From contig NZ_JACPOF010000018.1 of the NCBI RefSeq assembly GCF_016185115.1, positions 1-64,000 of the forward strand: a stretch of 64,000 nucleotides of DNA, in the 5' to 3' direction. Shown here piece by piece: positions 1-64,000 of the stretch. A program made the position numbers and the translations under genes. Below the pieces are notes generated by a model that ran no database searches, was not told where the DNA came from, and saw only the letters and a list, made by a program, of their open reading frames with translations. Source of the stretch: Polaromonas sp. Lineage in GTDB: Bacteria > Pseudomonadota > Gammaproteobacteria > Burkholderiales > Burkholderiaceae_C. The first letter of the stretch is position 1, and the number at the start of each line of letters is the position of its first letter.

Positions 1-1
1 C

Positions 2-112
2 AGGTCAGACGTGTTCGATTACATCGAGGGTTTCTACAATCGAGTCCGCAGGCACAGTCATCTTGACCTTCTGAGCCCGCTGGCATTCGAGCAGCTTCGT
101 ACTGGAAGCTGA
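2..112 (+). CDS. IS3-family transposase OrfB, C-terminal end (partial)
   Basis: The frame opens before the window and ends at TGA 110-112. The visible residues include YIEGFYNRVRRHSHL and SPLAFE, the usual C-terminus of the DDE integrase-core (rve) transposase of IS3 elements, in which a tyrosine/asparagine/arginine-rich helix precedes an 'LSPxxFE' tail. It catalyses cut-and-paste/copy-out transposition of its element. Only about 36 residues are visible, so the subgroup cannot be settled from the protein; the terminal repeat suggests the IS3 group. There is no sign of damage in the visible part. Confidence 0.85.
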   Translation, partial: RSDVFDYIEGFYNRVRRHSHLDLLSPLAFEQLRTGS

Positions 113-114
113 AA

Positions 115-141
115 TGTGTCTACGAAAACGGGTCAAGTCCA
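115..141. repeat. Terminal inverted repeat of the IS3-type element
   Basis: These 27 bases read outward as TGGACTTGACCC...GTAGACACA, start with TG as IS3-family ends do, and lie directly between the transposase stop and the fnr junction. The matching left end is outside the window. Confidence 0.65.
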
Positions 142-684
142 CAGTTCGGATTTCGAGAAGCCGCGTGCCTGGAGGCGCTGGACAAGGTTGAGCAGAAAGG
201 CGGCGAGGCGCTCTTCGGCGCGCATGCTTCCCAGCAGGAGCATCACACCATGATCGCGTACGATCTCGCGACTCATGATTTTGTGCACATGGTGCTGCAG
301 GGAGTTCACTTCCCTCGAGATTTCTTCAATCCGGTTAAAGGGCATCACACAGGCTTCGGCATCTTCAAGTGCGATCGCATCGCATGTGTGGACGTCGTTC
401 ACGATGCCATCAAGACCAATTATTTCCCCGGCCATCTGGAAACCCGTGACCTGGTCGCGACCATCTTCTGTGGTCACGCAGGTTTTGAAGAAGCCGCTGC
501 GAATGGCATACAGCGAGGTGAATTTGTCACCGGTATGGAACAGCGAGGCGCCGCGCTTGACCATTCGCCTTGTCGCCACCAGTTCATCTACCTTGCGCAA
601 CTCCTCCTTGTCCAGCCCCATTGGCAGGCAGAGCTCACGCAGGTTGCAACTCGAACAGGCTACTTTGATGGTTTCTTTAATCAT
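133..684 (-). pseudogene. fnr: FNR-type oxygen-sensing regulator, 3' end lost to an IS insertion
   Basis: FNR is a Crp-family regulator that senses oxygen through a [4Fe-4S] cluster and activates anaerobic and microaerobic genes. The N-terminal cluster ligands are present (CSSCNLRELC near residues 10-19, plus a central Cys in HTCDA near residue 101), as are the cyclic-nucleotide-like beta roll and the start of the dimerisation helix (EERLAAFLLNL). After residue 181 the frame enters the insertion sequence and stops two codons later (WT, then TGA). Intact homologues continue for about 60 more residues carrying the helix-turn-helix, so this product cannot bind DNA in the normal way. It is divergent from hemN, a usual FNR target and neighbour. 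Either the gene is dead or another FNR paralogue exists elsewhere. Confidence 0.85.
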
Positions 685-807
685 TCAATTGCTTTTTTTG
701 AGTCCATGAAAGGAGGCCCATTTTGCAAGGCATGAATCGGTAGTTCACAGAAGAGGCAGCAGGCGCTATTTTATCCAGGTCACTGGTTTTGTTGTGCGTG
801 TTGACGA

Positions 808-821
808 TTGATCCATGTCAA
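808..821. promoter_or_regulatory. FNR-box-like site upstream of hemN
   Basis: The sequence TTGAT-CCAT-GTCAA matches the TTGAT-N4-ATCAA FNR/Anr consensus with one mismatch. It lies about 55 bases upstream of the hemN start, in the fnr-hemN divergent region, where oxygen control of hemN is expected in proteobacteria. Confidence 0.6.
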
Positions 822-876
822 GGTCTTCTGCACAGTTTAGCGGCAAAGTATGCGCTAACCCTGAGGATCCTTGTTC

Positions 877-2259
877 ATGAGCGTTGTTTCGCCTGATTTG
901 CTTCGCCGATTTGACGGGAACGGCCCGCGCTACACCTCTTATCCCACCGCGGACAGGTTTGTGGAGGCATTTGTCGCCGATGACTACATTCAGGCGCTCG
1001 AGCAGCGTCGTACAGGGGCGGCCGCGATGGCCTTGCCGCTGTCCCTCTATGTGCACATCCCCTTCTGCGAATCCCTTTGTTACTACTGCGCCTGTAACAA
1101 GATCATTACAAAACACCACGGCAAGGCCGACGAGTATCTTCGCTACCTCGACAGGGAAATCAACCTGCACACGGCGCATCTCGGTCTCGGCCAGGTGCTG
1201 ACCCAGTTGCATCTCGGTGGAGGCACGCCTACCTTCATGAGCGATTTGCAGCTTCGCGCATTGATGGCCATGCTGCATCGCAGTTTTACTTTTGCGCCAG
1301 GCGGCGAGTATTCAATTGAGGTTGACCCGCGCACGGTTGACGTCAACCGGCTTGCCGTGCTGGCGGAGCTGGGATTCAACCGCTTGAGTTTCGGTGTGCA
1401 GGATTTTGACCCCGCTGTCCAGAAAGCGGTGCACCGTGTTCAGCCTGTGGAGCAGGTTTTTGCTCTGGTTGAGGCCGCACGGACGCAGGGTTTTGAGTCG
1501 GTCAATGTGGACCTGATTTATGGTTTGCCCCAGCAAACACCCGAATCTTTCGATCGCACCCTTGCACAGGTTGCGGCACTCCGGCCTGACCGGGTTGCGT
1601 TGTATGCATACGCCCATTTGCCGGAACGGTTCAAACCCCAAAGGCGTATCGCTGCGGCCGAGCTACCCCCGGCATCCAGCAAGATCGCCATGCTTTCGCA
1701 ATCGCTGGCTGCGTTTGATGCGGCGGGCTATGTGTATGTAGGCATGGATCACTTTGCCCTCCCTGGTGACGCTCTGGCTGTAGCCAAGCGGCAGGGACGA
1801 CTGCATCGTAATTTTCAGGGTTACAGCACCCAGCCGGATTGCGATCTGATTGCTCTGGGGGTTTCTGCGATCGGGAGGGTGGGGGCCATCTACAGCCAGA
1901 ATGCAAAGACCCTTGAGGAGTATTACGACCATCTTGACCAGGGGCGGCTTCCTGTGGTCCGTGGTCTGGCCTTGTCCAGGGATGATCTGGTCAGGCGGGC
2001 GGTCATCATGGCCTTGATGTGCCAGGGCGAACTCCAGTTTGAGTCCATCGAGCTGGCCTACCTGATTGATTTTCGCCACTATTTTGGGGCCGAAATGGAG
2101 GCGCTTTCCGTGCTTGCTGGCCAGGGGCTGGTTGTTGTGGGTCCTACTGGTATCAAGGTCACTGCGGATGGCTGGTTTTTTATCCGGGCAGTGGCCATGG
2201 TGTTTGACCGATATCTGCAGGCTGATCACACCCGTGCCAAATTTTCGCGCATCATCTAG
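877..2259 (+). CDS. hemN: Oxygen-independent coproporphyrinogen III oxidase (radical SAM)
   Basis: HemN oxidatively decarboxylates coproporphyrinogen III to protoporphyrinogen IX without oxygen, using S-adenosylmethionine and a [4Fe-4S] cluster, in haem synthesis. The radical-SAM motif is plain: HIPFCESLCYYCACN (CxxxCxxC plus the HemN-specific extra Cys) near residue 65. It is followed by the GGGTPTF motif, and the C-terminal HemN domain is complete. The length, 460 residues, is normal. I chose ATG 877 over the in-frame TTG 871 because GAGGA at 863-867 is well spaced for it. The gene is divergent from the truncated fnr and has an FNR-like box upstream, so it was probably an FNR target. A TauE/SafE-like membrane gene follows after 36 bases. 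Confidence 0.95.
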   Translation: MSVVSPDLLRRFDGNGPRYTSYPTADRFVEAFVADDYIQALEQRRTGAAAMALPLSLYVHIPFCESLCYYCACNKIITKHHGKADEYLRYLDREINLHTAHLGLGQVLTQLHLGGGTPTFMSDLQLRALMAMLHRSFTFAPGGEYSIEVDPRTVDVNRLAVLAELGFNRLSFGVQDFDPAVQKAVHRVQPVEQVFALVEAARTQGFESVNVDLIYGLPQQTPESFDRTLAQVAALRPDRVALYAYAHLPERFKPQRRIAAAELPPASSKIAMLSQSLAAFDAAGYVYVGMDHFALPGDALAVAKRQGRLHRNFQGYSTQPDCDLIALGVSAIGRVGAIYSQNAKTLEEYYDHLDQGRLPVVRGLALSRDDLVRRAVIMALMCQGELQFESIELAYLIDFRHYFGAEMEALSVLAGQGLVVVGPTGIKVTADGWFFIRAVAMVFDRYLQADHTRAKFSRII

Positions 2260-2295
2260 GGTCAATGCCCACCCGTTCATGATCAGTACGCCCTG

Positions 2296-2982
2296 ATGCA
2301 AACCACGCTTGCCTTGACGGCCCTGTTCATGGGTCTTGCAGGTGGGCCGCACTGCGTGGCCATGTGCGGTGCAGCTTGTGCGGCCATAGGCCGTTCCGGC
2401 GATGGCCGCAACACGCGGTCAATGTGGACATTCCAGGCAGGCCGGGTAGCGGGTTATTCCCTGATGGGCGCGCTGGCTGCGGCATCCATGCAGGGCCTTG
2501 GCTGGCTCAGCATCCATTCGGCAGCGCTGAGGCCGGTGTGGAGCCTTTTTCATGTAGCAGCAGCATTCATGGGTTTGATGCTGCTGTGGCGGGCGCGCCA
2601 GCCAGTGTGGCTTGAGGATTCCGCGCGCCATGTCTGGATGCGGGTGAGGGCTGTCACGGGTGGATCAGGTGGGCGGCCGGGGGCTGGCGCGCTCCTCCTG
2701 GGCGTTGTCTGGTCGCTGCTGCCCTGCGGCCTGCTGTATTCCGCCTTGCTCGTCGCGGCGCTGACCAGCAGCATGGTTGAGGGCGCAGCCGTGATGGCCT
2801 TGTTTGCGCTGGGAAGCAGCGTCTCGCTGATGGCTGGTCCATGGCTGTGGTTGCGTTTGCGCAGGCAGGGCTCGGGCCAGTGGGCCATTCGGCTGGCGGG
2901 TCTGGCCTTGCTGGTGACGTCGGTCTTTGCCTTGTGGATGGGGCTTGTGCACGACACCGCCCCATGGTGTTTGGCGCCTTAG
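2296..2982 (+). CDS. TauE/SafE-like (DsbD_2-type) membrane protein
   Basis: This 228-residue polytopic membrane protein has about six hydrophobic segments and the signature GGPHCVAMCG near residue 16, typical of the 'sulfite exporter TauE/SafE / DsbD_2' family that sits beside ccoGHS, fnr and hemN in betaproteobacteria. Members of that neighbourhood are thought to help cytochrome cbb3 oxidase assembly or copper handling; nothing in the sequence proves a substrate. The second conserved block, LLPCGLLYSALLVAA near residue 148, is a Pro-Cys motif in a membrane helix. It lies 36 bases downstream of hemN on the same strand and is probably co-transcribed with it. 'Sulfite exporter' is a family label rather than a demonstrated role. 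Confidence 0.75.
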   Translation: MQTTLALTALFMGLAGGPHCVAMCGAACAAIGRSGDGRNTRSMWTFQAGRVAGYSLMGALAAASMQGLGWLSIHSAALRPVWSLFHVAAAFMGLMLLWRARQPVWLEDSARHVWMRVRAVTGGSGGRPGAGALLLGVVWSLLPCGLLYSALLVAALTSSMVEGAAVMALFALGSSVSLMAGPWLWLRLRRQGSGQWAIRLAGLALLVTSVFALWMGLVHDTAPWCLAP

Positions 2983-3130
2983 GGTGCACCTATTGCGTGC
3001 CTGGACGGCACACACGAAGTCAGCCGAAAAAATAAAATTAGCTCTTACAATTCTGGTTTTCAGGCGCAGCCACGCCCTGCAGGCGCGGGTTTTCAGTCAA
3101 CTCAACCAGAATACCGACGGATCAAGAGTC

Positions 3131-4294
3131 ATGCCAAAAAAGCAGTTGTTGTCGTTCGCAGTCCTGACCCTCGCACTTTCGGCTTGCGGTAAAAAAGAAG
3201 ATCCTCCCGCTGCACCGACAGTGCCTGCCGCTGCCAGCAGCGCACCGGCCGCAGTTGTCAGCACCGAGGAAAAAGTCCTCAATATCTACAACTGGCCTGA
3301 TTACATTGCCAAGGACATGGTGGCGAACTTCGAAAAGGAGTCCGGCATCAAGGTCAACTACCAGACCTTCGAGAACAATGAAGCGCTACAGGCCAAGCTC
3401 GTGGCTGGCAACACCGGCTACGACATCGTTGTGCCCGGCGCTGTGTTTGCCAAGGGCCAGATAGATGGCGGGCTGCTTCAAAAGCTGGACAAGGCAAAAA
3501 TCGCCAATTACGGCAATCTGGATCCGGCCATCATGTCCAAACTGGACAAGATCGATACCGGTAACGCCTACCTCGTGCCCTGGGCCTGGAGCTTTACAAC
3601 CGTCGGCATCAACAAGGCCAAGGTCACCAAGGCGCTGGGCGGCACCCCGATGCCCGAGAACGCATGGGAACTGGTGTTTAACCCGGTCTACACCGCCAAG
3701 CTCAAGTCCTGCGGCATCGCTTTCCTTGATTCTCCGACAGAGGTGATTCCGCCTGCAATGCATTTCCTTGGTAAAAATGCCTATTCCAATGACGCAGCTG
3801 ACCACAAAGCCGCAGGCGAGATGCTGGCCAAGGTCAGGCCACATGTCCGTCTGTTTTCCAGCACCATGATTGATGATCTCGCGGCAGGCAAGGCGTGTGT
3901 GGCGCTGGGCTGGGCTGGTGACATCAACATTGCACGTGGCCGCGCTCTCGAAAACAAGAACGGCAATGAGGTCGAAGCACTGTTGCCCAGCACCGGCGGC
4001 TTGATTTTCTTTGACAACCTGGCCATTCCCAAGGATGCGAAGCACCCCAACAATGCGCTGGCGTTCATCAACTATTTCCTCAAGCCGGAAGTGTCTGCAT
4101 CGCTGACCAATGAGTTGGGTTACGCCACGGCCAACAAGGCCAGCCTTGCCAACGTCAAGCCCGAACTCGCCAAAGACCCGGCCGTGTTCCCGGATGCGGC
4201 CAACCTGCAGAAGATGGTGTCGCCGTCGAGCTTCAGCAACGAAGCCCGACAGTCCATGAGCAACGTCTTTACCCTGTTCAAAAAAGGCTCCTGA
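3131..4294 (+). CDS. potF: Periplasmic polyamine-binding lipoprotein of an ABC transporter
   Basis: This is the solute-binding protein (PotF/PotD type, about 387 residues) that delivers putrescine or spermidine to the PotGHI transporter. It begins with a lipoprotein signal ending in LSAC near residues 16-19. The binding-protein fold starts at VLNIYNWPDYI, the N-terminal motif of PotD/PotF proteins. A longer frame opens upstream at 2927, but the signal peptide fixes the start at ATG 3131. The stop TGA is followed directly by the GTG start of the ATPase gene. Specificity (putrescine versus spermidine) is inferred from family and operon order potFGHI only. Confidence 0.88.
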   Translation: MPKKQLLSFAVLTLALSACGKKEDPPAAPTVPAAASSAPAAVVSTEEKVLNIYNWPDYIAKDMVANFEKESGIKVNYQTFENNEALQAKLVAGNTGYDIVVPGAVFAKGQIDGGLLQKLDKAKIANYGNLDPAIMSKLDKIDTGNAYLVPWAWSFTTVGINKAKVTKALGGTPMPENAWELVFNPVYTAKLKSCGIAFLDSPTEVIPPAMHFLGKNAYSNDAADHKAAGEMLAKVRPHVRLFSSTMIDDLAAGKACVALGWAGDINIARGRALENKNGNEVEALLPSTGGLIFFDNLAIPKDAKHPNNALAFINYFLKPEVSASLTNELGYATANKASLANVKPELAKDPAVFPDAANLQKMVSPSSFSNEARQSMSNVFTLFKKGS

Positions 4295-5398
4295 GTGGCC
4301 GGGGTAAATCTGTCGGAAGGCTTTTTGCGGACCGACCAGCTGGTCAAGCGTTTTGACGGTGTTGTTGCAGTAGATGACGTCTCACTGTCCATCAACAAGG
4401 GCGAAATCTTCGCGCTGCTGGGCAGTTCGGGCTGCGGCAAGTCGACCTTGCTGCGCATGCTGGCCGGTTTCGAGACACCTACGTCCGGGGCCGTGGTGCT
4501 GGGTGGCGTTGACATCGCCTCCATGCCTCCGTACGAACGCCCCATCAACATGATGTTCCAGTCGTATGCGCTGTTTCCGCATCTCAATATCTGGGACAAC
4601 ATTGCTTTTGGCCTTAAACGCGAGGGCATGCCAAAGGACCAGATTGCTGCGCGGGTTGAAGAGATGCTCAAGCTCGTCCAGCTGGAGACATTTGCCAAAC
4701 GCAAGCCGCACCAGCTGTCCGGTGGGCAGCAGCAGCGGGTGGCATTGGCGCGCAGCCTGGCCAAGAAACCGAAACTGCTCTTGCTTGATGAACCCCTGGG
4801 TGCGCTGGATAAAAAGCTCAGGGAGCGCACGCAGTTTGAACTCGTGAACATCCTGGAGTCGGTAGGCGTGACCTGCGTGATGGTGACGCACGATCAGGAA
4901 GAGGCCATGGCCATGGCCTCGCGCATTGCCGTGATGAGCCATGGCCGCGTGCTTCAGGTAGGCACGCCGCGCGAGATTTACGAACATCCGAATTGCCGCT
5001 TTGTGGCTGACTTCATCGGAAACGTCAATCTGTTCGAAGGTGAACTGACGGTAGATGAGGTCGACCGGTGTGAGGTCACCATTTCCCAGGGGGTGGTCAA
5101 TGTGGGCCACGGCATCAGCGGTTCACTGGGTATGGCCGCTGCTGTGGCAGTACGGCCAGAGAAGATCCACATCTCGAAGTCACGTCCCGAAGATGTAGCG
5201 GTCAATCTGTTCACCGGCCGGGTGAAAGAAATTGCCTATTTCGGCAGCTACAACACCTTCATCGTCGAGATGCAGGGTGGCCGCCGCATCAAGATCACCG
5301 AAACGAATACGACCCGGCATGAAGGCAGCGCCATCACCTGGGAGGACGACGTGTTCTTCTGGTGGGACGACATTGCGCCTGTCGTGCTGACCCAATAA
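4295..5398 (+). CDS. potG: Polyamine ABC transporter ATP-binding protein
   Basis: This is the ATPase subunit that powers polyamine import. It has Walker A (GSSGCGKST, near residue 43), the ABC signature LSGGQQQR, Walker B (LLLLDEP) with the D-loop, and the switch His in VTHDQEE. A C-terminal TOBE domain (residues about 280-365) is present as in PotA/PotG. At 367 residues it is full length. The GTG start at 4295 abuts the potF stop, so the two are translationally coupled. The next gene, potH, starts 14 bases after the stop. Confidence 0.92.
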   Translation: MAGVNLSEGFLRTDQLVKRFDGVVAVDDVSLSINKGEIFALLGSSGCGKSTLLRMLAGFETPTSGAVVLGGVDIASMPPYERPINMMFQSYALFPHLNIWDNIAFGLKREGMPKDQIAARVEEMLKLVQLETFAKRKPHQLSGGQQQRVALARSLAKKPKLLLLDEPLGALDKKLRERTQFELVNILESVGVTCVMVTHDQEEAMAMASRIAVMSHGRVLQVGTPREIYEHPNCRFVADFIGNVNLFEGELTVDEVDRCEVTISQGVVNVGHGISGSLGMAAAVAVRPEKIHISKSRPEDVAVNLFTGRVKEIAYFGSYNTFIVEMQGGRRIKITETNTTRHEGSAITWEDDVFFWWDDIAPVVLTQ

Positions 5399-5412
5399 GC
5401 TTGTTGCCGCGC

Positions 5413-6324
5413 ATGAAAAAACCGGGAACTTTCCGAATCAGTCTGGGCAGGCGGTTCGTGATTGCCGTGCCCTACGGCTGGTTGCTGGTATTTTTTGTTC
5501 TGCCTTTCCTCATCCTGCTGCGCATCAGCGTCACGGACATGGGCAGCGGGGTCGATCCCTTCACGCCGCTCATTGACAGCGGCCGCATCATGCTCAAGCA
5601 TGACAACTACCTGTCCATCTTCAGCGACGGCACAGGTGCAGGGGGCACTATCTATGTGGATGCCTACAGGACCTCGCTCAAGTACGCTTTCCTGACGACG
5701 CTTTGCTGCCTGCTGATAGGGTATCCGTTTGCCTACTTCATGGCACGTGCAAGGGCCTCCGTTCGCCCGGCGTTGCTGATGCTGGTGATGCTGCCATTCT
5801 GGACATCGTTCCTGTTGCGCGTTTATGCCTGGAAAGGAATCCTGGCTGATCAGGGCGTGCTCAACAACCTTCTTCTGGGCTTGGGCATCATCCATGAGCC
5901 ACTGGTCATGCTTTACACCGATGTGTCGATGCTGGTGGGCATGACCTATGTCTATTGCCCCTTCATGATCCTGCCGCTCTACGCCAACCTGGTGAAGATG
6001 GATTTGCGCCTGATTGAGGCTGCGCACGATCTGGGTGCCAGTGCGTGGAAAGCCTTCTGGCTGATCACCGTGCCGCTCAGCAAGTCGGGCATCATCGCTG
6101 GCTCAATGCTCGTCTTCATTCCCGCAGTGGGAGAGTTCGTGATCCCCTCCTTGCTTGGCGGTGCGGAGAACATCATGATTGGCCGTGTCGTCTGGGACGA
6201 AATGTTCAGCAGCAACAACTGGCCGCGTGCAGCCGCCTTGTCGGTCGTGATGATCGTTGCCATCCTGGTGCCTCTGGCCTGGTATTACAGGTCCAGCGAT
6301 GCAGCTTCGGGAACAGGGCGCTGA
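5413..6324 (+). CDS. potH: Polyamine ABC transporter permease, first subunit
   Basis: A 303-residue inner-membrane permease with six predicted helices and the EAA loop (IEAAHDLGASAWKAFWLITVP, near residues 200-220) that docks the ATPase. The usual PotH extracytoplasmic region lies between helices 1 and 2. I placed the start at ATG 5413, just upstream of a basic N-terminus, rather than at the earlier in-frame codon at 5362, which lies inside potG. It pairs with potI to form the membrane channel; the two genes are one base apart. Confidence 0.9.
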   Translation: MKKPGTFRISLGRRFVIAVPYGWLLVFFVLPFLILLRISVTDMGSGVDPFTPLIDSGRIMLKHDNYLSIFSDGTGAGGTIYVDAYRTSLKYAFLTTLCCLLIGYPFAYFMARARASVRPALLMLVMLPFWTSFLLRVYAWKGILADQGVLNNLLLGLGIIHEPLVMLYTDVSMLVGMTYVYCPFMILPLYANLVKMDLRLIEAAHDLGASAWKAFWLITVPLSKSGIIAGSMLVFIPAVGEFVIPSLLGGAENIMIGRVVWDEMFSSNNWPRAAALSVVMIVAILVPLAWYYRSSDAASGTGR

Positions 6325-6325
6325 C

Positions 6326-7195
6326 ATGGCAGGCAATGCAGGAGCCGGCAAACGTCTGGGTGAAAAACACCTCGGCCGTCTGTGGCTGGCGCTGGTGTAT
6401 CTTTTTCTCTACATCCCGCTGATTTTTTTAATCGTCTTTTCCTTCAACAGTACGCGGCAGGACGGCATCTTTACCGGTTTTTCCCTGCGCTGGTACCAGG
6501 CATTGGTAGATGATCCCCGCCTGGTGGAAGGCTTCTTTCTGTCATTGAAGGTGGCGCTGATCACCGGCACGCTGTCTGTTGTGCTGGGCAGCTTTGCGGC
6601 GTTTGTTCTGGTGCGCTACAAGCGGTTTTCAGGTCGAACACTGTTCTATGGGCTGGTGAACGCGCCTCTGGTCATGCCTGAAGTCATCATCGGGCTGTCA
6701 TTGTTGTTGCTCATGGTTGCCGTGCAACGAACACTTGGTTTTCCCGAGCGTGGCTTTGTCACCATCGTCCTGGGCCATACGCTCCTGGGCATGGCTTACG
6801 CGACGGTGGTCATCCAGTCACGCCTGAGTGAGATGGACAGGTCAATAGAAGAGGCTGCCATGGATCTGGGCTGCCGCCCCATGCAGGTGTTTTTTCTCGT
6901 CACGCTGCCCAACATTGCGCCCGCGCTTGTATCTGCATGGCTGTTGACCTTCACCTTGTCATTTGATGATGTGGTGATCTCCGAGTTTTTGTCAGGCCCC
7001 GGTGTCACGACCTTGCCGCAAGTCATCTTCAACTACGCCAGGCGCGGGGTGAACCCGTCCATTTACGCTGCAGCCACCCTGCTGATCGCTGCAGTGTCGC
7101 TGGGCATCATTGCCTACAGCATCTTCATGATGCGGCGGCAAAAACGCCTGGACCGCGAGATCAATGCGGCGGTGCGTTCCACTGCGGCAGCGTAG
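6326..7195 (+). CDS. potI: Polyamine ABC transporter permease, second subunit
   Basis: This second permease half (289 residues) has six hydrophobic segments and the EAA motif (IEEAAMDLGCRPMQVFFLVT near residue 173). The start at ATG 6326 follows the potH stop by one base, so the genes are coupled. Helices and the periplasmic loop match PotI/PotC. Its 3' end overlaps the convergent EamA gene by 35 bases. It completes a potFGHI set; no local regulator is visible. Confidence 0.9.
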   Translation: MAGNAGAGKRLGEKHLGRLWLALVYLFLYIPLIFLIVFSFNSTRQDGIFTGFSLRWYQALVDDPRLVEGFFLSLKVALITGTLSVVLGSFAAFVLVRYKRFSGRTLFYGLVNAPLVMPEVIIGLSLLLLMVAVQRTLGFPERGFVTIVLGHTLLGMAYATVVIQSRLSEMDRSIEEAAMDLGCRPMQVFFLVTLPNIAPALVSAWLLTFTLSFDDVVISEFLSGPGVTTLPQVIFNYARRGVNPSIYAAATLLIAAVSLGIIAYSIFMMRRQKRLDREINAAVRSTAAA

Positions 7196-8087
7196 CCAGC
7201 ACAACGCCAATCATCGCAATGCCAAAGGCGCCGATTTGTGCGCCGCCCAGTTTTTCACCGAGGAACAGCACACCAACAGCTGCAGCGCTGATGGGCAAAA
7301 GCACGGTGAACACGCCGGCCTGGCTCGCCGGCACTGTTTTCAGCCCGGTCATCCAGAGCCAGACAGTCCAGACGCTTGCCGCCATGGAATAAAACAGAAG
7401 CAACATCCAGCTCGAACTGCTGACCGAGGCGAAGTCAAAGCGCCATGCCGCCCACAGGCCCAGGGGCGTCACCAGCGCAAACCCCCACAGATTGATCAGC
7501 GCGGTGATTCGTTTCGGGCTCAAAACCCCTGTCAGTTTTTTCCCTATGACGGCATATGCCGCTTCACATATGACAGCCCCCACCAGCAGCAGATTGCCCA
7601 GCCAGGCATTTTTTGCCGATAAGCCTGGCTCCAGATTCTCCGCAACGTGGGGTGTGGGGTCGTGCTTTGAGACCGACACAAGCACGACGCCTGCGACTGC
7701 GCATGCAATCGCGAGTCCGGTGCGAAGGGTGATACGTTCACGTAAAAATAACCAGCTCAATAGCGCTACCGTCGCCGGGATGGACGCCATGATGACGCCC
7801 ACCGCAACGGCGCTTGTCATGCTTACGCCAAACAGCATGCAGACCGAAAACAGGAAGTTGCCCAGGAAGGATTCCAGAAACAGCAGGCGTCTGGTCTGCT
7901 TGTTCGTGGCCTCCTCACCCGCAGGCTTTTTCAGCCAGTGAAGCATCGCTGCGCCCCCAATACCAAATCGCAGCCAGGCCAGAAGAAAAACAGGCAGGGC
8001 GGCAACAAGCGGTTTGGAGAGCGCGACATAGCTGCCCACGAGCGACATGCTCAGGGCAAGACAGGCGTAGGCCAGAATGCGGTTCAT
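7161..8087 (-). CDS. EamA/DMT-superfamily transporter
   Basis: A 308-residue membrane protein with ten predicted hydrophobic segments arranged as two EamA repeats (about residues 5-140 and 155-300). It has the typical N-terminal helix with SKPLVAALPVFLLAWLRFG and the second-repeat motif LLPISAAAVGVLFLGEKL. Such proteins are drug/metabolite or amino-acid exporters; the substrate is not readable here. It is convergent with potI (35-base overlap) and starts 59 bases from the divergent cyclotransferase-like gene. Confidence 0.85.
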   Translation of the reverse strand: MNRILAYACLALSMSLVGSYVALSKPLVAALPVFLLAWLRFGIGGAAMLHWLKKPAGEEATNKQTRRLLFLESFLGNFLFSVCMLFGVSMTSAVAVGVIMASIPATVALLSWLFLRERITLRTGLAIACAVAGVVLVSVSKHDPTPHVAENLEPGLSAKNAWLGNLLLVGAVICEAAYAVIGKKLTGVLSPKRITALINLWGFALVTPLGLWAAWRFDFASVSSSSWMLLLFYSMAASVWTVWLWMTGLKTVPASQAGVFTVLLPISAAAVGVLFLGEKLGGAQIGAFGIAMIGVVLATLPQWNAPPH

Positions 8088-8146
8088 GACTATGCAGTTT
8101 GTGCCATTTTGGTTTCAATAATGCATCACTTTGAAATCTGAAAAAT

Positions 8147-8581
8147 ATGCCTCCGGAAACCCGCCACGTTTTTGTCTATGGCACTCTGTGCAGCGGGGAG
8201 CAGCGCGACATCAACAATCTGAATCCGCGTCCCCGTTACATCGGTGAGGGCTCCGTACCCGGCACGCTTTACGACCTTGGAAGCTATCCAGGCATCGTGC
8301 TCGGCGGGCAGGGTACCGTGCGCGGTGAGGTGTATCGAATCAGCGCGGAGCTTGAGACCAAGCTGGACGAAATTGAGGAGGTCTGGCCCCAGCAGACTGG
8401 TGAGTATGCGAAACGCGAAGTGCTGGTCCGGCTGCAGCGGAACGGAGGAGGGGATAGTGATGGCCGCACTGCATCGTGCCTTGTTTATGAAGTCGCAGGG
8501 GCGCAAACCCGGGGAAAGGTATTGATTGAGAGTGGGGACTGGGTGAAATACAGAAAGCTGAGGACGCTCACGGCTGATTGA
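8147..8581 (+). CDS. Gamma-glutamylcyclotransferase-like (AIG2 family) protein
   Basis: The product is 144 residues with the AIG2/GGCT fold signature VFVYGTLCSG near residues 8-17, then GTLYDLGSYPG and VRGEVYRIS. The family cleaves gamma-glutamyl peptides to 5-oxoproline or acts on related amines. The usual catalytic Glu region (LDEIEEVW, residues about 68-75) is present. The start ATG 8147 has only a weak ribosome-binding site. It is divergent from the EamA transporter and is followed by a long A/T-rich spacer before aceA, so it is probably a single-gene unit. Confidence 0.8.
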   Translation: MPPETRHVFVYGTLCSGEQRDINNLNPRPRYIGEGSVPGTLYDLGSYPGIVLGGQGTVRGEVYRISAELETKLDEIEEVWPQQTGEYAKREVLVRLQRNGGGDSDGRTASCLVYEVAGAQTRGKVLIESGDWVKYRKLRTLTAD

Positions 8582-8771
8582 GATGGCTCGGTTTATGCAT
8601 GTTCATACGGCAGGTGATGGCAGGTGCGCAAATTTCACAATTCAGCATGTGCTTTTCTTGATGTGAAATTTAAAAATGGTGCACTGCAAAATAATTTCTC
8701 AATACAAGAAATTTAATTTCATATTGTGGATATATTTTTGCAACTCGTTGATTTTAAAAGAGATTAAATTT

Positions 8772-8787
8772 TGTCTTATATAAGACA
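8772..8787. promoter_or_regulatory. Perfect 16-bp palindrome upstream of aceA
   Basis: TGTCTTATATAAGACA is its own reverse complement. It contains GTCTT-N4-AAGAC, the same geometry as a second palindrome 29 bp downstream (centre to centre). It lies about 92 bases before the aceA start in an A/T-rich spacer. It is probably an operator for a dimeric regulator; the A/T-rich two-fold form would fit a GntR-family protein, but that is a guess. Confidence 0.6.
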
Positions 8788-8799
8788 TAAGAGATAAAT

Positions 8800-8817
8800 A
8801 AGTCTTGTAGAAGACTT
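8800..8817. promoter_or_regulatory. Second GTCTT-N4-AAGAC palindrome upstream of aceA
   Basis: AAGTCTT-GTAG-AAGACTT repeats the half-sites and 4-base spacing of the site at 8772-8787. Its end is 61 bases before the aceA start codon. A 29-bp centre spacing (just under three helical turns) would allow two dimers to bind on nearly the same face. Confidence 0.6.
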
Positions 8818-8878
8818 AAACTGACGTCAGTTCTTCAAACCGTTTCTTTCTTATTCACCTCAACCTCTGGAGCCCACC

Positions 8879-10210
8879 ATGCCGCAAGCCCTGACCGAAC
8901 AACTCAGCCGTGATCAGCAAATCTCAGCCCTTGAAAAAGACTGGGCGACCAACCCCCGCTGGAAGGGCGTCAAGCGTGGTTACAGCGCTGCCGACGTGGT
9001 TCGCCTGCGCGGTTCGCTGCCGATTGAGCACACGCTTGCAAAGCGTGGCGCTGAAAAGCTCTGGGACAAAATCAACGGTGGCGCCAAAAAAGGCTACGTG
9101 AACGCGTTTGGTGCGATTTCTGCTGGCCAGGCCATGCAGCAAGCCAAAGCGGGCCTTGAGGCTGTCTATCTGTCTGGCTGGCAAGTCGCTGCTGACGGCA
9201 ACACCTCTGAAACCATGTACCCCGACCAGTCGCTGTACGCCTACGACTCGGTGCCCACAATGGTTCGCCGCATCAACAACACCTTCAAGCGCGCTGATGA
9301 AATCCAGTGGGGCCGCGGCATCAACCCTGGCGACAAAGAGTTCATTGATTACTTCCTGCCTATCGTTGCCGATGCTGAAGCCGGCTTCGGCGGCGTGCTG
9401 AATGCCTTCGAACTGATGAAAAACATGATCCAGTCGGGCGCTGCAGGCGTTCATTTTGAAGACCAGCTGGCTGCCGTCAAGAAATGCGGCCACATGGGCG
9501 GCAAGGTGCTGGTTCCTACGCAGGAAGCCTGCGAGAAACTGATCTCCGCACGTTTTGCAGCCGACGTGATGGGCGTGTCCACCATCGTTCTGGCGCGTAC
9601 CGATGCAGAAGCCGCCAACCTGATCACCTCTGATCATGACGCAAATGACAAGCCCTTCCTGACCGGCGAGCGTACGCAGGAAGGTTTCTACCGCGTCAAA
9701 AACGGCCTGGAACAAGCCATCAGCCGCGGTGTCGCCTACGCCCCCTACGCTGACCTCGTCTGGTGCGAAACCGGCGTGCCTGACATCGGCTTTGCCCGCG
9801 AGTTCGCGCAAGCTGTGCATGCTGCCTGCCCAGGCAAGCTGCTGTCGTACAACTGCTCGCCGTCGTTCAACTGGAAGAAGAACCTCAACGACAAGCAGAT
9901 CGCGTCCTTCCAGGAAGACCTGTCTGCACTCGGCTACAAGTACCAGTTCATCACGCTGGCCGGTATCCACATCAACTGGTTCAACACCTTCCAGTTCGCA
10001 CATGCATACGCCAACGGCGAGGGCATGAAGCATTACGTCAACATGGTGCAGGAGCCTGAATTCGCAGCACGTGACAAGGGCTACACCTTCGTGTCACACC
10101 AGCAGGAAGTTGGCGCCGGTTACTTCGACGACGTGACCACGGTGATTCAGGGTGGCTCGTCCAGCGTCAAGGCGCTGACCGGCTCTACCGAAGAAGAGCA
10201 GTTCCACTGA
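8879..10210 (+). CDS. aceA: Isocitrate lyase
   Basis: Isocitrate lyase splits isocitrate into glyoxylate and succinate, the first step of the glyoxylate shunt. The catalytic signature [11 protein letters not shown] (residues about 201-211) carries the active-site Cys and His. Other family blocks are WGRGINPGD, the metal-binding stretch [18 protein letters not shown] and [11 protein letters not shown]. At 443 residues it is full length and of the short bacterial type. The start ATG 8879 follows CTGGAG. It has its own upstream operator-like palindromes and a strong terminator downstream, so it is a single-gene unit. No malate synthase gene is nearby. Confidence 0.97.
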
Positions 10211-10256
10211 TCTCTGCCTGAAGCCAGGCAGGCCCCGCAAAGCGGGGTTTGACCAG

Positions 10257-10297
10257 AAAGCCCGGGCCCTCCCTGACAGGGTTGCCCGGGCTTTTTT
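10257..10297 (+). terminator. Rho-independent terminator after aceA
   Basis: The inverted repeat AAAGCCCGGGC...GCCCGGGCTTT is followed by a T run. It lies 46 bases beyond the aceA stop. Confidence 0.85.
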
Positions 10298-10369
10298 ACG
10301 GGTCGGTTTTCGCGTAGAGTGCAGCCTGCCCTGGTTAAAACCTGACAATTAATGGTGGAGGAGGCCGCG

Positions 10370-10549
10370 ATGTCTGAGCTGACGACGGGTTTCAAGCGTA
10401 TTTCCTGTCCCGATTGCAACGGTACCGGGGAGTTGCGCATTGAGAGTGAAAACATCAACGAAAACTTTGAAGTCGAGAATCAGACGGTCATCATGGAATG
10501 CCAGAACTGTCGCGGTTTGGGGTTCATGCCAACCGTCTCGTCCCAGTAG
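10370..10549 (+). CDS. Small zinc-ribbon (DnaJ-type CxxCxGxG) protein
   Basis: A 59-residue protein with two Cys pairs, CPDCNGTG near residue 13 and CQNCRGLG near residue 44, which together resemble one zinc-binding unit of the DnaJ central domain. The acidic stretch between them is not typical of DnaJ. I chose ATG 10370 because GGAGGAGG (10357-10364) is well placed for it; an in-frame ATG at 10352 precedes that site. It follows the aceA terminator and precedes the thrS leader. Function is unknown; zinc binding is inferred from the motif. Confidence 0.75.
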   Translation: MSELTTGFKRISCPDCNGTGELRIESENINENFEVENQTVIMECQNCRGLGFMPTVSSQ

Positions 10550-10589
10550 GCCCAAAAAATCCTCGCCGCCCTGGGCTGCCATCGTGTCG

Positions 10590-10595
10590 TAAAAT
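10590..10595 (+). promoter_or_regulatory. Candidate -10 box of the thrS operon leader
   Basis: TAAAAT lies about 50 bases before the leader-peptide start. No convincing -35 hexamer is seen at the right distance, so this is only a suggestion. Confidence 0.3.
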
Positions 10596-10643
10596 AAGCC
10601 CATGCAATCAATCAAACTTGAAACAGGAAGGATAGTCCGGGTT

Positions 10644-10697
10644 ATGACACCGCGAACTACGACCTCGCCTTCTTCCTGGAGTCATTCAGGGCGCTAG
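10644..10697 (+). CDS. Putative threonine-rich leader peptide controlling thrS
   Basis: This 17-codon frame reads MTPRTTTSPSSWSHSGR and ends with TAG. Four of its first seven residues are threonine, encoded by four different codons (ACA, ACT, ACG, ACC). An AGGAAGGA sequence lies about 12 bases upstream of the ATG; the same frame also stays open back to ATG 10602. A strong intrinsic terminator follows 62 bases later, directly before the gene for threonyl-tRNA synthetase. Ribosome stalling at the Thr codons when charged tRNA-Thr is scarce would give classical attenuation. The peptide is inferred from arrangement and codon content; conservation cannot be checked here. Confidence 0.55.
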   Translation: MTPRTTTSPSSWSHSGR

Positions 10698-10758
10698 CCC
10701 GCACCCCTGTTGACAGCTGTATACCAGCACCACCTCCCCAACTTCCCGGATATTGATC

Positions 10759-10785
10759 AAGCGCGGCATTTACCGCGCTTTTTTA
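10759..10785 (+). terminator. Intrinsic terminator/attenuator just upstream of thrS
   Basis: An 8-bp GC-rich stem (AAGCGCGG / CCGCGCTT) with a 6-base loop is followed by TTTT. It ends only about 27 bases before the thrS ATG, so it must be read through for thrS to be expressed from any leader promoter. GCGCT at 10691-10695, overlapping the leader-peptide stop, can pair with AGCGC at 10760-10764 in the 5' arm, and could act as an antiterminator when the ribosome stalls earlier. Confidence 0.7.
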
Positions 10786-10811
10786 TTGCCATTTTTAGAT
10801 AGAGATTTTTC

Positions 10812-12725
10812 ATGATTCACATCACGCTTCCAGACGGTTCAAAACGCGAATATTCCGGTCCTGTCACTGTGGCTGAGGTCGCAGCTTCCATAGGCCCTGG
10901 CCTGGCCAAAGTCACTGTCGCCGGCAAGGTCGACGGCAAGCTGGTGGATGCCAGCGACCGCATCGACCACGATGCAAAGCTGCAGATCATCACGCCCAAG
11001 GATGATGACGGCGTTGAGATCATCCGCCACTCGACGGCCCACCTGGTGGGGCATGCCGTCAAGCAGCTTTACCCCAGCGCCAAGATGGTGATCGGCCCGG
11101 TGATCGACGAAGGTTTTTATTACGACATCGCCTACGAGCGCCCGTTCACGCCCGAAGACATGGCCGCCATCGAATCGCGCATGCGCGAACTGATTGCGCA
11201 GGACTACGACGTTGTGAAAAAAATGACGCCGCGCGCCGAGGTGATTGAAGTCTTCAAATCCCGCGGCGAAGACTACAAACTGCGCCTGGTTGAGGACATG
11301 CCCGATGAGAAAGCCATGGGCCTGTATTACCACCAGGAATACGTCGACATGTGCCGCGGCCCCCACGTGCCAAATACACGTTTCCTCAAAGTATTCAAGC
11401 TCACGCGGGTCTCAGGTGCCTACTGGCGCGGTGATGCCAAAAACGAGCAGCTGCAGCGTATTTACGGCACGGCCTGGGCTGACAAAAAGGATCTTGAGGC
11501 CTATATCAAGCGGATTGAAGAAGCCGAAAAGCGCGACCACCGCAAGCTGGGCCGTGAGCTTGACCTGTTCCATGTCGATGACCACGCACCCGGGCTGGTG
11601 TTCTGGCACCCCAAGGGCTGGACCATCTGGCAGGGCGTTGAGCAGTACATGCGCAAGGTTTACCAGGACAACGGCTACCAGGAAGTCAAGGGTCCACAGA
11701 TCATCGACAAGACGCTGTGGGAAAAGACCGGCCATTGGGACAAGTACCGCGACAACATGTTCACGACCGAGAGTGAAAAGCGCGAGTACGCCCTCAAGCC
11801 CATGAACTGCCCGGGCCACATCCTGATCTTCAAGCAGGGCATCAAGAGCTACCGCGACCTGCCGCTACGCTACGGCGAGTTCGGCCAGTGCCACCGCAAC
11901 GAGCCTTCGGGCGGCCTGCACGGCATCATGCGCGTGCGCGGCTTCACGCAGGACGACGGTCACATCTTCTGTACCGAAGACCAGATTCTGAAAGAGTGCG
12001 TTGACTACACGACGCTGCTGCAGAAGGTGTATGCCGACTTTGGTTTTCAGAGTGACAGCATCATCTACAAGGTGGCAACGCGGCCGGATGCCCGTATCGG
12101 CTCCGATGAAAGCTGGGACAAGGCCGAGCACGCGCTGATGGAAAGCCTGCGCGCATCGGGCTGCGAATTCCAGATATCACCGGGCGAGGGCGCTTTTTAC
12201 GGCCCCAAAATTGAATACACGCTGAAAGACGCCATCGGCCGGCAATGGCAGTGCGGCACCATCCAGGTTGACTTCTCGATGCCCGAGCGCCTGGATGCGG
12301 AATATGTGGGTGAAGACGGCAACCGCCATCGCCCGGTCATGCTGCACCGCGCGATTGTGGGCAGCCTGGAGCGTTTTATCGGCATTCTGATCGAACAGCA
12401 CGCCGGCGCCATGCCCGCCTGGCTGGCCCCGGCGCAGGTTTCGGTGCTCAATATCACCGATTCCCAGTCAGATTACGCCCGGGAAGTTGTTAAAACACTG
12501 CAAAATCAAGGGCTTAGGGTCAATTTGGACCTGCGCAACGAGAAAATTACGTATAAAATACGGGAGCACTCGTTGCAAAAGCTTCCATACATCCTCGTCG
12601 TAGGCGACAAGGAGAAAGAAGCCAAAGCCGTCGCAGTGCGCGCCCGGGGTAACAAAGACCTTGGAGTGATGTCCCTCGAAGCCTTCTCTCAAATGATCGC
12701 TTCCGACATTGCACAAAAAGCCTGA
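10812..12725 (+). CDS. thrS: Threonyl-tRNA synthetase
   Basis: ThrRS charges tRNA-Thr with threonine. The 637-residue product shows the N-terminal TGS domain (residues 1-62), the editing/SAD domain with the [11 protein letters not shown] motif (near residue 75), the class II catalytic core and the C-terminal anticodon-binding domain. Zinc ligands are in [15 protein letters not shown] and the motif 3 region [13 protein letters not shown]. It is the first structural gene of a translation operon (thrS-infC-rpmI-rplT-pheST-ihfA) and lies directly behind a leader peptide and attenuator. The E. coli gene is controlled by ThrRS binding its own mRNA; the leader here suggests a different mechanism. 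Confidence 0.97.
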
Positions 12726-12820
12726 TTTTTGACTCGTTTGTTGATGATCTTGGCCTGTCGTCCTTACAGGGCGGGCGCAAGCCGCTATAGCTTTTATAGC
12801 AAAAGTTAAAGGATAGAACC

Positions 12821-13429
12821 ATCGCTACTGAATTTCGTGACCGCCGCCAGCGCGAAGAACGCAAGCATCGCTTGAACCGTGAAATCATGGCCCCCGAAGT
12901 CCGTTTGTCGGGGCCGGACAATGAACCCCTGGGTATTGTCAGCATCATGGAGGCCTTGCGCCTCGCCGGTGAAGCAGATGTCGATCTTGTTGAAATCTCC
13001 CCCACAGCGGTTCCACCCGTGTGCAGGTTGATGGATTACGGCAAGTTCAAGTACGCCGAGCAGAAAAAGGCAGCGGAAGCGAAGTCCAAGCAAAAAGTGA
13101 TCGAGATCAAGGAAATCAAATTCCGTCCCGGCACTGATGATGGCGACTACAACATCAAATTGCGCAATATCAAGCGCTTTTTGGAAGACGGCGACAAGTG
13201 CAAGATCACCTTGCGCTTTCGCGGTCGTGAGATTACGCACCAGGAACTGGGCCTGGCCCTGCTGGCGCGGATTCGTGATGAGCTGGCAGATTTGATCGTG
13301 GTGGAGCAGTTCCCCAAGCTCGAAGGCCGCCAGATGGTCATGATGATTGCACCGGGCCGCAAGAAGGCAGGCGGCGGAAACGCCAAGCCGGCAGCAGAAG
13401 CTGCACCGGCATCGACTGCTACGGCCTGA
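12821..13429 (+). CDS. infC: Translation initiation factor IF-3 with an AUC start codon
   Basis: IF-3 binds the 30S subunit, blocks premature 50S joining and checks start codons. The protein begins I(M)[18 protein letters not shown] at ATC 12821, which is preceded by AAAGGA at 12809-12814. No ATG, GTG or TTG occurs in frame before codon 18, and starting there would delete a conserved N-terminal helix. A non-canonical AUU/AUC start is the known basis of infC autoregulation, because IF-3 itself discriminates against it. The length is 202 residues, with a short Ala-rich C-terminal tail. It sits 95 bases after thrS. Confidence 0.92.
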
Positions 13430-13530
13430 GCCGTAGCGCATGAATAAGGGGCAGCTTTCGGGCGCTCCCGCAAAGGCGGTGAAAGCCGGTTTTGCGAAAG
13501 CAGGGGAGTCAAATCTTCTGCGCAGGCAGT

Positions 13531-13611
13531 GAGGTAAATCTCACCGCCAAAAGTGGCGAATTAAACACTCGCCACAACAAGTGGAGAGGTAAAACTCGCC
13601 ACAACAAGTGG
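13531..13611 (+). repeat. Three imperfect tandem repeats in the rpmI leader
   Basis: The unit ACTCGCCACAACAAGTGG occurs at 13567-13584 and 13594-13611. A diverged copy (CTCACCGCCAAAAGTGG) lies just before at about 13540-13556. Each pair is set in a shared context with GAGGTAAA before the unit, period about 27 bases. Within each unit CCAC...GTGG can form a small hairpin. The position, between infC and rpmI, is where ribosomal protein L20 controls the L35-L20 mRNA in E. coli, but the repeats do not match any leader I know. Confidence 0.6.
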
Positions 13612-13677
13612 CTCGGGGCCATCAAGTCTGCGTAGGTTCGCAGCGCCTCACGAGCACAAATGAAAAGGAGCATTTAC

Positions 13678-13881
13678 ATGCCCAAAATGAAGACCAAGAG
13701 CAGCGCGAAAAAGCGTTTTCGCGTTCGTCCAGGTGGCACCGTCAAGCGCGGTCAAGCCTTCAAACGTCACATCCTGACCAAGAAGACCACCAAAAACAAA
13801 CGCCAGTTGCGCGGTGCAGTGACTGTGCATGAGACCAATATGGGTCACATGTCGCAGATGCTTCCCGGCCAGGGCATTTAA
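13678..13881 (+). CDS. rpmI: 50S ribosomal protein L35
   Basis: A 67-residue, highly basic protein beginning [16 protein letters not shown], the L35 signature, and ending in [11 protein letters not shown]. The start ATG 13678 is preceded by AAGGAG at a good distance; an upstream in-frame ATG at 13660 overlaps that site and is unlikely. L35 is part of the large ribosomal subunit. It is followed after 25 bases by rplT, as usual. Confidence 0.96.
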
Positions 13882-13906
13882 TTAACGACGAACAAGGAGT
13901 AAACAC

Positions 13907-14266
13907 ATGCCTCGCGTCAAACGTGGTGTAACGGCTCGCGCCCGCCACAAAAAAGTTCTCACCCTTGCAAAAGGTTTCCGCGGTCGCCGCGGTAATGTCT
14001 TCCGGATCGCCAAAGAAGCGGTAATGAAGGCCGGGCAATATGCCTACCGTGACCGCCGTACCAAGAAACGCGTGTTCCGCCAGTTGTGGATCGCCCGTAT
14101 CAATGCTGCAAGCCGTTCATTCGGCATGACATACAGCCAGTTCGCCAACGGCCTGAAGAAAGCCGGCATCGAGATCGACCGCAAGGTTCTGTCCGATATG
14201 GCCATTCACGACAGCGCTGCATTTGGCGCCATCGTCGAGCAGGTCAAGGCCAAGCTGGCTGCCTGA
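13907..14266 (+). CDS. rplT: 50S ribosomal protein L20
   Basis: A 119-residue basic protein starting [18 protein letters not shown], the conserved L20 N-terminal extension that binds 23S rRNA early in 50S assembly. The C-terminal globular domain ([11 protein letters not shown]) is complete. AAGGAG precedes the start. In E. coli L20 represses translation of its own operon. A terminator-like hairpin follows before pheS. Confidence 0.97.
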
Positions 14267-14280
14267 TTTTCAAAGCAGCA

Positions 14281-14351
14281 GGCTATTGAATCAATAGCCG
14301 GTTGCGCTTGAAGACAAAGGGCTGGAGCTTGAAAAGGCTCTGGCCCTTTTT
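14281..14351 (+). terminator. Hairpin and intrinsic terminator between rplT and pheS
   Basis: First comes a short palindrome, GGCTATTGAATCAATAGCC (14281-14299). It is followed by a stem formed from AAAGGGCTGGAGC and GCTCTGGCCCTTTT (14316-14351) with a T tail. The terminator would separate, or attenuate, pheST transcription from the ribosomal-protein genes upstream. No Phe-rich leader peptide was found. Confidence 0.65.
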
Positions 14352-14434
14352 CATGGTCTTTTCAACAAGCCTCAGCCGCGCTGAGCATTGCTGAAAACGC
14401 CTGTGCCACATATATAAGTTGAAACCGGGAATGT

Positions 14435-15499
14435 ATGAATCAACCTGATGCCCTGGGCGAGCTGGTCAACAGCGCCAAAGCCAGTTTTGAACAAGCCGCC
14501 ACGCCGGCCGACCTTGAGAACGCCAAGGCGCTGTTCCTCGGCAAGTCCGGCCGCGTCACAGAGTTGATGAAGGGCATGGCTGCACTCAGCGTCGAAGAGA
14601 AAAAATCCCGCGGCGCCGCCATCAACCTCGCCAAGCAGGCGATTGAGGCGGCCCTCAATGCACGCCGCCAGGCGCTGGCCGATGCCGAGCTTGAAAAGCA
14701 GCTCAAGGCCGAAGCACTCGACGTCAGCCTGCCGGGCCGGCAACGCAGCCAGGGCGGCCTGCACCCTGTCTCACTCACGCTGGAGCGTATTGAAGCCATC
14801 TTCGGCTCCATGGGTTTCGATGTGGCCCAAGGCCCCGAGATCGAAACCGACTGGTTCAATTTCACCGCGCTCAACACGCCTGAGGACCATCCCGCACGCT
14901 CCATGCACGACACGTTTTATGTTGAGGGCGGCACAGAGGCGGCACCCAACCTGCTGCGCACGCACACCAGTCCGATGCAGATCCGTTATGCGGTCCAGCA
15001 CGTCAAAAAACACCGCGCGCTGATCGATGCCGGCGGCCGCATGCCCGAGATTCGTGTCATCGCCCCTGGCCGTACCTACCGCGTCGACAGCGACGCCACC
15101 CATTCGCCCATGTTCCATCAATGCGAAGGCCTGTGGATTGGCGAGAACGTCAGCTTCAAGGATTTGAAGTTTGTCTTCACCGATTTCTGCCGCACCTTCT
15201 TCGAAAGCGACGACCTCGTGTTGCGCTTCCGCCCCAGCTTTTTCCCGTTCACAGAGCCCAGCGCAGAGATCGACATCCAGTTCCAGTCGGGCCCGCTGTC
15301 TGGCCGCTGGCTTGAAGTGGCCGGCTCAGGCCAGGTGCACCCGAATGTGGTGCGCAACATGGGCCTGGACCCTGAAAAGTACATCGGCTTCGCCTTCGGC
15401 ATGGGCCCTGACCGCCTGACCATGCTGCGTTACGGCGTCAATGACCTGCGCCTGTTCTTCGATGGCGATATCCGCTTCCTGTCTCAGTTTCAGTCATAA
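14435..15499 (+). CDS. pheS: Phenylalanyl-tRNA synthetase alpha subunit
   Basis: The alpha subunit holds the catalytic site of the alpha2-beta2 PheRS. This 354-residue protein has an N-terminal coiled coil (residues about 5-90), the [11 protein letters not shown] linker, class II motif 2 ([18 protein letters not shown], residues about 210-227) and motif 3 ([14 protein letters not shown], near residue 327). It starts at ATG 14435, 84 bases after the terminator hairpin, so an internal promoter or antitermination is likely. pheT follows after 24 bases. Confidence 0.97.
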
Positions 15500-15523
15500 A
15501 AATAAGAACAACAAGGTAAGAAC

Positions 15524-17950
15524 ATGCAATTCCCAGAATCCTGGTTGCGCGAATTCTGCAACCCGCCCCTGACGACCGAACAGCTCGCCGAAACTTTGAC
15601 CATGGCCGGGCTCGAGGTTGAAGAGCTCAAACCCGTCGCGCCACCGTTCACCAAAATCGTCATCGGCGAGATCAAGGAGTGCGTGCAGCACCCTGATGCT
15701 GATCGCCTGCGTATCTGCCAGGTCGATGCAGGGCAGGGCGCATTGCTCAATATCGTTTGCGGTGCGCCCAATGCCCGCGTCGGCATCAGGGTGCCTGTTG
15801 CCCTTGTCGGCGCAGAGCTTCCACCGGGTGAAGACGGCAAACCCTTCCTCATCAAGGTCGGCAAGCTGCGCGGTGTTGAGAGCCAGGGCATGTTGTGCTC
15901 CGCACGCGAGCTCAAGCTGTCTGAAGACCACGGCGGCCTGCTTGAACTGGCGGCAGACGCGCCGCTGGGCCAAAACATCCGTGAGCACCTCAAGCTCGAC
16001 GACACCCTGTTCACCCTCAAGCTCACGCCCAACCTTGCGCATTGCCTCAGTGTGTACGGCGTCGCACGCGAGTTGGCCGCGCTGACAGGCGCACCGCTCA
16101 AGGTGCCTGCCATTCCTGCCGTGCCCGTGAATGACGCGACCCGTTTGCCCGTCAAGATCAGCGCCCCAGACCTCTGCGGCCGCTTTTCAGGCCGTGTGGT
16201 GCGCAAGGTCAACACCAAGGCTGTCACGCCCGGCTGGATGGTCGACCGCCTGGCCCGTTGTGGCCAGCGCAGCGTCACCGCGCTGGTCGACATTTCAAAC
16301 TACGTGATGTTCGAGCTGGGCCGCCCTTCGCACATTTTTGACCTCGACAAGATTCATGGCGGCCTCGATGTCCGCTGGGGCAAGCCCGGTGAATCGCTCA
16401 AGCTGCTCAACGGCAATACCGTCACCGTCGATGAAAAAGTCGGTGTCATTGCAGACGACGCTCAGGTCGAGTCGCTCGCTGGCATCATGGGCGGCGACGC
16501 AACTGCCGTCTCTGACGACACGCAAAACGTCTACGTTGAAGCCGCCTTCTGGTGGCCCAAAGCGATTGCCGGCCGTTCACGCCGCTTCAATTTCTCAACC
16601 GATGCAGGCCATCGTTTCGAGCGTGGCGTAGACCCAGCGCAGACCGTCGAGCACATCGAACGCATCACGCAACTCATCATCGATATCTGCGGCACGCCCG
16701 ATACGGTGTGCGGCCCCATCGATGACCAGCAACCCAATGTGCCCAAGGCGCAGCCGGTCACCTTGCGTGTGGCACGTGCCGCCAAGGTCATTGGCATGCC
16801 GCTCACGCAGGCGCAGTGCCTTGATGCGCTCAAGCGCCTTGGCCTTGAAGTGGTGGAGGGGGAGGGCACCCTCACCGTCACGCCGCCAGCCTATCGTTTT
16901 GACATCCAGATTGAAGAAGACCTCATCGAAGAGGTCGTGCGCATGGTGGGTTACAACAACCTGCCTGAAACACCACCGCTCGCGCCCATCACGGCCAAGC
17001 TGCGTGCAGAGGCTGAACGCAGCCCGTTTGCCGTGCGCCGCGCGCTGGCGTCGCTGGGCTACCAGGAAACCATCAACTTCAGCTTTGTCGAAGAACGCTG
17101 GGAGCATGAGCTGGCCGGCAACCCCGACCCCATCAAGCTGCTCAACCCCATCGCCAGCCAGATGAGCGTCATGCGCTCTTCGCTGGTGGGTTCGCTGCTC
17201 CAGGTGCTCAAGTTCAACCTCGACCGCAAGGCGCCCCGCGTCAATGTGTTTGAGCTTGGCCGTGTCTTTTTGCGTGATGCGCAAAGCCAGAACACCGACA
17301 CCACCGTCGCCGGTTTTAACCAGCCCATGCGTGTCGCGGGCCTGGCTTACGGCCCGCGTGCTGCCCTGCATTGGGGCCAGCCAGACAAAAGCGTTGACTT
17401 CTTCGACATCAAGGGTGATGTTGAGGCTTTGCTTGCACCTCTCTCCGCCGTGTTTGCACCGGCTGAACACCCCGCCATGCACCCCGGCCGCTGCGCCAGT
17501 GTGTCGGTCAACGGCAAGGTGATCGGTTTTGTCGGTGAGTTGCACCCCAAGTGGCGGCAGGGTTACGAGTTGGCCCAGGCACCGCTGCTGTTTGAGCTTG
17601 ACCTTGACGCCGTGCTGCAGCGCCCCGTGCCGGTATTTGAGGTCGTCAGCAAGCTGCAGCCCGTTGAGCGCGACATTGCCGTCATCGTGGCCGAGGGCGT
17701 CACGCACGCGGCCCTGATGGCTGCCATCCGCGGTGCCGACACACGCGGCCTGCTCAAGGCCGCTACGCTGTTTGACGTGTACAGGCCACAGGCCGCCAAC
17801 ACCAGCATGCAGCAGGGCGAGAAAAGCCTGGCCGTGCGTTTGGTGCTTTCCAGCGACGCCGCTACACTGACCGAAGAAGACATCGAGGCGGCGGTACAAG
17901 CGGTACTGGCCAACCTGCAGGCCAAATTGCAGGCGCGACTCAGGGCCTGA
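15524..17950 (+). CDS. pheT: Phenylalanyl-tRNA synthetase beta subunit
   Basis: This is the 808-residue beta subunit. It shows the N-terminal [11 protein letters not shown] block, the EMAP/tRNA-binding domain ([13 protein letters not shown], residues about 46-58), the B3/B4 editing domain, the B5 domain, a catalytic-like core without full catalytic motifs, and a C-terminal ferredoxin-fold anticodon-binding domain ([13 protein letters not shown] onward). It has the usual length for the bacterial family. A good AAGGTAAGA site precedes ATG 15524. ihfA follows after 58 bases. Confidence 0.97.
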
Positions 17951-18008
17951 TGGGGCAACGCCCACATCAGTGATTCCAGACAAAAACAGCATCCGGAGGA
18001 GAGCTCAA

Positions 18009-18341
18009 GTGGAATTTTCAATTGAAAGCCTGGAAACGCCTGCGCTGACCAAGGCGCACCTGGCCGAATTGTTGTTTGAGCAAATTGGCCTCAACAAACG
18101 TGAGTCGAAGGACATGATCGACGCGTTTTTTGACCTGATTTCCGACAGCCTGGTCGATGGCAACGACGTCAAGATCTCCGGCTTCGGCAACTTCCAGATC
18201 CGCACCAAAGCCCCGCGCCCAGGCCGCAACCCCCGCACCGGCGAAGCCATCCCCATCGAAGCCCGCCGCGTGGTCACCTTCCACGCCAGCCACAAGCTCA
18301 AAGACCAGATCCAGGGCAACGGCGCAACGCCGACGGAATAG
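18009..18341 (+). CDS. ihfA: Integration host factor alpha subunit
   Basis: IHF-alpha pairs with IHF-beta to bend DNA sharply at specific sites. The 110-residue product shows the HU/IHF signature [21 protein letters not shown] with the intercalating-proline arm. I chose GTG 18009 because GGAGGAG (17995-18001) sits 7-8 bases before it and the protein then begins [16 protein letters not shown] like its relatives; an ATG at 17970 in the same frame is unlikely. Placement after pheT is conserved widely in proteobacteria. Confidence 0.95.
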
Positions 18342-18544
18342 GTCGTCTTAAAAGACCCGCATGGTCGGTCAGCTGAAATTCAGGGTTTTCCAGCCCCAGC
18401 CGCCCGCTTTCTTGCCGGCGGTATCTGTCAGCAGATGTTAATTGTGTGACGGCGCAACACATTTCAAAAAAAATCTTCAACTCTTTGCGCTAAGTTTCGA
18501 CTTAGAGTAGATTTGGAGGTTTCCCCCTTAGCGCATTGATTTAA

Positions 18545-19030
18545 TTGGAGAAATCCCTTCCTCCCATCCCCGCGAAACGCTACTTCACCATCGGTGAGGT
18601 CAGTGATTTGTGCGGCGTCAAACCTCACGTGCTCCGTTATTGGGAGCAAGAGTTCACGCAGCTGCGCCCGATGAAAAGGCGCGGCAACCGCCGCTACTAC
18701 CAGCACCATGAGGTGCTGATGATCCGCCGCATACGTGATCTGCTCTACGACCAGGGCTTCACCATCAGCGGTGCGCGCAACAAATTGCATGAGATTGTCC
18801 AGGTCGAGGCCGACAAGCGCCGCAACGGCGAGGTCATGCTTGACGGCGTAGACATCATCGACGGTGCCGATTCAGGCCTGGGTGACTTTGCCGACTCAGG
18901 CGATTTTGAAGACAGCGAGCCCGGCAACGACGCAGCCGACCTGCCCAGCGGCATCCTCGCCCAGCAACGCCTGCAACTGGTACGCCGCGAACTCTTTGAA
19001 ATTCGTGATCTGCTCGGCGCCACTTATTAA
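18545..19030 (+). CDS. MerR-family transcriptional regulator
   Basis: A 161-residue protein with an N-terminal MerR winged helix: FTIGEVSDLCGVKPHVLRYWE (residues about 14-34) and GNRRYYQHHEV. An acidic, Asp/Gly-rich linker and a short C-terminal helix follow; no Cys-based metal site is seen. It is regularly found after ihfA in betaproteobacteria, with unknown targets. The start is TTG 18545, since no ATG or GTG lies between the upstream in-frame stop and the conserved helix. The tRNA-Pro promoter overlaps its 3' end. Confidence 0.85.
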   Translation: MEKSLPPIPAKRYFTIGEVSDLCGVKPHVLRYWEQEFTQLRPMKRRGNRRYYQHHEVLMIRRIRDLLYDQGFTISGARNKLHEIVQVEADKRRNGEVMLDGVDIIDGADSGLGDFADSGDFEDSEPGNDAADLPSGILAQQRLQLVRRELFEIRDLLGATY

Positions 19031-19056
19031 GAACACAGCTTGGCGCAAGCTATAAT
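19027..19056 (+). promoter_or_regulatory. Promoter of the tRNA-Pro gene
   Basis: A perfect -10 box TATAAT (19051-19056) lies 18 bases after TTAAGA (19027-19032), a four-of-six match to the -35 consensus. It ends nine bases before the tRNA and overlaps the stop codon of the MerR gene. Confidence 0.7.
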
Positions 19057-19065
19057 TTGAGGCTT

Positions 19066-19142
19066 CGGTGTGTGGCGCAGCCTGGTAGCGCACTTGCATG
19101 GGGTGCAAGGGGTCGAAGGTTCGAATCCTTTCACACCGACCA
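19066..19142 (+). tRNA. tRNA-Pro (anticodon GGG)
   Basis: The 77-base cloverleaf has a seven-base acceptor stem CGGTGTG / CACACCG, an anticodon stem CTTGC / GCAAG with loop ATGGGGT giving anticodon GGG, a T arm with GGTTCGAATCC, and a genome-encoded CCA. GGG reads proline codons CCC and CCU. It is the border of the accessory island that follows; tRNA-Pro genes are common integration sites. Confidence 0.95.
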
Positions 19143-19150
19143 AATGAATC

Positions 19151-19190
19151 AAGGACTTAGAGTGGAAATGCTCTAAGTCCTTTCTTCTTT
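19151..19190 (+). terminator. Terminator after tRNA-Pro
   Basis: A 12-bp perfect stem (AAGGACTTAGAG / CTCTAAGTCCTT) with an eight-base loop is followed by a T-rich run. Confidence 0.85.
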
Positions 19191-19314
19191 CTGATCACTT
19201 ATTAGTGGATTGCCCTCACTTTGCCCCCCACACCTAGGCTGTCAGTATTTCTTTGAGTACTCATGAGAATGTTGGGTTCCGGTTCGACGGTGCGGTAAGC
19301 ATTGACTCCAGAGC

Positions 19315-20865
19315 CTAGTTCTCGACCTTGACGAACCCATCCAGATACAAGAATTCTGAAGGTGAAACATCGTTGAGCATCAAACGGTTGCCATCCCCAT
19401 CATCCGAATTTCCCCAAAAGGCTCGGTAAAGTTTGGAGGTGCATACCTTTCGCAAAAAAGTAAGTGACTTGGCAAGCTTCTTGTTGTGCTCCGAGATGAA
19501 TCCAATGGGCACGCAAAGAAACTCCGATGCAGGAGTCTTCCACTGATACAAGGCTGAGACATGCACCCCAGGTAGCACCAAAATTTCGAATCTTTCGGAC
19601 ATTGCTGGAGATGGTCCCAACAGTACGTCATTGAAACCGGCATTCAATAGAAGGCGCGCCTTGCTCAGTAATGAATCTTTGCGGTCAGATTGACCAGCAT
19701 TACACACTGCGACGATGTCGACAGCCTCACCCCACTCCTTCTCAATGAGCTTAGAGATCGCAAACACTGAATCTTTCAACATCTCAGTACGCCCCCACAG
19801 CTCGCTTTCCGGAATCACCCAGAACATCTCAGTGGGGAACGGTGTTTCTGGCGGTCTGTTGGTTGCAAAGTACCGAAGAGCCTTTTCAAGTCCTTTCAGA
19901 AGCTTTTCAAGGTTTTTTGGCATGTACAAAGCGCCAAGCACTGCCTGACTTTTTCCGGCGTCATATATCTCTCCATTGCCTTCTGCGTGTACCTCTTTCA
20001 CATATGTTGAGAACGAAAACTCAAGGTGTGTTGATGTCTTCAGCGTCATGGTGCCGCCTATTGAAGCACCTGATTGAGTGACTTCGCGCATATACCGCCT
20101 TAGAACAGAGTCATCAAAAACTGCTGGAAATTCTGAAAAAAAGTCCGGATGGGTGACCATTTTCCCAACTCGGTCGGCGGTCAATTGGGTCAATTTTGAT
20201 TTCAGGTCATCTGGCAATAGTGCGTTGTCTTCGAGCTGATACTCAATGTTCCCGTCCATACCAATATAGAAATCCATCGGAACGGGAACGTTAAATCGCT
20301 TTCCCGAGGAAATTTCTTCTATTTTGTATACGCTGAAGGCTCGTTTATTTTCATCATCCTTATCAATCCTTTCAATGTCATTGAAATGTCGATGAAAGGC
20401 TTCAGAAGCATGGTCTAGCGTGTGAGCGGAACCGTTTTCTGCAGTCTCCCAATTCAGGTCAAGGGTGTTGTCCCAATATCCACCATTTCGCGCCCGCTTT
20501 AAAGGTGAAAAAGTCAGCAAATTAAAAATCGGATGGCTTTGGCGCTCTACGATTCTGGTGAATCTGGGAACCCCATCATTTGACGCCACAAATCGAGCCA
20601 GGGCGTATGAGGTAAGGGATAAGACGCCCTCAGAGTCTTGAGCTAATCCTTCGGACTTGAGGACTTCAACAAGTTCATTTGCCTCATGTCCTGCAAGTCC
20701 AAAATATTCCCTGAATACTTCAAATTCGATTTTCTCTGCCAAGTGAATAAGTCGGACTGCAAAGTCCGTCATGACCGGAACTTGTCGCTCGACCGACACG
20801 TGACAGCGCACGTAATATTGCTGCGCAGGTACACCGAGGGCTACCGAGTTAAATTTCTCAAGCAT
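19315..20865 (-). CDS. Unrecognised 516-residue partner of the NERD-kinase-helicase protein
   Basis: I do not recognise this protein. It is largely soluble, with no signal peptide or clear membrane segment. The N-terminal 80 residues (HLAEKIEFEVFREYFGL, then SEGVLSLTSYALARF) could be a winged-helix-like region. The C-terminal third (residues about 380-500) has an alternating alpha/beta look (AVDIVAVCNAG, FEILVLPGVHVSALYQW, EFLCVPIGFISEHNKKLAKSL). A true phospholipase-D HxKxxxxD motif is absent; HNKKLAKS is at best degenerate. The start lies one base after the stop of the upstream giant gene, with AAAGGAGGAG inside that gene's last codons, so the two are tightly coupled. Base composition is more A/T-rich than in the surrounding core. 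In Mokosh-type systems the helicase partner is a PLD nuclease, and this gene occupies that place. Confidence 0.8.
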   Translation of the reverse strand: MLEKFNSVALGVPAQQYYVRCHVSVERQVPVMTDFAVRLIHLAEKIEFEVFREYFGLAGHEANELVEVLKSEGLAQDSEGVLSLTSYALARFVASNDGVPRFTRIVERQSHPIFNLLTFSPLKRARNGGYWDNTLDLNWETAENGSAHTLDHASEAFHRHFNDIERIDKDDENKRAFSVYKIEEISSGKRFNVPVPMDFYIGMDGNIEYQLEDNALLPDDLKSKLTQLTADRVGKMVTHPDFFSEFPAVFDDSVLRRYMREVTQSGASIGGTMTLKTSTHLEFSFSTYVKEVHAEGNGEIYDAGKSQAVLGALYMPKNLEKLLKGLEKALRYFATNRPPETPFPTEMFWVIPESELWGRTEMLKDSVFAISKLIEKEWGEAVDIVAVCNAGQSDRKDSLLSKARLLLNAGFNDVLLGPSPAMSERFEILVLPGVHVSALYQWKTPASEFLCVPIGFISEHNKKLAKSLTFLRKVCTSKLYRAFWGNSDDGDGNRLMLNDVSPSEFLYLDGFVKVEN

Positions 20866-20866
20866 T

Positions 20867-23800
20867 TCAAGCTCCTCCTTTAACCGTACGCGATGGGACG
20901 AGTTGAGCTTGGCCTTCCTTCGCCATCAAAGTCACTTCGTCCAAAACCATTTTCAATGGAGTTCCAGCACGACCAGACCACATCGTCGTTGAACCAACAA
21001 CAATCAATCGGTCCTGGGCTCTGGACAAAGCAACATTAATACGCTCGGGCTCGGACAAGAAACCGACAACACTTGAAGTGTCATTTCTGACCACTGACAC
21101 GATGATGATGCAGTTCTCTTTACCCTGATAACTGTCCACCGTGCCAACTGTAAATAGGTCCCTAAAGTCTCCCGCCCAGTCCGCTTGGTCCAGCTTGCGT
21201 CGAATTAAATCCCTTTGGGCTGCGTACATCGTGATAATTCCAATGGGCGCAGAGTCGGACTCATGCACCTTAATTCGAATCGCTTCAACGAACTCTTTAG
21301 ACAATACGATTTCACGTACAACAGAAACGATGATGTTTGCCTCAACTTCATTGACTAACGCACCATCCCCAGCTGAAAGGTCCTTATGGAAACTCGCTCG
21401 ACCCTGGTCGGCCGTATCAATCCATACGACTTCTTTGGAAAGATAGGGTGGAAGCTTTTCATATGCGGCAATTGGAACGTCCCGATCAACCGTCAGAGCG
21501 CCCTCATAGAAACAATTAGAGACAACTCGGTTTATCGAACTTGCCATCCGATATTGCTTCAAAAGAGTGCGTCCTACTGATCGTCCGTATTCGGATGAAA
21601 ATGCCCTTTGAAAGTTATTCATCTTTCGGAAATTAGCCCTGCCGATTTCCAAGAGTTGTGAAGTTTTTTCTTCCACCGCCCTAGGGTACATCGGGGGCAG
21701 CTGAAGATGGTCACCAACCAAAAGAACTCGCCTACCTGCCTGCATGGCGACAACAAGTTCCATAGGTGACGCTCTGGCGGCTTCGTCAACGATGACCCAG
21801 TCGTATACGTGATCGACGATACCGAGCATGTGCTTCCCGACTCCTACACATGTTCCCGCAACGACTCGAGCAGTACGAGACAAAAATGAAGTGAAATTTG
21901 AATGTGGGCTACGGAGCACATCTGAGAATTCTTTTGAAAGCCAAAATAATCTTTCGAGCTTTTGACACTTTTCTGGACTTGGAGACCCGTTTGACTCCGT
22001 AACCTTGCTCAGCAGTCCTTCCATGACATCACGCAGGTTAGATTCCTCGCTCACCTCGAGGTCAAAACGTGAACGTGCTATTTCACAAAACCGCGTTTTT
22101 AGCCTCGTAATCTGAGCGCTCTGCTTACCTTCATCGATGTCCCTGTTCGAATAATCTGCACTCTGCAAAAACTCAATGCGACCGAGCAGTTGCCCTAGAC
22201 TCATGAACACATCACTTGCTACGTCCACATACAGCCTAGGCAATCCAAGTTGGTATCCAACCGCCCTTATTCGCTCACGTATCTCAGCGTCAAATTTTTC
22301 ACGGTAAATCTGTCGCCTAGCGTCTTCGTGAACTAGCCGCAGCTTCTTTGAAACCATGGTTGCCGAGCCGACCCGCACCATCGACAGAGCTACTTGGTTG
22401 GAAACAGCAAGGTCCGATACCTTTTCAAGTGCATTGTTCACTGCCTCGTGAGACTGGCTTACAAGCAATATGTTTTTGGCAAGTCCTCTGCTTATTGCCA
22501 AATGGACGAAGGACGATATGAATTTTGTCTTTCCTGTTCCAGGCGGTCCCTGTAGCAACGAAATCGGACCGTTCCTGAAACTCTGAAGCAGTGCGTCCCT
22601 TTGTTGGTCATTTAAACCAAGGCTGCCGATTGAATCCAACGCAGTCATTGGAAACTGGTGTGCCTGAATCGAAAGATGAGGGTCAAAGTACTCATGCAGT
22701 TTGAGAATTGAAGCACCACCGCCCAAGACACGTCTCATTGCCGCTACCCGACGTTCTGATGCGCTGGTCTCAAAAGAACCTCTGACGAAGAATGTTTTTC
22801 CCTCAGTTATCTTTAGACGATTGCTTGTCGGAGAAACGCGCAAAACATCCTTACCAATATCGGGTGAAATCAGACCCACACGAAACCAGGTTTCTGTTCC
22901 TTTCATCGGGTCGGTCCCACGTTCGTGCAGCTCAATCTTTTCACCCTCTGAAAAGTCGAGAACCCCCTCCTCAAGCTCGTAGGGCACCAGCCAGGAATAC
23001 TGCTCATGAGGTACTCTTTGAGCGCCTGATCGAACGGTAATTCTTGTAGCGTTCAGTTCGTCAGATTCTGCTAACGCTTGCCAAAGCGCCTTCGCGGAAA
23101 TCAGAGTTTCGCCAGCCTCATGTGCCTCTGAAATGTCGTATGGGTTTTTCGCACCTGACCCAGTAGCGGAGCTCTCTTCTAAGTCATGGTCGTCTCTCGT
23201 AGAGCGGTATCTCTCGTAAAGCAAGTCAACCAATTCATGTGCATCCGACACTGCGGCGTAATCGATCCCAATGTGGGCATGCAGCCGAAATACCGAGCGT
23301 CGTGCGTTGGACACATAGAGGTCATGTCCGATTTCCTTTAGGGAAATATCGATTACCCGTTCGGCTTGCAGGTCGTACTTGATGACAACCTGCTGCCGCA
23401 AGCCTGTCACAAAGAAGATAACGCGTCTCTCCGCTGGAATTGGCTGGACACCAACGGGGAAGATTCCGTTATCACCCTCTAACTCTTGAAATTTCCCCTG
23501 TTCCGACACTGTCCGCCAAATGCTGATTACAAAAGCTGGGTGAATGTCCTTCGGCGGATACAGTTCCTTCTGCAAGGTTTCGGCCAGAAGATCAATTGGA
23601 ATGTTGATTTCCGTGAGTTCTTTTGCTCGACTGGCTTCGGAATGGGTCGTGGGGAACTCCACATCTGATAGGAGCTTAAGTGTCAGTAGTAAGGTTAAGT
23701 AGAGGTCTCTCTGCAAAGCGGACCCCCCCTCCAAGTGCATAGGCAGGTCGTCAACGGTTATGCAGCTATCACCGTCTGCGGTAAGGTCAAGGACATCGAG

Positions 23801-25729
23801 AAGTACCACCTGAACGCTTCCATCGTCCGACTGTGATACCGCAATGTTTGCCTCCTTAATGTCGCCATGCGTAATTCCGATTGCATGAAGACGGCGAACT
23901 GAATTTAGCAGCGACAGCGCCACTTCGGCACGCGCCTTTTTTGAAGAGCATCCCTCTAACCACTTATGGAAATCTTCGCCTGGTGCCCATTTGGTGACCA
24001 ATATCAAGCCAAATGGGCTAACTCCGAAATCTACAACCTCTGGGGCCGCATTGAAGGCTGATTGCCTGAGCGAACGAGCTGTTTGGAGAAACTCCAGAAG
24101 CTTGCGGTTCCGGCTTGGATGTTTGATGTCAAACCTCAAATTGGGCCAACACTTCACCAATACCTTTTCACCTTCCTTCTGAGAGATGTAAACATTCTTG
24201 CCAGGCAATGAAGGAAGGATTTCCGTCGGTAACAATGTCATCGGACTGGCATCCGTCTTGTAGACACTGATGTCTGCTTCTGAAACACTAGCTTCAACAT
24301 CTTTTGCAAGCGCGATGTTCAATGCATCAAGTGCCTCCGATGCAGACTGATAGCGCTTCGCTGGATCCCAATTGATACAAGTCTGGAACCAGATATTCAG
24401 CACCGGAAACCTAATGGCGTTGTTCTCGTCGTAAAGAGGCACACTATCTAGGTCCTCCAGTCTTGTCCCTTCAAAGATTTCAAATGAGAGAACGCCCAGC
24501 AGAAACACGTCACGAGTAAAGGCAGAGTGCGCAACTGACTTATCTGCACTGCCATCGTCTTCCGGCAGGCGGATTGATCCTGTCTCCAGTTCCACTCGAT
24601 TGGCACCGACGGTGCGGCCCTCTGGAATTCTGGCCGCTGCAAAGCTGGACAAAATAATTCGGGAGGGTTCAACCACCCATAAAGTCCTTGTTGTAATGTC
24701 CCTGTGAGCGATACCTAGTGAGTGGAGCTTAGCGAACCTTGCCAGCACGCTTTTCACCAATGCACATCGCTCGCTGTCATCCATCTCAGGCTTTCTGGAG
24801 ATGAGTTCAGCAAGCCGTTCAACCTGCGCCGGTAATCGATAAGCCTCTACAAAGTTCGTTGTCACATCCTCTGGTGTGGCCGATCCAACTGGTTCGAGCA
24901 GGTCATCATGCAGGTCTGGCGCTTCTGTCCGCAGCATTTCGTTTAGACGAAGTTCCCGAAGCCCGATGGATGCGCGTTCAGCCGCCGTCGAGTTACCACC
25001 AGCCAAATTCGAAAAATTCCATTTCCGAATTAGCGCTCTTGATCGCCGATTTTCTCTATGCTCCGCTCTGAATTCCGACCAAATTATTTTTGGATGAATG
25101 TAATCCGCAACGCTGGTGACTTGCAGAAAGCCTTGGTATTCGGTCTTTCGCTCAAGAATTTGTGGATTTGTCAGTGAAAAGAAAAGTTCATATCGGTTTC
25201 GATCCGGCAACGGGTTTGCAGATGGGTATTGCCAGGTTAGTGGTATTTGAGGAAACTTCTTTCGGTATTCATCGACTTTGCCAAGGGTCTTTACAAAATC
25301 CGGCAAATTCATTACGAAACGACGCTCTTCGTCTGGGAAATTCTTAAGTCGACATGTCGGATGGCAGAGAACTACAAGGTGCTCTATGTAGGGGATGGAC
25401 GTATTCTGTAGCTTTGCCCTAAGGCACTCTCCCAACACTTTTACAGTTTGTCTCGTCTTGTCGACAGGGGACCTATTGAATTTCCCCTTGTGCAACCACT
25501 GGCGATTGGAATATTCAATTTCGTCACGCCAGTTCTTCAGTTCCACCAGAAAAATTCTGTTGGTTGCAAAAATTACGAGGTCTAAATCACGGGGATCAGT
25601 TGAACCGCGCTGCAATAGTTGGAATCCGGCAAACCCGAACCAGTTCGCGGGCAACCCTTTTTCAATCTCCCTAAATGCTCCCTGCTCAACATCGAGAACA
25701 CCCTCGGCACATAGATAGGTTATTTTCAT
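20867..25729 (-). CDS. NERD nuclease / tandem kinase-like / superfamily 1 helicase fusion, probable antiphage protein
   Basis: A 1620-residue multidomain protein. Residues about 10-130 form a NERD nuclease-related domain (DLDLVIF, then FLVELKNW near residue 63). Residues about 260-470 are a degenerate kinase fold: HRDITTRT near residue 341 lacks the catalytic-loop Asn, and the DFG position reads SFA. Residues about 500-760 are a second, better preserved kinase: a VLVK lysine near 523, HGDIKEAN near 622 and an LLDVLD metal-site Asp. Residues about 1010-1600 are a COG1112-type superfamily 1 helicase: GPPGTGKT near 1061, VDEAARAS near 1314, GDHLQLPP, QYRM, DSYQGKE and NVALSRAQDR near 1567. A kinase-helicase fusion with a coupled second gene matches the published plan of Mokosh antiphage systems. 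Here a NERD domain is added and no PLD nuclease is seen, so I call it Mokosh-like. The defence role is inferred. Confidence 0.85.
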   Translation of the reverse strand: MKITYLCAEGVLDVEQGAFREIEKGLPANWFGFAGFQLLQRGSTDPRDLDLVIFATNRIFLVELKNWRDEIEYSNRQWLHKGKFNRSPVDKTRQTVKVLGECLRAKLQNTSIPYIEHLVVLCHPTCRLKNFPDEERRFVMNLPDFVKTLGKVDEYRKKFPQIPLTWQYPSANPLPDRNRYELFFSLTNPQILERKTEYQGFLQVTSVADYIHPKIIWSEFRAEHRENRRSRALIRKWNFSNLAGGNSTAAERASIGLRELRLNEMLRTEAPDLHDDLLEPVGSATPEDVTTNFVEAYRLPAQVERLAELISRKPEMDDSERCALVKSVLARFAKLHSLGIAHRDITTRTLWVVEPSRIILSSFAAARIPEGRTVGANRVELETGSIRLPEDDGSADKSVAHSAFTRDVFLLGVLSFEIFEGTRLEDLDSVPLYDENNAIRFPVLNIWFQTCINWDPAKRYQSASEALDALNIALAKDVEASVSEADISVYKTDASPMTLLPTEILPSLPGKNVYISQKEGEKVLVKCWPNLRFDIKHPSRNRKLLEFLQTARSLRQSAFNAAPEVVDFGVSPFGLILVTKWAPGEDFHKWLEGCSSKKARAEVALSLLNSVRRLHAIGITHGDIKEANIAVSQSDDGSVQVVLLDVLDLTADGDSCITVDDLPMHLEGGSALQRDLYLTLLLTLKLLSDVEFPTTHSEASRAKELTEINIPIDLLAETLQKELYPPKDIHPAFVISIWRTVSEQGKFQELEGDNGIFPVGVQPIPAERRVIFFVTGLRQQVVIKYDLQAERVIDISLKEIGHDLYVSNARRSVFRLHAHIGIDYAAVSDAHELVDLLYERYRSTRDDHDLEESSATGSGAKNPYDISEAHEAGETLISAKALWQALAESDELNATRITVRSGAQRVPHEQYSWLVPYELEEGVLDFSEGEKIELHERGTDPMKGTETWFRVGLISPDIGKDVLRVSPTSNRLKITEGKTFFVRGSFETSASERRVAAMRRVLGGGASILKLHEYFDPHLSIQAHQFPMTALDSIGSLGLNDQQRDALLQSFRNGPISLLQGPPGTGKTKFISSFVHLAISRGLAKNILLVSQSHEAVNNALEKVSDLAVSNQVALSMVRVGSATMVSKKLRLVHEDARRQIYREKFDAEIRERIRAVGYQLGLPRLYVDVASDVFMSLGQLLGRIEFLQSADYSNRDIDEGKQSAQITRLKTRFCEIARSRFDLEVSEESNLRDVMEGLLSKVTESNGSPSPEKCQKLERLFWLSKEFSDVLRSPHSNFTSFLSRTARVVAGTCVGVGKHMLGIVDHVYDWVIVDEAARASPMELVVAMQAGRRVLLVGDHLQLPPMYPRAVEEKTSQLLEIGRANFRKMNNFQRAFSSEYGRSVGRTLLKQYRMASSINRVVSNCFYEGALTVDRDVPIAAYEKLPPYLSKEVVWIDTADQGRASFHKDLSAGDGALVNEVEANIIVSVVREIVLSKEFVEAIRIKVHESDSAPIGIITMYAAQRDLIRRKLDQADWAGDFRDLFTVGTVDSYQGKENCIIIVSVVRNDTSSVVGFLSEPERINVALSRAQDRLIVVGSTTMWSGRAGTPLKMVLDEVTLMAKEGQAQLVPSRTVKGGA

Positions 25730-25843
25730 TATTTAAATCCCTAAATTCTTGAAAATTGATTTCAATCGACTCCGAATCTAGATCAACCGAATGGCGCAGC
25801 ATCACTTACTGTGTTGCTAGAGCTGCACAGCAGATGAAGTGGT

Positions 25844-26110
25844 TTATTCATCCCCCGTCCCTCCCGTTTCAGCTTTAACCTCCGCCAACAAATCGCCGAA
25901 CTTGCCATAGTTCGCCTTCACCCATCATCCAGATTCAATGTGATGTGCATGTCGGCGTAGTAGCGGAGGTGCTCGTCGTAGGCCAGTAGCTCTACGTGTT
26001 TCTTATTGAGTTTTTCCACTTCCTTGGCCACGTTGTTGCGGGCGGAGGTGTTGCTGGCGGCTGCGGCGCCTTTTTGCAGCATCTCGAGCGGCTCTGGATC
26101 TTTAAAGCGT
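25844..26110 (-). pseudogene. pglX: 3' remnant of a PglX-like (BREX) adenine methyltransferase, frameshifted
   Basis: The minus strand encodes KEVEKLNKKHVELLAYDEH, LRYYAD and LNLDDG, then a stop. Shifting by one base at the G run at 25921-25923 restores VKANYGKFGDLLAEVKAETG and a stop at 25844-25846. The DDGVKxNYGKFGxLLAEVK tail is what I know as the C-terminus of BREX-1 PglX methyltransferases. Loss of one G (GGGG to GGG) explains the break. Upstream of the helical part the frame also breaks near 26110, so only about 85 of over 1000 residues remain. It marks a former BREX or related modification locus beside the helicase gene. Confidence 0.65.
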
Positions 26111-26298
26111 AGCCGAGAGTCGCGTCTGATTCGATATCGACAGTGATGCATCTCGGCGGCTGCTCCTTGATGGAGTTTGCGACTGCAATTTCTAGTTTCA
26201 TCGTCGAACAACCCCTCACAATGTCGCGTGCTGTCACGTTTGCCCTTGTTTCACACTGTAACAGCGAGATCCACTTGCAGCCCTTAGTTGGTCAAATG

Positions 26299-26484
26299 TG
26301 CTACATATTTCATAGCTGGTCACGCTCGTATCTAAAGGGCTGCAGCCGTTTTATGCCTAAAAGCGGCACTTTTTTGGCCATTTTGGACCGTTTTCGAAGC
26401 TTTCCAGTGCTTGCGAAAATCGATTTTGCCGTGTACGGCAACAATTTAACGTATACATTAAAAAATTAACGTGTACGTTAAAAT
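26299..26484 (+). repeat. Dispersed repeat, copy 1 of 4
   Basis: It shares with three other places in the window a left end GCTA...ATAGCTG, the block CGTAT(T/C)TAAAGGGCT, and a GGCACTTTTTTGG-like middle. The right end carries two stacked palindromes: TTGCCGTGTACGGCAA and (in two versions here) TTAACGTGTACGTTAA. It has no coding capacity. It lies between the pglX remnant and the IclR remnant. Confidence 0.8.
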
Positions 26485-26513
26485 AGCCTGAGCAGCGCAT
26501 GAGCGGCACTGCC

Positions 26514-26830
26514 TCAAGGAAATCGCAACCCCGAAGGCGCCAACTCAGCAAACGGCGAAGCAAACCGCGCAGGGTCTTTCTGCACTTCAGCTTCCAGCAG
26601 CGCCACCGTGCTGATCCAATCCGCGAGCAGCGGGTTGTCCTCCACATCAAACTGAAAACGTGGGCCTTCTATCGTGATGGTGGCGATGCAGTGGTCTTCG
26701 CTGGACCTCAAGGGGAATGACACCGAGGCCACGCCTTCAAACACGCTGCCCTGGAACCCGAAGCCCCGAGCCCGATGGACCTTCGCAACGCCGAGGCATA
26801 ACTGGAGGAGTGGCGCTGCACGGCAAAACC
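26514..26830 (-). pseudogene. C-terminal remnant of an IclR-family regulator
   Basis: The minus strand reads KVHRARGFGFQGS, then VFEGVASVSFPL, HCIATITIEGP and a C-terminal helix. This follows the IclR effector-domain pattern RxxGY...GxxxVAAPV...AALSIxGP. Only about 100 residues remain; the DNA-binding half is missing, and the next intact gene (antitoxin, opposite strand) begins 43 bases beyond the fragment. The bases are G/C-rich like the core genome, so this may be old flanking chromosome rather than island cargo. Confidence 0.55.
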
Positions 26831-26873
26831 GTTAAACTGACTGCATCGCAACTGCAACGCAATACCCGCCACC

Positions 26874-27146
26874 ATGAAAACTGCCACGCTGCCTTCACTT
26901 CGTGTTGAACCGCAGCTGCGCGCCGCAGCCGAAAGCGTGCTGCGCGAGGGCGAGACGCTGACCAGCCTGATGGAAACCGCCATGCGCGAGACGATTGCGC
27001 GGCGGCGCACGCAGGGCGAGTTTCTGGCGCGTGGGCTGCGGGCTGCCCAGAACGCCAAACAGACCGGCATTTACCACGCAGCCGAGGCCGTACACGACGA
27101 ACTGGCCCAGCGGCTGGATGCCCGGCGCAAACAGGTGCTGGGTTGA
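26874..27146 (+). CDS. Probable type II antitoxin (YlcI/YnfO-like)
   Basis: A 90-residue protein with MKTATLPSLRVEPQLRAAAE at the N-terminus and SVLREGETLTSLMETAMR, resembling ribbon-helix-helix-type antitoxins that pair with ParE/RelE toxins. It ends in a basic helix (RLDARRKQVLG) and overlaps the toxin gene by four bases (TTGA), the usual antitoxin-first order. It should bind and neutralise the toxin and repress the operon; no operator was identified. The antitoxin family is assigned by pattern and by its partner. Confidence 0.7.
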   Translation: MKTATLPSLRVEPQLRAAAESVLREGETLTSLMETAMRETIARRRTQGEFLARGLRAAQNAKQTGIYHAAEAVHDELAQRLDARRKQVLG

Positions 27147-27463
27147 ATGGGCAGTTTGAAGTCCGTTACACCGAAGCGGCGCGTGAAGATTTGCTGCGCC
27201 TTTTCGACTTTTTGCTGGAGCGGGCGCAAACCATTGAAGACTTTGACGCTGCGCAGGCCGCCATCGACGCGCTACGCACCGCAGTGCAAAGCCACCTGAG
27301 CCGTACCCCGTTCATTTACCGCAAGGCGGGCGACAGCGCATTTGTGCGCGAGCTGATCATTCCGTTCGGCAACGCAGGCTATGTGGCGTTGTTTGAGATT
27401 GCGGGCGCTGACACCGTCAACATACTGGCGGTGCGGCACCAGTTGGAAGACGATTACTACTGA
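27143..27463 (+). CDS. ParE/RelE-family toxin
   Basis: A 106-residue protein with the RelE/ParE fold pattern: VRYTEAAREDLLRLFDFL (residues about 6-23), then AVQSHLSRTPFIYRK and the C-terminal strands YVALFEIAGADTVNILAVRHQ. ParE members poison gyrase; RelE members cleave mRNA on the ribosome. The sequence alone does not decide, but the E...H-ending type leans to ParE-like. It starts at TTG 27143 within the antitoxin stop. Immediately downstream, on the other strand, is a broken Nudix gene. Confidence 0.8.
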   Translation: MNGQFEVRYTEAAREDLLRLFDFLLERAQTIEDFDAAQAAIDALRTAVQSHLSRTPFIYRKAGDSAFVRELIIPFGNAGYVALFEIAGADTVNILAVRHQLEDDYY

Positions 27464-27464
27464 G

Positions 27465-27674
27465 TCAAAAAGCAAAAGCAGGGCTGTCAAAACCAACGGA
27501 GGGCCCATCCGTCCGCGGCGCTGTTCCAGATGCCTTCACGATGCAAAAGGCGATCTCGTCGCAGGGATTTTCTGCCTCGGTGAAGAGGCTGGCTTCAATA
27601 GTTTCGTGGCCGGGGTCGAATTCTGTGCTGAGCAACTGGGCGCTGCAGAAGAGGTGGACCTGGCCGGGGCACAT
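27465..27674 (-). pseudogene. Fragment of a Nudix hydrolase gene, paralogue of the intact copy at 43.5-44.0 kb
   Basis: The minus strand encodes GQVHLFCSAQLLSTEFDPGH, ETIEASLFTEAENP and DEIAFCIVK. This is nearly the same as the intact Nudix protein at 43457-44011 (GQVHIFYRAQLLSTEFDPGH...). The Nudix box itself and the N-terminus are missing, and similarity stops after IVK. It is a partial duplicate or a leftover of a second gene, cut by the toxin-antitoxin module. Confidence 0.7.
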
Positions 27675-27880
27675 GACTGATGATATTTTTCATTTCTGCT
27701 TAATGCGGGCGATAAATATCTCTCGTAATTGATTCGACGGCATTAAATGCCGAATATTTGAGATGGATGCCCACATTTCAAATCCAAATTCCGGCCTGTT
27801 TTTTCTATAGTCATCAGTAGAAAAACAACTTTGCCCAGGCCTGCCAGATGCGGTCCTGCACTTTCACTGGCCCGCTACCG

Positions 27881-29617
<1,737 letters not shown>

Positions 29618-29656
29618 GCCTGGCCAGACGCATGAAGGCGGGCGGTGTGGTATGGC

Positions 29657-29673
29657 GCTATGAATTCAGTAGC
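29657..29673 (+). repeat. Solo GCTA...TAGC palindrome
   Basis: GCTATGAATTCAGTAGC is an imperfect palindrome of the same form as the left end of the dispersed repeats (compare GCTATGAATTCAATAGC at 34269). It lies in the short spacer after the acetolactate synthase gene. Similar short versions lie at 12784-12800 and 14282-14298. Confidence 0.5.
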
Positions 29674-29798
29674 CGCGTACGCGTATGACGTCTATGCGCT
29701 CTCGCAGGCTGTCGACGTGGGTGCGTCTTGCGTGAGAACGCCGGGGTGGTATTTGCTGCCGCCGCAAGACCAGTCCATGGCCTTGACCTCGAGCAGGC

Positions 29799-30434
29799 TC
29801 AGCTCTCACCGCCACTTCGCAGACCCAAAAAACCTGCGCTGGCAAACCTGACCAGCAGCATGGCGCGGTCTTCCAGTGACCTGTCTGTGGTCTGGTCTTC
29901 CATCAGGTCGGCGTAACGGTTGTCGAAAACCTGCCGCGAATACAGCATTGAAATGGTGAATGAATAGGCCCAGATCGCCCGCGTGCGGCTGAGCTGGGGG
30001 CAGGCGATTTGCACGGTCCGTATCAGGTCAGCGGCTGTTGCGTCAAACTCCTTGCGAAGGCTTTGTTCAACGCGTTCTGGTCCCGTCAGCGCCCACCTGA
30101 TCAGCCGCGGGATGGATTGCTCTATCGGGTTCGGGTCTTCCAGGCGGCGGAGCACCGGCCAGATGATGGCAAACAAGATGTGCTCCAGCGGCGTAAAGCC
30201 TTGGCGCGGCGACTGCGCCAGCAGGGCCAGTCTTTCCGTGCCTATCGTGCGTACCGCGCGCTGGACCAGCGTCTGGAAGATGTCTTCCTTGGCCTTGAAA
30301 TAAAAGCTGACGGTGCCGAGCGACAGGTGCGCCGCGTCGGCAATCTCGCGAAGGGCAATGCTGTCGTAACCCCGTTTGCTGAACAAGGCCTGGGCGCATC
30401 GCAATACTTCTTCGATGTTCTCTTCTTTGCTCAT
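29799..30434 (-). CDS. TetR-family transcriptional regulator
   Basis: A 211-residue regulator with an N-terminal TetR helix-turn-helix (FSKRGYDSIALREIADAAHL, then SLGTVSFYFKAKEDIF, residues about 18-53) and an all-helical ligand domain. It faces the acetolactate synthase gene convergently and lies 125 bases from the alpha/beta hydrolase gene upstream on the same strand. It may control the hydrolase/SDR region, but no operator palindrome stands out. The ligand is unknown. Confidence 0.85.
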   Translation of the reverse strand: MSKEENIEEVLRCAQALFSKRGYDSIALREIADAAHLSLGTVSFYFKAKEDIFQTLVQRAVRTIGTERLALLAQSPRQGFTPLEHILFAIIWPVLRRLEDPNPIEQSIPRLIRWALTGPERVEQSLRKEFDATAADLIRTVQIACPQLSRTRAIWAYSFTISMLYSRQVFDNRYADLMEDQTTDRSLEDRAMLLVRFASAGFLGLRSGGES

Positions 30435-30559
30435 GGATGTGCTTGCGGATTCTGGCTGCTGACCGCATTGAGGAAGGTCGTGGCGCAGCGCAACTTGTCC
30501 ATGATACTGCCCGGGTGTTCATGATGGCCCGGGCAGCCGCGTGGCCGGGCGCGGGCGTG

Positions 30560-31417
30560 TCAGCTGGCGGTGCTCACCTTGCCTTGTTCGCCTGCCAGCT
30601 GCGCACTGATGAAGCCCAGCAACTCGTCCTCGCATTCATCCCAATCCGATTTGGGGCTGAGCGCGACATCCCGGTCCTTGATATTCAGATGCCGCAGGCT
30701 TGCCTGCGGCAGCAGGGTAGACAGTTTTTCGCCGGCAACCCTGGGGTGGCTGTTGTCGTTACCAGGCACCACCAGCATAGGCTTGCGTATGCCTGCCAGG
30801 TCTTGCACTGTCGCGCCCACCACTGGCAGGTCAACGGATTTCAAAAAGTAGCTGGCCCAGTTGGACATGACCTCAATGAACTGCGCGGCAGACAGCGCCA
30901 TCAGTTTTTGCCTGTTGGCCGGGCGTGCCCTGATCAGGGCGGCGAATTCTTCGGTTTCGCAGATGGCCTGCATGCCGCCAGCTTCGGCGACCGGGATGTA
31001 CTGGGTGTAATACTGCTTTGCGAGCCATTCAGAAAATACGCCGCCGCCGGTCACGCGCCACAGAAGAAGCCCGCTAACCGCTTCGGGGTGCCGCAAGGCA
31101 TAAGTGAGTGCCACCCGGCCGCCCGAAGAACTTCCGCCAACCCAGGCCGACCGGGCCCCCAGTCCTGTCAGCAGCACATGGAGGTCGTCGGCCCAGATCT
31201 CGTATTCAGCGTCTGAACCTGAAATCTCGACTTCCGACAACCCGCAGTTCCGCCTGTCGTGCAGCAGCACCCGGTAGCCACTGCGCGAGAGTTTTGTGGC
31301 GATGCTGACGAGTTCATCAAGCGACCGCCGCCCGCCCGGTGACAGCGCTACCCAGGGCCCGTCAGTGCCAAAAACCTCATAGTGAATCTCTACGCCCCGG
31401 ATATTTTTGAATGGCAT
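30560..31417 (-). CDS. Alpha/beta hydrolase, possible ring-cleavage-product or ester hydrolase
   Basis: A 285-residue cytoplasmic alpha/beta hydrolase. The nucleophile elbow is GGSSSGGRV (near residue 97), the oxyanion region is ALSPGGRRSLDE, and the C-terminal His is probably in HLNIKDRDV. The family includes C-C bond hydrolases of meta-cleavage pathways and various esterases. Divergence from an SDR and enoyl-CoA hydratase, with a flavin hydroxylase and a VOC dioxygenase-like gene a few kb away, favours a role in aromatic breakdown. The substrate is not readable. Confidence 0.8.
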   Translation of the reverse strand: MPFKNIRGVEIHYEVFGTDGPWVALSPGGRRSLDELVSIATKLSRSGYRVLLHDRRNCGLSEVEISGSDAEYEIWADDLHVLLTGLGARSAWVGGSSSGGRVALTYALRHPEAVSGLLLWRVTGGGVFSEWLAKQYYTQYIPVAEAGGMQAICETEEFAALIRARPANRQKLMALSAAQFIEVMSNWASYFLKSVDLPVVGATVQDLAGIRKPMLVVPGNDNSHPRVAGEKLSTLLPQASLRHLNIKDRDVALSPKSDWDECEDELLGFISAQLAGEQGKVSTAS

Positions 31418-31658
31418 GCTGCGGCCTTTTTATGGATGACTGGTGCACCCTTGCGGCGCACGAACTTTTGAAAACTGATGTTAGCCAGCGTGGGCGCATG
31501 CCCTCTGGCAAGGGCTGATTTTTTGCCGTACATGCGTCCGATAAAGCTGCTCGTGTGGTGGCTTGTTTCGGGCCATACTCGGCGCCTCACATGACACAGA
31601 GACAACGCGGCCGGCAAAGCACCAGCCTCCGGACGCGACGAAGAGGCACAAAAAAACG

Positions 31659-32330
31659 ATGTCGACGGTATTTATCACAGGCGCAGGAAGCGGCATTGGG
31701 CGCGAGTTCGTGCAGCAGTACCTGGCTGACGGCTGGACTGTCGTCTGTACCGCCCGCCAGGACGCTCATCTTGCTGAACTCGGTGACGCAGGCGCCGAGT
31801 GTTTTAACGTCGACATGCAGGACGCGCCCGGCATATTAAAGACGGCGGCTTTGCTGCTAGACAGGACGCTTGACCTGGCCATACTGAACGCCGGGATCAT
31901 GCGCGGGCGCGACATGGGTTTTGCAGACATACACGTTCGGGACTGGCAAGAGTCTTTTTTTGTCAACTGCATCGCGCCTGCGCTGTGGGCCGGGCAACTG
32001 GTGACACCGCTCAAACGCCGCTTCAACGGAAAACTTGTGGCCTTGTCCAGCGGCCGGGCATCGATAGGCAACAACGTCACCGGCTCGACCATCATGTACC
32101 GCGCCTCTAAAGCAGCGCTGAATGCGACGTGGAAAACACTGTCCATTGACGAGCCTGACGTGATTTCTTTTGTGCTGCACCCGGGGCGCGTTCGAACCGC
32201 CATGGGCAGCCCTGAGTCTGAACTTTCAAAGGAAGAAAGTGTGGGCCAGATGCGCCGCGTCATACACGACGCCGACAAAAATACCACCGGGCGGTTTCTT
32301 GACTATTCGGGCAAAAGTTTGCCCTGGTAG
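31659..32330 (+). CDS. Short-chain dehydrogenase/reductase
   Basis: A 223-residue NAD(P)-dependent oxidoreductase of the classical SDR family: TGAGSGIGREF (residues about 6-16), NAG at the fourth strand (LAILNAGIM), a catalytic Ser in ALSSG and YRASKAA with the Tyr and Lys. A longer frame opens at 31563, but its first 32 residues have no SDR character, so I start at ATG 31659. It is followed after 45 bases by an enoyl-CoA hydratase gene, with which it probably forms an operon. Substrate unknown. Confidence 0.85.
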   Translation: MSTVFITGAGSGIGREFVQQYLADGWTVVCTARQDAHLAELGDAGAECFNVDMQDAPGILKTAALLLDRTLDLAILNAGIMRGRDMGFADIHVRDWQESFFVNCIAPALWAGQLVTPLKRRFNGKLVALSSGRASIGNNVTGSTIMYRASKAALNATWKTLSIDEPDVISFVLHPGRVRTAMGSPESELSKEESVGQMRRVIHDADKNTTGRFLDYSGKSLPW

Positions 32331-32375
32331 CGCACCCGGTTTTTCTCCTTTTTTATTTTTCGACACCTTCAAACG

Positions 32376-33200
32376 ATGAACCAGCAAAACCGACCGATTG
32401 CCCAGGGCCTGACGACCAGCAGCCAGGGGCTGGATGTTTACAGGGAAGGGGGCGTGGTGACGCTCACCATCAACCGCATTGACGAACAGAACCGCCTGAG
32501 CCCGAAACTGATGGGCTACCTGCTGGACCTCACCGCATCACTCAGGGACGATGCCAGCGCGCATGTGGTGGTGATTACCGGGGCAGGTCAGCAGCTTTTT
32601 TCGGCCGGCATCCTCAACCCTGAAATTCGCGCACGCTACAGCAAGCAGGAGGTGGTTGACCTGGTGCGATTTGCCAACCGCTGCTTTGATGCGGTGGAGG
32701 CGCTGCCGCAGATTGTCATTGCCGCGATTAACGGGCGCGTGATGGCCGGCGCTGTGGAGTTGTGCCTGGCCTGCGATATCCGTTATGCCTCGGACGAGGC
32801 CGTGCTCTGCATGCCCGAGGCGGCATGGGGCGGGTTTCCAGGGGCGGGCGGCCCGGTCAGGCTTCCGGAACTGGTGGGGCGGGCGAGGGCGCTGGAGATG
32901 ATCTGCACCGGCCGCGAGGTAGGCGCCGCAGAGCTGCTGCGCATCGACCTGGTGCAGCAACTTTTCAAGCCCGAGGCGCTGGCGGCATCCGTGGGCGAGA
33001 TCGCCCGCCGGATGGCCAGTTGCGGCCCGCTTGCCGTCAAAGGGGCGAAACGCATCGTCCATACCCGGCAGGAGCCCGGTTTTGCGGCCGCCCGAGGCCT
33101 GTCTGATGCCCTGCGCACGGCGCTGGAGTGGAGCGCAGATGTAGATGAGGGCATGGCCGCCCATCATGAACAACGCGCCCCGAGATTTTCTGGTCACTAA
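32376..33200 (+). CDS. Enoyl-CoA hydratase/isomerase family protein
   Basis: A 274-residue crotonase-fold protein. Both catalytic-type glutamates are in place: GAVELCLACDIRYAS (first Glu) and MPEAAWGGFPGAGGPVRLP (second Glu). The oxyanion-hole segment is TGAGQQLFSAGI. Members hydrate trans-2-enoyl-CoA or act on related thioesters in beta-oxidation or aromatic-acid degradation. It lies between an SDR and a Bug-type binding protein (20-base gap), suggesting a catabolic operon that takes up and degrades a carboxylate. Confidence 0.85.
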   Translation: MNQQNRPIAQGLTTSSQGLDVYREGGVVTLTINRIDEQNRLSPKLMGYLLDLTASLRDDASAHVVVITGAGQQLFSAGILNPEIRARYSKQEVVDLVRFANRCFDAVEALPQIVIAAINGRVMAGAVELCLACDIRYASDEAVLCMPEAAWGGFPGAGGPVRLPELVGRARALEMICTGREVGAAELLRIDLVQQLFKPEALAASVGEIARRMASCGPLAVKGAKRIVHTRQEPGFAAARGLSDALRTALEWSADVDEGMAAHHEQRAPRFSGH

Positions 33201-33220
33201 ATCAGCATAAGGAACTTCAA

Positions 33221-34195
33221 ATGCGACTCTTCACACTCTCACGCATCGTCACCGCAGCAGCAGCAATTTTTTGTGCCCAGGCGGTGATGGCCCAAACCTA
33301 CCCCGCCAAACCCGTCAAGGTGGTGGTGGCATTCTCCGCAGGCGGTGCCACCGATTCGTTTGCAAGGCAGCTGGCCACCCACCTTCAGGGGGTGATGGGC
33401 CAGCCTTTTATTGTGGAAAACAAGGTTGGCGCCAATGGCAATATCGGCAGCGATTTTGTCGCCAAGGCTGCGCCCGACGGATACACCTTGCTGTTGCAGG
33501 ATCTCGGCACCTTCACCAGTGGCCCCGCCCTGTACCCGAACCTGCCTTTCGACCCGCTGAAGGATTTCACCCCCATCACCCTGCTGATCGGATCGCCCTA
33601 CGCACTTGCCGTCACGCCCAGCCTGCCCGTCAATTCGGTGCCCGAGCTGATCAGTTACGCCAAAGCCAATCCCAAGCTGTTCAACTACGCAATTCTTGGC
33701 AACGGAAGTGCATCTCACCTGGCTGGCCTTGAACTGTCCACCCGGGCCAACGTGCCGTTTACCTTCGTCGCCTACAAGGGTGGGGCACCTGCCTTGACCG
33801 ACGTGGTGGCTGGGCAGGCCCAGGCGCTGTCGATTGCAATGCTCTCGACTTACCCGTTTGTGAAATCCGGAAAACTCAAGCTGGTGGGTGTGATGAGCAA
33901 GGAGCGCCTCAGCTTTCTGCCGGATGTGCCGACGGTTGCCGAATCAGGATTCCCCGGTTTTGTAGCGGGGCAGTGGCAGGCACTGTATGCGCCCAAGGGC
34001 TTGCCCAAAGACATCGTCGAAAAACTGCGCGCCGAAAGCGTCAGGTTCGTCAATTCGCCGGAAATGAAAAAGCGCCTGGCTGATCAGGGCGCTGTGGTGA
34101 TTGCGAGCACGCCCGATGAACTCGCGAAGTTTGTGGCTGAGGAGAAAGTGAAGTTCGCGAAGTTCGTCAAGGATCACAACATCAAGGCTGACTAG
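33221..34195 (+). CDS. Bug/TctC-family periplasmic solute-binding protein
   Basis: A 324-residue secreted protein. A Sec signal peptide ends at AQAVMA-QTYP (near residue 24). The mature part starts YPAKPVKVVVAFSAGGATD, the signature of the tripartite tricarboxylate transporter receptors ('Bug' proteins) abundant in Burkholderiales. They bind carboxylates or aromatic acids. No TctA/TctB membrane genes are present in the window, so it must share a transporter or act as a sensor. It is the last gene of the SDR-hydratase operon and is followed by a dispersed repeat. Confidence 0.9.
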   Translation: MRLFTLSRIVTAAAAIFCAQAVMAQTYPAKPVKVVVAFSAGGATDSFARQLATHLQGVMGQPFIVENKVGANGNIGSDFVAKAAPDGYTLLLQDLGTFTSGPALYPNLPFDPLKDFTPITLLIGSPYALAVTPSLPVNSVPELISYAKANPKLFNYAILGNGSASHLAGLELSTRANVPFTFVAYKGGAPALTDVVAGQAQALSIAMLSTYPFVKSGKLKLVGVMSKERLSFLPDVPTVAESGFPGFVAGQWQALYAPKGLPKDIVEKLRAESVRFVNSPEMKKRLADQGAVVIASTPDELAKFVAEEKVKFAKFVKDHNIKAD

Positions 34196-34266
34196 GCTCT
34201 GGCCTGAGCGACCCCCGTGCCCTCGCTCAGGTAGCAGAGGGTGGCAAAGGGATTATTTGCTTCAAA

Positions 34267-34446
34267 TTGCTATGAATTCAATAGCTGCTCACGTGCGTAT
34301 TTAAAGGGCTACGGCCGATTTAATGCCTGAAAATGGCACTTTTTTGGCATTTTTTGGGCCATTTCGGGCTGTTTCCGGGCCTTCAGGCACTGCTGGATCA
34401 GAATTTTGCTGTATACGGCAAAAATTTAATGTGTACGTTAAAAAAT
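34267..34446 (+). repeat. Dispersed repeat, copy 2 of 4
   Basis: It begins GCTATGAATTCAATAGCTG, has CACGTGCGTATTTAAAGGGC and GGCACTTTTTTGGC blocks, and ends with TTGCTGTATACGGCAA and TTAATGTGTACGTTAA palindrome versions. It fills the spacer between a Bug gene and a LysR gene whose ends face each other. No coding capacity. Confidence 0.85.
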
Positions 34447-34482
34447 CACGCTGGCCAAGGTTGCGTGGATGCCCCGGCTCCT

Positions 34483-35397
34483 TCAGCCGTTTCGTGCGCT
34501 GACTGTGTCGATGTAGGGAATGGCGCGCCGCATCATGTCGCAGAAATATTCGGCGGCGGGGGTCAGTTGCAGGCCGTTGCGCCTGACCAGGCAGACGGGC
34601 GGAGCGGGCAGGGTTTCGCGCACCGGGATGGCCTGAATGAAGTCGCGCAGAAGCGGCGATTGGGTCCAGTGCCGGGGCACCATCATCAGCAGGTCGGAGT
34701 GAACCAGGGCTGACAGGTAGGTCAACATCGAATGGCCCTGCAGCACCAGTTTGGGCGGTGGTAATTCATGGTACGCAAACAGGGGGCCGAGCTCTTCTTC
34801 GGCCTTGTGGGTGAGAGAGGCGGTGATCCACTCGGCGTCTACCAGGTCGCGCAGTGAACGCGACTGCGCCAGGGGGTGGTTCTTGCGGCCGACGATGATG
34901 CGGGTGCTGTGAAACAGCGTTTCCATGTGCAGCTCCGGCGGGACTTCCTCGGGCATGGGGCCGATGTAGCAGTCGATGCGGCTTTCCTTGAGGTCAGCCT
35001 CTATGGTGGGGTAGCCGGCGTCAATGATGTGTATGCGCACATGGGGGTAACTGGCTCTGAAAGGCGCAAAGGCGTCGGGCAGCAATGCGATGTGCGCCAG
35101 GCTTGAAAGGGCCACCGTCAACTGGCCATGCGTTTCACCGCGGATCTGGTTGACCTCTTCCTGCGCCAGCCGGACTTCATTGCCCACGGTACTGGCGCGG
35201 CGCAGAAACACCACGCCAATGGGCGTGAGGCGAACGCCGGTCGACAGCCGCTCGAACAGCACCACGCCCAGTTCACGTTCAAGCTCCTGAATGCTGCGGC
35301 TGATGGCCGACTGCTTGCTGCCGGTGTGGCGCGCGGCGGCGCGCAGGCTGCCCCTTTCGGCAACGGCCACGAAGTCCTGCAGGGCGCTGAGCTTCAT
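34483..35397 (-). CDS. LysR-family transcriptional regulator
   Basis: A 304-residue LysR regulator: an N-terminal winged helix (MKLSALQDFVAVAERGSLRA, then SKQSAISRSIQELERELG) and a periplasmic-binding-like effector domain. I start at residue M of MKLSAL because the upstream 18 residues of the longer frame lack LysR character. It is divergent from a Bug gene and a flavin hydroxylase operon, which it probably controls in response to an aromatic or carboxylate effector. Confidence 0.88.
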   Translation of the reverse strand: MKLSALQDFVAVAERGSLRAAARHTGSKQSAISRSIQELERELGVVLFERLSTGVRLTPIGVVFLRRASTVGNEVRLAQEEVNQIRGETHGQLTVALSSLAHIALLPDAFAPFRASYPHVRIHIIDAGYPTIEADLKESRIDCYIGPMPEEVPPELHMETLFHSTRIIVGRKNHPLAQSRSLRDLVDAEWITASLTHKAEEELGPLFAYHELPPPKLVLQGHSMLTYLSALVHSDLLMMVPRHWTQSPLLRDFIQAIPVRETLPAPPVCLVRRNGLQLTPAAEYFCDMMRRAIPYIDTVSARNG

Positions 35398-35653
35398 GGG
35401 GCGGGTGCGGGCAGAAAAGGGGGGTGATGGTCGTCGGACATGGGCAGTCAAAAATTATTACCCATGTTTGGCGCCAGAGATACCCGGGCAATCCTTGGTA
35501 GTCCTTGTTCATCGCTGGTGATGGATGCGCATACCTGGCGGCTGCGCGGGGCGATGCTGGATTGTGATCAGCAAGCCGGATTTGCGGTCTGCCCCCGCGT
35601 GGCTGCAGCGCCTAGCATTCGCCCGGTAGTTCGCTAAAAACACTGGAGACAAC

Positions 35654-36646
35654 ATGAAACAACAAAAGACGCCATTTCTGGCGCGCGCACTGCTTGCCGG
35701 TTTCCTGATGGCGGCAAGCGTGGGCAGCATTTGCATGGCGCAGACCTTCCCCGCGCAGCCCGTCCACATCACCTCGCCTTTCCCCTCAGGCAGCGGGCCG
35801 GATGTGATGGTGCGCGTCGTCGGTGAACGCATGGGCGCGGCCTGGAAGCAGCCGGTGGTCATCGAGTCCAAACCTGGCGCCAATGGTTTCATCGCCATGA
35901 TCGCAGGCAAGACTGCCGCACCCACGGGCTACCAGCTGCTGATTGCCGACGTGGGCCACCTGTCCATCAGCCAGTCGCTGTTCAGGAAGCTGCCCTACGA
36001 CCCCAAGCGTGACTATGTGCCTGTGGGCGGGCTTTTTCGCGGGTCACTTTTTGTGGTGGTGGGCACCAACAGCCCCTACCAGTCGATGAAAGACCTGGTG
36101 GCGGCGGCCGTCGCCAACCCGGGCAAGGTGACCTACGGTTCCAACTCGGTGGGTGGCCCCCTGCACCTGGGTGCGGCGCAGGTAGAGGCGGCTTCGGGCG
36201 CAAAAATGGTTCATGTGCCCTACAAGGAAACCGCCCAGCTCTATCTGGCGGTATCCACGGGGGAGGTGGACTGGGCCATTGGCACGCTGGCCAGTGCCGG
36301 GCCGCTGCTCAAGGCGGGCAAGGTGAGGCTGCTTGCAGTCGGCGACAGCGTGCGCTCTGCTGTCATGCCCAATGTGCCGACGATTGAAGAGTCGGGCGGG
36401 CCCAGGGGCGTGGTGGTGCGTAGCTGGATTGCCGTGCTGGCGCCCCGGGGCACGCCGGCGGCCAGGGTCGCCTTTCTCAACAAAAGCCTGAACGATGCGC
36501 TGGCGCTGCCCGAGGTGGCTGAAAAGTTCACAGGGCTGGGCTTTGTTCCCTTTCTCATGACTCCCGCAGCACTGGCCAGCCTGATTGACAGTGAAGCCGT
36601 GTTCTATGCCGCGATGGTGAAGCGCACCGGTGCTTCGGTTGACTGA
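35654..36646 (+). CDS. Bug/TctC-family periplasmic solute-binding protein
   Basis: A 330-residue exported protein with a signal peptide ending near SICMAQTFP and the Bug-type start FPAQPVHITSPFPSGSGPDV. It is the first gene of the cluster with a flavin hydroxylase (15-base gap), VOC, SnoaL-like and SDR genes. It likely captures the aromatic substrate of that pathway. The usual Asp-carrying substrate loop (SGSGPDVMVRVV) is present. No cognate membrane genes are found nearby. Confidence 0.9.
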   Translation: MKQQKTPFLARALLAGFLMAASVGSICMAQTFPAQPVHITSPFPSGSGPDVMVRVVGERMGAAWKQPVVIESKPGANGFIAMIAGKTAAPTGYQLLIADVGHLSISQSLFRKLPYDPKRDYVPVGGLFRGSLFVVVGTNSPYQSMKDLVAAAVANPGKVTYGSNSVGGPLHLGAAQVEAASGAKMVHVPYKETAQLYLAVSTGEVDWAIGTLASAGPLLKAGKVRLLAVGDSVRSAVMPNVPTIEESGGPRGVVVRSWIAVLAPRGTPAARVAFLNKSLNDALALPEVAEKFTGLGFVPFLMTPAALASLIDSEAVFYAAMVKRTGASVD

Positions 36647-36661
36647 CGCTGGAGGCTTGTC

Positions 36662-38353
36662 ATGAAAACCAGTACACAGGTGCTAATCGTGGGTGCAGGG
36701 CCCGCAGGCCAGGCCCTGGCCATCGAGCTGGGGCACCGGGGCGTTGACTGTCTCATCATCGACAAAAACCCGCGCATAGGCGTGGCCCCGCGAGCCAAGA
36801 CCACCAACGTGCGCACGCGCGAACACTTCAGGCGCTGGGGCATTGCCGATGCACTGCGCGACGCGGCGCCTTTCGGGGTGGACTACCCTTCAACCGTGGT
36901 GTTCACCACGCGCCTGTCGGGCCACGAGCTCACCCGGTTTCATAACGCCGGGTACTGTGCGCCGGGCCGAAACCCGCTTTACGCAGAGCATGGTCAGTGG
37001 ATTCCCCAGTACACGGTTGAGCGTGTGATGCGCCAGCACCTGGAATCGCTGCCCAGCGTTCAGGTTGAATTGAACACCGAACTCATCAGCTTCACGCAGG
37101 GCGATGACGGCGTGGTGGCCTTGCTGCGTAACCTGGACACCGGGGCCGAGCACACCGTGCAGTGCCTGTACCTCGCCGGGTGTGACGGCGGGCGCAGCCT
37201 GGTGCGCGAAGCACTGGGTATTCATATGGAGGGCAACTTCGGGCTTTCGAGAAACTACAACATTATTTTTCGTGCGCCTGGCCTTGCAGAGGCACATGCG
37301 CATGGCAAGGCCATCATGTACTGGCAGATCAATGATGATGTGCCCAGCCTGATAGGCCCCATGGACACTGGCGACCGCTGGTTCTTTATGCCTACCGGGC
37401 TGGCGCCAGATGTGCAGGTCAGCCTTGACACCGCCGCCGCGCTGATTCGCCGCGCCACGGGCATTGACCTGCCGTATGAAGTCCTCAGCATTGACGAATG
37501 GGTGGCGCACAGGGTGGTCGCCAGCAGCTACCGTGACCGCCGGGTGTTTCTCGCCGGGGACGCCTGCCACCTGCACCCACCCTACGGCGGCTTCGGCATG
37601 AACATGGGTGTGAGCGACGCGGTGGACCTGGGCTGGAAGCTGGCCGCCACCCTGCAGGGTTGGGGTGGCGCTGCGCTTCTTGACAGCTATGAATGCGAAC
37701 GCCGGCCCGTGCATCTGCACGTGCTGGCGGAGGCCGCCGGCAACCACGCCAGGTTCAGCAACGCCCTGTTTGAAGAGGGCATTGAAGCCGGCACCCCCGA
37801 AGGCGCTGCGACGCGCGTGCGGGTTGGCAGGCGCATACAGGCTGAGAAGCTGTCGGAGTTCTACACCCTGGGCACCATACTGGGTGACCGTTACAGCGCC
37901 TCGCCCGTGGTGCAGCAGGGCGGAGGTACTACGGATGCGCCGCGCGATTTTCTCAACTACCTGCCCAGCTCGGCCCCTGGCGGGCGGGCGCCCCACGCGT
38001 GGCTGCACGACGGGAGTTCACTGTATGACCACTTCGGCCAGGGCTTCACCCTGCTGGCATTGCCGGGTGCGTCCGACGCGTCAATTCAGCAGGCAATGCG
38101 GGACGCGCACCGGTGGGGCGTGCCTTGCACAGTGTGCAAGTCAGACAACCCGGCGGTGACGGGTTTGTACAGGCGCCGCCTGACGCTTGTCCGGCCAGAC
38201 CAGCACATTGCGTGGGCGAGCGACACCTGGCCCGACACGCACGAGCTGGATGTGTTTTCCATGGCGACCGGGCAGTTGCCGGTTGCCGCCTTGAACACCC
38301 ACCCAAAAGATTCCCAACCACAAGAGGAGACAGTCCATGAGTCAGGTTCTTGA
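36662..38353 (+). CDS. FAD-dependent aromatic hydroxylase (MhpA/PheA type)
   Basis: A 563-residue class A flavoprotein monooxygenase: GAGPAGQALAIELGHRG (Rossmann motif, residues about 10-26), the CDGGRSLVREALG motif (near 175), VFLAGDACHLHPPYGGFGMN (near 295, FAD-binding GD motif) and a thioredoxin-like C-terminal domain. Such enzymes hydroxylate phenolic substrates using NAD(P)H and oxygen, for example 3-(3-hydroxyphenyl)propionate. It follows a Bug gene by 15 bases and overlaps the VOC gene by 17 bases, so it likely makes the catechol that the latter handles. The substrate is unknown. Confidence 0.88.
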   Translation: MKTSTQVLIVGAGPAGQALAIELGHRGVDCLIIDKNPRIGVAPRAKTTNVRTREHFRRWGIADALRDAAPFGVDYPSTVVFTTRLSGHELTRFHNAGYCAPGRNPLYAEHGQWIPQYTVERVMRQHLESLPSVQVELNTELISFTQGDDGVVALLRNLDTGAEHTVQCLYLAGCDGGRSLVREALGIHMEGNFGLSRNYNIIFRAPGLAEAHAHGKAIMYWQINDDVPSLIGPMDTGDRWFFMPTGLAPDVQVSLDTAAALIRRATGIDLPYEVLSIDEWVAHRVVASSYRDRRVFLAGDACHLHPPYGGFGMNMGVSDAVDLGWKLAATLQGWGGAALLDSYECERRPVHLHVLAEAAGNHARFSNALFEEGIEAGTPEGAATRVRVGRRIQAEKLSEFYTLGTILGDRYSASPVVQQGGGTTDAPRDFLNYLPSSAPGGRAPHAWLHDGSSLYDHFGQGFTLLALPGASDASIQQAMRDAHRWGVPCTVCKSDNPAVTGLYRRRLTLVRPDQHIAWASDTWPDTHELDVFSMATGQLPVAALNTHPKDSQPQEETVHESGS

Positions 38354-38939
38354 ATCACGTCCGCAGCTTGTTCCCGCGTCTGCCGCCGTCTCTCCGGCGC
38401 GGCTCGCCCATGTGGTGCTGCGCACCTCGCAGCTTGACGCGCTGGTGGAGTGGTATTGCACGGTGCTGGGAGCGACGATTGCCTTTGCAAACAGCGAGCT
38501 GGCCTTCATGACCTACGACGAGGAGCACCACCGCATTGCCGTGCTCAAGGTTCCCGGCCTGCAGCCGCAGACGCAGGCTACGGTGGGCATGCACCACGTT
38601 GCCTTTACCTACGCATCGCTGGGCGACCTTGTGGCCACCTGGGAACGGTTGGGCAAGGTGGGTATGGAGCCGGCCATGTGCGTCAACCACGGGCCGACAA
38701 CATCGATGTACTACGCCGACCCGGACGGCAACCTGATTGAACTGCAGGTGGACAACTACGACACGGTAGAAGAGGCCGGCTGGTTCTTCTACAGCCCTGC
38801 ATTCGCAACCAACCCCATCGGGGTGGACTTTGACCCGGCCGAACTGGCGCGGCGCTTTCATTCCGGCGAAGACGAGGCCTCCATCAAGCTCAGGCCTGAC
38901 AGCGGTGCGCGCGGGCTGGACTCGATCAAGGTGCGCTGA
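38337..38939 (+). CDS. VOC-family protein, extradiol-dioxygenase-like
   Basis: A 200-residue single-module vicinal-oxygen-chelate protein. Candidate metal ligands in the usual places are His in RLAHVVLRT (near 24), His in MHHVAFTY (near 84) and Glu in NLIELQVDNY (near 137): the two-His-one-carboxylate set of short type I extradiol dioxygenases. It starts inside the hydroxylase gene (17-base overlap), supporting consecutive steps. A C-terminal extension (FDPAELARRFHSGEDEASIK) is unlike glyoxalases. Ring cleavage is inferred, not shown. Confidence 0.8.
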   Translation: MSQVLESRPQLVPASAAVSPARLAHVVLRTSQLDALVEWYCTVLGATIAFANSELAFMTYDEEHHRIAVLKVPGLQPQTQATVGMHHVAFTYASLGDLVATWERLGKVGMEPAMCVNHGPTTSMYYADPDGNLIELQVDNYDTVEEAGWFFYSPAFATNPIGVDFDPAELARRFHSGEDEASIKLRPDSGARGLDSIKVR

Positions 38940-38951
38940 GCAGCACTGAAC

Positions 38952-39398
38952 ATGAATTTGACGGATGACGAGATTGCCGGGGAGGCGCGCATGGTGCGCC
39001 TGCTCAACGAGATTGCATGGCTCATCGATCACGGCCGGGCCGACGAGACGCCGCGTTTCTTTACGGCAGATGCGGTGATCGATGGCGTGCTGCCTGCGCG
39101 AACGGGTATCGATGCGATCAGGGAGGCGATGGTTCTTCGCGCCAGGGCGCGGATCGCTTCGCGGCATGTGCATACCAACTTCCGGCCGGTTTGGGACAAC
39201 AGCCACACCGTGGTGATGCATCACACGCTTTCCCTTTACCGGACGGAGCGGCCCGACGGGCATGTGCCCCCGGTGGCCATTTTCGATATCGCCGACCGGC
39301 TGCGCAGGGGCGATGACGGCCACTGGCGCATTGCGCACAGACACATTGCCCCGGCATTTACCAACGCGTCATCGCAGCATGAAGGAGAAGAAAAATGA
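38952..39398 (+). CDS. SnoaL-like / NTF2-superfamily protein
   Basis: A 148-residue small alpha+beta-cone protein (EIAWLIDHGRADETPRFFTAD, then RHVHTNFRP and HWRIAHRHIAPAF) of the SnoaL_4 type found with aromatic-ring dioxygenases and polyketide cyclases. It may be a cyclase, dehydratase or small dioxygenase-like subunit. It starts 13 bases after the VOC gene and ends 34 bases before the SDR gene, so it belongs to the same operon. The role is not readable. Confidence 0.75.
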   Translation: MNLTDDEIAGEARMVRLLNEIAWLIDHGRADETPRFFTADAVIDGVLPARTGIDAIREAMVLRARARIASRHVHTNFRPVWDNSHTVVMHHTLSLYRTERPDGHVPPVAIFDIADRLRRGDDGHWRIAHRHIAPAFTNASSQHEGEEK

Positions 39399-39432
39399 AA
39401 GTCCCGCCATACAGTGTGCATGGAGATACGGT

Positions 39433-40269
39433 GTGAACACGACGAAACCGGACGCTCCCCTGAAGAACAAAACCCTCTTCATCACCGGCGCCAGCCGTGG
39501 CATTGGCAGAGCCATCGCGCTGCGCGCCGCGGCGGACGGCGCCAACGTGGTGATCGCAGCGAAAACAACCGTGCAGGACGACCGGCTCCCGGGCACCATT
39601 CATTCGGTCGCAGCCGAGGTGGAAGCGGCCGGTGGCAGGCCACTGGCGGTGGTGCTCGACATTCGTGACGAGGCGCAGGTGGCCAGTGCCGTCAGGCAGG
39701 CGGCCGAGCGCTTCGGCGGGATCGATATCCTTGTCAACAACGCGAGTGCGATTCATCCCCATGGCCTTCTGGACACGCCGGTCAAGAAGTACGACCTCAT
39801 GATGGATATCAATGTCCGGGGCACCTACCTTTGCAGCCAGGCGTGCATGCCCTACCTGCTCGATTCGGTGAACCCGCACATCCTGACGCTGTCGCCGCCC
39901 ATAGATCTCAGCCCGGGGTGGTTCAAGGCCCACCCGGCCTACACCGCGTCAAAGTATGCAATGAGCATGGTCGCCCTGGGCATCGCCGCTGAATATGGTG
40001 AAGGCAGGATTTCGTGCAACGGGCTGTGGCCACGAACCTTGATCGGAACGTCGGCCTTGCGGCTGGCGGCGCCCGGCATGGTGGATCGCTCGCGCAAGCC
40101 CGACATCATGGCCGACGCGGCCCACTGGATCTTCAGCCAGGCGGCGGGCAGCAACAACGGCAGGTTCTTTCTCGATGAAGAGGTGCTTCGCGGCGCGGGC
40201 ATGACTTCTTTCGACCAATACCTGACGACGCCAGGTTATGAGCCGGAGATTGACTATTTCGTGACGTGA
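39433..40269 (+). CDS. Short-chain dehydrogenase/reductase (HSDL2-like)
   Basis: A 278-residue SDR: TGASRGIGRAIALRAAADGA (residues about 17-36), NNASAI, a catalytic YTASKYA and a conserved Ser in LTLSPP. The pattern 'NPHILTLSPPIDL' is typical of the HSDL2/SDR group. I start at GTG 39433, preceded by GGAGA; upstream in-frame ATGs overlap the preceding gene or lack SDR character. It ends the aromatic cluster and probably oxidises an alcohol or dihydrodiol intermediate. Confidence 0.85.
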   Translation: MNTTKPDAPLKNKTLFITGASRGIGRAIALRAAADGANVVIAAKTTVQDDRLPGTIHSVAAEVEAAGGRPLAVVLDIRDEAQVASAVRQAAERFGGIDILVNNASAIHPHGLLDTPVKKYDLMMDINVRGTYLCSQACMPYLLDSVNPHILTLSPPIDLSPGWFKAHPAYTASKYAMSMVALGIAAEYGEGRISCNGLWPRTLIGTSALRLAAPGMVDRSRKPDIMADAAHWIFSQAAGSNNGRFFLDEEVLRGAGMTSFDQYLTTPGYEPEIDYFVT

Positions 40270-40414
40270 TGGCGGCGAGGCCCGATGCACGTGCGGCGGA
40301 GTGCTGCAACGATGGATGTCCATTGAGTTACGATGGGTCATTCCTGGGACAATAATCGGGCATGGGGCCTTGTTGACGATTGCTTTGGTATGAGCAATTT
40401 CATCAAGTCCCTAG

Positions 40415-42460
40415 TTGAATCCTTCGTCCTATCGGGCAGACATTGACGGATTAAGAGCTGTAGCGGTTTTATCCGTTGTGGCCTTTCATGCTTTTCCAGG
40501 CTATTTTCCGGGTGGCTTTATCGGAGTAGACATATTCTTTGTCATATCCGGTTTTCTGATCTCTTCAATCCTCTTTGACAGTCTCAAAAAAGGCTCGTTC
40601 AACGTCCTGGATTTTTACAAGCGGCGCATCAAAAGGATATTTCCAGCCCTTTTGTGCGTGCTGCTTTCCTGCTACCTGTTTTCATGGTTCGTCCTGTTCC
40701 CTGATGAGTTTGCGCGTTTGGGCAAACATATGGCAGCTGGAGCCGCATTTGTTTCAAACATCGTCCTGCTGTATGAAAGCGGGTATTTTGATACCTCGGC
40801 GCAGACAAAGCCGCTTCTGCATCTTTGGTCTTTAGGCATCGAAGAGCAGTTTTATATTTTTTGGCCGTTTTTGCTCTGGGTCTTTTGGAAAGCCCGTTTT
40901 AACGTCTTTGTGTGCGCTGCCGTTTTGGCATTGGTGTCGTTCGCCCTGAATCTGGCCGGCGTGCGTGATGCCCAGACGACGACGTTCTATTCTCCGCTTA
41001 CGAGATTCTGGGAGTTGCTTGCTGGAGGCCTTCTTGCATACGTCCACCATGGACAGGCGGGAACTCCGTTGAAAGCCCGGTCAATTTGCCCTGCGTTTTT
41101 CAACAGCGAGCACTTTGTCCGCTTTGTCTTTTCCTCGCCTCAAGTCAAAAACATGCAGGCTGCGCTAGGCAGTTTGTTGATGGCCGGTGGATTCGTTGTG
41201 ATTTCAGAGCACAAGGCTTTTCCGGGCTGGTTGGCCTTGTTGCCCGTCCTGGGAACAGTGCTGATTATTTCGGCAGGCCGTGCGGCATGGATAAACAGGG
41301 TGTTGCTATCCAACCGCCTTCTCGTGTGGGTCGGGCTGATCAGTTTCCCGCTGTATCTGTGGCATTGGCCATTGCTGTCGTTTCTGCACATCCTGAATGC
41401 TGGCAATGGAATGTGGCGCTTGCTGGCAGTTGTGCTTGCGGGGGTACTTGCATGGTTGACATACGTCTTTGTAGAAAGGCCTTTAAGGTTTGCACGACAT
41501 GGCAGGCTCGCACTGCTTCTTTGTGTGTTGATGTCTGGAATGTTTTTTGTGGGGCTCGTCACAGAAAAAGGAGACGGCTTCGAATCGCGCGCAACGATCA
41601 GGGGATTTAACGCTGCCCGAGCATCGTTAAGCTGGCCGGGGCACAACAACTTCGAAGCGACATGCATTAAAAGGTTCAAGGGGAGTGGCTATTGCACACT
41701 TGCGAAAGATGCTCCCGCCACTGTTGCATTGATTGGCGACAGCCAGGCAAATCATTTTTTCCCCGGACTTGCGGCGCAGTATCTGGACGTCGGTGAAAAC
41801 CTGGTTAATCTGGGCTGCGGGGCATGCCCCCCTCTCATCGGTACAACCAGCAGATATAGGGGAAAGACACCCATTGCAATGCAGACCATGGATTTGGTGG
41901 TTGATATGGTTGTCAAGGACCCCGGAATACATACGGTAATCCTGGCCGCCAACTGGCATCTGTATCTGCAGGGAACAAGGTTCAGCGATGAGTCCAAAAC
42001 GTGGCCGCTCTGGGAAATACGCAGTACCGATGCGCCACTTGTTGAAAATAACAACGCAGTTTTTGCGATCCAAATGGCCAAAACAGTGGAGAAGCTTCAG
42101 GAGGCAGGAAAGAAGCTGATAGTCATCAAGCAGATTCCCGAGTTGAATTACTTGCCTTCAATATGCCTTCCGCCCCGTCCGTTTTCGCTTGCGGCCAGAA
42201 ATCCCCAATGTTTAACGCCAGTGGCTCGTGTTGATCGTTATCTGGATCAATACAAGTCAAGCTTTGATAGTTTCTTTAACAAACGCCCAAATATCATCGT
42301 GTGGGATCCGAAACCAACGCTCTGCGACGGCCAGTTTTGCCGTTCGATGAAAGGTGGCGATACGCTTTATCGGGACGAATTGCATCTGTCAGAGTTCGGT
42401 TCTATTGAAGTCGGAAAAGGACTTTCCGGTAATTTGAGCCGGTCTGATCCTGGCAAATGA
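40415..42460 (+). CDS. OafA/YrhL-type acyltransferase with C-terminal SGNH domain
   Basis: A 681-residue membrane protein. The first 350 residues form an acyltransferase-3 domain of about ten helices (YRADIDGLRAVAVLSVVAFH, catalytic His; PGGFIGVDIFFVISGFLIS). A long periplasmic SGNH-hydrolase-like domain follows (VALIGDSQANHFFPG near residue 443; GDxxH-type end DELHLSEFG). Such enzymes O-acetylate surface polysaccharides, LPS or peptidoglycan. Start: TTG 40415, directly after an in-frame stop. It is A/T-richer than its neighbours and stands alone, typical of a transferred surface-modification gene. Confidence 0.88.
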   Translation: MNPSSYRADIDGLRAVAVLSVVAFHAFPGYFPGGFIGVDIFFVISGFLISSILFDSLKKGSFNVLDFYKRRIKRIFPALLCVLLSCYLFSWFVLFPDEFARLGKHMAAGAAFVSNIVLLYESGYFDTSAQTKPLLHLWSLGIEEQFYIFWPFLLWVFWKARFNVFVCAAVLALVSFALNLAGVRDAQTTTFYSPLTRFWELLAGGLLAYVHHGQAGTPLKARSICPAFFNSEHFVRFVFSSPQVKNMQAALGSLLMAGGFVVISEHKAFPGWLALLPVLGTVLIISAGRAAWINRVLLSNRLLVWVGLISFPLYLWHWPLLSFLHILNAGNGMWRLLAVVLAGVLAWLTYVFVERPLRFARHGRLALLLCVLMSGMFFVGLVTEKGDGFESRATIRGFNAARASLSWPGHNNFEATCIKRFKGSGYCTLAKDAPATVALIGDSQANHFFPGLAAQYLDVGENLVNLGCGACPPLIGTTSRYRGKTPIAMQTMDLVVDMVVKDPGIHTVILAANWHLYLQGTRFSDESKTWPLWEIRSTDAPLVENNNAVFAIQMAKTVEKLQEAGKKLIVIKQIPELNYLPSICLPPRPFSLAARNPQCLTPVARVDRYLDQYKSSFDSFFNKRPNIIVWDPKPTLCDGQFCRSMKGGDTLYRDELHLSEFGSIEVGKGLSGNLSRSDPGK

Positions 42461-42814
42461 CTATTTGGTGACTGACGGCATGACCGGCTTGTCCAACATG
42501 CCAGCGAGAAGTGGGGCGATGATGTTGCTCCACCTCCAGGCCGTATTGCCAGAGATTGAGTTACAGAGACGTCACAGGCCAATAAACGGTACGTCGACGC
42601 CTTCAATTTCAGGATGCATGGAGGTCCAGGTTTTCATTGAAACGTGTTCACAGGTATGCAATGGGTTGGTCCTTGACGGGGCAGCGTTTTTTTTTTTCGT
42701 GTCGCGTCCGCCAGGGTGATCCGCAATTGCGAAAAACATCAGTGCCGTCATGCCCGGAGCGTGCCACCAGTTAGCGTCTTGGCGCCGCGCGCACCGTTGC
42801 CTCGAGAATAGGTG
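42461..42814. other. Gene-free spacer with a possible coding remnant on the minus strand
   Basis: No convincing gene is found in about 350 bases. On the minus strand near 42460-42570 there is a stretch reading SISGNTAWRWSNIIAPLLAG followed by MLDKPVMPSVTK and a stop, which could be the C-terminal end of a lost membrane protein. A run of 11 T lies at 42687-42697. The rest shows nothing I can identify; a dispersed repeat follows. Confidence 0.4.
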
Positions 42815-42985
42815 ATGCTACATAATTAATAGCTGCTCACGTGCGTATTTAAAGGGCTACAGCCGATTTGATGCTAAAAAACGGCACTTTTGAGGCTGTT
42901 TTGCGTTGCTCAGAGCGCTTTTTGATGCATGGAAAGCCGGAGTTTTGCCGTACACGTCAAAAATTTAACGTGTACGTTAAATTTT
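42815..42985 (+). repeat. Dispersed repeat, copy 3 of 4
   Basis: It has the left end GCTACATAATTAATAGCTGC, the block CACGTGCGTATTTAAAGGGC, a GGCACTTTT middle, and right-end palindromes TTGCCGTACACGTCAA and TTTAACGTGTACGTTAAA (a near-perfect 18-bp palindrome). Position: between the acyltransferase and the SnoaL-like gene. Confidence 0.85.
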
Positions 42986-43021
42986 CTGCCTGCACGCCGC
43001 CACCGGCCTGATTTGGCCCTG

Positions 43022-43423
43022 TCAACGAAGCGCGTTGTCCCCGCTCATGTAGACGAAGACTTCGTCAAACAGCTCACCGCTTGCATGAAAGAAGTTGCAG
43101 TTGTTCTTGTGAATGACGGCCTGGCCCGGGGTGCCGTTGGCGACCTTGAATCGGGTCGCTATGCGGTCGGGCAGTTGCAGAACGTGGTGGAAGTCGCCAT
43201 GCCAGATGTGGGTGTACCGCCCGAAAAGCCGCTCGAACATGCCCTTGATCTCCGTATCGCGCCCCTGGTAGACGGTGTTGTAGGTTGCGATGGTGAAGAC
43301 CGCATCGGGTGTAAAGAACGAGAGTGCTGCGTCAAGGTCTTTGCGGTCGACGGCAGAGAAGTAGGCCTCTACGCGCTGAATGAGGGGGGCCTGATGCACG
43401 ATGGATGCGATGGGGGTTTTCAC
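43022..43423 (-). CDS. SnoaL-like / NTF2-superfamily protein
   Basis: A 133-residue nuclear-transport-factor-2-like protein (VEAYFSAVDRKDLDAALSFF, DAVFTIATYNTVYQGR, GDFHHVLQLPD). The fold often serves as an isomerase, dehydratase or ligand-binding unit. It lies 33 bases after the Nudix gene on the same strand and is probably co-transcribed with it. No catalytic residues can be assigned. It is not closely similar to the other SnoaL-like protein in the window. Confidence 0.75.
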   Translation of the reverse strand: MKTPIASIVHQAPLIQRVEAYFSAVDRKDLDAALSFFTPDAVFTIATYNTVYQGRDTEIKGMFERLFGRYTHIWHGDFHHVLQLPDRIATRFKVANGTPGQAVIHKNNCNFFHASGELFDEVFVYMSGDNALR

Positions 43424-43456
43424 AGGTGGGTGCTGCGCTATCCGCCTGCCCGCGGC

Positions 43457-44011
43457 CTACTCGATATCCACAGTGTGAAACCCGAAGTCGCCAGCCTTGC
43501 GGTTGGCGAAATACAGCCTGAGCGTTTCCTTGACGGTGCGGAAGGCGATGTCGTCCCAGGGGATTTCCGACTCGGTGAAGAGGCGTGCTTCCATGGTTTC
43601 GTGGCCGGGATCGAACTCTGTGCTGAGCAGCTGGGCGCGGTAAAAGATATGAACCTGGCCGGCGCGCACGACGTTCATGATGGTGAAAATGGGCTGCATT
43701 TCAAATTGGGCACCGGCTTCTTCGACGGTCTCGCGGGCTGCGCCCTGTGCTGTTGTTTCGCCGAGTTCCATGAAACCTGCCGGCAGCGTCCAGAAGCCCT
43801 TGCGGGGCTCGATGTTGCGTTTGCAGAGCAGCACATGGCCGCCGTCTTCACCCCAGACCGGCACGGTGCCGACCACATTGAGGGGGTTCTCGTAGTGCAC
43901 GTTGTTGCATGAAGGGCAGACTGCGCGCTTTTTGGTATCGCCGTCGTCGGGCAGCCGGTACACCACGGAAGTGCCGCAAACCCGGCAGTGATTGAGGGGA
44001 GGGCGATGCAT
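43457..44011 (-). CDS. Nudix hydrolase with N-terminal zinc ribbon
   Basis: A 184-residue protein. An N-terminal zinc ribbon (CRVCG near residue 9; CPSCNN near 32) precedes the Nudix box GFMELGETTAQGAARETVEE with following AG (residues about 78-99), which carries all Nudix glutamates. Zinc-ribbon Nudix proteins hydrolyse NADH-like or other nucleotide diphosphates. I start at MHRPPLNHC (44011); 25 upstream codons of the longer frame have no conserved character. A shorter, broken copy lies at 27465-27674. Confidence 0.88.
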   Translation of the reverse strand: MHRPPLNHCRVCGTSVVYRLPDDGDTKKRAVCPSCNNVHYENPLNVVGTVPVWGEDGGHVLLCKRNIEPRKGFWTLPAGFMELGETTAQGAARETVEEAGAQFEMQPIFTIMNVVRAGQVHIFYRAQLLSTEFDPGHETMEARLFTESEIPWDDIAFRTVKETLRLYFANRKAGDFGFHTVDIE

Positions 44012-44130
44012 TATTTGAGTGTAGCCGCTGGTATTTGCGGCTGTCGCCTGCGGACCGCAAAACCCCGCGCCCGGCGTGCCCGCCACGCCTGGCTCAAGAA
44101 CGCCGGCTTGTCAGCAAGGATGGAAATAGC

Positions 44131-45138
44131 TCATTCAGCCTTGATGCCAGCGGTTTTGATGGTTTTGGCCCAGAAGTCGGTGTCCTTTTTGACCAGCTCA
44201 TCCAGTGCAGCAGGCGACAGGTAACGCAGCTCGATACCGGCTGCATCGGCGCGGGTTTTTGTTTCGGGCAATTCCAGTGCTGCCTTGATTTGCCCGCTCA
44301 GCCTGCTCACGATATCTGGCGGCGTGCCGGCCGGCGCAAAAATGCCGACCCAGGCTTCCAGCTCAAAGCCCTTGAGTCCGGCCTCGGCGGTTGTCGGCAC
44401 CGATGGCAATCCCGGGTGGCGGCTTTTGCCGGCGACTGCCAGACCTTTTAGTTTGCCCACCTGCACCTGGCCCATCACGGACGGCGGCGTGGTGATGAAA
44501 ACCTGTACCTGGCCTGAGAGCACGTCCTGCAAGGCCGGGCCGGAACCGCGGTAGGGGATGTGCACCATGCTGGTTTGGGTCTGTGCCTTGAACATTTCCG
44601 TACCGATGTGCGACAGCGAGCCGTTGCCCTGCGATGCATAGCTGACCTTGCCGGGATTGGCCTTGAGGTAAGCGATAAATTCGCGGAGGTCTTTGGCAGG
44701 AATCGACGGATGAACGGCAATCACGTTGGTGGCCACGGTGATGAGCGCGACCGGCACAAAGTCCTTTTGCGCCCACGGCAGTTTTGGTGTGAGGTTGGGG
44801 TTGCCGACGTGGTAGGCCGAATAGGAGTTGAGCAGCGTATAGCCGTCAGGGGTGGCGCGGGCGACAAACTGGTAGGCCACATTGCCGCTGCCGCCGCCGC
44901 GGTTGTCGACCACCACCGGCTGGCTGGTTATTTTGGCGAGTGAATCGGAAAGGATGCGTGCCGATGCATCGACAAAGCCGCCAGGGGGATTGGGCACCAC
45001 CAGCGTCACAGGTTTGGTCGGGTAGGTTTGCGCGAGGGTTGCGCTTGAAAATGCGGCTGCTGCAAGTACGGCGATGAGGGCGATGGGCGTTCGCGTTGAG
45101 AAGATGCGCAGGCAGGCCTGGCGGGTTGCGTATGTCAT
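44131..45138 (-). CDS. Bug/TctC-family periplasmic solute-binding protein
   Basis: A 335-residue exported protein. From MTYATRQACLRIFSTRTP a signal peptide runs to TLAQTYP; the mature part begins YPTKPVTLVVPNPPGGFVDA. The start at 45138 is preferred over the longer frame from 45222. It lies downstream of the gentisate operon on the same strand but behind that operon's terminator, so it has its own promoter. It is likely a receptor for an aromatic or aliphatic carboxylate. Confidence 0.9.
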   Translation of the reverse strand: MTYATRQACLRIFSTRTPIALIAVLAAAAFSSATLAQTYPTKPVTLVVPNPPGGFVDASARILSDSLAKITSQPVVVDNRGGGSGNVAYQFVARATPDGYTLLNSYSAYHVGNPNLTPKLPWAQKDFVPVALITVATNVIAVHPSIPAKDLREFIAYLKANPGKVSYASQGNGSLSHIGTEMFKAQTQTSMVHIPYRGSGPALQDVLSGQVQVFITTPPSVMGQVQVGKLKGLAVAGKSRHPGLPSVPTTAEAGLKGFELEAWVGIFAPAGTPPDIVSRLSGQIKAALELPETKTRADAAGIELRYLSPAALDELVKKDTDFWAKTIKTAGIKAE

Positions 45139-45234
45139 AAAAATGGTCTCCGTTGTTTTTTTCAACCCATGACAGGGGGATGGACGGTTTGAGTGTAGCG
45201 GTCGGTTCCATTTCCGGCTCAAGCGATTCGGGCA

Positions 45235-45263
45235 TAAAAAAGCCGGCGCTGAGCCGGCTTCTT
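45235..45263 (-). terminator. Terminator of the gentisate operon
   Basis: Read on the minus strand, AAGCCGGC / GCCGGCTT forms an 8-bp stem with a five-base loop followed by a T run. It lies just after the stop of the fumarylpyruvate hydrolase gene. Confidence 0.85.
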
Positions 45264-45284
45264 CGGGATGATGACGAACTAAGC

Positions 45285-45983
45285 TCAGGCAACCTTGACC
45301 GTCAGCGTACCCAGGCCCTTGACCTCGCCGACCATGGTGTCGCCAGAGACGACAGCGGCCACACCTTCAGGCGTGCCGGTGTAAATCAGGTCGCCGGGTT
45401 GCAGTTCCCATGCGGCTGACAGGTGCTCGATGGTTTCGGCGATGTTCCAGATCAGCTTGGCCACCGTGCTGCGCTGGCGGTCCTTGCCGTCGACCTGCAC
45501 ATACAGCTCGGCGTTGTTGATGTCGCCTGCCTGTGCTGCGGGTGTGATGGGGCCGATGGGCGCGGAGTGGTCATAGGCCTTGCCTATGCACCAGGGGCGG
45601 CCCTGCTTCTTCATGTCGTTCTGCAGGTCGCGGCGCGTCATGTCCAGGCCAGTCGCGTAGCCGAAGATGTGCTTGTGCGCATCTGCCGCCTTGATGTTCT
45701 TGCCGCCGGTGCCGATGGCCACGACGAGTTCGATTTCGTGGTGCAGGTTTTTGGTCAGGCTGGGGTAGGGGATGGTGCCTGTGGTGCCGGCATCGACCAC
45801 GACGATGGCGTCAGCGGGTTTCAAAAAGAAGAAGGGTGGCTCGCGGCCGGTGAAGCCCATCTCTTTGGCGTGTTCTTCGTAGTTGCGGCCCACGCAGTAA
45901 ACGCGGTGAACCGGGAAACGGTCTTTCGAGCCTACGACGGGCACTGACACCGTTGCCGGTGGGGTAAATACAAAACTCATCAC
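45285..45983 (-). CDS. Fumarylpyruvate hydrolase (FAH family)
   Basis: A 232-residue fumarylacetoacetate-hydrolase-fold enzyme. Conserved metal-binding and catalytic blocks are [50 protein letters not shown] and [12 protein letters not shown]. In gentisate pathways (NagK type) it splits fumarylpyruvate to fumarate and pyruvate. It overlaps the gentisate dioxygenase gene by four bases, which strongly supports that role. A second possible start lies one codon later. The operon terminator follows. Confidence 0.9.
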
Positions 45984-47074
45984 AACCTCTCTTCTCTGTG
46001 TATGCCCAGTGCCTGATGCACCGGGCGGTCTGAAAAACTGAACAGCACGCTGCCGGGCGCGCTATTCCATGTGGCGGTGTGCCACGACGGAATCACAAAA
46101 TGGTCTTTCGGCCCGAACGTAAACGTCGTGACCTTGCCATTGAATTCGATGTCCACGCTGCCGTGGCCTTCGACCACGCTGTAGACCGCGCCATCGGTCT
46201 GGCGGTAAGGCTTGCCCTTGAAGCCGGCAGGCAGGCGCTGCATGAAGGTGGCCATTGTTGGCATGGGCGAGCCGCCGGTGATCGGATTGACGTAGCGCAG
46301 CTTCACGCCGTCCCAGGCGTCGATGTCGGCATGGTTCTCAAGTTCATGCAGCGCTTCGCGCGTGCGGTCGTAGGGGTAGCTGAAGATGGGCGAGGTCTGG
46401 CCGAAGGGCGAGGCGCCGCGCACCGGCAGCATGTTGGCGCCGTACTTGTAGTTGGTCATGCCCTCGGGCTTGGTCACGGGCTGTGATTTTTCGGCGTGGT
46501 TTTCTGCAAAACCTGCATCGAAGAACTTCAGCATCGGGATGTCGAGGCCGTCGAGCCACACCACGGGGGCGTCTGCTTCGACGCGGCCTTCGTGGCCGTG
46601 GTCATGGAAAGTCCAGCTCGGCGTGATGATGAAGTCGCCCGGCTTCATGTGCGTGCGTTCGCCATCGACGGCGGTGTAGGCGCCATGGCCTTCAACGACG
46701 AAACGCAGCGCGCTTTGTGTATGGCGGTGGCTGGGGGCGATCTCTCCGGGCATGATGACCTGCAGGCCGGCGTACAGCGACTGCGTGATGCATGACTGGC
46801 CGCGCAGCGCGGGATTTTCAAGAATCAGCACGCGCCGTACGGCTTCTTCGGCCGTGATGAGCTGGCCCGACTTCATCAGGTAAGGGTAGACGTCGGCGTA
46901 TCTCCAGAGGCCGGGTACGCAGGGCGTGTTGGGCGATGTTGGCACCAGGGCGTGCAGGACTTCCCACAGCGGGGACATGCTGAAGGCTGAGATGTCGTTG
47001 TAGAAGGCCTTGCGCGCTGCTCTGTCGGTCGGTGCCGGGGCTTGGCCGGCGGGGGGGGGGGGTGTCATGTCCAT
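45980..47074 (-). CDS. Gentisate 1,2-dioxygenase
   Basis: A 364-residue bicupin iron(II) dioxygenase that opens the gentisate ring to maleylpyruvate. The first cupin shows [16 protein letters not shown] (His ligands, near residue 122) with FHDHGHEG; the second shows [15 protein letters not shown] and the [13 protein letters not shown] end. The N-terminal sequence [11 protein letters not shown] is encoded by a run of 12 C just after the start codon, which is odd for this family and could shift frame by slippage. The next in-frame Met is not until SMSPLWEV. The gene is probably in one operon with the upstream flavin and oxidoreductase genes. Confidence 0.93.
47051..47062. repeat. Run of 12 G (12 C in the coding strand) at the start of the gentisate dioxygenase gene
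   Basis: The homopolymer encodes Pro codons 5-8 of the dioxygenase. Such long G/C tracts near a start are typical of slipped-strand phase-variable genes in other bacteria. The length given is as read here; such tracts are also prone to sequencing error. Confidence 0.9.
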
Positions 47075-47126
47075 GGGAACTCCTTATGGGAAAGCACGCA
47101 GCGCCGGGCCGCCCCAGGCAAGTGCA

Positions 47127-47141
47127 GCCCCCTCGGGGGGC
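47127..47141. repeat. GC-rich palindromic repeat (GCCCCCTCGGGGGGC type)
   Basis: A short palindrome with a C/G run, in a context (GGGCCGCCCCAGGCAAGTGCAG before, CAGCGCAGTACACGAAGTGA after, in part) that recurs in the 51.6 kb spacer. I know it as a frequent intergenic element in Comamonadaceae genomes. It lies between the dioxygenase and FAD oxidoreductase genes, where it may form an mRNA hairpin. Confidence 0.65.
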
Positions 47142-47174
47142 AGCGCAGTACACGAAGTGACAAGCGTGGGGGCT

Positions 47175-48554
47175 TCATAGTTCATCGTCGAAATACGCGC
47201 CGTCCTGGCGCAGATTTTTTTGCAGCTTTTTGATGTCGGTGTCGGCAAATGTCTGCCCGGCTGACAGCGCCGCTGCGGCAGTGCCCGCAGCCTGGCCCAT
47301 CACAAAACAGCCGCCGCTTACACGCGCAGCCGACTGGCCTTCATGCGTCATCGAGGCACAGCGGCCCGCGACCAGCAGGTTGCCGACGCCCTTGGGCACC
47401 AGCATGCGCCAGGGCAGGTCGTTGTAGACGCGGCCCGTGCTTGAGTCCCAGTTGCGCGGAAACTGCCAGTCGATGCGGCCAGCGGCGTGCAGCTCCATGG
47501 GCCAGGCGTTGATGCCTATGGCGTCGTCGAAGCGGGCTGATGAAAGGATGTCTTCGCCCGTCAACACATAGTCGCCCATGATGCGGCGGGTTTCGCGTAT
47601 GCCGATCTGCGCGGCAATATCAACAATCGCCGAGTCTTTAAAGCCGGGCACTTCGTTGCGCAGAAAGCTGAAATATTCGGTGATCTGGCGTCGGCCTTCG
47701 ATCTCGCCATCGCTGAGCTGCTTTGCATCGGTGGCGTCCATCGCGGTGCCGCCGGCATTGGCTACCTGAGTCACGTTGGCGCGCCATTCAGTCGGGTTCT
47801 TCTGCGGCCGCAGGATGGCACCTGCGCGCGGAAAGGTGTAGCGGCCGGGCTCGCGTGCCTGGCTGGCTTCCATAAAGGTGTTGATGGCCTTGAACTCGCC
47901 CACAGCGGCCAGCGCATTGGGCGCATCAACGTGGCCGACGCGGAACATGGTGGTCGGGAACAGCCCGCTGCCATGGCCGTCGCCCAGCTCGAAGGGCGCG
48001 CCTGCAAATGCGGCTACATCAGCATCGCCCGAGCAGTCGATAAAGCTGCGGGCCCGTATTGCTTGTCTGCCGGATTTGGTTTCAATCACCAGCGCTTCAA
48101 TGTGGCTGCCTTGCATGATGACGGAAGCGGCGAGGGCATGAAACAAAATCCCGACGCCGGACGCCAGCAGCAACTGGTCAGCGGCACATTTGAGGGCAGA
48201 CACATCGTAAGAGCGCACGCGGATGCGCCCCTGCATTCCGTCCTGCGGCGCATTGACGCCACCAAGGGCCTCCATGCGCGCCAGCAACTCATCGACCACG
48301 CCATGCACCACCTGCTGCATCTCGCCGTTCTTGCGGCCATAGAGGCCTGCAAAGTTCGTCACGCCGCCCGCAGTGCCCATGCCGCCCAGAAAGCCATAAC
48401 GCTCAACCAGCAACACCTTTGCGCCGTGCTTTGCCGCACTGACGCTGGCTGCCAGGCCCGAAGGCCCGCCGCCAACCACGACCACGTCGAACTCACCGTA
48501 AACGGAGAGCTGGCGCGATGGCTCGGTGATGGATGGGGGTCTGTTCGTGGTCAA
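47175..48554 (-). CDS. FAD-dependent oxidoreductase (FAD_oxidored family)
   Basis: A 459-residue flavoprotein with the dinucleotide motif VVVVGGGPSGLAASVSAAKHG (residues about 24-44), the FLGGMGTAGGVTNF motif, SFIDCSGDADVAAFAG and a C-terminal FAD motif GGCFVMGQAAGTAAA. Members are often annotated as 'FAD-dependent oxidoreductase' of unknown substrate. Its place between 3-hydroxybenzoate hydroxylase/Bug and gentisate dioxygenase suggests a peripheral step in feeding an aromatic acid into the pathway. It is separated from the dioxygenase by 100 bases with a repeat. Confidence 0.82.
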   Translation of the reverse strand: MTTNRPPSITEPSRQLSVYGEFDVVVVGGGPSGLAASVSAAKHGAKVLLVERYGFLGGMGTAGGVTNFAGLYGRKNGEMQQVVHGVVDELLARMEALGGVNAPQDGMQGRIRVRSYDVSALKCAADQLLLASGVGILFHALAASVIMQGSHIEALVIETKSGRQAIRARSFIDCSGDADVAAFAGAPFELGDGHGSGLFPTTMFRVGHVDAPNALAAVGEFKAINTFMEASQAREPGRYTFPRAGAILRPQKNPTEWRANVTQVANAGGTAMDATDAKQLSDGEIEGRRQITEYFSFLRNEVPGFKDSAIVDIAAQIGIRETRRIMGDYVLTGEDILSSARFDDAIGINAWPMELHAAGRIDWQFPRNWDSSTGRVYNDLPWRMLVPKGVGNLLVAGRCASMTHEGQSAARVSGGCFVMGQAAGTAAAALSAGQTFADTDIKKLQKNLRQDGAYFDDEL

Positions 48555-48570
48555 GGTGTTCCTCAGACGG

Positions 48571-49590
48571 TCACTCTATTTTTATATTGCGCATGCGGAT
48601 GATCCCGCCCATGATGGCGGTCTCGCTGCGTATGCGGCTCAGCAGGCCGTCGGCTGACGTGCCCACGGGCGCCCAGCCCTGGTTGAACAATTTCTGGCGC
48701 GTGTCCTGATCACGCATGATCTTGTAGATCTCGGTGTCCAGGCGGGCGCGTGCGGCTTTCGACAAATTGGCCGGGCCGACCAGTGCGGTCCAGACTTCGA
48801 GGTTGAAGTCACGCACCCCCGCATCTGACAGCGATGGGGTTTCGGGTGCGAGAGAGCTGCGGCTGCTGGTCAGGCCAATCGCCTGCAGCTTGCCGGCCTT
48901 GACCTGTGGCAACGCAATGCCAGGCGGTATCAGCGCCATCTGTATCTGACCACCCAGCAGTGCGGTCACGACCTGCGGGTTGCCGGCGTAGGGCACGTGC
49001 ACGGCAGACATGTCGCCGACCTTGGACTTGAGCAGCTCCATGCCCAGGTGGCCGACAGAACCATTGCCGACCGAGCCGTAGTTCCATTTGTCGCCGCCAT
49101 TGCGTGCGGCGGTGAAGAAGGCAGTGCCTGCTGGCAGGTTGGTGGGTGCGACCAGCACCAGCGGTGCAGTGGCAATCAGCGTGATGGGGGTGAAGTCTTT
49201 GGCCGGGTCGTAAGGCAGCTTCGAGTAAAGCATCTTCGACGAGGTGAGGTTGCCGTTGATGACGACACCCAGCGTGTGGTCATCGGTAGCCTTGGCGACC
49301 TGGTCTGCTGCGATGTTGCCCGAAGCGCCGGGCTTGTTGTCGATGATGACCGGCTGGCCGAGTGCGCGCGACAGCGGCTCTGCAATCGTGCGTGCTGCCA
49401 GGTCAGGTGTGGAGCCGCCGGGAAAGCCGACCAGGATGTGAACTGGTTTTGTCGGCCATGCGGCATCTGCCGCCTTTGTGTTTTTTTGCGCTGCAGCGCC
49501 AAAGGGCAGGGCGCAGGCAGCCATCAAAAAAGCGGCATGTGCCAGGGCGTTGCGCCTTGCCGTGCGGTAAGAGCTTGTGGTCTTTGTCAT
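48571..49590 (-). CDS. Bug/TctC-family periplasmic solute-binding protein
   Basis: A 339-residue exported protein. A signal peptide (residues about 12-35, ALAHAAFLMAACALPFGAAA) precedes WPTKPVHILVGFPGGSTPDL, the Bug signature. It lies 16 bases before the FAD oxidoreductase gene and 25 bases after the 3-hydroxybenzoate hydroxylase gene, so it is an operon member. It is probably a receptor for 3-hydroxybenzoate, gentisate or a precursor. Confidence 0.9.
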   Translation of the reverse strand: MTKTTSSYRTARRNALAHAAFLMAACALPFGAAAQKNTKAADAAWPTKPVHILVGFPGGSTPDLAARTIAEPLSRALGQPVIIDNKPGASGNIAADQVAKATDDHTLGVVINGNLTSSKMLYSKLPYDPAKDFTPITLIATAPLVLVAPTNLPAGTAFFTAARNGGDKWNYGSVGNGSVGHLGMELLKSKVGDMSAVHVPYAGNPQVVTALLGGQIQMALIPPGIALPQVKAGKLQAIGLTSSRSSLAPETPSLSDAGVRDFNLEVWTALVGPANLSKAARARLDTEIYKIMRDQDTRQKLFNQGWAPVGTSADGLLSRIRSETAIMGGIIRMRNIKIE

Positions 49591-49615
49591 GAAGGTCTCC
49601 GAAGTACGAAAACCC

Positions 49616-50809
49616 TTATTGGAACAGTTTTGACGGCTCGATACCGTCGTACATCCACTTCAAACCGGCAAAACCTGCGCTCTCCTTGCCGCCCTGGAAC
49701 ATCAGGTTGCGCAGCTCGCGCTGCACGCCTGATGCATGGTAAATATCACCGTAAAAACGGGCGGTCAGCTGCACGCGGCCGGTGCGCAGGTAGCGCGCCT
49801 TCTGGTACTTCTGGAAGGCATCCTGGATATCGCCTTTGGTAAAACGCAGGGCCTCACGCAAAACGACCGCGTCTTCAATCGCCTGGCCGGCGCCCTGTGC
49901 CAGGTACTGCAGCATCGGGTGGGCGGCATCGCCCAGCAGGGTGACGCGGCGGTCTGTCCAGTTCTTCACCGGCTCACGGTCACACAGCACCCACATCTTC
50001 CAGGTTTCGATTTTGGCGAGCAGCTCCTTGACCTGGGGGCAGGCCTCGGCAAAACGTTCGTTCAATTCGGTGGTGTCGCCAAAGGTGTTCCAGCCTTCGT
50101 CGTACTTGTTGCTGTGAAAGACGGCAACCATGTTGAACAGCTCACCGCGCCGCAGCGGGTAATGCACGAGGTGGGTTTTTTCGCCGCCCCACAGCGTCAC
50201 GTCATTGCTCCACAAATGTTCTGACACATCCTCGCGCTTGAGCACCGCGCGGTAGGCGATGTGGCCAGAGACGCGGGGCTTGCCGTCACCGACCACGGCT
50301 TCACGGATCTTGCTCCACATGCCGTCGGCTGCGATCAGCGCCTGGCCTTCAACCACTTCACCGCCCGCCAGGTGCACACGCACGCCATCGGCGGACTGTT
50401 CATACGATTCGACCCTGGCATTGGTGCGTAGCGTGGCGTTGGGCAGTGCGCGGCAGGCATCGAGGAACACCTGGTGCAGGTCGGCACGGTAAATGACGCC
50501 GTAGGGAAAGCCGTAGACCGCACGCGCCACATCGCCCAGCGGTACGCGTATGACCTTCTCGCCGGTGCGCACGTCGTTCATGCCCAGGCCTTCGGGGAAG
50601 AAGACCACCTTGTTGATGACATCGGTCAGGCCCAGGTATTCAAACATCTTGAAGATATTGGGGCCGAGCTGTATGCCGGCGCCAATCTCGCCGAACTCCG
50701 TGGCCTGCTCAAGCACCGTCACTGCATGCCCGTCTTTGGCCAGCACCATGGCCGCCGCCATCCCGCCTATGCCGCCGCCTGAGATGATGATGGGAGATTT
50801 TTCAGCCAT
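49616..50809 (-). CDS. 3-Hydroxybenzoate 6-hydroxylase
   Basis: A 397-residue class A flavin monooxygenase that converts 3-hydroxybenzoate to gentisate with NADH and oxygen. It has ISGGGIGGMAAAMVLAKDGH (FAD motif, residues about 9-28), the conserved Arg in VIYRADLHQVFL, the DG motif LIAADGMWSKIREAV and VTLLGDAAHPMLQYLAQGAG (near 290). The strong local similarity pattern to NagX/XlnD-type enzymes and the gentisate dioxygenase in the same operon support the assignment over salicylate 1-hydroxylase. It is the first gene of the operon, divergent from MarR. Confidence 0.88.
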   Translation of the reverse strand: MAEKSPIIISGGGIGGMAAAMVLAKDGHAVTVLEQATEFGEIGAGIQLGPNIFKMFEYLGLTDVINKVVFFPEGLGMNDVRTGEKVIRVPLGDVARAVYGFPYGVIYRADLHQVFLDACRALPNATLRTNARVESYEQSADGVRVHLAGGEVVEGQALIAADGMWSKIREAVVGDGKPRVSGHIAYRAVLKREDVSEHLWSNDVTLWGGEKTHLVHYPLRRGELFNMVAVFHSNKYDEGWNTFGDTTELNERFAEACPQVKELLAKIETWKMWVLCDREPVKNWTDRRVTLLGDAAHPMLQYLAQGAGQAIEDAVVLREALRFTKGDIQDAFQKYQKARYLRTGRVQLTARFYGDIYHASGVQRELRNLMFQGGKESAGFAGLKWMYDGIEPSKLFQ

Positions 50810-50865
50810 GTCTCTGTGTCCTGGTTGGTGAATGTCATGCCCGGCCAGTAACCGGTTGATTAATG

Positions 50866-50879
50866 ATAAGTATACTTAT
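50866..50879. promoter_or_regulatory. Perfect palindrome between the gentisate operon and the MarR gene
   Basis: ATAAGTATACTTAT is its own reverse complement and stands in an A/T-rich patch. It lies 57 bases from the hydroxylase start and about 98 from the marR start. It is of the form and place expected for a MarR operator controlling both genes. Confidence 0.7.
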
Positions 50880-50976
50880 TATATTTGACCTTGGTACATA
50901 CCCTGACTTGCGGGCCGGTGCCGCGTTTGCGCCATGTATGGGGATGGGCGAGGCAGGCCTCACTTAAACTTCGCGC

Positions 50977-51426
50977 ATGGCAAAAAGTTTTAATTTCATT
51001 GAGGCCCCCGGTCACCTGATCCGTCGCGCGCAGCAACTGGCTGTGGCCATCTTCATGGAAGAAACCGCCGGTTTCGATGTCACGCCGGTGCAGTTTGCCA
51101 TTCTGAACGCCTTGATGGACGACCCCGGTGAAGACCAGATCACCCTGTCGGGCCGTGTGGCGTTTGACCCGGCGACGTTCGGCTCTGTCATTGGCCGGCT
51201 GGAGGCCAAGGGCTGGGTCAGGCGTGCTGCCGACCCCGGCGACAAACGCCGCAAGCTGCTATGGGCGACAGAAGAAGGCGCCGAGGTCGCGCTGAAAATG
51301 AAGCGCGCCGTGGGCCGTGCCCAGCAGCGCATCGTCAGCCCGCTGGAGCCTGCAGAACAGGAGCAGCTGTCCTTGCTGTTAAGCAAGATCGTCGCCGCGC
51401 ACCAGGGCGCGGCTGACGAGGCCTGA
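50977..51426 (+). CDS. MarR-family regulator, probable gentisate-operon regulator
   Basis: A 149-residue winged-helix regulator (VTPVQFAILNALMDDPGEDQ, then LSGRVAFDPATFGSVIGRLE and the wing RRAADPGDKRRKLLWATEEG). MarR proteins release DNA on binding phenolic or aromatic-acid ligands. It is divergent from the 3-hydroxybenzoate/gentisate operon with a palindromic site between, so it likely represses that operon until 3-hydroxybenzoate, gentisate or a CoA thioester appears. A repeat-rich spacer follows. Confidence 0.85.
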   Translation: MAKSFNFIEAPGHLIRRAQQLAVAIFMEETAGFDVTPVQFAILNALMDDPGEDQITLSGRVAFDPATFGSVIGRLEAKGWVRRAADPGDKRRKLLWATEEGAEVALKMKRAVGRAQQRIVSPLEPAEQEQLSLLLSKIVAAHQGAADEA

Positions 51427-51468
51427 CGGTCCTTTTGAGCAGCTCAGACCGATTCCGAGCCGTGGAAA

Positions 51469-51620
51469 CGGCTTTGCCGGGCCACAGGGGGCGCTCCTTT
51501 TAGGGCGCATAGAGCTACACGTAGCGAGCCACCGCGTGGCCAAGCGAAGAGAGGTCTTCGCGAGCTCAAGCCATTGAACCGGCTTTGCCGGGCCATAGGC
51601 GGGCGGCCCCCTCGGGGGGC
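51469..51620. repeat. Comamonadaceae-type intergenic repeats (two CGGCTTTGCCGGGCCA copies and a CCCCCTCGGGGGG hairpin)
   Basis: The motif CGGCTTTGCCGGGCCA occurs at about 51469-51484 and 51580-51595. The second copy is followed by GGCGGGCGGCCCCCTCGGGG, a hairpin like that at 47127. No gene is present in this spacer; the hairpins may end the marR transcript. Confidence 0.7.
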
Positions 51621-51628
51621 AGCAGGTT

Positions 51629-51719
51629 TTTGGGGTCAGAGCCCAAATTCACCGAGCCTTTGGCTCGCCCTTCGGGTGCGGTGCGTTGCACCGCAGTGAA
51701 ATTGGTGTCTGACCCCAAT
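51629..51719. repeat. REP/MITE-like inverted-repeat element
   Basis: About 90 bases are bounded by near-inverted ends: TTGGGGTCAGAGCCCAAATT on the left and AATTGGTGTCTGACCCCAA on the right. An inner perfect hairpin GCGGTGC-GTT-GCACCGC (51678-51694) lies inside. GGGGTCAGA...TCTGACCCC ends are typical of REP elements mobilised by IS200-like (RAYT) transposases. No transposase is present here. Confidence 0.65.
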
Positions 51720-51735
51720 AACCTGCGTGGGGGCT

Positions 51736-52032
51736 CTATTCAACCAGCAGATTGAAATGCTCGACGGCGGGTGCGCCGTTGAAAAACGGTCCGACGATGG
51801 CGCGCCAGTCGGCAAAGGCCGGCGAACCGCGGAAGTCCACCGTGTGGTTTTCAAGCGTGTCCCAGTAGATGTTGACCACATAGCGCTCGGCGCTTTCAAT
51901 GCCCTTGTAGATTTTGAACCCCCTGAAGCCTTTGGCCTTTGAGATGACCTCGCGAATGCCGCGCTGCAGTGCTTCATCAAAAGCCGCCTGCTGGCCGGGG
52001 TGAATGCGGATGTCAACGAGTTCGAGAATCAT
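51736..52032 (-). CDS. Antibiotic-biosynthesis-monooxygenase (ABM)-domain protein
   Basis: A 98-residue ferredoxin-fold protein (ELVDIRIHPGQQAAFDEALQ, then FRGFKIYKGIESAERYVV and a Trp/Phe-rich end) of the ABM or quinone-oxidase-like family. Members oxidise small aromatics without cofactors, degrade haem, or have unknown roles. It stands alone between a REP-like element and a small membrane peptide gene. The length is typical. No active-site residue can be fixed. Confidence 0.75.
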   Translation of the reverse strand: MILELVDIRIHPGQQAAFDEALQRGIREVISKAKGFRGFKIYKGIESAERYVVNIYWDTLENHTVDFRGSPAFADWRAIVGPFFNGAPAVEHFNLLVE

Positions 52033-52234
52033 GTGTGCTCCTGTGTTTTGAATGGGTGGTGATGCAGCGTGTGCTGGCCGTCACTCTAACCTGATTCCTG
52101 GTGCGCCCGGGCTGGGTATTTGGCTGATGGGGCATGTAAGCCAAGCCTTACCGTTGATGGGGTTGTCATCCCGCAATGCCCGCGCCCTTGTTTGGGTAAC
52201 TTCAAGGCTTCAACATTCCAAACGGAGAAACTTA

Positions 52235-52309
52235 ATGCCCATCATTGCCTGGCTACTCGGTGTGCCACTCAGCGTTGTCCTTATTCTGATGTTGCTTGGC
52301 GTCTTCTGA
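52235..52309 (+). CDS. 24-residue hydrophobic membrane peptide
   Basis: A very short frame that is almost one transmembrane helix (MPIIAWLLGVP, then a Val/Leu/Ile/Met-rich stretch ending LLGVF). GGAGA lies 8 bases before its ATG. The sequence is too regular to be chance noise, and I recall similar short proteins annotated in related genomes, but I cannot name a family. It might stabilise a membrane complex, or be stress-induced like other small membrane proteins. It has no close partner gene. Confidence 0.6.
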   Translation: MPIIAWLLGVPLSVVLILMLLGVF

Positions 52310-52367
52310 CGCGGCAACGGATCCGGTTATTCAGGCGGGCGTGCCGGACGCCCTTTCTAAAGCTCTC

Positions 52368-52952
52368 TCAAGCTCTCTCCAGGGCCATCAGCACCTGACG
52401 CAAACCGTCAAGTGCTGATTTTTTTTGGCCTGTCAGCATGGCGCTTCCCGCGTCTGTCTGTGCCCTCACAATGGCCCCGTCCACCGCCAGGGCTGCTGCG
52501 CTGGCGATTGCCGCATCGCGGTCAGGCAGCAGGCCTTCAATGACGCGCAGCATGGCGTCCTTGTGAGCCTGGGCAAGGGCCACCATGCCGGGCTGGCTGC
52601 CGCCCATCTCGGCCACCACATTGATGAAGGCACAGCCGCGAAACACCGGGTTCTCAAACCATTCCTGCATTGTTTTCACAAGTGGCTGCAGGCCACCCCC
52701 CGCTGTCGCGCCGTGGCGCCCGAGGGCATCGACAAACCATGCCATCCAGTGTTCATGCCTGTAGTTCAAATACGCCATGACCAGTTCATCCTTGCTGGGG
52801 AAGTGCCGGTAGAAAGTGAGCTTGGCCACGCCTGATTCGGCAATGATGCGGTCCACCCCCGTCGCACGGATGCCGTCAGCGTAGAAAAGGTCGTGCGCCG
52901 TGACGAGGATGCGGTCACGCGCGGAAAGTGTCGTGTCGTCCATAGCAGGCAT
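52368..52952 (-). CDS. TetR-family transcriptional regulator
   Basis: A 194-residue TetR regulator: helix-turn-helix [20 protein letters not shown], then [16 protein letters not shown] (residues about 25-60), and a TetR_C-type ligand domain. It is divergent from a DUF1348 gene, with two near-identical 18-bp palindromes between them. The first palindrome begins two bases from its own start codon, so autorepression and control of DUF1348 are likely. The inducer is unknown. Confidence 0.88.
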
Positions 52953-52953
52953 T

Positions 52954-52971
52954 GTAGACAGGTCTGTCTAC
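52954..52971. promoter_or_regulatory. TetR operator 1 (GTAGACAG-GT-CTGTCTAC)
   Basis: Eight-base arms are perfectly inverted around a GT centre. It directly abuts the TetR start codon on the minus strand and shares both arms with the site at 52992. Confidence 0.8.
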
Positions 52972-52991
52972 CTGTGCCAGAATCTGTGCAT

Positions 52992-53009
52992 GTAGACAGA
53001 TCTGTCTAC
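52992..53009. promoter_or_regulatory. TetR operator 2 (GTAGACAGATCTGTCTAC)
   Basis: A perfect 18-bp palindrome, 38 bp centre-to-centre from the first site and 33 bases before the DUF1348 start. TAGACAG-type arms are typical of TetR repressors of this kind (TAGACxGxxxGTCTA). Confidence 0.8.
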
Positions 53010-53042
53010 TTTGACAGCTTTCCCACCCCAGCAGGAGCCACC

Positions 53043-53510
53043 ATGGAAACCCGTCCGCCGCTTCCCCCTTTCAGCCTTGAAACAGCCAGACAAAAAGTCC
53101 GCGCCGCCGAAGATGGCTGGAACACACGCGAGCCGCAGCGTGTGTCCATGGCCTACACGCCGGGCAGCCGCTGGCGCAACCGGGCCGAGTTCGTTACCGG
53201 CCGTGAAGAAATCGCAGGGCTGCTGACCCGCAAATGGACGCGCGAGCTTGATTACCGGCTCATCAAGGAAATCTGGGCCTTTGCCAGCCACCGCATTGCC
53301 GTGCGTTTTGCCTACGAGTGGCATGACGATGCGGGCAACTGGTTCCGCTCATACGGCAATGAAAACTGGGAGTTTGATGACAACGGCCTGATGGACGTGC
53401 GCCACGCCAGCATCAATGACCTGCCGATCAGGGAAGCTGACCGCAAGTTTCACTGGCCCTTGGGCAGACGGCCTGACGACCACCCCGGCCTGAGCGATCT
53501 GGAGCTGTAA
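53043..53510 (+). CDS. DUF1348 (SnoaL-like NTF2 fold) protein
   Basis: A 155-residue protein with the DUF1348 pattern: [20 protein letters not shown], then [32 protein letters not shown] and [10 protein letters not shown]. The family has an NTF2-like fold and no known reaction; it often sits beside TetR regulators. Start: ATG 53043, preceded by CAGGAG; a longer in-frame opening runs through the operators and is unlikely. Probably released by the divergent TetR upon induction. Confidence 0.85.
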
Positions 53511-53579
53511 TCTGGATAAACCAGTGGCGGCAGGGCGGCGATTAGAATCTCGCCTCCCTAGCCGCAAAGAGATTTTCAT

Positions 53580-54077
53580 TTGACCGATTCAGACATCGCC
53601 ACAGACGACACCCCCATTCAGGAACCCAGGCTGTGGACGGGCGATGGCTGGACTGCCAAGGTCATCAAGAACGAAGACGATGATGGCTGGGCGGTCGCCA
53701 TGATCAAGGATGGCGAACCCGAGCCGGCGCTGGTCGGCCCGTGGACCATGGGGCGCGACAAAAAGAACCCCAAACCGCTCGATGGCAATGCCTTCAGCAC
53801 GCTGGTCAAAACTGCCTCTGAATTTGTGCGCCGTCACGAGCAGCAACTGCATGCCTCGCTGCACCAGAGTATTGAAGTGACAGCCCATTCGGCGCGCGTC
53901 ACGGTGTCGCTCGATATCGTGCCCGATGAAGACAATCCTCACGCCTTGTTGACTGCACAGGACGAGGCCGGTGAAGAACTTGCGCAGGTGCGCGTGGCGG
54001 CGTCCTTCAAGCTGAGCCGCGCCAGCGCCACCGCCTGGGCTGAAGGCGGTTTTGCCAAACCCGCTGACCGCAGTTAA
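53580..54077 (+). CDS. Hypothetical protein coupled to an Hsp70-like gene
   Basis: A 165-residue acidic protein, not recognised. Its N-terminal half (LWTGDGWTAKVIKNEDDDGW, AVAMIKDGEPEPALVGPWT, MGRDKKNPKPLD) is Trp-rich. The second half (EVTAHSARVTVSLDIVPDED, then EELAQVRVAAS) looks like beta strands. Start: TTG 53580. It ends 3 bases before the GTG of the Hsp70-like gene, so the two are co-translated. It may be a client, co-chaperone or adaptor of that ATPase; there is no direct evidence. Confidence 0.75.
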   Translation: MTDSDIATDDTPIQEPRLWTGDGWTAKVIKNEDDDGWAVAMIKDGEPEPALVGPWTMGRDKKNPKPLDGNAFSTLVKTASEFVRRHEQQLHASLHQSIEVTAHSARVTVSLDIVPDEDNPHALLTAQDEAGEELAQVRVAASFKLSRASATAWAEGGFAKPADRS

Positions 54078-54080
54078 GCG

Positions 54081-55373
54081 GTGGGCACGCACGCCGCCGC
54101 ATGCGGCATTGACTTCGGCACGTCCAACTCCACGGCGGGCTGGCTCGGGCCCGGCCAGGCTGCTGGCTCCTCGCTGTTGCTGCCGCTTGAAGACGGCAAG
54201 CCGACCCTGCCATCGGTGGTCTTCTTTCATGCAGAACCTGAAGAGGGGCATGACCATGTGAGCTATGGTCGTGCAGGCCTGGCCGACTACCTTGCCGGCC
54301 ATGAGGGGCGACTCATGCGCTCACTCAAAAGCCTGCTGGGCACCTCGATGATGGACGAGCACACTGAGGTCGCCGGCCGCGCGCTGCAGTTTCGTGAGTT
54401 GCTCGCGCAGTTCATAGGCGAGCTCAAGCGACGCGCTGAAACATCTGCAGGCCAGCCGTTCACGCGCGCGGTGCTGGGCCGCCCGGTGTTTTTTGTCGAC
54501 GATGACAGCAAAGCCGACAAGCGTGCCGAAGACACGCTGGCCGGCATCGCCCATTCGGTGGGCCTGAAAGACATCGCCTTCCAGTACGAACCTATTGCAG
54601 CGGCCTTTGACTATGAATCGCAGATTCCGCCCGGCGCGCGTGAAGAGCTGGTGCTGGTGGTTGACATTGGTGGCGGCACCTCAGACTTTGCGCTGGTGCG
54701 GCTGGGCCCGGGGCTGGCAGGCAAGGCAGACAGGCGCGATGACATCCTGGCCAGCGGCGGCGTGCATATAGGCGGCACGGACTTTGACAAGTACCTGAGC
54801 CTGGCCAGCGTCATGCCCACGCTGGGCCTGGGCAGCCGTTTGCAGGGCGGGCTGGAGATTCCGTCGGCGCTGTTCTTCAACCTTGCGACCTGGCACACGA
54901 TCAACCTGGCCTATACCAAAAAAGCCTGGGCGCAGTTGAGCGAGCTGCATCGCAGCGCGCTTGAAAAAGACAAACTCGAACGCCTGCAAAACCTGGTGCG
55001 CGAACGGGCAGGGCACTGGCTGGCGATGCAGGTTGAGGCGGCCAAGATTACGTTGTCTGATGCACCTGAAGCCGTGATGGACCTGGGCCGCATTGCGCCC
55101 GGTGAACTCCTGACCCTGCACCGGCCGGATTTCGATGCCGCGATTGATGGCCTGGTCTCAAAGGTTGAGGGCACCGTGATTACGTTGCTGCGCGATGCGG
55201 ACATTGCGGCGAATGCGGTGAACACGGTGTTTTTTACCGGCGGCTCAAGCGGCGTGCCGCTCTTGCGTGAGCGGATCGCCGCCTTGCTGCCGGGTGCGCG
55301 TGCCGTGGAGGGCGACCGCTTTGGCAGCATTGGCGCGGGGCTGGCGCTGGATGCTGCGAGAAAGTTCAGTTGA
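54081..55373 (+). CDS. Hsp70-family (YegD-like) ATPase
   Basis: A 430-residue actin/Hsp70-fold ATPase. Phosphate-1 motif ACGIDFGTSNSTAGWLG (residues about 6-22), phosphate-2 LVLVVDIGGGTSDFALVRLG (near 190), an adenosine motif FFTGGSSGVPLLRERIAALL (near 375). It lacks the C-terminal peptide-binding domain of DnaK, as in YegD. GTG start 54081, directly after the hypothetical gene. No DnaJ or GrpE partners are nearby. Confidence 0.88.
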   Translation: MGTHAAACGIDFGTSNSTAGWLGPGQAAGSSLLLPLEDGKPTLPSVVFFHAEPEEGHDHVSYGRAGLADYLAGHEGRLMRSLKSLLGTSMMDEHTEVAGRALQFRELLAQFIGELKRRAETSAGQPFTRAVLGRPVFFVDDDSKADKRAEDTLAGIAHSVGLKDIAFQYEPIAAAFDYESQIPPGAREELVLVVDIGGGTSDFALVRLGPGLAGKADRRDDILASGGVHIGGTDFDKYLSLASVMPTLGLGSRLQGGLEIPSALFFNLATWHTINLAYTKKAWAQLSELHRSALEKDKLERLQNLVRERAGHWLAMQVEAAKITLSDAPEAVMDLGRIAPGELLTLHRPDFDAAIDGLVSKVEGTVITLLRDADIAANAVNTVFFTGGSSGVPLLRERIAALLPGARAVEGDRFGSIGAGLALDAARKFS

Positions 55374-55391
55374 AGGCTGGCGGCTATTGCC

Positions 55392-56153
55392 TCAGGCTGC
55401 GACGGCTGCCTGGCGCTTGCCGCTTTTGACCAGCCAGGCTTCCAGCGCTTCAGAGCCGCCTATCTTTTCACCGCCCACAAATACCTGTGGCGCTGTACCC
55501 GCACCGGCCACGGCCTGCAGCGTGCGCGAGGTAACGCCATGGCTGAGCAAAACTTCCTCGTAGTGCAGCCCGGCGTCGTTCAGCATGGCTTTGGCCCGGG
55601 CGCAGAAAGGGCAGCCTGCCTTGGTGAAGATGGTCACAGGCAGGGGCGCTTTCACATTGGGTGCCACATACTGAAGCATGGTGTCGGCGTCCGAGACTTC
55701 AAACGGGTCGCCATCGCGCTCGGGTTCGATAAACATCTTCTGCACCACGCCGTCTTTCACCAGCATCGAATAGCGCCATGAGCGTTTGCCAAAACCCAGG
55801 CTGCTTTTGTCGACCAGCATGCCCATGCCTTCTGAGAACTTGCCGTTGCCGTCCGGGATCAGCGTGAGGTTTTCCGCCTCCTGCGCCTTGCCCCATTCGT
55901 TCATGACGAAGGCATCGTTGACCGAGATGCAGACCACGTCATCAACCCCGTTGGCCTTGAAGGTGTTGGCCAGTTCGTTGAAGCGGGGCAGGTGGGTCGA
56001 CGAACAGGTCGGGGTATAGGCGCCCGGCAGCGAAAAGACCACCACTGTCTTGCCGCTGAACAGGTCTGCCGTGCTGACATCTACCCACTGGTCGTCCTTG
56101 CGGGTTTTGAATGTCACGTCGGGAACTTGCTGGCCTTCTTTGTTTGGGAGCAT
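55392..56153 (-). CDS. Peroxiredoxin-glutaredoxin hybrid
   Basis: A 253-residue fusion. The N-terminal Prx5-type peroxiredoxin (residues 1-160) has the peroxidatic Cys in [10 protein letters not shown] (near residue 50). The C-terminal glutaredoxin (about 170-245) has the active site CPFC and the GSH-binding [14 protein letters not shown]. It reduces hydrogen peroxide or alkyl peroxides with glutathione. It is convergent with the Hsp70-like gene (18-base gap) and has the usual length of the hybrid family (Haemophilus type). Confidence 0.92.
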
Positions 56154-56375
56154 GGGAAATCCTTTGGAGGGTTGGTCAGGGTCAGGGCGAAAGGGCAGGA
56201 CGGGCTGACAGGCGCTTTAAATGCCTGCTGCCGACTGCATGTTTTTGATTGTCCGGTCACCAAAGGGTTTGCCCGTGTCAGACAGGGGCGACAGAGTGGC
56301 GACCCGCCATTACGGGCCAGCCTGTGTGCCGCATGACAATAGCGGCCTGATGAACATGCAAAAAGGGAGCCCGGG

Positions 56376-56840
56376 ATGATTTTTGCGACCGACCTTTCGA
56401 CCGTCACGCACGGCATACAGCTGGCTGTGGCGCCGGTGTTTTTGCTGACGGCTGTGTCCGGCATGATTGCCGCCGTCGCCGGGCGGCTGGCGCGCATCAT
56501 TGACAGGGCACGATTCCTGGAGAACCGTCTGGACGCTGGTGACGTCGAGCACTCCCGCGCCGCACGCATGTATGCCGAACTGGGCGAACTGCGGCACCGT
56601 GGCTGGCTGGTCAACGGCAGCCTGGCATTGCTCACGCTGTGCGCCATGGCGATAGGCCTGACCATCATGCTGCTGTTTCTGGGCGAGACGGCGGAGCTGC
56701 TCATCCCGAAAATCGCCACCATCAGCTTTCTGACCGGTGTGATGTGTTTTCTCTCGGCACTGGTGTGTTTTCTGTTCGAAACCCTGCTGGCCACCCGTTT
56801 GCTGCGGTTTGCGCAAAGGCCGGTCAAGCCTGAGAAGTGA
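56376..56840 (+). CDS. DUF2721 membrane protein
   Basis: A 154-residue protein with three hydrophobic segments (residues about 18-36, 80-100, 108-135) and the DUF2721 pattern: IQLAVAPVFLLTAVSGMIAA, then RLARIIDRARFLE and a Glu/Arg-rich cytoplasmic loop. Function unknown. It is divergent from the peroxiredoxin gene and followed by a dispersed repeat. Confidence 0.82.
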   Translation: MIFATDLSTVTHGIQLAVAPVFLLTAVSGMIAAVAGRLARIIDRARFLENRLDAGDVEHSRAARMYAELGELRHRGWLVNGSLALLTLCAMAIGLTIMLLFLGETAELLIPKIATISFLTGVMCFLSALVCFLFETLLATRLLRFAQRPVKPEK

Positions 56841-57190
56841 CCGGGTCGTGATCCCGGCTGCGGCGGGGATGTCGAGCGGGGTTCTGCGGCTGTCGATTGC
56901 TACTATTTTTATAGCTGCTCACGTACGTATTTAAAGGGCTGAAGGCTAAAAATGCCCTCCAAAATGGCCCCCAAAACGCCTTTTGGGCGATTTGAGCTGC
57001 GCCGTTGGTGCTTTGACGCGGCGCGCCTCACTTAATGTGTCAGAAATAAATCATTATCTGATTAATGGGTTATATCTGATTCATTAAAACGTGGGCATGC
57101 CGATATTTGCACGACGATGCAGGCATTCGGCCTACTTCTCCCGGGCAAGTGGCTGGCCTAAATTCCAGTCATTACAACAAGGAGCTTCTC
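56841..57190. other. Gene-free spacer with a dispersed repeat
   Basis: About 350 bases contain no gene. The first part carries dispersed repeat copy 4. The second part is A/T-rich (AATAAATCATTATCTGATTA, TTAATGGGTTATATCTGATT) and may hold the promoter of the RcnB-like gene; the paired ATCTGATTA/ATCTGATTC sequences at 57055-57062 and 57073-57083 could be regulator half-sites. Confidence 0.5.
56896..57000 (+). repeat. Dispersed repeat, copy 4 of 4 (right end diverged or missing)
   Basis: It shares the left end GCTACTATTTTTATAGCTGC and CACGTACGTATTTAAAGGGC with the other copies, and an AAAAATG-type middle. The two right-end palindromes found in copies 1-3 are not present. Confidence 0.7.
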
Positions 57191-57757
57191 ATGACCACCC
57201 TATTGACCTCAACAACTTCTTTGGGCGCTGTGGGCAAGTCTGCCCGTAAAGGACCCTCGCGGGCCCTGGCGCTCGGCCTGGCGCTTGCTCTGGCGTGCGG
57301 TGCCAGCTTTGCCGAAAAGCCTGAGTGGGCTGGCAAGGGAAACGGCAAAAACAAGGGTGAAAGCCATGGGCAGGTCGAGCGGGGCGAAGCCTACCGCGGT
57401 GGCCAGGGCAACAAGGGTGACCGCGTGGAGGAGGTCCGCATCGGTGGCTTCTTCGGCGAGCCGCAACGTGCGGCTGCCAACACCTATTACGGCCAGCAGT
57501 TCAGCAGCGGCCATTGCCCCCCGGGCCTGGCCAAAAAGAACAACGGTTGCCTGCCGCCGGGCCAGGCCAAGAAATATTCAATTGGCCAGCCGCTGCCGCG
57601 CGGTGTTGTGTATTACCCCGTCCCCCAACCGGTGCTGGTGCAGCTGGGCGCGCCGCCTGCAGGTCACAAGTATGTGCGGGTGGCGACTGACATCCTGCTG
57701 ATTGCCATAGGCACCGGCATGGTGGTCGACGCAATTCAGGATCTGGGCCGCGTCTAA
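57191..57757 (+). CDS. RcnB/CigR-like periplasmic protein
   Basis: A 188-residue exported protein. Signal peptide near residues 23-39 (ALALGLALALACGASFA), then a Gly/Lys/Asn-rich linker and the C-terminal RcnB-family domain (CPPGLAKKNNGCLPPGQAKK, GHKYVRVATDILLIAIGTGM, VVDAIQDLG). Relatives are RcnB (nickel/cobalt homeostasis) and CigR (anti-virulence regulator in Salmonella). No His-rich metal site is seen. AAGGAG precedes ATG 57191; an upstream in-frame ATG at 57107 is less likely. It overlaps the convergent HpaB-like gene by four bases. Confidence 0.8.
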   Translation: MTTLLTSTTSLGAVGKSARKGPSRALALGLALALACGASFAEKPEWAGKGNGKNKGESHGQVERGEAYRGGQGNKGDRVEEVRIGGFFGEPQRAAANTYYGQQFSSGHCPPGLAKKNNGCLPPGQAKKYSIGQPLPRGVVYYPVPQPVLVQLGAPPAGHKYVRVATDILLIAIGTGMVVDAIQDLGRV

Positions 57758-59391
57758 TCAGCAGACTGCCGGCGCGACGGCAGCGTGGCCTCGACCGACG
57801 GCAAATCCACCATCACCGGCTGGCCCGGCGTGGTGCAGCCGGTGTCACAGCACTTGCCGGGCTGGCGGTTTCTGGTGATGGCGCGGTCGGGGTCGTGCGG
57901 TACGCCTTCACCGGCCACGCCGCGTTCCAGAATCCGCTCCACCAGTTCAACCTTGCTGCCCACCGGGTAGTTGCGGTAGATCTCCTGCTTCATCGCTGCA
58001 GGCGAACCGCCGCCGTGCAGGCTGATGACGCTGTACCAGCCGCCCTGGTAGCCAGCGGTCAGGTCTTCGATGAAACGGGCGGTTTCAATGCGCTGCTCGT
58101 AAGGCACATCGGGGTTGGCGCGCAATACTTCTGACAGCTTTGCGCCGGTCTCGGGGTTGTGGTCTTCATCCGGGCCGGGCAGGGTGACGATGAGGCCGCC
58201 GCTCACGTAATGCGCGATGCGGTGCATGTCATAGATTTTGGTCGCCAGCATCAGCTTGCCGATGTTGGAGAACACCGGGTCGGGCATGAAGGTCTTGCTG
58301 TACTCGTCAGGCTTGCCATACACGCTGGCCGCCACACCGCAGGCGTAAAAGCCCTCGGTGATGGTGATGAGCTCGACCATCTGTTCACGCAGATGCGTCT
58401 CCTTGCCCGGGTCGAACCCATTGGCCTCGCACATCAGCGCGCCGGCGCCAATCAGCAAATCACCAAAGCCCGCGCGTGCGCCTATGCAGGTGTGGCGGTG
58501 GTGGGTGGCGTAGCTGTAGGTCAGGTGGCCGGTGTGCTCCCACTCGCCTTCGTAAAACACGCTGTCCCAGGGCACGAAGACCTTGTCGAACATCACCACG
58601 CCAGTGCTCTGGCCATACTTGCGGCTGAAGAGGGCCGCGCCGTGCTCGACCTTCTCGCCGGGCCTGCCTGCAGGCCGCGCAATGATGGTGATGCCGGGCG
58701 CGTCCACCGGCACGGCGCAGCAGACGGCAAAGTCGGCGTCTTCCCTGCCCATGTTGCGGCAGGGCATGACCAGAAATTCATGCATATAGGGCGCGCCGGT
58801 CACGATGGCCTTGGTGCCGCTGATGACGATGCCTTTTGAATTGCGCTCGACCACATGCACATAGCTGTCGACGTTGGCCTGTTCATGCGGGCGGCGGCTG
58901 CGATCACCCTTGGCGTCTGTCATGGCGATGCCCAGTGTCAGGTCCTGGTCCTGCACACGGTGCAGGTAGTTCAGAAAGCGTGCAGTGTTTTCTGTGGTGC
59001 CACGCGCATCGTCGATACGGCTTGATACCTGGCCGATGGCGTTGAGCGCATCGTGCGTCAGGTAGCGCTGGGCGCAGCCGGTTTCCTGGCAGACCAGGCG
59101 CACCGCTTCGAGCTTGTTGAGCAGGTCGCCGCTGCTGGCGTTGATATGGGTCAGGCGGTTGACCAGCTTGCCGCTGGTGTGCTGCACGGCCGTCATGATG
59201 GGGGCGTATTTGGCCTTCAACGCGTAATCGTAGGTCAGCGCAATCGCATTGATGCCGGGGCCAAAGCCGCGTTCATCAACCACGCTGTCGACCAGCTGGC
59301 CGTCAAGAAAGACACGGGGTTTGTAGCGGCGCAGCGACTCGCGGAAATCATCGCCGGACATCAGGGTGGCTTGAGGGGCGGGGGCGTTCAT
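57754..59391 (-). CDS. HpaB/4-hydroxybutyryl-CoA-dehydratase family flavoprotein
   Basis: A 545-residue enzyme of the 4-hydroxyphenylacetate 3-hydroxylase superfamily (acyl-CoA-dehydrogenase-like fold, FAD). Its closest pattern is 4-hydroxybutyryl-CoA dehydratase, but of the four [4Fe-4S] ligands I recall (Cys99, Cys103, His292, Cys299) only the first aligns (Cys106 in ETGCAQRY); the second is Tyr and the last Ala (HRHTCIGARAG). So it is probably an FAD-only relative, for example a hydroxylase or a dehydratase variant. A long C-terminal tail has extra Cys (GKCCDTGC). Start ATG 59391; the frame extends further upstream without family character. It is divergent from a TetR gene. Confidence 0.82.
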   Translation of the reverse strand: MNAPAPQATLMSGDDFRESLRRYKPRVFLDGQLVDSVVDERGFGPGINAIALTYDYALKAKYAPIMTAVQHTSGKLVNRLTHINASSGDLLNKLEAVRLVCQETGCAQRYLTHDALNAIGQVSSRIDDARGTTENTARFLNYLHRVQDQDLTLGIAMTDAKGDRSRRPHEQANVDSYVHVVERNSKGIVISGTKAIVTGAPYMHEFLVMPCRNMGREDADFAVCCAVPVDAPGITIIARPAGRPGEKVEHGAALFSRKYGQSTGVVMFDKVFVPWDSVFYEGEWEHTGHLTYSYATHHRHTCIGARAGFGDLLIGAGALMCEANGFDPGKETHLREQMVELITITEGFYACGVAASVYGKPDEYSKTFMPDPVFSNIGKLMLATKIYDMHRIAHYVSGGLIVTLPGPDEDHNPETGAKLSEVLRANPDVPYEQRIETARFIEDLTAGYQGGWYSVISLHGGGSPAAMKQEIYRNYPVGSKVELVERILERGVAGEGVPHDPDRAITRNRQPGKCCDTGCTTPGQPVMVDLPSVEATLPSRRQSAD

Positions 59392-59414
59392 CGTTTGTCT
59401 CCTTTTTTGTAAAT

Positions 59415-59429
59415 TTGAACACTGTTCAA
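59415..59429. promoter_or_regulatory. TetR operator-like palindrome
   Basis: TTGAAC-ACT-GTTCAA, six-base inverted arms around a three-base centre, lies 24 bases upstream of the flavoprotein start and 60 bases upstream of the divergent TetR start. Likely the site of that TetR protein. Confidence 0.65.
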
Positions 59430-59489
59430 TTTTAAAAACAAGCGTCAATTTCGTGCATTCCTGGCCGGCTTTACGTATATATTTGCCGT

Positions 59490-60125
59490 ATGGAAGCCAG
59501 AGCCCAACGCCAGCAGGCGCAAACCGATTCACGCCGTGCATTGATGCTCGATGCCGCCCGCACGGTGTTTGAGAAACTGGGCATTGAAGGCGCCAGCATT
59601 CGCGAGATTGCCAGGCAGGCGGGTTACACGCCGGGCGCAATTTATTCCTATTTTGAAAACAAGGAAGCGATTTACGGCGCCTTGCTGGCCGAGTCACTGG
59701 AGCGGCTCAATGCCGCAGTCGACGCGGCTGGCGACCCTGAACTTGAGCCTGCCGACATGCTGGATGCCAAGGCCAGCGCATGGTTCAGCTTTTTCGCAAC
59801 GAACCCGCGCGACCTTGATCTGGGCTTTTACCTGGTGCAGGGCATGCAGCCGCGCGGTCTCACGGCAGAGCTCAACTACAAACTCAATGACCGCCTGCAT
59901 GACGCGCTGCGCCCCTGCGAAACCGCGCTGCAGGCCATGGGCTTGAGTGCCGACGATGCATTGCGCGAAAATACATCATTGTTTGCGCACGGCGTGGGCC
60001 TGCTGCTGATGCAGCACACCGGCCGCATACGCATGTTCAACCAGGACGCCACGCTGCTGTTTGAGGCCTACATCATTGACCTGGTGGAGCGCCTTCTTGC
60101 TCCCTCTCCCCCTGGGAGAGGGTAG
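59490..60125 (+). CDS. TetR-family transcriptional regulator
   Basis: A 211-residue TetR regulator (FEKLGIEGASIREIARQAGY, then TPGAIYSYFENKEAIYGALL) likely controlling the divergent flavoprotein gene. Its last residues (APSPPGRG) are encoded by the start of a repeated inverted sequence (CTCTCCCCCTGGGAGAGGG), so the true C-terminus was probably altered by insertion of that repeat. Confidence 0.85.
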   Translation: MEARAQRQQAQTDSRRALMLDAARTVFEKLGIEGASIREIARQAGYTPGAIYSYFENKEAIYGALLAESLERLNAAVDAAGDPELEPADMLDAKASAWFSFFATNPRDLDLGFYLVQGMQPRGLTAELNYKLNDRLHDALRPCETALQAMGLSADDALRENTSLFAHGVGLLLMQHTGRIRMFNQDATLLFEAYIIDLVERLLAPSPPGRG

Positions 60126-60213
60126 GGGTGAGGGCCAGCACGGCGCAAATATGCGGGGGCGTCATGCACAGGCCGCCAGCCCTCACCCCCGCCCTCTCCC
60201 AGCGGGAGAGGAG
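60103..60213. repeat. CCCTCTCCC...GGGAGAGGG inverted-repeat element overlapping the tetR 3' end
   Basis: The left half (CCTCTCCCCCTGGGAGAGGG, then TAGGGGTGAGGGC) and the right half (CCCTCACCCCCGCCCTCTCC, then CAGCGGGAGAGG) are inverted copies about 60 bases apart, each with its own hairpin. This is a common REP-type palindromic unit pair in proteobacteria. Confidence 0.75.
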
Positions 60214-60260
60214 GTAAAACCGTTTCAGTTTTTGTGTTGCAGTAATCCTCAGGAATAAAT

Positions 60261-60884
60261 ATGTTGCTAGATGCCGATGATTCCCAGCTTGTGCTGGTCG
60301 ACTACCAGACCCGCCTGATGCCGGTCATTTTTGAAAACGAACTTGTCATCGCCAATGCCGTTCGGCTGGCGCGCATGGCTGAAATCATACAGGTGCCGGT
60401 ATGGGCGACCGAGCAGAACCCCGACAAACTCGGCCCCAACGTGGCGCCGCTTCAGGCCGTGATTGAAGCCGCAGCAGGCCGCACGCTGGCCAAGATGCAT
60501 TTCAGCGCTGTTGCTGATGGCCTGGGTGAATGGCTGCGGCCGCCTGTGCGCAAGCCTGCGCAGGGCGGCAATGCGCGCAGCCTGCCAAAGCACTTGCAAA
60601 AAGCTGCGCCCGAGGAAGAAGAGGGCAGAAGCATGATCGTCATCGCCGGCTGCGAAGCCCACGTCTGCCTGATGCAGACGGCGCTGGATTTGCTCGAAGA
60701 AGAGTTTGACGTGTGGGTCGTGACCGACGCCTGCAGCTCACGCACAGAGCGCAACCGCGATGCAGCGTTCGACCGACTGGCGGGGGCGGGGGCTGAACTG
60801 GTGACCACGGAGATGGTGGCGTTTGAGTGGCTGGGGACGGCTGAGCATCCGGCGTTCAGGGATGTTCAGAGCCTGATCAAGTAG
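60261..60884 (+). CDS. Isochorismatase-family hydrolase
   Basis: A 207-residue cysteine hydrolase. The catalytic set is visible: Asp in LVLVDYQTRLM (near residue 13), the Lys of the KMHFSAV region (near 78), and Cys in IAGCEAHVCLMQTALDL (near 134). Family reactions include isochorismate, nicotinamide or N-carbamoylsarcosine hydrolysis; this type (YcaC-like) is often uncharacterised. A charged insert (residues about 90-120) lies between. Start ATG 60261 after CAGGAA. No partner enzyme is evident. Confidence 0.82.
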   Translation: MLLDADDSQLVLVDYQTRLMPVIFENELVIANAVRLARMAEIIQVPVWATEQNPDKLGPNVAPLQAVIEAAAGRTLAKMHFSAVADGLGEWLRPPVRKPAQGGNARSLPKHLQKAAPEEEEGRSMIVIAGCEAHVCLMQTALDLLEEEFDVWVVTDACSSRTERNRDAAFDRLAGAGAELVTTEMVAFEWLGTAEHPAFRDVQSLIK

Positions 60885-60892
60885 CCCCTGTT

Positions 60893-61678
60893 TCAGCCGC
60901 CTTTCGCAGCCGGAACTTCATACGAGCCGAACACTTCGCGCGCCGACCGGGTTTCAGGCAGGATATAGACAATGCCGTTTGTTCCGGTGAATGCCGGGCT
61001 CACGACCTTGTTGTAGAACGCGGGCGGAACATTGATGCAACCGTAGGAGATGCGTTTGTCATCGGCTGCGGCGCTGCTCAGGCGCTGCGCCCGCCGTTCG
61101 CCGGGCGTGCCCTTCACCACTCGGTGCAGAGAGATGGCGGTTTTGTAGTCGATCCAGAGGATTTCTTCACCATGAAGATCGCGAGCCAGCGAGGCGACGA
61201 ACCGCCCTGCGGGCGTGGTGCGTTCTTCAGGGCGAATGGTCGACAGCTTGCGGTCACCAATGCCGGGTGTGGAGTCGTCGCCGCGTGCCAGGCCCAGCAA
61301 CGCAGATGCTGCGCCTTGCAGGTTCCCTGAGGCGTCAAACATCAACACGCGCGCCCTGACCTTGTCGACAATCATGAAGGGCATGCCCTGGTTGTTGGCC
61401 GAGTCGACCACCCAGTCAGCGACGTGGATGGCCTGCGCTGAGGCTTGCTCTTTTCCGAAGCTGGCGTGCCTTGCATGGCTTGCTGCAACTGGGTCTTTTG
61501 TTGGCGTGCCGGCCGCATCCTTAGCCGCAGCCTCCCCGGTCATCTTCACTGCCGCGGCAGCCCGCGAGGTGTCATCGCCAGCGAACGCCGGCTGCAGCAC
61601 AAGTGTGGCTGCGAGCAGGACCAGCCCATGCCGCAACCATCGCACGGCTCGCCCCGGACCCCTTGCAGACTGCTTCAT
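60893..61678 (-). CDS. L,D-transpeptidase-like secreted protein
   Basis: A 261-residue exported protein. Signal peptide (LLAATLVLQPAFAGDD, near residues 18-34) precedes a YkuD-like domain with the SYGCINVPPAFY motif (near residue 220), which carries the catalytic Cys; upstream is FMIVDKVRARVLMFDASGN and RPEERTTPAGRF. Such enzymes cross-link or attach proteins to peptidoglycan, or are non-catalytic relatives. The exact start is uncertain: MIQAFAM or MKQSARG are both possible. It lies 66 bases downstream of the TpsA gene on the same strand, hinting at a surface-protein link. Confidence 0.75.
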   Translation of the reverse strand: MKQSARGPGRAVRWLRHGLVLLAATLVLQPAFAGDDTSRAAAAVKMTGEAAAKDAAGTPTKDPVAASHARHASFGKEQASAQAIHVADWVVDSANNQGMPFMIVDKVRARVLMFDASGNLQGAASALLGLARGDDSTPGIGDRKLSTIRPEERTTPAGRFVASLARDLHGEEILWIDYKTAISLHRVVKGTPGERRAQRLSSAAADDKRISYGCINVPPAFYNKVVSPAFTGTNGIVYILPETRSAREVFGSYEVPAAKGG

Positions 61679-61744
61679 TGCAAATGCCTGAATCATTGAA
61701 CGGGCAGGGGTGATTAATGGGGGCATCAGTTCGTCTGCATTACT

Positions 61745-63940
61745 TCAATTGCGTGCGGCTTTTGGTGCGTAAGTTGGCGCGACGTAGGCCTGCCGCGGTG
61801 GGGCGGGCACGACTGCGGGCACTTCTTCTTTTTCCTTTTCTTCTTCCTTGAAGGTGAAAAAGACGTTTCCGGCATCGGAGAAGAATGTCGGCATCACGGC
61901 CGACTGATAGGAGGCAAACACTGCAAGCGGAGGTATCGCTACTGGCACATCGGCCTTGGGCTTGATGCTTGCGGTGGTCTTCTGGACAATAGGTCCGCAG
62001 CAAGTGGTCGCCAGCGCATACTGGGCCGCGTTGGGGCCGCCCAGGGTGTAGCCTGTGAATGTCACGGACTTGTTGGTTCCAGCGGTCGCGTCGTCAAACG
62101 TTGCAGTGGCGCCCGGGCCGGCAATCAGGCTGACGCCTGGAGGGTCGCCCCTCAACGAGTAAAGAATGGTGCTGGTATTGCCGTCGAAATATTTGGTGGC
62201 TTCAGGAAACACCAGCATGCGCTGCGACAGCACTGCGCCGGCGGTCAGGATGAATTTGGTGGAATAGTCCGTCGGCGTGGTGTAGGAGACGGGGTTGTAA
62301 GTGATGAGGACAGGCGCATTGGTGACGGTGGCAGGTGGGGCCAGCGGTGCGAAGACGACTGTGCCGCCCGCAACACCCGGGCCCGTGCCATCCGTGTCTG
62401 CGCTGATGGTCAGGCCACGCGGCAGACCCAGGCTGCGGGTTGCGTCCAGCGTGCCGTTGGTGACGGTGATCTTGCTGCTGATGTTGACATCATTGGCGGC
62501 GCACATCATCAGGTTGCCGTCAGTAGTGGTAACGGCTGCGTTCAGATTGACGTTGCGGCCGGCGCTCAGAAGTATGCTTCCGTTCGTTGTGGTCATGGCC
62601 GCATTCACGTTCACATCCCGTCCACAGCAGGCTGAAAAATTCCCGTTGGTCGCCGTGACAGCGGCGTTGATGTTGGTGTCGCGGTCGGCGTTCAGCGTCA
62701 GGGTGGTCGGCGCACCGGCGGCTGTCCATGTGATCGCGTCGTTGACGAAAATATCACCGTTGCCGGGTCCGGGTGCCGTCTTGATGGTGATGCTGTTGTT
62801 GACCAGCTGTGCCGAAAGCGTGACGCCTGAAATATTGCCGCCTGCGCCAATGATGAAATCCTGGGGGTCGATCAACCATGAGCCCATCTGTCCCTGCGGT
62901 GCAACTGTGGTCACGCGCACGTCGTCACGGATATTCACGTGGGCCGCCGAGGTTTCAATAAAGCCGCCGTTTCCGCCGTTGGGCGCGCTGGCATCGAGTG
63001 TGCCGCCCACGTTCATGGTGCCCGTCTCCATATCGCCAAGAAGCAGGATGGTGCCGTTGCGATTGGCGATGGTTTGAGCCTGGATCACGCCGGTGTTGTT
63101 GACGACGGTGTGGAGCAGGTTGCCTGCCGCCTGTGCTGTGAGCAGCACGCGGCCGCCGTCGGCCTGAATCATGCCGCCGTTTTCAACCAGGGCATTGACC
63201 GCTCCCTGGGCCACGGAAATATTGAGCAGGCCGTCACCGTTCACATCCATCGTGACGGCGTTGCCGGCTGCGAGCGCAACAGATCCCAACCTCGCGGAAA
63301 TAACGCCCTGGTTGCTGACGCTTTTCCCCATCAGCGCGACGTAACCGCCATCGGCTGCGGTGATGTTGCCCCGGTTGATGATCGTGCCGCTTCCCGCGTC
63401 CGTGAATGAATAATTGCCGGCCATGAAGTTTGCGTCGGTCAGGCTCATGGTGCTGGCGACCAGTCCGCCCACGTTCACCGATGCACCGCTGCCAAACAGC
63501 ACGCCGTTGGGGTTGAGCAGGAAGACCCTGCCGTTGGCCGACAGGTTGCCCATGATGCTGGACGGATCTGCCCCGAGGACGCGGTTCAGCGCGACCGAGG
63601 TGCTGCCCGGTTGCAGGAATTGCACGGTCTGGCCCGCTGCAATCCCGAAACTCTGCCAGTTCACGACGACATTGGCGGTCGACTGTGTGATGGTTGTGGC
63701 CGAACCAGCGCTTGAGATGGTGGCGGCGCCAGCGGCAACGACGCCGTTCGCCGGCAGGGCGTACACGGACGCGCCGAAGCTGAGCATCAGGCAGGCTGAC
63801 AGCGCATTGATGGCGAATCGCGCGACTGATGGCGCTCCACTGATGCCCGAGGATTGTTTGCCCGCCCCTGTGGCGTTCTCCGGGACGGCGACAAATGTTC
63901 CCGAGCTTTCGTTCCAGATGGATTTGTAAATTTGGTTCAT
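61745..63940 (-). CDS. TpsA-type (filamentous-haemagglutinin-like) exoprotein
   Basis: A 731-residue secreted protein of two-partner secretion. It starts with an extended signal peptide (ESPR: MNQIYKSIWNESSGTFVAVP) and a signal region ending near VYALP. The TPS domain follows (residues about 65-330) with the motif FLLNPNGVLFGSGA (near 139). Residues about 410-490 form roughly 24-residue beta-helix repeats (GRDVNVNAAMTTTNGSILLS and relatives), then an MBG/YDG-type domain (ATKYFDGNTSTILYSL) and an EEKEKEEVP tail. Cys pairs (SACCGRD, TTCCGP) are unusual for this family. The cognate TpsB transporter gene is not in the window. GAGGAA precedes the start. Confidence 0.85.
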   Translation of the reverse strand: MNQIYKSIWNESSGTFVAVPENATGAGKQSSGISGAPSVARFAINALSACLMLSFGASVYALPANGVVAAGAATISSAGSATTITQSTANVVVNWQSFGIAAGQTVQFLQPGSTSVALNRVLGADPSSIMGNLSANGRVFLLNPNGVLFGSGASVNVGGLVASTMSLTDANFMAGNYSFTDAGSGTIINRGNITAADGGYVALMGKSVSNQGVISARLGSVALAAGNAVTMDVNGDGLLNISVAQGAVNALVENGGMIQADGGRVLLTAQAAGNLLHTVVNNTGVIQAQTIANRNGTILLLGDMETGTMNVGGTLDASAPNGGNGGFIETSAAHVNIRDDVRVTTVAPQGQMGSWLIDPQDFIIGAGGNISGVTLSAQLVNNSITIKTAPGPGNGDIFVNDAITWTAAGAPTTLTLNADRDTNINAAVTATNGNFSACCGRDVNVNAAMTTTNGSILLSAGRNVNLNAAVTTTDGNLMMCAANDVNISSKITVTNGTLDATRSLGLPRGLTISADTDGTGPGVAGGTVVFAPLAPPATVTNAPVLITYNPVSYTTPTDYSTKFILTAGAVLSQRMLVFPEATKYFDGNTSTILYSLRGDPPGVSLIAGPGATATFDDATAGTNKSVTFTGYTLGGPNAAQYALATTCCGPIVQKTTASIKPKADVPVAIPPLAVFASYQSAVMPTFFSDAGNVFFTFKEEEKEKEEVPAVVPAPPRQAYVAPTYAPKAARN

Positions 63941-64000
63941 GGAGGGTTCCTCAAATGTTGTACGGGTTCATGACGGAATAAGCACCGGTCAGAAATATTT

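Follow-up and report, generated by a model that had tools for sequence, protein, structure and literature searches.

The window carries a Mokosh type I operon by both gene profiles

The window, by which we mean the whole 64,000-nucleotide stretch of Polaromonas sp. DNA analysed here, holds two adjacent genes on the minus strand, mkoA and mkoB, behind a tRNA gene. The features considered below are the following.

19066..19142, plus strand: tRNA-Pro(ggg), called by ARAGORN, which borders a variable stretch
19315..20865, minus strand: mkoB, 516 aa (PADLOC PDLC03923 MkoB, 359 bits)
19366..19968, minus strand: C-terminal PLD-like domain of MkoB, residues about 300-500 (Foldseek on the predicted fold)
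19492..19545, minus strand: HKD-motif site of MkoB, residues 441-458, degenerate (alignment of 87 MkoB rows)
20551..20793, minus strand: winged helix-turn-helix of MkoB, residues about 25-105
20867..25729, minus strand: mkoA, 1620 aa, with NERD, pseudokinase, kinase and superfamily 1 (SF1) helicase (PADLOC PDLC03921 MkoA; complete frame)
20987..22615, minus strand: SF1 (UPF1-like) helicase of MkoA, residues 1039-1581 (Pfam AAA_11 and AAA_12)
22724..23536, minus strand: beta-rich part of MkoA, between its second kinase and the helicase, residues about 732-1002 (secondary structure, predicted model)
23561..24196, minus strand: second kinase domain (residues about 512-723), with intact catalytic residues (Pfam Pkinase)
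24290..25153, minus strand: pseudokinase, the first kinase domain of MkoA, residues about 193-480
25364..25687, minus strand: NERD domain, residues 15-122 (Pfam PF08378, 45.3 bits)

The first gene matched the PADLOC profile PDLC03921 (MkoA) as a whole protein, at 1451 bits and over profile positions 1-1604 of 1607. Its partner lies directly beside it, the first base of mkoB being 1 nt past the mkoA stop, and the junction sequence contains a ribosome-binding-site-like AAAGGAGG within the mkoA 3′ end, ahead of mkoB. Pfam placed NERD at MkoA residues 15-122, Pkinase at 572-635, AAA_11 at 1039-1347 and AAA_12 at 1373-1581, which are the profiles that an earlier note on this DNA had proposed to search for, and returned zero matches for the 516 aa of MkoB. 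The claim of that note that one frame combines a NERD domain, a degenerate kinase, an intact kinase and an SF1 helicase was borne out by Pfam and by a 139-row MkoA alignment. An SF1 (COG1112-type) helicase, as expected of Mokosh type I, is recognized in MkoA through AAA_11/AAA_12, and a serine/threonine-type kinase domain is predicted from the Pkinase match together with the intact residues.

By both gene profiles, the mkoA-mkoB pair is therefore assigned as a Mokosh type I operon. Since both genes match named PADLOC Mokosh profiles (PDLC03921 and PDLC03923), a new defence system was ruled out, and the pair is more than merely Mokosh-like. The PDLC03921 profile itself spans the NERD, both kinase regions and the helicase, and a NERD plus a PLD-like domain is tabulated for Mokosh type I in the accessible text of a 2023 review citing Millman et al. 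2022 (PMC10952713), so that the NERD in Mokosh type I is already known. Of the earlier description 'Mokosh-like but different', the kinship with Mokosh thus holds but the difference does not; likewise, the suggested new branch corresponds to a real clade of 15 long MkoA proteins (support 95/97, see below), but a catalogued one, and the alternative of a new system falls away. In each of the 24 distinct full-length loci that extend far enough, the window counted (L001 and L031 are one locus, and L043 ends 18 bases past its frame), MkoA was followed by MkoB, as it was in 5/5 further long MkoA frames.

Compared with the reference Mokosh type I (PDLC03921 plus PDLC03923), the window pair shows near-full-length matches and the same helicase, kinase, NERD and gene order. 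It differs in that the PLD-like domain of the window MkoB has a degenerate HKD motif, as in most relatives examined, and in having a pseudokinase as its first kinase-like domain, a point that we did not find stated for Mokosh in the open-licence literature. Mokosh type II (MkoC, PDLC03924) was also considered and rejected: its helicase and that of MkoA fall in one broad family (113 bits, the best stretch being 1455-1598 within the helicase), but it is described as one gene with the PLD behind the helicase (PMC11672841, accessible part), whereas the window has two genes with a NERD and a kinase pair.

The MkoA front end recurs in PglW and some DndF and, in part, in MAD6

The PD-(D/E)xK residues of the NERD domain are Asp50, Glu63 and Lys65 in the window MkoA. 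Across the 139-row alignment, the Asp, the Glu/Asp and the Lys were present in 134 of the 134 rows covering the site (5/139 being gapped), and the sole change within the triad was Glu63 to Asp in 4 rows. The first kinase lacks the Lys of HRDxK in 137 covering rows, the Asn in 137 and the Asp of DFG in 138. Conversely, the second kinase, the limits of which were taken from predicted secondary structure, carries Lys526 in 137/139 rows, Asp623 and Asn628 in 138/139 each, and Asp645 in 139/139. The PADLOC PD-T4-6 kinase profiles also match the MkoA kinase. These alignment results uphold the pseudokinase/kinase pair proposed earlier, the first kinase being without catalytic residues and the second nearly always intact. 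The order NERD, pseudokinase, kinase was not found stated for MkoA or Mokosh in the accessible text of the open-licence PubMed Central literature.

A NERD with an inactive and an active kinase has been published for PglW and some DndF (accessible parts of PMC12839542 and PMC10853773). PglW of BREX type 2 and the DndF subset have the three domains in the same order as MkoA, but carry other domains in the C-terminal half where MkoA has its helicase (PMC12839542). Four proteins from the genus and family of the window (L016, L017, L018 and L020) are PglW by NCBIfam, at 1249 to 1438 bits against a cut-off of 990, and all four align to the NERD, the inactive kinase and the active kinase of MkoA. As a whole protein, the window MkoA reached 75 bits against the same NCBIfam cut-off of 990, and PglW was accordingly rejected as its identity, only the front end being common. 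In Streptomyces PglW, Lys677 of the second kinase is reported to be needed for phage resistance, and PglW autophosphorylates (PMC4365076, accessible part). A further likeness was found to MAD6 of MADS (NF047741), of which residues 11-471 align to MkoA 11-484, that is, the NERD plus the first kinase, at 142 bits; however, the MAD6 model has 612 positions, with no room for a helicase, and since the NCBIfam cut-off is 460 bits, MAD6 was also rejected as a whole-protein assignment.

The predicted PLD-like domain of MkoB has a degenerate HKD motif

MkoB is predicted, from its modelled fold, to consist of a winged helix and a PLD-like domain, the residue range of the latter being inferred from secondary structure. 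The top Foldseek match was NucT 6ehi (E 8e-4, probability 1.00, rmsd 7.2), which was the single match at E < 0.001, with other PLDs also listed; the TM score was 0.53 by target length and 0.20 by query length, and the match is loose. Using hhalign, the MkoB C-terminal domain gave a probability of 0.6% against 19 PLD segments and of 0.5% against four NERD-less MkoB proteins. Winged-helix matches took up the whole VIA-align list of MkoB, which was hence uninformative on the PLD part. Because the fold match is loose, Pfam is empty and the two profile comparisons were negative, the HKD site is placed by motif spacing.

At this site, MkoB residues 441-448 read QWKTPASE against HxKxxxxD, with the His replaced by Gln and the Asp by Glu, while Lys443 and Gly455 of the motif are retained. 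By this alignment, the window MkoB does not carry a complete HKD catalytic motif, which is an expectation for a PLD nuclease rather than a demand of the MkoB profile, and which most relatives examined lack. Among the 87 aligned MkoB rows, H, K and D were all kept in 6, the His was replaced in 70 (one of them a gap) and the Lys was gone in 42. HxKxxxxD was complete in 8/90 MkoB relatives of at least 450 aa and degenerate in the other 82, or complete in 9/97 without the length limit, the 7 shorter relatives left out of the 90 including P0216, which has HxKxxxxD; the 8/90 suggest that PLD activity may persist in some relatives. At the site itself, HxKxxxxD occurred in 0/24 distinct fetched pairs, the window counted, and in 0/5 later ones (0/29 together). 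For L135, a script matched HxKxxxxD in MkoB, but away from the HKD site. The loci and the database rows overlap, some being the identical protein, with the JS666 pair present in both.

NERD-less Mokosh type I pairs lie outside the clade of the long MkoA proteins

Seven pairs with a kinase had a NERD-less MkoA of 1069-1165 aa (L005, L045, L046, L057, L069, L071 and L075), and Pfam NERD was absent from all seven MkoA proteins. PADLOC matched every one of them to PDLC03920 (MkoA, 461 to 793 bits) and PDLC03922 (MkoB, 104 to 245 bits). Like the window pair, these NERD-less Mokosh I pairs have an MkoA with kinase and helicase, followed by MkoB, but their MkoA lacks the NERD, their HKD is complete and their helicases fall outside the NERD-bearing clade. 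In their MkoB proteins, PLDc_2 was detected near the Pfam cut-off of 27, at 19 to 34 bits, and HxKxxxxD was complete in 7/7. Four of these (L057, L069, L071 and L075) were located by HKD-motif search and were thus left out of the count, in which three of four NERD-less pairs not chosen by motif carried HxKxxxxD (L005, L045 and L046). This count is mildly biased, as these three were relisted by their MkoA frame after having first been noticed via a profile derived from the four MkoB proteins of the motif search. The fourth, L132, was located by a PADLOC profile; it is NERD-less and without HKD, indicating that HKD loss does not need a NERD.

A Fisher test of HKD against NERD (p 3e-6) was set aside, because four of its eight NERD-less rows were motif-chosen and the rows are related; its 90 database MkoB rows had been entered without looking at their MkoA partners. 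A NERD-less MkoA-like frame at L052 was dropped, its downstream gene being without an MkoB match, and L176, which runs into a contig end, and L183 (G990, frame of 1126 aa) stand outside the NERD-less counts. When 398 genomes of the phylum were searched with the NERD-less MkoA alignment at 1e-60, 8 genomes matched, among them one with a NERD-less frame, which is cut off, and six with long frames, the window's own genome counted. The two MkoB families are alike N-terminally, with the window MkoB matching PDLC03922 6-236 at 27 bits and the L046 MkoB matching PDLC03923 30-207 at 45 bits. L005 / L184 (G004), a Mokosh I pair that has a complete HKD motif but no NERD, comes from the same genus as the window, and thus both Mokosh I branches occur in this genus.

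The best solved chains for the MkoA helicase by sequence were NAM7/UPF1, SMUBP-2 and DNA2, and its matches to the NCBIfam IGHMBP2-type helicases were below cut-off. We built a tree of 51 helicase domains, comprising 15 long MkoA, 8 NERD-less MkoA and 28 of 58 other helicases, in which the window MkoA is represented by its closest relative, L001. The 15 long MkoA rows formed one clade (support 95/97, 96% of bootstrap trees), and the NERD-less MkoA helicases fell in at least two places outside it, several of the branches being long. Since the NERD-less rows branch apart from the NERD-bearing clade, the tree gives no support for a single step in which a NERD took over from a PLD. This is the helicase phylogeny that the earlier note had proposed: the long MkoA proteins do form one clade, but as catalogued MkoA and not as a lineage separate from Mokosh.

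Genomic setting and spread

The best named MkoA relative, with 88% identity across the full length, is encoded on plasmid 1 of Polaromonas sp. JS666 (L031), a plasmid typed as conjugative, where pglX and pglZ of a BREX-1 cluster flank mkoA-mkoB; the defence setting expected in the earlier note is thereby supported. In total, 126/370 matching plasmid records hold at least 80% of MkoA, and the MkoB profile matches 4/399 genomes of the order, the window's own genome counted. Annotated defence-type neighbours were read, without a control, at 4/10 plasmid loci: BREX-1 and TrlF at JS666; a methyltransferase, MmeI and a helicase in Providencia; TrlF on P. aeruginosa pWTJH17; and a cytosine methyltransferase and DUF3883 in Rhizobium. 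TrlF, MmeI, DUF3883 and the methyltransferases are here counted as defence-type. At the other six loci, defence-type neighbours are not clear, one having Fic, MazF and another NERD-type gene.

Beside the window operon, homology to genus-mates stops at 19142-19143 in 13/19 loci (one of them at a contig end) and extends 3 to 51 bases beyond 19142 in the other 6/19. The counterpart of window 27523-27666 lies about 130 bases after the tRNA in L162 and about 1.2-1.3 kb after it in L161 and L163, the other 16 of the 19 loci not reaching that segment. From this spacing and the end of homology at the tRNA, the part from 19143 to about 27522 appears to be a variable stretch behind tRNA-Pro. Besides the tRNA, the flank frames tested were a MerR-type gene and a ParE-like gene; the ParE-like toxin frame lies at 26874-27463 on the plus strand (PF05016, 38 bits), with a short frame directly before it in the antitoxin place.

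Several further copies were observed in rearranged surroundings. On the Providencia plasmid (L033), the pair has restriction-modification genes on one side and, on the other, a Tn3/integron stretch that carries resistance genes. In the P. aeruginosa plasmids H25, H27, H28 and H29, the mkoA match is split in two, and an ISPpu29-family insertion is annotated in the gap. L004 (G119) is an mkoA remnant, in which the NERD part and the last helicase part are left and the middle is gone.

A proposed mechanism and its alternatives

The mechanism of Mokosh appears unsettled, as the accessible parts of the published descriptions diverge: it is tabulated among systems of unknown mechanism in a 2026 review (PMC12926258), classed as nucleic-acid degrading (PMC10855318), and described as degrading viral transcripts (PMC11291487) and as a PLD-nuclease system (PMC11672841). 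Since MkoB has no intact catalytic motif in its predicted PLD-like domain, the NERD is the likely nuclease, and we lean modestly towards the NERD of MkoA being the nuclease that acts on phage infection in this operon. In the NERD-bearing branch, judging from the sequences, the NERD would thus likely be the effector and MkoB a non-catalytic adaptor. The nuclease role given to the NERD in the earlier note is in this way supported by the unvaried triad and the degenerate MkoB motif, and we still infer it.

In the sequence of events that we propose, the UPF1-like helicase and the winged-helix MkoB would bind to and scan some nucleic-acid feature that the invader produces, and the binding signal would be relayed via the pseudokinase to the active kinase. 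The latter may then phosphorylate MkoA itself or MkoB, and this phosphorylation would free the NERD to cut nearby DNA or RNA, whether the invader's or the cell's own. The invariant NERD would accordingly be the part that cuts, the helicase and the winged-helix/PLD-like MkoB the parts that recognize, and the dead/live kinase pair the switch. A fuller version, which we regard as plausible though just short of probable, is that NERD-branch Mokosh I is not a PLD-nuclease system at all and combines a NERD nuclease, a portable pseudokinase/kinase cassette also found in PglW, DndF and MAD6, a helicase sensor, and MkoB as a nucleic-acid-binding adaptor with a dead PLD. The NERD could also bind without cutting.

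Two other effectors were weighed against the NERD. The PLD-like domain of MkoB might be a nuclease through an unusual active site, with the NERD binding nucleic acid only. Type I Mokosh is indeed described as a helicase plus a PLD nuclease (PMC11672841) and tabulated with a PLD-like domain (PMC10952713), each in the accessible text, and the retained Lys443 and Gly455 together with the complete HxKxxxxD in 8/90 relatives would suit such a site; however, the nucleophile His is Gln in the window MkoB and is not His in 70/87 rows, the Lys is missing in 42/87, and it is the NERD triad that is unvaried in all covering rows, save for Glu to Asp in 4. We therefore consider a PLD effector unlikely. Similarly unlikely, in our estimation, is the kinase as the effector, in which phage sensing would lead to phosphorylation of host or phage proteins and to a growth stop, with the NERD docking to DNA or serving as a backup. 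Nearly all rows have an intact second kinase, there are MkoA proteins with a single kinase and no NERD, the PD-T4-6 kinase profiles match the MkoA kinase, and S/T/Y kinases and NERD have been proposed as co-effectors in PglW and DndF (PMC12839542 and PMC10853773, accessible parts), but a mere docking role would not predict invariant NERD residues.

Two remaining explanations concern the operon as a whole. That the mkoA-mkoB pair is a BREX accessory, acquired here without the remainder, accords with the position of the closest named copy (JS666) inside a BREX-1 cluster and with the front end common to PglW of BREX type 2. Nine further plasmid loci, however, have no annotated BREX gene in the stretch shown (the gene table being incomplete), and the window flanks gave tRNA-Pro, the MerR-type gene and the ParE-like gene, which makes this reading very improbable. 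A housekeeping UPF1-like helicase protein without a defence role, for which the resemblance of the helicase core to NAM7/UPF1 and SMUBP-2 could be cited, was rejected on its patchiness and the MkoA-MkoB pairing, and its probability is close to negligible: the MkoB profile occurs in 4/399 genomes of the order (own genome counted), the gene is plasmid-borne (126 plasmid records with at least 80% of MkoA), and its place behind the tRNA gene is variable.

Implications for Mokosh and related systems

What makes this locus of interest is that a Mokosh type I operon has a degenerate PLD motif and a kinase pair of the PglW type. If the nuclease of this branch is the NERD and not the PLD, tests that target the PLD site would come out blank. 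The common front end ties Mokosh to BREX type 2, DndF and MADS, and as one front end is common to them, a switch mechanism solved in one of these systems could be tried in the others.
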